A stretch of DNA of 23,989 nucleotides from a bacterium (lineage in GTDB: Bacteria > CSSED10-310 > JAJRTK01): positions 1 to 23,989 of the forward strand of contig JAJRTK010000320.1 in NCBI GenBank assembly GCA_024278345.1, written 5' to 3'. A model generated the notes under the pieces. The model was not told where the DNA came from. It ran no database searches and worked only from the letters and a program-made list of their open reading frames with translations. This document shows, one piece after another, positions 1 to 23,989 of this stretch. Within the stretch, counting starts at the first letter, position 1, and each line of letters starts with the position of its first letter. Both the position numbers and the translations under genes were made by a program.

Positions 1-425
1 AGCACCTCCCCCAGGCACGGGACCTATCAGATCCGGTTGACAAGTCCATGCACGAAAGGAACCCACCGTTCAATTCCGTGAATCCCGTCCAGCCCGCCAC
101 CGGCAAGATGCCGGTGCCACCCGGGCGGCGCCGCGGAGTGTAAAGCAAAAACGCGGGGATTTGATAGATCCCCCAGGCATCATCACCGGCTGCCGCGGTT
201 TTTCGTCGTCGCAATCCTCGCTCCTCCTTTCCGCCACGGACCTTCCCGGGCCGCCCGGACAGGAGATGCCAACTCGTACCAGAGATCTGCTCCGGCGGAG
301 TTTGCCCCCACGCCAAGCTCTAAAGTAGACTGTTGCGGAAAAAGGGCGTCTTTTTTGCAAGGGGAATAAGCAGGGGGCGATCTCACTTATTGTGCTTACC
401 TTGACCATTTTTCCGGGAAGGCGGA
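1..425. other. Non-coding region upstream of the debranching-enzyme-like gene
   Basis: No convincing gene. The short open frames on the minus strand have low-complexity Arg/Gly/Pro-rich translations with no recognisable domain. The region holds a perfect 8-bp hairpin (98-116) and a weaker one with GGGGAT/ATCCCC arms (155-160 and 168-173). A purine-rich GGGAAGG (about 415-421) lies in ribosome-binding position for the gene that follows. I see no promoter that I would defend. Confidence 0.6.
98..116. repeat. Short palindromic hairpin (8-bp stem, 3-nt loop)
   Basis: CACCGGCA at 98-105 pairs perfectly with TGCCGGTG at 109-116 around an AGA loop. No T-run follows on either strand, so it does not look like an intrinsic terminator. 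It resembles the extragenic palindromes near 3.7 kb and 23.5-24 kb in size and GC-rich stem, but not in sequence. Confidence 0.6.
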
Positions 426-2492
426 TTGCCCATGCTTCGAATCAAGGCTCCGCGACTGCGAAACTTGTCAGAATCTCTTCACCTGGAATGGCTCGAAACC
501 AATGGGTTGGGCGGCTATGCCTCATCCACCGTGCTTCTGGCGCACACGCGAGGTTACCATGGGCTCTTGGTGGCTTCCCTGGATGACGTGCATCCCAAGG
601 GTCGCCACGTTCTGCTTTCGAAAGTGGAGGAAGTGGCACATCTGGGTGGCACACCCTACTTGCTATCGACGAACCTCTATCAAGGGGAAGTGGTCCATCC
701 CAGTGGTTTCGAGCATCAGGAGCTGTTTATTCGGAGCCTCTTTCCCACCTTCACCTTCCGCTTGGGAGAGGTGGAGCTGGGGCGCGAAGTCTTCATGGTC
801 CATAGCCGGAACTGCGTAGTGATTGTCTACACGGTCAAGAACCTTCCCACCGATATGGAGCTTCGGCTGGAAGTGCGCCCCTTGGTCGCTTACCGCCATT
901 TTCACAAATTGGCTGCGAAGAACCCAGAACTTGACATGAATTCCGTCATCGAAGAGGAGAGGGTTCGCTTGACACCGTATGAATCGCTTCCGCCGCTCTT
1001 TCTCTACCACGATGCGGAGAGTGTCGAGCCCACGGGCCACTGGTACGACAATTTCCATTACCCCAGGGAAGAAGAGCGTGGGTTACCCTGCCGGGAAGAC
1101 CTGTTTAACCACTGCCTGATGACCTACGTTTTCCAGAAGCCAGGGGAACGTTTTCTGGCGGCGTCATTGGAGGAGTTCGAAGAGGCACCTTCCGCCGGGT
1201 CGCTGCGACGCGGGGAGCTCGAAAGGCGGACGGAACTGGGCTTGACGGTGCTCAGGTCGTCTACCCGCCGCCATCTTCGGCTGGGTGCGGACCAGTTCCT
1301 GATCCGGAAGGGGGACCGGCCCACCGTGGCCGCTGCCTATCCCTGGCAGCCGGAACGGATGCGGGATTCGCTCATCGCATTGCCGGGCTTGACCCTTGCC
1401 CACGGTCGGCCTCAAGTGTGCCGGGAAACCCTGGAAAGCTGTTTCCACTGGCTTCAGGATGGCCTTCTGCCGGACCATTTTTCCGAAGAAAATGGCGAGC
1501 CGGTCTACACGGCTTTCGAACCTTCGTTGTGGTTTCTGGAGGCGATCTGGAAGTATTTGCGCTGGACCGACGACTGGGACTTCTTGAGTCAGGCGGTATA
1601 TGATCGTTTGGCGCGGGTCATCGACCATTTCATCAAAGGCACGTCCCACGAGATCCGGATGGATCCCCAGGACTTCCTTCTGGAGGGCGGTGTGCCGGGA
1701 CTACAGCTTACCTGGATGAACGCCAAGGATGGCGGCGTAGTGACGCCGCGAATGGGCAAACCGGTGGAAGTGCAAGCGCTGTGGTACAACGCGCTCCGGA
1801 TCATGGCCCGCCTGACAAGCCACCGCGATCCCGACAGCCGCGAGACCTCTAGCTATTTCGAATTGGCGAGCAACGTCCGCAAGAGCTTCAACCAGAGGTT
1901 TTGGAGTATCGACTACGAGTTTGTCGCGGACAACATCAATTGGGATGGAACCCTGGATTTGAGCCTGCGCCCCAATCAAATCTTGAGCGCCAGTCTTTCG
2001 TTCCCAGTTCTGGAACGGGTCTACCAATCGCGAATGCTGGAAGCGGTTCGGAAAGAGCTCTGGACGCCGTACGGGCTTCGGACACTGAGTCCCCAAGACC
2101 CTCGTTATCGCAGCCGTTATGAAGGCAATGTCTCGGATCGGGTCATGGCGTGCCACCAGGGGCCGGCCTGGAGCTGGCTGCTTGGGCCCTACTACAACGC
2201 TCTCTTTCGCGCCAAGGGAAAGGACGGGGGGAAAAGCAGGGACTCGGGGAAGAATCTTGGCGAAGGGATCGCCGCTAGAATCCACAGGGAATTGGCACCG
2301 CTGCGGGAGCACTTGGAGGGAGCCGCGGGGGTGGGCGGAATCTCGTCGGTTTTTGACGGAGACCCGCCACATACACCAAGGGGAACCCTGTTTCGTGCAG
2401 CGACAGTGGGCGAGATTTCAAGGCTTTACGCAGAGTATTTGCTACCTGTGCTCAACCGCTCAAAGCCCGAGGATGCCTTCCCCGAAGGGTGA
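426..2492 (+). CDS. Glycogen debranching enzyme-family protein (amylo-alpha-1,6-glucosidase type), probably catalytically altered
   Basis: The 688-residue protein has the two-domain layout of bacterial/archaeal debranching enzymes. The N-terminal domain (about 18-240) carries EWLETNGLGGYASST and YHGLLVA. The C-terminal alpha/alpha-barrel domain (about 300-680) carries WMNAKDGGVVTPRMGKPVE, ALWYNALR, LRPNQILSASL, CHQGPAWSWLLGPY and FDGDPPHTPRG. Family members normally hydrolyse alpha-1,6 branches of glycogen-like glucans in the cytoplasm. Three normally conserved acidic positions differ: Asp of the TWMDA motif is Asn432, Glu of the ISE-FDGD motif is Ser641, and Asp of the VDASLWF-like motif is Glu365. 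The first two are, to my knowledge, the general acid and base, so activity is doubtful. The TTG at 426 is the longest start; ATG at 432 (two codons in) with GGGAAGG upstream is equally good. The 3' end overlaps the convergent pspA-like gene by 33 bp. The fold assignment is firm; function is not. Confidence 0.9.
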   Translation: MPMLRIKAPRLRNLSESLHLEWLETNGLGGYASSTVLLAHTRGYHGLLVASLDDVHPKGRHVLLSKVEEVAHLGGTPYLLSTNLYQGEVVHPSGFEHQELFIRSLFPTFTFRLGEVELGREVFMVHSRNCVVIVYTVKNLPTDMELRLEVRPLVAYRHFHKLAAKNPELDMNSVIEEERVRLTPYESLPPLFLYHDAESVEPTGHWYDNFHYPREEERGLPCREDLFNHCLMTYVFQKPGERFLAASLEEFEEAPSAGSLRRGELERRTELGLTVLRSSTRRHLRLGADQFLIRKGDRPTVAAAYPWQPERMRDSLIALPGLTLAHGRPQVCRETLESCFHWLQDGLLPDHFSEENGEPVYTAFEPSLWFLEAIWKYLRWTDDWDFLSQAVYDRLARVIDHFIKGTSHEIRMDPQDFLLEGGVPGLQLTWMNAKDGGVVTPRMGKPVEVQALWYNALRIMARLTSHRDPDSRETSSYFELASNVRKSFNQRFWSIDYEFVADNINWDGTLDLSLRPNQILSASLSFPVLERVYQSRMLEAVRKELWTPYGLRTLSPQDPRYRSRYEGNVSDRVMACHQGPAWSWLLGPYYNALFRAKGKDGGKSRDSGKNLGEGIAARIHRELAPLREHLEGAAGVGGISSVFDGDPPHTPRGTLFRAATVGEISRLYAEYLLPVLNRSKPEDAFPEG

Positions 2493-3527
2493 TGGCTCAT
2501 CGACATCATCAGAGGCTGCCCTTTTTTTTGCATCCGCGTCTGAGGAGGAAGCGGCGCCAGACGGCTCCACCGCCTCGGACGGGATAATCCTGGCCCCGGA
2601 GGCAGGCTCATGCATCCCTTCAGTATCCGTGGTGACGGCCGCCTCAGGAGGATCGGCAGACTCTGGCGGCGGCCTTGCCGCGGACAGGGCAACGTCCGGG
2701 AGATCCCCCCCCGGTGCGGATGGCTCTTGGGCGGAAGTCGCCAAGTCCGCGCTTTTTTCGGCTCCAGTGTCGGCTTCACTCTTGCCTACAGCCTCGACAG
2801 CATTCTTTTTTTCGGGGGCCACCACCGATGCTTGGGCAGCTAGCAGCTTCGAGTCGTCGGAGGGGACCTTTCCGTGGACCTCTAGTTTCAGGGCTTCCAG
2901 CTCATCTTCCACGAGCCCGCCCCGCTCCAATTCGCGGAACCGGCCCTCGAATCCATCATCCAGAAGCTCGATTTCAGCCTCGGCTAGCGCCTCCACTTCG
3001 GTGAACTTTTCTTCGAAGCGGCCCAGGGCCCAGTAGGTTTGTTCCGAACTGGGTTGTTCCAGGGCGCTCTTGAGCTTTTTGTGGGCTTCGGCACGTTTCT
3101 GCCGTGCGATGAGAAGGCTTTTCTTCCGCCGTGCCTCGTCAATTTTCGCTTCTAGGGCGAAGAGGTTGTCCCGGAGCATGTCCGTCATCTGTTTTTGCTC
3201 TTCCCACTGAACCTGGAACTCGTGAGCGATGTCTTCGTAAGAACGCTTCCGCCGAAGAGCCTCCCGCGCCAAGTCATCGTCTTGTTTTTCCACCGCAAGA
3301 ACAGCTTTTCGGCCCCACTTGAAGGCCGTTTCCTGGTTCGTCTCCATGAGGTGCCGAAGACGTTTCTCATCCGAAAGCGCCCTGGCCACTTCGATCTTCG
3401 AGCGGCGGTAGCTCTCTTGCATTTCCTGAATGAGTTGCCCCAGGATGGCCTCGGGATCCTCGACATTGTCGAGCATCTGATTGATGTTGGCTTTGAGCAG
3501 GTCGGATACGCGTTGGATCAGGCCCAT
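2460..3527 (-). CDS. pspA: PspA/IM30 family membrane-stress protein with a long disordered C-terminal tail
   Basis: The first about 220 of 355 residues are a typical PspA/IM30 domain. It starts MGLIQRVSDLLKANINQML, with VEDPEAILGQLIQEMQ at 22-37 and long charged coiled-coil helices to about residue 215, rich in Lys/Arg/Glu. In the family such proteins form oligomers on the inner face of the cytoplasmic membrane and protect it under envelope stress. Residues about 220-355 have no counterpart in classical PspA (about 220 residues): they are Ala/Ser/Pro/Glu/Asp-rich and probably disordered. The ATG start is supported by GGAGACC just upstream on the minus strand. No pspB, pspC or pspF homologue is adjacent. 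The stop lies inside the 3' end of the convergent debranching-type gene. The family call is secure; tail function is unknown. Confidence 0.93.
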   Translation of the reverse strand: MGLIQRVSDLLKANINQMLDNVEDPEAILGQLIQEMQESYRRSKIEVARALSDEKRLRHLMETNQETAFKWGRKAVLAVEKQDDDLAREALRRKRSYEDIAHEFQVQWEEQKQMTDMLRDNLFALEAKIDEARRKKSLLIARQKRAEAHKKLKSALEQPSSEQTYWALGRFEEKFTEVEALAEAEIELLDDGFEGRFRELERGGLVEDELEALKLEVHGKVPSDDSKLLAAQASVVAPEKKNAVEAVGKSEADTGAEKSADLATSAQEPSAPGGDLPDVALSAARPPPESADPPEAAVTTDTEGMHEPASGARIIPSEAVEPSGAASSSDADAKKRAASDDVDEPSPFGEGILGL

Positions 3528-3672
3528 GGTCAGGTCTCCGTCGATCCCCAGGGTTTACCAGGCAGCCAAAATCAGTACGCCATGAACTGCCCGGTGTCAA
3601 ACCCCAGGGACGCAACCGCGCCAAACAATCTTTCCTAATCTGCCGGACTTTGGACGGCCTTGGTCATCGGTG

Positions 3673-3859
3673 GTCGGCGAAGCCGACTCTCCCTGCGGTC
3701 GGCCCCGGCCACCCTGCAGAATCTCAGGCGCCGCGCCAGGGCCTCCGGCCCTGGAACCCGGCGGAGGCGGCATCCGGACCTCCGCGGGGATCGCTGCTCC
3801 CAGGGAACCCGTTGCTTTTCATTGCAACGGGTCAAATCGCCAGGGAGCACGCTCCCTGG
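3673..3859. repeat. Cluster of extragenic palindromes (REP-like)
   Basis: Four hairpins lie in a row. (1) GTCGGC/GCCGAC, 3673-3687, loop GAA. (2) CCAGGGCC/GGCCCTGG, 3736-3754, loop TCC. (3) ACCCGTTGC/GCAACGGGT, 3807-3832, 8-nt loop. (4) CCAGGGAGC/GCTCCCTGG, 3840-3859, 2-nt loop. Hairpin 2 and its left flank recur at 23941-23989, and hairpin 3 recurs, inverted, at 23815-23838. This marks them as dispersed genomic repeats rather than single regulatory sites. Confidence 0.75.
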
Positions 3860-4050
3860 ACCCACATCTTTTTACGCTACGCGTTTTTGGGGAGGGTGGG
3901 CGGAGCCGACTCTCTTTTACCTGGAGACCCCGGATTCCGAGTGGAACGGATCGTGGGAAAAACCTTCGGCTTGCCGGGCTGGAGATGGATTGGCCCGGCT
4001 GCTATCCTTGGGATCTGGCTGTGGATTTTGCTCAAGACGGGCCGGGGATA

Positions 4051-4060
4051 GGAAGGAGAG
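4051..4060 (+). promoter_or_regulatory. Ribosome binding site fixing the kinase start at 4071
   Basis: GGAAGGAGAG lies 10 nt before an ATG (4071) that opens directly into a canonical kinase N-terminus (MDQPERIGPYEIQGRLGAGG). It is the best Shine-Dalgarno match in the leader and argues against the 137-residue upstream extension. A GTG at 4068 is one codon upstream and also possible. Confidence 0.7.
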
Positions 4061-4070
4061 GAAAAAAGTG

Positions 4071-7000
4071 ATGGATCAGCCTGAGCGAATCGGACCCTAT
4101 GAGATCCAGGGCCGCCTCGGGGCCGGAGGGATGGGTGTCGTCTACAAGGGCCGGCATCAAGAAACAGGCCAAGGAGTGGCCATCAAAACGGTTCGCGTTT
4201 TGCACAGCCGCCTCTTGCAAAGCATACGGCGGGAGATCCGAGCCCTTGCCCGCCTCCAACACCCCGGTGTTGTGGGAATTGTTGCCGAAGGCGTCGAGGA
4301 CGGCATTCCCTGGTACGCCATGGAGCTTCTGGATGCCGTCACCCTCCGGGAACTCCAAGGGGAAAGCCTGGCTTCCTCCTCGAAAATTCCCTCCTGGCAC
4401 CTGGGACTCGGGGTTCTCCAGCAGCTCTGCGTACCCCTTGCCTACATTCACGGGGAAGGCGTTGTCCACCGCGATCTCAAGCCGAGCAATATTTTGGTTC
4501 GCGCCGATGGGCGGCCCGTTCTAGTAGACTTCGGGGTGACCGCTTCGTTTGGCGGCGCCGAGGGCCGGGAAACCCTGACCTTGGAGGCCAGTGGCCCCGG
4601 GGCCCTCTCTTTTCTGGCCCCCGAACAGATCCGAGGCGATCTGCCCGATGCCCGCGCCGATCTTTATGCCCTGGGTTGTATCCTTTACTGGGTTCTGGTG
4701 GGGCGGCCTCCATTCCGGGGACGAACCCCCCGGGAAACGATCCGCGCCCACCTGTACCAGCATCCCCCGCTTCCCTCGGAACAAGTGCCCGACCTTCCTA
4801 GAGAGCTCGATGATCTGGTACTACACCTCCTGGCAAAAGAGCCCTCCATGCGCGTGGGGCATGCAGCGGATGTCGCGCTCCATCTCGAACGCCTGGGCAT
4901 CCACCAGAACGGATTCCCCGAAGCCCCGCCTCCCAGGAGCTACTTCTACCGCCCGGCTTTGGCTGGACGCCAAAAGGTCTTGGAATCCTTGACTCACGCG
5001 CTTTCGGAAGCCGTGGCGGGCCGTGGCTCGGGAAAACTCCTGGCCGGAGAGTCCGGGATTGGAAAGACCCGGCTGGTCATGGAGCTGATCCAAGCTGCAG
5101 GCCGGCAAGGAGTTCGCCTGTTGACAGGCGAAGGCGCTCCGGACTCGGGAGGCATACCTCTCCCACAGGCCAGCGTGCGTCCTCCTCTCTCCCTCTGGCG
5201 CCGCTTTCTCCAGGCGGCAGCTGATCGATGCCGAGAAAAGGGCCCGAAAGAAACCCAGAGGCTTCTGGGGGACCGAGGATCTTTTCTTTCCCTCTACGAA
5301 CCGGCACTGGCCGATTTGCCTGGGTTCAAGCCCCATGAAACCTTCGAGGAAGAGCAATCCCTCCCGCCGACAGCGGCGCGGTTACGGCTCTTTTCGTTCC
5401 TGGAAGAGGTCTTAAGCGCCTTCATCGGAGACGAGCCAACCCTTCTGGTCTGCGACGATTTAGGCTGGGCCGACGACCTTTCCCTGGGCTTCCTTGAGTT
5501 CTTGCTCCGCGCTGATTGGTTCCAGCGCCGGAGGGTCCTCTTCCTGGGCCTCTACCGCTCCGACGAACCCGGCGAGCACCTGGCATCCTTGAAAGAGTTG
5601 ATCGCCGAACGAATCGAACTCCACGGCCTGCGGGAAAACGATGTGTCAGCCATGGTGGAAGACATGCTGGCACTCCCCTTCCCCAACGCCGAGTTCATCG
5701 CCTTTTTAACCAGATGCTCCAAAGGCAATCCCCTCTTTGTGGCGGAATACCTCAAAAGCGCGCTCCTGGAAGGCGTACTCTGCCGCGATCCGGAATCCGG
5801 GCGCTGGAGACTCACCGGAGAAAAAGAGACGGCTGGTGATTCCGGCGCTTCCATGCGGCACCCGAGCTTCCGCGATCTTCCCGTTCCTCAGACGCTCCAG
5901 GAGATGTTGGCGCAGCGGATGAAAGGGCTCGCCAGCGAGGCCCTCCAGCTCGTGGCAAGGATTGCCGTCGTGGGGCGCGAAGCTCCGGTTTCCTTGGTCA
6001 AGGAGCTTCTTCCCGTAACAGAACGAGATTGGGTGGAGGCCATCGATCTCCTCCTAGCACGCCAGATCCTTGAAGAACCGCACTCCGGCTCGCTTCGGTT
6101 CCGACATGAATGGCTCCACCACCACGCCCTGAACTCTATTGACCCCACGACCCGCCAAGGCTTGCACCGCCGAATCGCGGAAATCCTTGTTTCCGCACCG
6201 GGCCTGGATAGGCAAAAGCATCTGGTCAGCGTGGCCCAGCATTGGCATGCTGCCGGTGAAATCCAACACGCCGTCGATGCCTATCTCAAGGCGGCCCGCC
6301 TGGCAAAGAGGCGCTACGCTCTGGCCGAGGCCGAAAAGCTGTATATGACCACCTTGGCACTCCTTCCAGAACCTTCCAGCCTCAGAAATGAGATTCGGAA
6401 CGAAGTTGCTCGGGCGGTCTTGCTCATCCAGGGTCGCGCTGGCGAAGCTGCCAAGGAGCTCCACACCGCCCTGGAAGACGCCCGCGCCCTGGGGCTGGAA
6501 CGCTCCCAGGCCGACTGCTTGTTGGGCCTGGCCAAAGCTTGTCGCGACAGCGGACGCAGATCCCCGGCCCAGGCCTCCGCCGAGGCGGCCTTCGAGATTT
6601 ACAGAAAGCTCGGCGACCGCGACGCCGAGGGCGCGGCGCTGGCGGAACTCGGGATTATCTGCATGGAAGATGGGCGGTATGATCAGTCCCTCTTTTTTCA
6701 TCAAAAAGCTCTCCAGCTCCACAAAACCGCTGAAAACCGCACTGCGGAGATCGATACCGTGAACCGCATGGGCCGCATCTACCGCGAACAGGGACGTCTA
6801 CGGAAGGCCCGGGCTCTCTTTGAAGAGGCTTTTAGTTCAGCCCAGCGCCTCGACGACCGGCGATACGAAGCGATTGCCCTGAGCAACCTCGCTTCCATCG
6901 CCTGGCAGGATGGCCAGCTCGACGATTCTCTCGTCATGCTGGGGCAAGTGCTGGAAATCTTCGAACAGATGGAGGACCGGCAAAACCAGGCCCTCAACCT

Positions 7001-7625
7001 TCTTTACCTGGCCCGGGTCCAGGCGGATCGGGGTTTGCTTTCCCTGGCACGGGGCCTGGCGGGGGATGCGGTAGCCATCGCCCACCGGATCGGCCAACCC
7101 TGCCTCGAAGCTGATGCCCTCCTCCACCTGGGGCTACTCCAAATCGATGCGGGGCTGGTTTTGGAGGCTCGTGATTCTTCCCTCCGCGCTCTGGCCATTT
7201 GGCGCCAGATGCGGGACGAGGTCGCGGCGGCGGGAGCTCTCCGCGTTCTGGCGCGGGTGGAACGAAGGGTCAAGGGCGACCTCGAGCGGGCCCGGCAGCT
7301 ACTGGATCTGGCTCTCCAAAGCTGGGAACGGGCAGGCAAGACGCTTATGTCGGTGGAAGGGCTCTGCGAGCTCGGACATTTGGCTCTCGCCCGCGGAGAC
7401 AGCGGCGGAGCCTGGCTCGACAAGGCCAGGGAGCTGGCCCGCGCCTGCCACGTCTCCCCACGAGGCCACTATGGCAAAGCCCTGGAAAGACTCGAAAACG
7501 CTGTCCGCTGCTGGGAATCGGGGGAACGGCTCCAAGGTGGCGAGGCCCCGTGGGACCTCCCCAAAGCCTGGAAAGAAGGCGAGGAATCAACCAAACTCAC
7601 CGAAGAGATCGACCTTTCTGGCTAG
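4071..7625 (+). CDS. Ser/Thr protein kinase fused to an AAA/STAND-type ATPase and TPR repeats
   Basis: This is a predicted 1184-residue cytoplasmic multidomain protein. A Hanks-type kinase occupies about 9-273: glycine loop GAGGMG (17-22), ATP-binding Lys39 in VAIK, catalytic HRDLKPSN (133-140), DFG (153-155) and APE (183-185). All key residues are present, so it should be active. An AAA_16-like ATPase follows (about 295-560), with Walker A GESGIGKT (326-333) and Walker B-like LLVCDDLGWAD (458-468). Then come a helical linker and about ten TPR-like helix pairs (about 730-1130) containing blocks such as ALAELGIICMEDGRYDQSL. No membrane segment is seen. The architecture resembles kinase-ATPase-TPR regulators of myxobacteria and related groups, where TPRs bind partners and nucleotide drives switching; the partner is unknown. 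It converges with the LysM-FecR gene, leaving a 4-bp gap. Confidence 0.95.
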   Translation: MDQPERIGPYEIQGRLGAGGMGVVYKGRHQETGQGVAIKTVRVLHSRLLQSIRREIRALARLQHPGVVGIVAEGVEDGIPWYAMELLDAVTLRELQGESLASSSKIPSWHLGLGVLQQLCVPLAYIHGEGVVHRDLKPSNILVRADGRPVLVDFGVTASFGGAEGRETLTLEASGPGALSFLAPEQIRGDLPDARADLYALGCILYWVLVGRPPFRGRTPRETIRAHLYQHPPLPSEQVPDLPRELDDLVLHLLAKEPSMRVGHAADVALHLERLGIHQNGFPEAPPPRSYFYRPALAGRQKVLESLTHALSEAVAGRGSGKLLAGESGIGKTRLVMELIQAAGRQGVRLLTGEGAPDSGGIPLPQASVRPPLSLWRRFLQAAADRCREKGPKETQRLLGDRGSFLSLYEPALADLPGFKPHETFEEEQSLPPTAARLRLFSFLEEVLSAFIGDEPTLLVCDDLGWADDLSLGFLEFLLRADWFQRRRVLFLGLYRSDEPGEHLASLKELIAERIELHGLRENDVSAMVEDMLALPFPNAEFIAFLTRCSKGNPLFVAEYLKSALLEGVLCRDPESGRWRLTGEKETAGDSGASMRHPSFRDLPVPQTLQEMLAQRMKGLASEALQLVARIAVVGREAPVSLVKELLPVTERDWVEAIDLLLARQILEEPHSGSLRFRHEWLHHHALNSIDPTTRQGLHRRIAEILVSAPGLDRQKHLVSVAQHWHAAGEIQHAVDAYLKAARLAKRRYALAEAEKLYMTTLALLPEPSSLRNEIRNEVARAVLLIQGRAGEAAKELHTALEDARALGLERSQADCLLGLAKACRDSGRRSPAQASAEAAFEIYRKLGDRDAEGAALAELGIICMEDGRYDQSLFFHQKALQLHKTAENRTAEIDTVNRMGRIYREQGRLRKARALFEEAFSSAQRLDDRRYEAIALSNLASIAWQDGQLDDSLVMLGQVLEIFEQMEDRQNQALNLLYLARVQADRGLLSLARGLAGDAVAIAHRIGQPCLEADALLHLGLLQIDAGLVLEARDSSLRALAIWRQMRDEVAAAGALRVLARVERRVKGDLERARQLLDLALQSWERAGKTLMSVEGLCELGHLALARGDSGGAWLDKARELARACHVSPRGHYGKALERLENAVRCWESGERLQGGEAPWDLPKAWKEGEESTKLTEEIDLSG

Positions 7626-7629
7626 GGGA

Positions 7630-8043
7630 CTACGGTCTTTGACCCACATCCAGCGCCCAAACCTTCGATAGATTCCCTGCCCAGTCCCAGGCTTTGACCT
7701 CAAGCCTGTGTTTCCCTGGATCTGTGGGGCGGAGAGGTTTCCCGTTCCAGGTGCTCCATTGGCCCCTGTCCCACCGGATCTGGATGGCGGCCACTCCGGA
7801 ATCCGAGTCGTGGGCGGAAATGACAATCTTCGCTTCGGGACCCAGCTCGGCACGCCCCCGGTCCGAGAGGGTTCCTTCTCCCGTGATGCCGATGGCGACA
7901 AAAGGCGGCTCGTCATCGGAACCGGGCCACCTGTGAAAGAAGGTTGTCGGGCGGCTGGGAAGCCCGTCAAGGCCGCCTGGATTCACGGCGGTGACCCGCC
8001 AATGGAGCTTGCCGAAGGGAAGATCAGGCGCAGTCCAGCTCGC
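7630..8043 (-). pseudogene. 3' part of the LysM-FecR gene, separated by an in-frame TAA
   Basis: These 137 codons continue in the same frame directly after the TAA at 8044-8046 and end at TAG (7630-7632). The translation completes the interrupted Ig/FN3-like domain (SWTAPDLPFGKLHWRVTAVN). It then gives an OmpL47-like module (ISAHDSDSGVAAIQIRW, HRLEVKAWDWAGN), the same kind as in the neighbouring 9176-10627 protein. No good start codon with a ribosome site lies at its beginning; the GTG at 7986 is inside the domain. It is probably part of one original 512-codon gene. Explanations are a nonsense mutation, a sequencing error or stop readthrough. Confidence 0.8.
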
Positions 8044-9168
8044 TTACGAAAGTCCAGTGGTCCTTTTCACCAGTCTGGCACATTCCGGATCGCGGCAGAC
8101 CTCCAGGGTATAAGAAGCGGCCTTTGGGACGGAACGCCAGGAGAAGAGGGTTTTGCCCGCCTCCTGTTCGGCTCCCTTGACGGGGCGGAGCAGCCTGGGA
8201 GCGGGAAGGAGTCTTTCCGGTGGCGCTGGCGGGCCGCCCTCCGGGGCTGAAGTTCCCTGGCCTTGTTTGACGTTGACCTTGATGCCGCCGGATTCCATCT
8301 CGCCGCGGCCAGCGTAGACCATGAGCTGGGCACCGCCCTGGCTTGGCCGTCGCATCCGGGTCTCCAGCCTCTGGCCTGAAATCGCCTGGGACCGGATCTG
8401 GGCGCTCCCGACGACGATCTCGATACTGCTGGGGCGCCTGCCTGCTTTTTTGATCTTCAGATCGGCCTGTCCCTGAACGATTTCGATCTCTTCTTTTGGG
8501 ACGCCGGTTAGGGCCGCCTCGATTTTCCTTAGGAAGAGAAGAGATTCCTCGGTGACAAGAAGGCTCACGCCGTCGTCGAAATCGAGGCGGGCCGAGGAGT
8601 TTTTGAAGGTGTGGACGCCATCCTTTTCTACCAGAACATCACCTTTTCTGGCGGCGGTCCAATCTTCGGGTTGGAGTTTTTTCTTGACCTTGTGCTGGAG
8701 ATCCGCTATCTCGGCCGTTCTAGCCGAGGCTTCCCTTTTCAGGATCACGCGGATCCGCCTTCCCGGTACCAGGAAATCGGGGTTCTTGACGTCGGGATTC
8801 AACCGCCAGTTTTCGGGCCAAAGGCCTGAAAACCCCAGATAGTGCGCCGTGATACCGGAGAGGGTCTCGCCCTCCTGGACGGTGTGCCATCCCACGGTGT
8901 CGCCGTCCCTGGCCGGGACCTCCGTGGCCGCCGATGCAGCCGGCGCCACGGCGACGATCCCAAGAACCAGAAGGCCGGGAAACCACAATCCCCACAGGCA
9001 GGCAGAAAGATTCCTGGAGCTTACGCGCCCAGGGTGGAACCGCGCTAAGAGCGGCTTCTGGCCCGGACCTGTGGGAAAAAGGCGCGAGTGGCGGCGGTCG
9101 GAGGGGAACTCAGCCCCGAAAGAGGAGCACATCCCCAGAACTCGCAAGGTCTTTGAGAAAGAGCACAT
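8044..9168 (-). CDS. Exported LysM-FecR domain protein, C-terminus cut by an in-frame stop
   Basis: The 374 residues contain a hydrophobic export segment (about 57-80, ending APAASA before ATEVPA). A LysM domain follows (about 94-141: HTVQEGETLSGITAHYLG ... PDFLVPGRRIRV), which typically binds peptidoglycan. Next are a FecR-type beta domain (about 165-300: GDVLVEKDGVHTFKNSSARL, VQGQADLKI, GQRLETRM) and a Pro-rich linker. An FN3-like domain starts at about 325 and breaks off at GLS-stop. The ATG at 9168 lies 7 nt after the upstream stop, so translation is probably coupled. The unusually long stretch before the signal segment makes ATG 9132 an alternative. It probably acts in the periplasm or outside as a wall-bound scaffold or sensor. 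FecR here is a structural domain and does not imply iron regulation. Confidence 0.85.
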   Translation of the reverse strand: MCSFSKTLRVLGMCSSFGAEFPSDRRHSRLFPTGPGQKPLLARFHPGRVSSRNLSACLWGLWFPGLLVLGIVAVAPAASAATEVPARDGDTVGWHTVQEGETLSGITAHYLGFSGLWPENWRLNPDVKNPDFLVPGRRIRVILKREASARTAEIADLQHKVKKKLQPEDWTAARKGDVLVEKDGVHTFKNSSARLDFDDGVSLLVTEESLLFLRKIEAALTGVPKEEIEIVQGQADLKIKKAGRRPSSIEIVVGSAQIRSQAISGQRLETRMRRPSQGGAQLMVYAGRGEMESGGIKVNVKQGQGTSAPEGGPPAPPERLLPAPRLLRPVKGAEQEAGKTLFSWRSVPKAASYTLEVCRDPECARLVKRTTGLS

Positions 9169-9175
9169 GGTGCCT

Positions 9176-10627
9176 TCACTCCTCGGGAGGCGAAACGACG
9201 AGCACCGGCCACTGGTAATCCACGCGATTTCCCGCGAGATCCTGGGCGATGACGCGCAGAATGTGATTGCCGGGCTTACGGAAGGTGAGCTTTGGGGGCG
9301 CGTCGGCCAGGGGCGCGGCGTCCAGGCTGTATTGGTATTTGGAGAGAAATGGCTTGGGAGGATCGGTCTTGATGATCAGGGTCTGCCCCACCGTGAGCTC
9401 GATGGGAATGGCAGGGCCGTGATGCTCGAATTCAGGCGTCTGGATCACGATCTTTGGAGCTTCTTCATCGGGACGGCAGGGAAGGGTCATCTCCGTGGTG
9501 TTGCCCACTGTATCCTCGGCACGGACCAAGAGAGGCGCACGAACCCGAATAGGGCCCGACGCGGACTTCCATTCCTTGGAATCCGTGGACCAGAGGAGGT
9601 TCCGGACACCCGAGTTGTCGGAGGCTTTCACCCGAAAAACCATGGGGCTTCGACAGACGAGATGTCCCGTCGGAGCGACGGCCCAGTCGCTGAGAATCGT
9701 CCACTGGATGTTGGGAGGGGTCCCCTCGACGTCGAAAGAGATTGTGGCCCCGGCGCTGTGCCCCGTGCGGTCAACCGCGGTAATCTCCAGTTCATGGTGG
9801 CCAGGAAGCCAAGTTGCCCATTGGGCGCCCAAGGCTTCCCCCTTCTTATTGAGAACCATGGAAACGGGACCAAGGGAAGGCTTACGCTCTGACGCCCCCG
9901 TGGCCTCCGAGCTTCGCCACTCTCCCTCCGCCGACGAAATCACCCAATGCTCGATGCCGGACTGCTCGTCGTCGATAAGAATCGCCAGCCGTGTCCATGG
10001 GGCCACCACGGGGTTTACCGATCCAGACGTAATTTCATCCAAAAAACTGACCCGGATGTTCGGCGGAGCGTTATCGACGTGGAGCCGGAGCTCGCTGGCA
10101 TCGGAACGGTTTCCCGCACCATCTTCCGCCCAGGCCTGAAGCTCGAAGGGTCCCGCGCCTTTGAGAACCGCTCTCGGAGAATCCGTCTGGCGACCGCCGG
10201 AGGGTGACTGGAGGCGGAGTTTTCCCGTGGCCACCTCCGAATCGTGGGCCCGGACGGACACCCGCGTGCCTTCGCGCACCCAGAGGAGCCCCTGGTCTCC
10301 GCGAGCGGCTGGGGGATCGAGTATCAGCTCCGACCGTGGCGGATCGCCGTCGATCCGAAGACGGAACCAGCGTATGGGAGAAAGGCTCCCCTTGGCATCC
10401 CTTTCAGAGAGAGCCAGCCAGTGGTCGCCTGATTCCGGGGCGAGCATCGGGGCGGTGACCGGTTGGAGATAACCGCCGTCAAGGGCTGCCTCAAATGCAG
10501 ATCCCAGGCCTCCTACCGGCAACAGGATCTGGCCTCCGGGCCGGGCGTAGAGTGTTGGAGGGGATTCTTCAGTCTGTGCTGTGCTCGCCCACAGAAGCAG
10601 TAGGCATGAAGCAAGGTGATAGCGCAT
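9176..10627 (-). CDS. Exported protein of four OmpL47-like beta-sandwich modules
   Basis: This 483-residue protein has an N-terminal signal peptide (MRYHLASCLLLLWASTAQ) and four Ig-like repeats. They open with PPRSELIL, PPNIRVSF, PPNIQWTI and APKIVIQT and close with AEDGAGN, AVDRTGH, AEDTVGN and AQDLAGN (about 96-186, 187-303, 304-390, 391-480). This D-x-x-G-N ending is typical of OmpL47-type modules in surface or periplasmic proteins, which may bind ligands or act as spacers. The ATG at 10627 was chosen because the signal peptide begins there, with GAAAG upstream; the open frame extends 127 codons further but only as a shadow of the kinase gene. It overlaps the upstream kinase gene by 59 bp and sits 7 nt before the LysM-FecR gene, which ends in the same kind of module. 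Confidence 0.88.
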   Translation of the reverse strand: MRYHLASCLLLLWASTAQTEESPPTLYARPGGQILLPVGGLGSAFEAALDGGYLQPVTAPMLAPESGDHWLALSERDAKGSLSPIRWFRLRIDGDPPRSELILDPPAARGDQGLLWVREGTRVSVRAHDSEVATGKLRLQSPSGGRQTDSPRAVLKGAGPFELQAWAEDGAGNRSDASELRLHVDNAPPNIRVSFLDEITSGSVNPVVAPWTRLAILIDDEQSGIEHWVISSAEGEWRSSEATGASERKPSLGPVSMVLNKKGEALGAQWATWLPGHHELEITAVDRTGHSAGATISFDVEGTPPNIQWTILSDWAVAPTGHLVCRSPMVFRVKASDNSGVRNLLWSTDSKEWKSASGPIRVRAPLLVRAEDTVGNTTEMTLPCRPDEEAPKIVIQTPEFEHHGPAIPIELTVGQTLIIKTDPPKPFLSKYQYSLDAAPLADAPPKLTFRKPGNHILRVIAQDLAGNRVDYQWPVLVVSPPEE

Positions 10628-12521
10628 GGCACGTCTTTCTAGCTTGTGAAAGGATTTCAGTTTCCGGTTCCCACCGCCACCGGTATCGAACAGCCAGGGT
10701 CTGAAGCCTTTGGGCGACAATGTCGGCTTTGTCGATGCGGCGAAGGGGATCCTTTTCCAGAAGTCCCATAATGATGTCATCGAGCTCGTCGTGGACGTTA
10801 ATTGCGACTCTTCCGATCCCATCAACCTCCTTTTCCAAGGTCTTGATGACGATACGCTGGACCGTCTCCTCCTGGAAGGGATGCACCCCGGACAAGCATT
10901 GGTACAAAGTGACGCCCAAGGCAAACAGATCGCTCTTTTCGGTGAATCCCTTCCCCAGCAAAGTCTCGGGAGGCAAGAAGCCGGGAGTCCCAAAAACCAC
11001 CCCGGCATCGGCGTTCAGCGAGGAAATGAACTGCGAAAGCCCAAAATCGCTAAGCTTGATGGAGCCATCGACGCCTAGCAAAATGTTCGCCGGCTTGAGA
11101 TCGTGATGGACGAGTCCTTTGGCATGCGCCGCGCCAAGAGCCTGGGCGATGGCGATTCCAAGGGAAGTGGTCTGGCTTGATGGAAGCGCGCCTCGGCACT
11201 CCAAATAGGCGCGGAGACTTTGCCCCTCCACAAATTCCATGGCGATGAACGCTTCGTTCGCCGTCTCTTCGGCATCGTACACCGCCACGATATGAGGATG
11301 GCTAAGCTGAGCCGCCGTCATTGCCTCTTTGAGCAGCTCTTCGCGACGGATGGCATCTCGATCTCCTTGGAGTTCCTCCTCCAGGTTCAGGGTCTTGAGA
11401 GCAACGAGCCGGCGGAGCTTTGGATCCCAACAGCGAAAAACCGTGCCCATGGATCCGGAGCCGGCGACATCGATGACCCGGTATCGCCCCAGGAAAAGAT
11501 CACCCAATGCCTGCTGCTCCTTCAGCCGTTGGCGAAGTAACCGGAATGAAGCGGACAGAGCGTCGATTTCATTGCCGTGGCCGGTGGAAGGGCCCAGGAG
11601 CTTTCGTTGCGCGGCCAGCAGGTGGCGGATGGGGTGGACAATCGTCCGAAATGCGGCAGCCGATGCGAGAAGAGTTAACAGGGCCGCCATTCCCACGGCA
11701 CTCCAGGAGCTTTGCCAGAGACTCCGCCCGAGTGCCTCGGCGATGTTCGAAGGCTGGAGGGAAAGGACGGTCCAGGGAGTTCCCCCCACGGGGCTGTAGG
11801 CGCCCAGGAGCTCGGGACCGTTGGTTTGGGAGAGACGGAGAACTCCAAACGTTCTGGTTCTTCGCACCTTGTCGGCAAAGAGCTTGGAGACCGCTTCCCT
11901 GGATGAAAGCATGCCCAAGACCGCTTTGCCCTGGTCATCAGCGAGAGCCAATTCCGCATCGGTCCCGATTTCCGCTGGCCGAAGAAAGTCTTGCACGCGC
12001 TCCGCGTCGCAGAGCAAACGGAGCAACGCGGTCCCGCCCGGCAAGGGAATATCGATACGGAACCAGACCTCTTCGCCAAGCTCCATGGCAATGATCCCGC
12101 TTCCCGCGACCGCAAGCCCCTCGTCCATCCGTGACGCCAGATCTTTGCGCTGCGCACGAATCACTTCTTGACCTGCAAGATCGGTGATGGCAACGGCCCC
12201 TATATCGGCTCGGGCCTGGAGAATCCCCGACAAAAGCGCCAGGGAACCTGGAGAGCGCGGCGCTTCGTAAACCACCGGATTCGATCCCACGGCGATCCCC
12301 ATGGATCGGCGGGCCTCTAGAAATGCCTCCACCTGCTCCGCCACCGAGCGGGCCGCCACCACGTGAGTGCGGAGAACCTGCTCCGTCATGGCCTCCCGGT
12401 TGAGGCCCGCCAACTGGTAGGCCAGAATTCCCAGAGGCAGGAAGCCCACGGCACACAGGGCGACGATGACTCTTGTAAGGATCCCGGTCTTCCGCCGTTT
12501 GGGTCGGTCATCGGTTCGCAT
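10569..12521 (-). CDS. Membrane-bound Ser/Thr kinase with an extracytoplasmic Cache-like sensor and HAMP-like linker
   Basis: The 650-residue protein has TM1 at about 14-36, an outside domain (about 40-268) and TM2 at about 272-294. A HAMP-like stretch (about 290-340) leads to a cytoplasmic kinase domain (about 347-610). The outside domain ends with LLGAYSPVGGTPWTVLSLQP, the pattern of double-Cache sensors of small ligands. Kinase landmarks: GSGSMG (354-359), Lys376 in VALK, DLKPAN with Asp474, DFG (492-494) and PPE (517-519). The usual HRD is HHD (472-474), so this is a non-RD kinase with the catalytic Asp intact. Bacterial Ser/Thr kinases usually have the sensor C-terminal to the kinase; here the order is histidine-kinase-like. 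It lies 39 nt after the upstream gene with no clear ribosome site, consistent with coupling. Confidence 0.93.
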   Translation of the reverse strand: MRTDDRPKRRKTGILTRVIVALCAVGFLPLGILAYQLAGLNREAMTEQVLRTHVVAARSVAEQVEAFLEARRSMGIAVGSNPVVYEAPRSPGSLALLSGILQARADIGAVAITDLAGQEVIRAQRKDLASRMDEGLAVAGSGIIAMELGEEVWFRIDIPLPGGTALLRLLCDAERVQDFLRPAEIGTDAELALADDQGKAVLGMLSSREAVSKLFADKVRRTRTFGVLRLSQTNGPELLGAYSPVGGTPWTVLSLQPSNIAEALGRSLWQSSWSAVGMAALLTLLASAAAFRTIVHPIRHLLAAQRKLLGPSTGHGNEIDALSASFRLLRQRLKEQQALGDLFLGRYRVIDVAGSGSMGTVFRCWDPKLRRLVALKTLNLEEELQGDRDAIRREELLKEAMTAAQLSHPHIVAVYDAEETANEAFIAMEFVEGQSLRAYLECRGALPSSQTTSLGIAIAQALGAAHAKGLVHHDLKPANILLGVDGSIKLSDFGLSQFISSLNADAGVVFGTPGFLPPETLLGKGFTEKSDLFALGVTLYQCLSGVHPFQEETVQRIVIKTLEKEVDGIGRVAINVHDELDDIIMGLLEKDPLRRIDKADIVAQRLQTLAVRYRWRWEPETEILSQARKTCHALSPCFMPTASVGEHSTD

Positions 12522-12560
12522 GAGAAATCACGGCTGTCATCCGGGGAATCATAGACAGAA

Positions 12561-13244
12561 TTATGGAATCGATGGCGAGGCCGGAGGATCGTTTTCCGTA
12601 ACTACCGCGATTCCACCCATGGCCAAAAGACCAAGGACGTTGGACAAAGGGACAGCAAGCCCGATAGCCCGGCAAACGCCGTCTGGTTTCAAGACTTCCT
12701 TCGCCGTGATCCGGTCGGTGACATGATCGCACTGGAACCCCGAAATCCTCTTGTTTTCCTGCGCGGGAATCGTCTCCCCGATGATCAGGTTTCGGGCCAC
12801 TCTGGCCTGTTCTTCGGAAAAGCGTTTCCGAGGATAGTCCTTGTCCACTGGAGCTGTCACCAAGTGACTCACCTTGACCACACTCCCGTCTTTGGTGCCT
12901 GCCGCCGCATAATAGGTCACGGACAAGCAATCCTTTTCCGGTTTGGGCAAGATGACCCAGTACCGCCCTGGCGACTCTGGAAAAGGCCACATCAGACTGA
13001 AATAATAGCTGGTGAGATCGCTCTGCTTGAAATAGAGGCGGATCCAGGAGACCTCCATGTCCCGGGGCACGGTCACTTCGACCCAATGGTGTGCGTCCGG
13101 GGGAAAAAGAGCCTGTTCGATTTCGATGGATTGGCCCTCTCCTCCATAAGCCGCTTGAGGCGGGCCGCCCACAACAAGCAGACCGCAAACCACTAGCCAT
13201 CCCGCCAGTCCCGGAGAAAATAGGGATTGTTCTCGCGGCTTCAT
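12561..13244 (-). CDS. Secreted or membrane-anchored beta-sandwich protein of unknown function
   Basis: I do not recognise a named family for these 227 residues. A signal segment (about 13-34, GWLVVCGLLVVGG ... AAYG) is followed by a probable Ig-like beta-sandwich (about 38-132), with strands such as HWVEVTVP, VSWIRLYFKQ and RYWVILP. A charged segment containing three of the protein's five Cys (106, 172, 191; others in the signal peptide or linker) leads to a hydrophobic helix at about 193-214 and a short polar tail. The ATG has GGGAGGG upstream, the strongest ribosome site of this cluster, so this is probably the first gene of the operon. A role as outside partner of the kinase encoded next is inferred only from position. 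Confidence 0.85.
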   Translation of the reverse strand: MKPREQSLFSPGLAGWLVVCGLLVVGGPPQAAYGGEGQSIEIEQALFPPDAHHWVEVTVPRDMEVSWIRLYFKQSDLTSYYFSLMWPFPESPGRYWVILPKPEKDCLSVTYYAAAGTKDGSVVKVSHLVTAPVDKDYPRKRFSEEQARVARNLIIGETIPAQENKRISGFQCDHVTDRITAKEVLKPDGVCRAIGLAVPLSNVLGLLAMGGIAVVTENDPPASPSIP

Positions 13245-13362
13245 GAAAAATCCCTCCCAAGGGTTTCAAAAGAAGGAGCGACCATCGCTTCCAATCTAAC
13301 ACTATTTTTCCAAAAAGTCTCATTTTGGCCGAGTTTGCTGGAAGGATCGGGCTCATTAACCC

Positions 13363-13399
13363 AAAAACGCCCTCCCCCGAAAAATCCGGTCAAGGGGCG
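13363..13399 (-). terminator. Probable intrinsic terminator of the hydrolase gene
   Basis: Reading on the minus strand, CGCCC (13399-13395) pairs with GGGCG (13372-13368), with an inner CCG/CGG pairing, and five Ts follow (13367-13363). The stem begins before and includes the hydrolase stop codon at 13390-13392. Mismatches between outer and inner stems weaken it. It would separate the hydrolase gene from the downstream kinase operon. Confidence 0.5.
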
Positions 13400-14454
13400 A
13401 TCTTCCTGGCAAACCGCCGCACGTAAGCCAAGAGACGCGGGTAGACGACTTGAGGGGCCTTCCGCCCTAACACCAGATCGACATGCCCGTAGTCGTGCTC
13501 GAAGCCATTCTGGCGCGATAGCTCCAGGTACTCGCTGCCTCGGCTGGCGATCATTTCGAAAGCGCGGCGCACGTCGCATGGAGGGGCAAGGGCATCCCCG
13601 CCACCGGCCACGAAAAGCAACGGGTGATCGATTTTTTCAAGCTGCTCCGTCCAACAGATGGAGCCGTCTTTGGAAGAGAAGGTCCCCGCCCGAAGCCAGC
13701 GCAGAAAATCCTCCGCCAGCGCCGCCGACAAGTCGCTTGTGGCCAAATATTGCACACGCCGGGCCACGGCCGGTTCCATGTTCTTGGCGTTGAAAATACC
13801 ACGGATGAACCGATGATCAAGGCGGCCCGTCAGAGGAACAGTCCAACGTGAAAGCTCCCGGAGCGGCACGCTCCCGAGCCACGGTAGCAGAAAACCCAGG
13901 CGCAATTCGAGGGCAAACCGCTCCTTGCCCTTTGAAAATCCGGCGGGCGAAGCCAGAGCAATGCCACAGCGAACCTCTCCTCCCCGGGGACCTAACAAGA
14001 AGGCGTAGAGAAGCATTCCTCCCATGGAGTGGCCGACCCAATGGAAACTGCTCTGCCCCGTTTTTTCCAGCATCAAGTCGAGGATCGCCGGAAGATCGTA
14101 GTCCAGGTAATCGTCAAAAGACCAGTTTGGCTTCGAGACGGGAGGCCGGCTCATCCCCGCGCCCCGGAGCTCGGCCACCCAGCAGTCAAAGCCTTCAAGA
14201 GCAAAGGCTTCCGCGACGGAATAAGGCGCTTCAAAGTCGAGGTTGAAACGATTCGATCCCAGCCCGTGGCAAAAAAACACCGGCTCCGCGTACCGTTTCT
14301 TGGACGGTTCCACGCGGTAAACCCCAAGGGTAGCTCCATCGGCCGTGGCGACCTCCAAGCGGCTCCGCCCGGGGCCTCCGCCGGAATAGGTCCCGTGGAG
14401 GGCTAGCCGATAGGCTACGGCGGCACCGACCGCGCCAAGCAAAGTGTGCCACAT
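13390..14454 (-). CDS. Alpha/beta-hydrolase, N-terminally anchored
   Basis: The 354-residue protein has the alpha/beta-hydrolase signature. Oxyanion motif HGLGSNR is at 63-69, nucleophile elbow GHSMG has Ser143, the acid is probably Asp287 in GGGDALAPP, and His324 lies in HDYGHVDLVLG. The last motif is typical of lipase/esterase-like or PHA-synthase-related members. A short hydrophobic N-terminus (WHTLLGAVGAAVAY) suggests membrane attachment. ATG 14454 was preferred because AGAGG stands 5 nt upstream; ATG 14472, six codons earlier, is also plausible. The open frame to 14565 lacks support. It lies about 200 bp downstream of the FHA gene on the same strand. Likely substrates are esters or lipids, but none can be named from sequence. 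Confidence 0.9.
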   Translation of the reverse strand: MWHTLLGAVGAAVAYRLALHGTYSGGGPGRSRLEVATADGATLGVYRVEPSKKRYAEPVFFCHGLGSNRFNLDFEAPYSVAEAFALEGFDCWVAELRGAGMSRPPVSKPNWSFDDYLDYDLPAILDLMLEKTGQSSFHWVGHSMGGMLLYAFLLGPRGGEVRCGIALASPAGFSKGKERFALELRLGFLLPWLGSVPLRELSRWTVPLTGRLDHRFIRGIFNAKNMEPAVARRVQYLATSDLSAALAEDFLRWLRAGTFSSKDGSICWTEQLEKIDHPLLFVAGGGDALAPPCDVRRAFEMIASRGSEYLELSRQNGFEHDYGHVDLVLGRKAPQVVYPRLLAYVRRFARKIAP

Positions 14455-14522
14455 GGGAACCTCTGATCGCATCGTGTTTCCAGGGTACGGATTACGCTCC
14501 GGAACCCATGGAAAGGCGAGTG

Positions 14523-14547
14523 GCGGCGGACGGATTGCCGTCGCCGC
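14523..14547. repeat. Strong GC-rich stem-loop between the FHA and hydrolase genes
   Basis: GCGGCG-G-ACGG (14523-14533) pairs with CCGTCGCCGC (14538-14547): ten base pairs with one bulged G and an ATTG loop. No T-run follows. It could be an mRNA-processing or attenuation element, or simply another extragenic palindrome. Confidence 0.55.
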
Positions 14548-14653
14548 GAGCGGACTCAATCCCAAAGAAAGAAGAGCGTATCGATCAATTCATGGCCTGC
14601 ATGTGCCCCGAATCTTTGGCGTCGCTGCATGAAGAAACAGGTGGTCACCGCTA

Positions 14654-15436
14654 TTAGGAGGCAAGCTTCATCAGGACGATCCCCACAAGGACCACGGTAC
14701 TTATCAAAAGCACGATGAGAAGCATCACCTGTACCGACCAGGGCAAGTAAGAAGCCCGTTGCCGAAGGAACTCGGCGGCATCCGCTTCAAACTTTTCTCT
14801 CGACATGGGATTATCGACTTTTTCAAGGGCCAGAAGGTAGCTCCCCACTTGAAAGCGTTCTCCCAGGGCCAGAACCGCCTGTTCGATGCCCCGTCCCTCC
14901 ACAAAAGTGCCGTTTGTGCTCTCCAGGTCGTGGAGCTCCCATTGGTCATCCTGGTAACAGAGCATTGCGTGGCGCCGCGACACATCGGCGCTGGAGAGAA
15001 CGATATCGTTGTCTGAGCTTTTTCCAAGATAGAGGCAGTCGGCTCTCACTTCCACGGTTTTGAGGAGACCTTCGCCATCACTTATCAGGAGGCGATAGCC
15101 GGCTCCGCTCTGCGCGAGCTTGTAGGAGCTCGAACCTGTGGGGTAGGAATTCCTTTCGTAAAGGAATGTGCATTCGCCGACCCGGATCTTCATGCCAGGC
15201 TTCAGTGACCTCTCAGAAACCGCCTTGCCATCGACATAGAGACCGTTCCGGCTGTCGAGATCCTCCACGTGGACCTGATCGCCGTCGCGGATGGAAAAGA
15301 GCGCGTGCCTCTTGGACACCTTCGAACCATCCAAAACGATATCGTTGTTGGGGTTCCGGCCAACAGTCGTGATCCGATGCTCCAAGAGAAAGCTCTTCGG
15401 AGATCCCGGACCCTCCACAAGATTCAGACAATGCAT
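14654..15436 (-). CDS. Tail-anchored protein with two FHA domains
   Basis: The 260-residue protein carries two forkhead-associated domains, modules that bind phospho-threonine peptides. FHA1 (about 5-95) has VGR (25-27), SKRH (41-44) and RNG (63-65). FHA2 (about 114-205) has LGK (137-139; Lys in place of the usual Arg), SRRH (153-156) and STNG (173-176). A single hydrophobic helix at 234-257 (VQVMLLIVLLISTVVLVGI) is followed by only three residues, so the FHA domains should face the cytoplasm on a C-terminal anchor. It is 16 nt downstream of the SCP2-like gene, clearly in one operon. Two Hanks-type kinases encoded nearby are natural candidates for making its ligands; that is an inference from proximity. 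Confidence 0.94.
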   Translation of the reverse strand: MHCLNLVEGPGSPKSFLLEHRITTVGRNPNNDIVLDGSKVSKRHALFSIRDGDQVHVEDLDSRNGLYVDGKAVSERSLKPGMKIRVGECTFLYERNSYPTGSSSYKLAQSGAGYRLLISDGEGLLKTVEVRADCLYLGKSSDNDIVLSSADVSRRHAMLCYQDDQWELHDLESTNGTFVEGRGIEQAVLALGERFQVGSYLLALEKVDNPMSREKFEADAAEFLRQRASYLPWSVQVMLLIVLLISTVVLVGIVLMKLAS

Positions 15437-15452
15437 CGATGTCTAGCGCCCT

Positions 15453-15794
15453 TTATTCGGTGCTCTTGGCAAAGATCCGCGGATCGTTGAGACGCGTCAC
15501 GTCACTCATTTTTCCTTTGATCTTGATCTGCCCCTTCATAAAGGCGCCCATGGGGTTGATGCTCCCATCAGAAATCCCAACCCAGACACTCCCGGGCATC
15601 GTTACCGTTGCCGTGGGGGCATCGGCCTCACCTTGCCGGACGGAACAATTGCCATCTCCTGCTACCTGGAGATACCAAGTCCCGCCATCATCTCCGGTGA
15701 GATTCAGTTGGATGCAGGCTTTCCAGTCACCCGCCTTCTCGGGAATGAAACGTTGAGGCAGACTTTCCGTGACCTCTTTCGGGGATTGACTCAT
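15453..15794 (-). CDS. SCP2 sterol-carrier-like domain protein
   Basis: This 113-residue single-domain protein matches the SCP2 fold, with WKACIQLNLTGDDGGTWYLQ, DAPTATVTMPGSVWVGISDG, GAFMKGQIKIKG and the ending VTRLNDPRIF. In the family, the fold forms a hydrophobic tunnel that binds lipids or acyl chains. No signal peptide or membrane helix is seen, so it is probably cytoplasmic. AGGAG about 6 nt upstream supports the ATG at 15794. It is the first gene of the operon with the double-FHA protein. The ligand is unknown. Confidence 0.88.
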   Translation of the reverse strand: MSQSPKEVTESLPQRFIPEKAGDWKACIQLNLTGDDGGTWYLQVAGDGNCSVRQGEADAPTATVTMPGSVWVGISDGSINPMGAFMKGQIKIKGKMSDVTRLNDPRIFAKSTE

Positions 15795-16246
15795 GGCTCT
15801 CCTCTGCGCCGGAGTTCATTTGCCCCCGGCTCCGTGTGCGATTCCAATTCTTTTGCCCAGGCGTCCGCGACTTAGCCAATTCGCCTCGATGGGCGGGGCA
15901 TGCTTCTCCTCCCGCGCCTGCCCGCCAGGCGGAGCATAAACTAAGGAGAACACCATCATGGCGATGGTGGCAACTTCGCCGCTTTATAGGATAAATTCCC
16001 CCGTCTTTGCAAGTCGTGGCGTTCTTCTTCCAGACTTTCCCAATCCTCTCCTCTCCGCTCCTGGCATCATTGCATCCTAGAAAACCATGACCCACGACAG
16101 TCACGCCTATAGCTCTTCTCACGAATCTTCAGCGGCTGCGAGCGACGGGAGGGAACAGAACCAGAAAACAGGTGACCGAAACGATGAACACCTCCGGCTA
16201 CGCCGCGCAACCCGCCTCACTGATGCTCCGTCATGAGCGCTGCGGG
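15795..16246. other. Intergenic region between the SCP2-like and phosphodiesterase genes
   Basis: These 452 bp should hold the promoter for the SCP2-FHA genes, which read leftwards, and the 3' end of the phosphodiesterase transcript arriving from the right. I see no clear promoter boxes or terminator. The only possible gene is a 40-codon open frame on the plus strand. Confidence 0.5.
15958..16080 (+). CDS. Possible small protein (40 residues), weak candidate
   Basis: An AAGGAG (15943-15948) stands 9 nt before an ATG that opens a 40-codon frame ending in TAG at 16078-16080. The peptide starts MAMVATSPLYRINSP. It has no recognisable domain, and its direction is opposite to both flanking genes. 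The good ribosome site is the only positive evidence; chance is a realistic explanation. Confidence 0.2.
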   Translation: MAMVATSPLYRINSPVFASRGVLLPDFPNPLLSAPGIIAS

Positions 16247-17971
16247 CTACCGGCTGCCGCCCCCGTCCAGATAACCGATGCCACGCAACCGCTCTAAGAT
16301 TTCTTTTTCTCCTGGCTCGTCCTCCCCAGTGACCGCCGTGACAATCGATTGCCAGGGAGTTGCCGGGACGTAACGGGGAGGCCGTGCTTTCAAGCCCGCC
16401 GGCTCCAGAATCTGCACCAAAAGCTTGCCATCCATGTCTAGAGGAATCGCCACATCAAACAAATAGAGGAGCGTTGGAGCGACGTCCAGAACCGACGCAC
16501 CCCAAAGCCGGTCGCTCTTTCGGATCGCCGGCCCACTGGCAAGGAACATTCCCCATGGGTAGTGGTCCCCCCGATCGCCCACGGTAACCAACCCATGGTC
16601 CGACACAATGAAAACTGTCACGTCACGGGGCATCCGCGCCAGGAGCCCGCCAACCCACTGGTCGATCTGCTCATAGGTGCTTGCTACAATGCCACGAGCC
16701 TCTTCGCCGCACCCTTCCGGTAGAGGAGCACCATCGCGCAAGGGCAAAAAGTTGTGGCTGGCAACATCAACCGATTCGAAATAGATGGAATAGAAACCCG
16801 GCTTCGGGGAATCCATGAGCTTTCGACCGATCCGCCAATAAAAATCATCCTGCCACAGAACTTCAGCAAACGTCTTCCATTTGTCGGGCCTCGTCGGCAC
16901 ACATCCCGGAGAGGCAAACCGGCGCATGAGTTTCTCGACCTCTCCATCCGTGGGCGCCAGGGGCAACAGCTCTTGAGCGAGCTCTGGCGGCCAAGTCAAC
17001 CGCTGCGTCGTCTTGCCCCGTTTCAGGCCTCTGAGTCCCACGTGCGAGCTCACAAGAAAACCGTTCACTTCGTACGCGGGCCAAGTCGCCCAATAACCGA
17101 CAACACCTACGGGGCTCCCCGCACGGCCAAGAAGTTGCCACACTGGGGGCTCCCGCCAGTGGATGCTCTGAGCGAACGTGTTCTTTGCTTCTGGAACATG
17201 AAAACCCTTCAAAAAGGAAAAACGGTCCATCACGGGCTCGAGATGGACCACTTCTTCTCCACCAGCGTCACGCACCCGTATAAAGCCCACCGCGGCAGCG
17301 AGATTCCTCTGGTCATCCTTCCCTTGGTAAGCCGCTGGAGTCGTCTGACGCTCGAACTCCATCACAAGGTCGTTGCGGATGGGCCGAAGCGCCCCCTTGG
17401 AAACCGGCAGCTCCACCACTTTCCAAGCCGCCGTGAGCTGGGCGCGACCCAAAAGCTGGCCATTCAACCAAAACGTGACGGATTGAGGAGCATTCGGCTC
17501 GTACGAGCGAAGCCGCATTTCCAGCTTCCAGGGCACACGGCCTGAAATCTCTGAAAGACGCACCAGCGCCCGCGGCGGGTCCTCCTGGCTTCCAGCCCAA
17601 ACAAACGAGGTGCCCGGCACGGGCAGGCGAAAATCGAGAATTCCATGTTTCTCCGGCACTTTACCTGTCGCCATGGAAGCCCATACAACGGGAGACCAAT
17701 AACCTTTTTTCGGCACCGGCTCAAGGACGCGAAGGCTCTGGATCGACTCCAAAGGCCCGAAGACTCCCCTGCGAATCAGGCGATCCAGGTGCGGCAACTT
17801 GCCCACGGATCGCAAATCGTCGATGATCCATGGATTCGCACCGTCTATCCCGATGAAAAGAAGAGTCGGTCGATTCGCCGAAAACTGGCAGCTCCCGCCT
17901 CCAAAGGCCAACAAAGTGACCATGAAGAGCACCACAAAGCCGCGAAACAGCCATCGATTCGCCCAGTGCAT
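16247..17971 (-). CDS. Membrane-anchored type I phosphodiesterase/nucleotide pyrophosphatase-family protein
   Basis: The 574-residue protein belongs to the alkaline phosphatase superfamily. An N-terminal hydrophobic segment (about 9-27) ends GGGSC; Cys28 could be a lipidation site, but Gly at -3 is atypical, so an anchor or signal peptide is as likely. Predicted metal ligands and nucleophile are Asp43 (FIGIDGA), Ser93 (YWSPVVWASMATG; Thr is more usual), Asp402/His406 (VDVASHNF), Asp458/His459 (VSDHG) and His470 (GDHYPWGMF). The catalytic domain should act outside the cytoplasmic membrane on phosphodiesters or related esters. An extra stretch of roughly 110 residues (about 130-240) with beta-sandwich character (SVTFWLNGQLLGRAQL ... 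AAWKVVELPVSK) is inserted after the nucleophile motif. The gene appears to stand alone. Confidence 0.9.
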   Translation of the reverse strand: MHWANRWLFRGFVVLFMVTLLAFGGGSCQFSANRPTLLFIGIDGANPWIIDDLRSVGKLPHLDRLIRRGVFGPLESIQSLRVLEPVPKKGYWSPVVWASMATGKVPEKHGILDFRLPVPGTSFVWAGSQEDPPRALVRLSEISGRVPWKLEMRLRSYEPNAPQSVTFWLNGQLLGRAQLTAAWKVVELPVSKGALRPIRNDLVMEFERQTTPAAYQGKDDQRNLAAAVGFIRVRDAGGEEVVHLEPVMDRFSFLKGFHVPEAKNTFAQSIHWREPPVWQLLGRAGSPVGVVGYWATWPAYEVNGFLVSSHVGLRGLKRGKTTQRLTWPPELAQELLPLAPTDGEVEKLMRRFASPGCVPTRPDKWKTFAEVLWQDDFYWRIGRKLMDSPKPGFYSIYFESVDVASHNFLPLRDGAPLPEGCGEEARGIVASTYEQIDQWVGGLLARMPRDVTVFIVSDHGLVTVGDRGDHYPWGMFLASGPAIRKSDRLWGASVLDVAPTLLYLFDVAIPLDMDGKLLVQILEPAGLKARPPRYVPATPWQSIVTAVTGEDEPGEKEILERLRGIGYLDGGGSR

Positions 17972-18381
17972 CGGAATCTCAGCTCTCTTTCAAATCGCCT
18001 GGAATTTCGTTGCCCAAGGTCCCAACTCTCTCACGGTGACTTTCGCCAACCGCCGGAGAGCCGCCCACAAAGGCGTAAGCACCGCAAGAAGAACCTAAGA
18101 GGAATGAGATTAATTAGCCTCTATCACAATCGAAAATCAAGCGGTCCATGATTCCGGATTTGTTTCCAAGGGGTCCGGCAAGGTATGCAGGAGTGGGTTG
18201 GGTAAGGCTAACCCATCCAAACGCCATTGATGCGGTTCACATGGAATCGGAACTTCAACCCCGGCTTCGACAAGTGGCGGGATCCCTGGCCATTCCTGGC
18301 TTCTGTGGCAGCGGCCAGGTGGCTATGCGCGAGTACAGGGTATCTGTTAGGGGGAGAGAATTCTGCTGCTGAAGCAGGGAA
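17972..18381. other. Divergent intergenic region before the solenoid/acidic-repeat gene
   Basis: This 410-bp gap between divergent genes has no convincing gene. It contains two weak palindromes: TGGGTT/AACCCA (18194-18199 and 18210-18215) and CCTGGCC/GGCCAGG (18285-18291 and 18313-18319). CTGCT/AGCAG (18363-18367 and 18373-18377) lies next to the start codon and could partly mask the GGGA ribosome site. No promoter could be assigned. Confidence 0.5.
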
Positions 18382-21300
18382 ATGTGGAGAAAAGCAGTGA
18401 CTTGGTTACGCGATTGGTTTTCAGTCACCGAAAAAACGCTTGAACGCTGGGCGCGGCGCGGTCAGTGGCAGCGTTTGGCCGAGCTCCTAGGAAACGATGA
18501 GCGGCAGGAACTGCACGAAGCGGCGGTGGACAAGCTCGATGCTTGCCTTGAGGAACATCGGCCCAGCCTCGGAGCTTCCGACCTCGATCTGCTCGCTTCG
18601 ATCTTGGGCAACTGGGTCGATCACAAATCGGAGACTTGTTTTAAATGGCTCGGGAAGTGGGTGAAATCTCTTTCATCCGGAGTCCGCACTCAGCTCTTCG
18701 TGCGCCTTGCCGCCAGCAATTCTGGGCGACCGTGGCTGGTCCAGCTCCTCGTGGATCCGGAAACTTCCTCCGAAGTCGCTGCTGCCGCTTTCGAGTGCCT
18801 GGGAGCGAAGCGGAGCGATCTCGCTCACGTACCAGATGACCTGGACCCCGACTCCGCTGGGGCCCGGCGCGTCCTGCAAATGTTGCGTTCAATGCTCGAT
18901 GAGTCGCGACCGGGGAAGCTCCTGAGGCCCTTGATGCAACGAGGGGAAAAAGCTGTCGCGCGAGCCGCTTCCCACTTGGCCCAGGAAATCGTCGATGGGT
19001 CTCTCTCCGCCGGTGAAACTCTCGAGGGGGCAGCACTTGGGTTGGGGACGGAGCTAAGCCGCCAGCTTCCGGGATGGTTGCCGAAGCTCATGGAATCAGT
19101 TTCGCGGCCGAATCTCTTGCTCAGGCTCATTTCCGAGGTTGCGAGGGAATGGAATCCCGAAGAAGCCGTCTCCCGCTTGCTTTCTTTCCAAGGGCGCTTG
19201 GACTCCGATGATCCTGGGCGGGCCGAGTTGTTCGAGGTTCTCAAATCCATGGGAGTTTCGGCTGATTTCTGGCGCCAGACGTACGAGCAGGCCTCCCGGA
19301 CCGCACGGGAGTGGCTTGTAGATATGGCTGTGGAGAGGGGCGAATTGACGAGTTTTGCCGCCGATGTGCTCGTTGAGGTCATTCTTTCGGAGCAAGGAAA
19401 TCCCGAGCGCATCGATAGAATCGTGACCCTGCTCAGTGATTCGGTGGCGTCAGAGGTTCTCCACAAAGCTTATGCCGCAGTGAAACCAGAGACGCGACAA
19501 CTCCTCTTTGAGGCCCTTGGCCGGAGCGAGCGCGTTCGTCCGGTTTTCTACGAAAAAATCATTCTCAATTCAGCCGAACCGCCAGAACGCAGAAAACTCG
19601 CTGTCATCCGCTTGTTCGAGGTTTCCAGTGCCTCCAGCTTGCTCGATCTCTTGAGCCAGCTCGACGGCGCCGGCAAGGTGGCCATCGAGCCCCTGTTGCT
19701 CGAGATTTACCTCGATGAGCAGGAAACCTCGGAGCCACTCGCCTCCGTGCTTCTGGAGCAGATCCTTACGGCTTCCGATGAGCGGCTGGAAGCGATCATG
19801 GATCAGTTTGATGCCGCCGAAACGATCCCGCCACGCGCCAGAAAACTCGTGGAGCAGATCGGCGTGAAGCACGGCGAGTCGGGACTGCTGGTTCGGCAAC
19901 TGGAGAAAGCAGCCGGCCCTGTCCGGGATCTCCTTTACCCCATCGCGCAACGCCGGATCCAAAAGCGGCTTCTTGGCTACCCTCCCTTGCCTCTTGCACC
20001 CAACGAGGCGCTTTTGCTCAAGAAACTCGCCACGGCGGATCTCGGCTGGTTCCGCACCCTGATCCGCCGTGCGGCCACACCCGATGTCTTGTGCGATGCC
20101 GTACTCCTTGTGGCCGGAAATCTCAGACGGGATGAAGGGCCTTTTGAGCTGCTATGCGCTTATTACCGCCAAAGGGGAATCAGCGATAGCGTTGCCCGGA
20201 AGATCATCAAAACGCTAGTCAAATACCAGGCTGGGGCAGAAGTTTACGCAAGCCTCTACAACCATTCTAGCCGGTCGTTGCGCCTGAAGGTCTTGCAGAT
20301 TCTTCGGGAGCACCCAAGAGTTAGCGAACTTTCCTTGAGCTTTTTGGGAAACGTCCTTTTGGATGAGCACTCTGGCCGCCAGAGTCGAGGATGCGTTTTG
20401 CACATCTTGGAACGGCGAGGAGAGCTTAATCGCTTGGTCGATTTCTACAAACAGGCTGATTCCCGGGGCAAGGCAATCCTCTTTTCCCTCTGTGAGAAAG
20501 TTCCCTCCGTGGGCAAGGAGTTTTACGAAAGCGTTTTGCTCGATCTCAAGGAAGATTCGAAGCGAAGGTTCCATGCCGCGCTCTGGATTTCACGACACTC
20601 TGATCGCGGCGGCCTGAGCCGGTGGCTCGAGAAGCGCCCCTCGGAGTGCCATCACGAAATCCGCCGGTGGCTGGTCAACCGATACCTCAACCGCGCGACT
20701 CCGACCTTAGAGGCGACCGCTCTACTCAAGTCGATGGCTCCATGCCGCCCCGAGGATCTATTGGGCGTCCTCGAAACAGCGGCTTCAGAAACCTCTTTTG
20801 AAGGCCGCTTGCTGGAACTTGGGCGTACGGCAACAGCACGCGAGGGAGGCGTCGCGGTACTGGTGCGCCTACTGAGAGAAGCCGGTGAAGCCTTGGGTTC
20901 CGTTGCTCAAACACTGGCTCGGGAACACCTGGAGCAGCGAGCCGCTGGCGGTGAACAAGGGACCTTCGAAGGAGTGGACTTCGAGCTGGCCGTTGAACTG
21001 AGCGTGCGAGACAAGGATTGGCTTGCCAAGATCGTCGATGCAACACCAAAGCCACGGGAACTAGAGAGCTTGGTGACTGCCGTCCGGGAACGCATGCCAG
21101 ACGACCAGACACTTGCAGATCTCGCTGTCAAAGTCGCCCCTGTTCCGGCAATCGAAGAGCCCGAACGGGAGGAGCCGGAAGGCGAGGCGGATACGGCTCA
21201 GGATGAAGCGGCGCCTGATGAAGCCGAGACCGAGGCGGAAGCGGCTCAGGCCGACGTAGAGCCGGAGGTCGAGGCTGATCTAGAGCCGGAAGAACCTCAG

Positions 21301-22149
21301 GCCGACGTAGAGCCGGAAGCCAAGGCGGAGACCGAGGCGGAAGAACCTCAGGCCGACGTAGAGCCGGAGGTCGAGGCAAAATCGGGAGAGATGGAGCCGG
21401 AAGCTGAGGCTGATCTAGAGCCGGAAGCCAAGGCGGAGACCGAGGCGGAAGAACCTCAAGCCGACGTAGAGCCGGAAGCTGAGGCTAAACCGGAAGCCAA
21501 GGCGGAGACCGAGGCGGAAGAGCCTCAGGCCGACGTAGAGCCGGAAGCCAGGGCGGAGACCGAGCCGGAAGAGCCTCAGGCCGACGTAGAGACAGAAGGC
21601 GAGGCGGATACGGCTCAGGATGAAGCGGCGCCTGATGAAGCCGAGACCGAGCCGGAAGAGCCTCAGGCTAATCTAGGGTCGAAAGCCAGGGCGGAGACCG
21701 AGCCGGAAGAGCCTCAGGCCGACGTAGAGACGGAAGGCGAGGCGGATCTAGAGCCGGAAGCCCAGGCGGAGACCGAGACGGAAGAACCTCAGGCCGACGC
21801 AGAGACAGAAGGCGAGGCGGATCTAGAGCCGGAAGCCCAGGCGGAGACCGCGCCGGAAGAGCCTCAGGCCGACGCAGAGACGGAAGGCGAGGCGGATACG
21901 GCTCAGGATGAAGCGGCGCCTGATGAAGCCGAGACCGAGACGGAAGAGCCTCAGGCTAATCTAGGGTCGAAAGCCCAGGCGGAGACCGCGCGGGAAGAGC
22001 CTCAGGCCGACGTAGAGCCGGAGGTCGAGGCTGATCTAGAGCCGGAAGAGGCTCAGGCCGAAGAAGCCGAAGAGGAAGCTGAGGCCGGAACAGATTCTTG
22101 TGCTTTGGATGAACCGTCTGATTCCAGTGAGCCGAAATTTTTGATGTAG
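18382..22149 (+). CDS. Large helical-repeat (HEAT/ARM-like) protein with an expanded acidic repeat tail
   Basis: I do not recognise a named family for these 1255 residues. Residues 1 to about 915 are almost entirely amphipathic helices with recurring Leu-rich pairs, for example LLDLLSQLDGAGKVAIEPLL and LRLKVLQILREHPRVSELSL. This is the look of an alpha-solenoid scaffold. Residues about 925-1235 are a Glu/Ala/Pro/Gln/Asp repeat region, followed by a short Ser/Asp-rich end (DSSEPKFLM). No signal peptide or membrane helix is seen, so it is probably cytoplasmic. The ATG at 18382 is preceded by AGGGA with unusually short spacing. The tail should be very acidic and disordered, suiting interaction with basic partners or phase-like assembly; that is inference. 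It has no co-directional neighbour. Confidence 0.9.
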   Translation: MWRKAVTWLRDWFSVTEKTLERWARRGQWQRLAELLGNDERQELHEAAVDKLDACLEEHRPSLGASDLDLLASILGNWVDHKSETCFKWLGKWVKSLSSGVRTQLFVRLAASNSGRPWLVQLLVDPETSSEVAAAAFECLGAKRSDLAHVPDDLDPDSAGARRVLQMLRSMLDESRPGKLLRPLMQRGEKAVARAASHLAQEIVDGSLSAGETLEGAALGLGTELSRQLPGWLPKLMESVSRPNLLLRLISEVAREWNPEEAVSRLLSFQGRLDSDDPGRAELFEVLKSMGVSADFWRQTYEQASRTAREWLVDMAVERGELTSFAADVLVEVILSEQGNPERIDRIVTLLSDSVASEVLHKAYAAVKPETRQLLFEALGRSERVRPVFYEKIILNSAEPPERRKLAVIRLFEVSSASSLLDLLSQLDGAGKVAIEPLLLEIYLDEQETSEPLASVLLEQILTASDERLEAIMDQFDAAETIPPRARKLVEQIGVKHGESGLLVRQLEKAAGPVRDLLYPIAQRRIQKRLLGYPPLPLAPNEALLLKKLATADLGWFRTLIRRAATPDVLCDAVLLVAGNLRRDEGPFELLCAYYRQRGISDSVARKIIKTLVKYQAGAEVYASLYNHSSRSLRLKVLQILREHPRVSELSLSFLGNVLLDEHSGRQSRGCVLHILERRGELNRLVDFYKQADSRGKAILFSLCEKVPSVGKEFYESVLLDLKEDSKRRFHAALWISRHSDRGGLSRWLEKRPSECHHEIRRWLVNRYLNRATPTLEATALLKSMAPCRPEDLLGVLETAASETSFEGRLLELGRTATAREGGVAVLVRLLREAGEALGSVAQTLAREHLEQRAAGGEQGTFEGVDFELAVELSVRDKDWLAKIVDATPKPRELESLVTAVRERMPDDQTLADLAVKVAPVPAIEEPEREEPEGEADTAQDEAAPDEAETEAEAAQADVEPEVEADLEPEEPQADVEPEAKAETEAEEPQADVEPEVEAKSGEMEPEAEADLEPEAKAETEAEEPQADVEPEAEAKPEAKAETEAEEPQADVEPEARAETEPEEPQADVETEGEADTAQDEAAPDEAETEPEEPQANLGSKARAETEPEEPQADVETEGEADLEPEAQAETETEEPQADAETEGEADLEPEAQAETAPEEPQADAETEGEADTAQDEAAPDEAETETEEPQANLGSKAQAETAREEPQADVEPEVEADLEPEEAQAEEAEEEAEAGTDSCALDEPSDSSEPKFLM
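21154..22089 (+). repeat. In-frame acidic repeat tract (EEPQA units, higher-order 288-nt duplication)
   Basis: The anchor EEPQA occurs 11 times, with the CCT codon at 21295, 21346, 21454, 21523, 21574, 21661, 21712, 21787, 21862, 21949 and 22000. Spacings are 51, 108, 69, 51, 87, 51, 75, 75, 87 and 51 nt, all multiples of three. A second element, GEADTAQDEAAPDEAETE, occurs at 21181, 21598 and 21886. The blocks around 21598-21720 and 21886-22008 repeat each other at exactly 288 nt. Units are nearly identical at DNA level, pointing to recent expansion by slippage or unequal exchange. Confidence 0.92.
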
Positions 22150-22157
22150 GATTCTGG

Positions 22158-22190
22158 GCCCCACCGGGTTGACTTGTCGGTCGGTGGGGC
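22158..22190. terminator. Probable bidirectional terminator hairpin between convergent genes
   Basis: GCCCCACCG (22158-22166) pairs perfectly with CGGTGGGGC (22182-22190), a 9-bp GC-rich stem with a 15-nt loop. It lies 9 nt after the solenoid gene stop and 17 nt before the exchanger stop on the other strand. Only a short T-rich stretch follows on the plus strand, so termination may be inefficient or factor-assisted. Its place between two converging 3' ends is the main support. Confidence 0.65.
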
Positions 22191-22206
22191 TTGTTGTCCC
22201 GACGGT

Positions 22207-23124
22207 TCAGCGATAAAAATCGTAGAACCAGCGTCCAATATTCACAATGACTAGAAGCGCCCCCTCCCGCCGGGAGACCTTCCAGCCGGTGCGCATCATG
22301 ATGACCACGGCGATGACCATCCCCGACAACACGACGATGCTGCTATAGCCGCCTGGCTCGATTTCCATGGGACGAATGACCCCCGCAAGCCCAAGAACTC
22401 CAAGAAGGTTGAAGATATCGCTGCCGATGAGATTGCCCGCGGAGATCCCGTGTTTCCCTCGGATGACAGCGACGAGCGACGTCGTGAGCTCCGGTGCGGA
22501 GGTTCCCGCAGCAACGATGGTAACGGCGATCACCCAGTCCGATACTCCAAAGTTTCGGGCAAGGGAAGAGGCGGCCTCCACGAGGAAATGGCCACCCGCC
22601 AGCACCAAGGCGAGCCCAGCTAGGAGGCGCGGGATCTCGTACCATCGGAACGGCCCGCCAGGGATTTCTTCATCCGGCTTTTCCCGGAGGTAGAGAAGGT
22701 AGGTGATGTAACTCAGGAGTAGAAGGAGCATAAAGGCCCCTTCCCAGCGTGCTAGGGTGTAGTCAGCCAGGAAGAACAAAAGCAGGAAAGAACATCCAAT
22801 CAAGACCATCCCGTCTCGATAAACGAGCGACCGGGAGGTGGAGATGGCTCGGACGAGAGCAACGCCGCCTAGAATAAAACCGAGATTGAAGATATTCGAT
22901 CCGACGATGTTGCCGATGGAGATATCGGCTTGGCCTTTGATGGCTGCGCCAATGGAAACGGCGAACTCCGGTGCGGAAGTGCCAAAGGAGACAATGGTCA
23001 ACCCAATGACCAGCTCAGAGATTCCCAATCGCGTTGCAATCTTGGAAGCAGACTCCACGACCCACTCGGCACCGCCCCATAAACAAAAGATGCAGATGAT
23101 AATGATTCCGAAATCGATGGCCAT
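22207..23124 (-). CDS. Na+/Ca2+ exchanger family antiporter (YrbG/CaxA type)
   Basis: The 305-residue polytopic membrane protein has the two inverted alpha-repeats of the cation/Ca2+ exchanger superfamily. The first (about 38-80) has FGTSAPEFAVS and GNIVGSNIFN; the second (about 198-239) has AGTSAPELTTS and GNLIGSDIFN. The acidic residues of both GTSAPE motifs, which coordinate the cation, are intact. About ten hydrophobic helices fit the family, and the length is close to the usual about 320. It probably exports Ca2+ in exchange for Na+ or H+. GGGAG upstream of the ATG supports the start. It is transcribed alone, convergent with the solenoid gene. Confidence 0.96.
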   Translation of the reverse strand: MAIDFGIIIICIFCLWGGAEWVVESASKIATRLGISELVIGLTIVSFGTSAPEFAVSIGAAIKGQADISIGNIVGSNIFNLGFILGGVALVRAISTSRSLVYRDGMVLIGCSFLLLFFLADYTLARWEGAFMLLLLLSYITYLLYLREKPDEEIPGGPFRWYEIPRLLAGLALVLAGGHFLVEAASSLARNFGVSDWVIAVTIVAAGTSAPELTTSLVAVIRGKHGISAGNLIGSDIFNLLGVLGLAGVIRPMEIEPGGYSSIVVLSGMVIAVVIMMRTGWKVSRREGALLVIVNIGRWFYDFYR

Positions 23125-23433
23125 CGGTAAACGGTCTCCCTAAATAAGCGCGTTTGGCAGTCAACACACACGAACCGGAAGCTCACCTGGAATTGCTTGG
23201 AAACTCCGCGGACCTCCTTGGTGGACAAGGAGATGCCGGAACAGGGTTCGAAGCCAGCTTGAACCAAAGATTGATGTGGACAGGACCTCTGTCCCCTCTT
23301 TCATGCGGCGGAGAACATCAAGTGGCAAGCTCACGGTACCGGGTAGAGGCTAGGCGCTCGGAGGCGTTCCGTCAAAAGACCGCCCTGGATTGTGCTGGTG
23401 CCCCGCTCACGGCGCAAGAACCTGTCGCGGTAG

Positions 23434-23452
23434 TCGTCTTTGAAAAAGACGA
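23434..23452. repeat. Palindromic hairpin (TCGTCTTT/AAAGACGA)
   Basis: TCGTCTTT at 23434-23441 pairs with AAAGACGA at 23445-23452 around a GAA loop. It has a lower GC content than the other hairpins here and no T-run after it. Confidence 0.55.
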
Positions 23453-23557
23453 TATCAGTCGGCACCGGCCCCCCTCGGAAAAGACCCGTAGAAAAAAATG
23501 TGGATCCCCAGGATATCCAAGATCCAATGCGAAATGTTACCGTGAAAGTATACGCCT

Positions 23558-23583
23558 GCATGGAGGCCGGAAGGCCTCCATGC
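23558..23583. repeat. Perfect 11-bp palindrome with GGAA tetraloop
   Basis: GCATGGAGGCC (23558-23568) pairs without mismatch with GGCCTCCATGC (23573-23583). The loop GGAA fits the GNRA pattern of stable RNA tetraloops. No T-run follows. Confidence 0.7.
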
Positions 23584-23614
23584 TCCATGCGACAAAATTG
23601 AGGAATGGAGTTTG

Positions 23615-23638
23615 TGCGCAGGCCTTCCGGCCCGCGCA
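23615..23638. repeat. Palindrome with one mismatch, next to the GGAA hairpin
   Basis: TGCGC-A-GGCC (23615-23624) pairs with GGCC-C-GCGCA (23629-23638), leaving one A/C mismatch and a TTCC loop. It stands 31 bp after the GGAA hairpin. Its inner core (AGGCCTTCCGG) is the reverse complement of that hairpin's core, so the two form a pair like the two-unit REP mosaics of other bacteria. Confidence 0.6.
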
Positions 23639-23814
23639 TGCTCTTGGCGGCGGAGACGTATCGGGGCATCCAGGTAAAGTGGGACACTCCATGGATTGTG
23701 GTACTGCCAATCGTCCATGCAACGCCTCGCGTTACTCCACGATCATCCGGGGCCTCCGGCATCCGGCCCCTGGCAGGGCTTTGCCCCGCACCCACCAGGG
23801 AGCCAGCTCAACTT

Positions 23815-23838
23815 CCCGTTGCAACAAAGGGCAACGGG
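23815..23838. repeat. Inverted relative of the 3807-3832 palindrome
   Basis: CCCGTTGC (23815-23822) pairs with GCAACGGG (23831-23838) around an 8-nt loop. Stem sequence and loop length equal those at 3808-3831. The loop matches better when read on the opposite strand, so this copy is inverted. Confidence 0.7.
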
Positions 23839-23857
23839 ATCCCAGCCCGCGTGGATG

Positions 23858-23890
23858 GACGCTGCGCGTCTTTTTTTGACGCTGCGCGTC
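23858..23890 (+). repeat. Two tandem mini-hairpins, each followed by a T-run
   Basis: GACGC-TGC-GCGTC occurs at 23858-23870 and again at 23878-23890, a direct 20-nt tandem. T7 follows the first copy and TTTTCTTT the second. Each copy looks like a minimal intrinsic terminator, but no gene reads into it from the left within 1.7 kb. Confidence 0.6.
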
Positions 23891-23940
23891 TTTTCTTTCA
23901 TTCTTCGGGGTGGTTCGATTCTCCGACCTCGGTCATGGTA

Positions 23941-23989
23941 CCGGCCACGGTGCAGATTTCAGACGCCGCCCCAGGGCTTCCAGCCCTGG
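23941..23989. repeat. Second copy of the 3.7-kb palindromic repeat, cut by the window edge
   Basis: CCGGCCAC..TGCAGA..TCAG.CGCCGC followed by CCAGGGCT/AGCCCTGG (23971-23978 and 23982-23989, loop TCC) matches about 3707-3754 over its whole length with few differences. The closing pair next to the loop is T-A here and C-G in the first copy, with the loop unchanged. Confidence 0.75.

Follow-up and report, generated by a model that had tools for sequence, protein, structure and literature searches.

A gene at the left end of the analysed window (the whole 23,989-nucleotide contig) encodes a homologue of glycogen debranching enzymes in which both catalytic residues have been replaced, with Asn432 at the position of the general acid and Ser641 at that of the general base. 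We give about an even chance to the reading that this protein is a pseudo-glucosidase which binds glucan. The wider finding, and the one most worth testing, is that the catalytic acid has been lost repeatedly within this family, and in many Bacteroidales "debranching enzymes" too.

Gene, domains and predicted fold

Judged from its translation, the product of the open reading frame at 426-2492 is a full-length homologue of the archaeal-type amylo-alpha-1,6-glucosidases, consisting of a GDE_N and a GDE_C domain. The features discussed below are as follows, with residues of the Candida glabrata debranching enzyme (CgGDE) given where they correspond.

426-2492, + strand: gene for a GDE_N/GDE_C protein of 688 aa (ORF list, Pfam, NCBIfam, codon use)
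486-1127, + strand: GDE_N, residues 21-234, beta-sandwich (PF12439, 213 bits)
1287-2420, + strand: GDE_C, residues 288-665, (alpha/alpha)6 barrel (PF06202, 304.8 bits, cut-off 21)
1332-1367, + strand: loop AAYPWQPERMRD, residues 303-314, AGYPWFxDWGRD in the family; G304A, F308Q, W311R and G312M (alignments)
1473-1475, + strand: N350D, which brings a carboxylate into the conserved PN motif; a candidate replacement acid (conserved-column comparison)
1518-1520, + strand: E365 (GAA), replacing the family-invariant Asp of VDAxLW (codon read; conserved-column comparison)
1719-1721, + strand: N432 (AAC), general-acid position, D1241 in CgGDE (codon read; profile and family alignments)
1728-1730, + strand: D435, where the family has a hydrophobic V/I; a second candidate replacement acid (alignment)
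2142-2165, + strand: VMACHQGP, residues 573-580, DxAYHQGT in the family; D573V, Y576C and T580P, with H577 and G579 kept
2346-2348, + strand: S641 (TCG), general-base position, E1492 in CgGDE (codon read; profile and family alignments)
2382-2414, + strand: GTLFRAATVGE, residues 653-663, GCIAQAWSVAE in the family; Q657R and W659A

Translation starts at TTG 426 or, more likely, at ATG 432. The protein scores 375.3 bits against the NCBIfam model for archaeal-type glycogen debranching enzymes (TIGR01561), just over its curated cut-off of 364.15, and Pfam found no GH13 catalytic domain (PF00128) of the kind that would mark a GH13 debranching enzyme such as GlgX or TreX. As originally predicted, the 688-codon frame is intact. 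Its codon usage is normal and, like its GC content at each codon position, GC3 included, matches that of the neighbouring genes.

An AlphaFold2 model built from an alignment of proteins from the window and the fetched loci reached a pLDDT of 91 and a pTM of 0.91 over the full length. Comparison of this model with solved structures by VIA-align returned CgGDE (5d06; Z 36.6, 471 residues, rmsd 4.6) and the Thermococcus gammatolerans amylo-alpha-1,6-glucosidase (7vma; Z 34.1, 529 residues, rmsd 3.9) as the best matches, with GH94 phosphorylases also ranking high. By these matches the predicted fold is intact, with an (alpha/alpha)6 barrel like theirs.

Loss of the catalytic residues

The mapping to CgGDE was obtained by aligning a profile of 24 homologues to the solved structures, with residue numbers counted along the alignment in 5d06 numbering. 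In this profile alignment N432 is paired with D1241 and S641 with E1492, and CgGDE variants D1241A and E1492A are each without debranching activity (PMC4837477). The D1078N variant is likewise inactive (PMC4837477); D1078 lies in the -1 subsite and corresponds to D314, which together with R313 forms the -1 sugar clamp and is kept. The original prediction had placed the codons GAA, AAC and TCG at 1518-1520, 1719-1721 and 2346-2348 (residues 365, 432 and 641 here), listed the scaffold motifs and the GTLFRAATVGE block, and assigned the last two of the three residues to the general acid and base; the codons, motifs and block are all present, and the catalytic assignment is borne out both by the profile and by 71 of 75 domain-wide relatives with Asp and Glu at these positions.

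The substitutions extend well beyond the catalytic pair. When conserved columns were defined by at least 90% conservation among 56 intact enzymes, 63 columns resulted, 13 of which are altered in the window protein (G304A, F308Q, W311R, G312M, N350D, D365E, D432N, D573V, Y576C, T580P, E641S, Q657R and W659A). All are located in GDE_C, at the active-site motifs WGRD, PN, VDA, YHQGT and QAW around the catalytic pair, and the WGRD loop now reads AYPWQPERMRD. Loss of this loop, N350D, T580P, Q657R and W659A are additions to the changes first described. The contrast between the domains (13/50 conserved columns altered in GDE_C vs 0/13 in GDE_N) gives a Fisher p of 0.053, which is marginal because GDE_N has few conserved columns. 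For comparison, each of the 56 intact enzymes loses between 0 and 11 conserved columns, and 50 of them lose four or fewer. Besides all 13 conserved GDE_N positions, the protein retains R313-D314, W430, R442, R515, N517 and H577. Since the change from Glu to Ser takes two base changes and 11 other conserved active-site positions are altered, a sequencing slip does not account for the pattern.

Occurrence among relatives

Loss of the acid was seen in only four of the 75 alignable relatives of the domain-wide sample (L007, L038, L243 and L257), and in none of the 75 were both catalytic residues lost. Two of these four loci (L007:1474-3489 and L257:1030-3036) are far more degraded, with TWMDA turned into VPYHS or SWIPL and HQG gone, the ISE/IPE glutamate being kept. 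The original prediction had suggested looking for close relatives with these substitutions; one protein outside that sample, Omnitrophota L065, has the N+S pair at 32% identity, and none within it does.

The notion that N432 is a rare change was ruled out by a scan of GTDB contigs, which gave at least 116 matches to WMNA followed by TPR-x-G-x-x-[VI]-E, mostly from Bacteroidales among the matches listed; this pattern selects for Asn only and is uninformative on other replacements of the Asp. All 80 loci fetched from these matches encode GDE_C proteins, nearly all of which retain the Glu. In the order of Phocaeicola, a homologue is found in 136 of 149 genomes. The best-placed 30 loci of that search comprise five D/E proteins, the remainder being acid-less, and 20 loci lower in the ranking comprise 13 D/E, three N/E, two N/Q, one D/G and one unalignable at the acid. 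Both types occur in both samples and thus coexist within the order. Among all Bacteroidales loci examined, six (L219, L220, L305, L307, L222 and L298) carry N+Q (four), H+A (one) or D+G (one) at the catalytic pair.

Acid-less copies were also found in Phycisphaerales (L111) and Anaerolineae (L063), in genomes that each have an intact copy as well, an arrangement that fits a paralogue freed from catalysis. The window's genome has no such intact second copy among its contigs, where one GDE copy was found. No GDE homologue was present in the seven other genomes of the phylum that were examined, and a GTDB contig search with the window protein alone returned no relative.

In Omnitrophota, GDE_C domains also occur inside giant frames of about 5,000 to 38,661 codons (G486:C8 60375-61568 (L190), G442 (L187), G584 (L195), G521 (L185) and G463 (L183); also G447:C6, G443:C5 and G546:C8); in those loci that were read, both Asp and Glu are present. 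In six other loci of this group (L184, L186, L188, L189, L191 and L193) GDE_N of about 265-300 aa stands alone, with no GDE_C in the same frame.

Phylogeny and a possible order of loss

A quick tree of 102 rows, from which the active-site columns had been left out, revealed at least 12 changes at the acid position and at least five at the base position. E641 is lost in none of the 70 acid-intact rows and in six of the 32 acid-less ones, although these rows share ancestry and are not independent events. Similarly, W311 is lost in 6/70 acid-intact vs 29/32 acid-less rows and W659 in 8/70 vs 24/31, many of the acid-less rows being kin within Bacteroidales. Independent-pairs sign tests could draw on seven pairs only, too few for significance. 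R313, W430, R442, R515, N517 and G579 are retained almost everywhere on the tree, and most acid-less relatives retain E641. On these alignments, the pattern looks like a specific dismantling of catalysis under a binding scaffold that is still constrained. A stricter rule, by which Glu is never lost while Asp is kept, agrees with the 70 tree rows and is broken by L298, which has Asp together with Gly at the Glu position.

The window protein clusters with four D/E enzymes (support 91), on a terminal branch of 1.19 against a median of 0.55, and L065 lies inside an Omnitrophota clade (support 99). A single double-loss clade of the two, which are only 32% identical, is refuted by this placement; since L065 sits apart within its own clade, the N+S pair is, by the tree, of independent origin in each. 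None of 33 acid-intact relatives has an acidic residue at position 350 or 435, L065 has Ser and Ala there and thus neither carboxylate, and the acid-less Bacteroidales have a new carboxylate of their own at N362 (75% D/E). A search for a replacement acid shared across the acid-less proteins found none that also covers the window protein.

Taken together, these data make possible, at somewhat less than an even chance, a convergent and ordered conversion that has taken place many times, in which Asp-to-Asn exchange and loss of the two pocket tryptophans would be followed by loss of the base, yielding non-hydrolytic glucan binders or new chemistry. The window protein and L065 would then be end points, and many of the Bacteroidales "debranching enzymes", including at least one encoded in a glycogen operon, would be part-way.

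Genomic context

The gene lies beside a PspA/IM30 gene and a gene for a Ser/Thr kinase with ATPase and TPR parts, and no glycogen gene was recognised among the Pfam matches of the window's other long frames. A signalling cluster unrelated to the debranching homologue is encoded at 3660-7625, 10569-12521 and 14654-15436; it comprises two Ser/Thr kinases, of which one carries the ATPase and TPR regions, and a tandem FHA-domain protein. A frame of 1255 aa at 18382-22149 has no Pfam match.

Elsewhere in the assembly (6.06 Mb in 550 contigs, estimated to be 88% complete) are genes for glycogen phosphorylase (GlgP, L288:5245-7800), branching enzyme (GlgB, L287:3199-5808), a GlgA fragment at a contig end (L289:1-1005) and a GH57-DUF3536 protein (L286). 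Within this 88% of the genome no GlgX, TreX, pullulanase or other debranching enzyme was detected, GlgB being the sole GH13 match. A phosphorylase normally requires a debranching partner, and the presence of GlgP in a genome where no other such enzyme was found is therefore what weighs most heavily against a simple pseudoenzyme. Either the partner is encoded in the missing 12%, or the window protein fills this role through a changed mechanism, or the cell mobilises its glycogen only in part.

Alternative explanations

That no such partner was found also favours an active, re-engineered enzyme in which the carboxylate has moved to D350 or D435, water is activated by another residue, and debranching or a related transfer persists. 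Because both carboxylates are new in the window protein and lie in pocket motifs where acid-intact relatives have none, this alternative is retained, though we consider it unlikely. It gains from the carboxylate at N362 in acid-less Bacteroidales and from the Phocaeicola coprocola locus beside a GT4/GT5-like transferase and GH57, and there is precedent in active alpha-amylases with an aberrant triad such as BmaN1, an enzyme whose altered catalytic set can be active (PMC5347038). However, the base is gone too, along with W311, W659, Q657 and Y576, and the absence of both carboxylates from acid-less L065 speaks against a common replacement. A phosphorylase-like or transferase reaction appears quite improbable: GH94 phosphorylases rank high among the structural matches and Ser replaces the base, and GH94 inverting phosphorylases, which share the fold, have no general base, but they keep their general acid Asp, where Asn is found here, and a transferase reaction also needs an acid. 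With the acid missing as well, phosphorolysis is unlikely.

Relaxed selection, by which the gene would be decaying and now functionless, could explain the long terminal branch and the 13 lost conserved positions. Yet the changes are confined to the active site rather than spread, the conserved GDE_N positions are all kept, and the frame of 688 codons, the codon use and GC3 are normal, which together make decay less likely; the model gives a confident full-length fold and the same co-losses recur in other lineages, so that we regard this explanation as rather improbable. That the protein is an ordinary debranching enzyme, misaligned here and with its real catalytic pair intact elsewhere, is very improbable and largely refuted: TWM-N-A and IS-S-xFDGD have strongly conserved neighbours on either side, and the structure-profile and family alignments, which agree with each other, disclosed no intact pair at other residues.

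A glucan-binding pseudo-glucosidase is the best single reading, in line with the pseudoenzyme idea of the original prediction. Replacement of the Asp by Asn has no diagnostic value by itself, however, as it recurs in many lineages and in at least one glycogen operon. The scaffold would be that of a full-length amylo-alpha-1,6-glucosidase whose hydrolytic machinery has been dismantled and whose part for holding a terminal glucosyl residue has been kept. With acid and base both absent, the inverting hydrolysis of this fold should fail, and alpha-1,6 linkages would probably not be cut. What remains, namely the Arg-Asp pair that clamps the non-reducing glucose, a number of pocket residues and the unaltered conserved GDE_N positions, may still bind the ends of glycogen chains or branch stubs of a single glucose. 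The protein might then act by binding, in scaffolding, targeting, sensing or branch-point protection, beside glycogen synthase, branching enzyme and phosphorylase.

Implications

Annotation pipelines name such proteins glycogen debranching enzymes, and TIGR01561 passes the window protein; many proteins so labelled may bind glycogen without cutting it. If there is no cutting, the debranching step is wrong in glycogen models of this organism and of many Bacteroidales. The natural series D/E, N/E, N/Q and N/S allows direct tests of whether catalysis was lost or changed.

Comparison with known systems

The lost tryptophans may presumably be likened to those of glucoamylase (Trp52/Arg54). The likeness to GH94 phosphorylases is one of structure only, the acid position being Asn in the window protein. 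With the archaeal-type amylo-alpha-1,6-glucosidases (TIGR01561; T. gammatolerans 7vma, PMC9142091) the protein shares the two-domain layout and the fold, but its acid and base are replaced (N432, S641) and the WGRD and QAWS tryptophans are lost. No literature was found under the PDB code 7VMA itself; debranching activity has been measured for an amylo-alpha-1,6-glucosidase of that name from the same T. gammatolerans strain (PMC9142091). The GH133 domain of eukaryotic CgGDE (5d06) has the barrel and the -1 subsite Arg-Asp in common with the window protein, which, in contrast, is without the GH13 transferase part and without both catalytic carboxylates that are essential in CgGDE (PMC4837477).

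Nearer in active-site state are the acid-less Bacteroidales GDE_C proteins, such as that of Phocaeicola coprocola (L071), which share TWMN, have likewise lost the tryptophans of WGRD and QAWS, mostly retain the base Glu and are about 26-32% identical to the window protein. At the one Bacteroidales locus examined (L071:1139-5835), the acid-less gene adjoins a GT4/GT5-like glycosyltransferase and GH57, a neighbourhood resembling the archaeal GT4-GH133-GH57 cluster that has been described (PMC11046441), whereas the window gene adjoins PspA and kinase genes. The same N, S pair is shared by the 32% identical Omnitrophota protein L065 (JACQQS010000052.1, 3912-6122, + strand).
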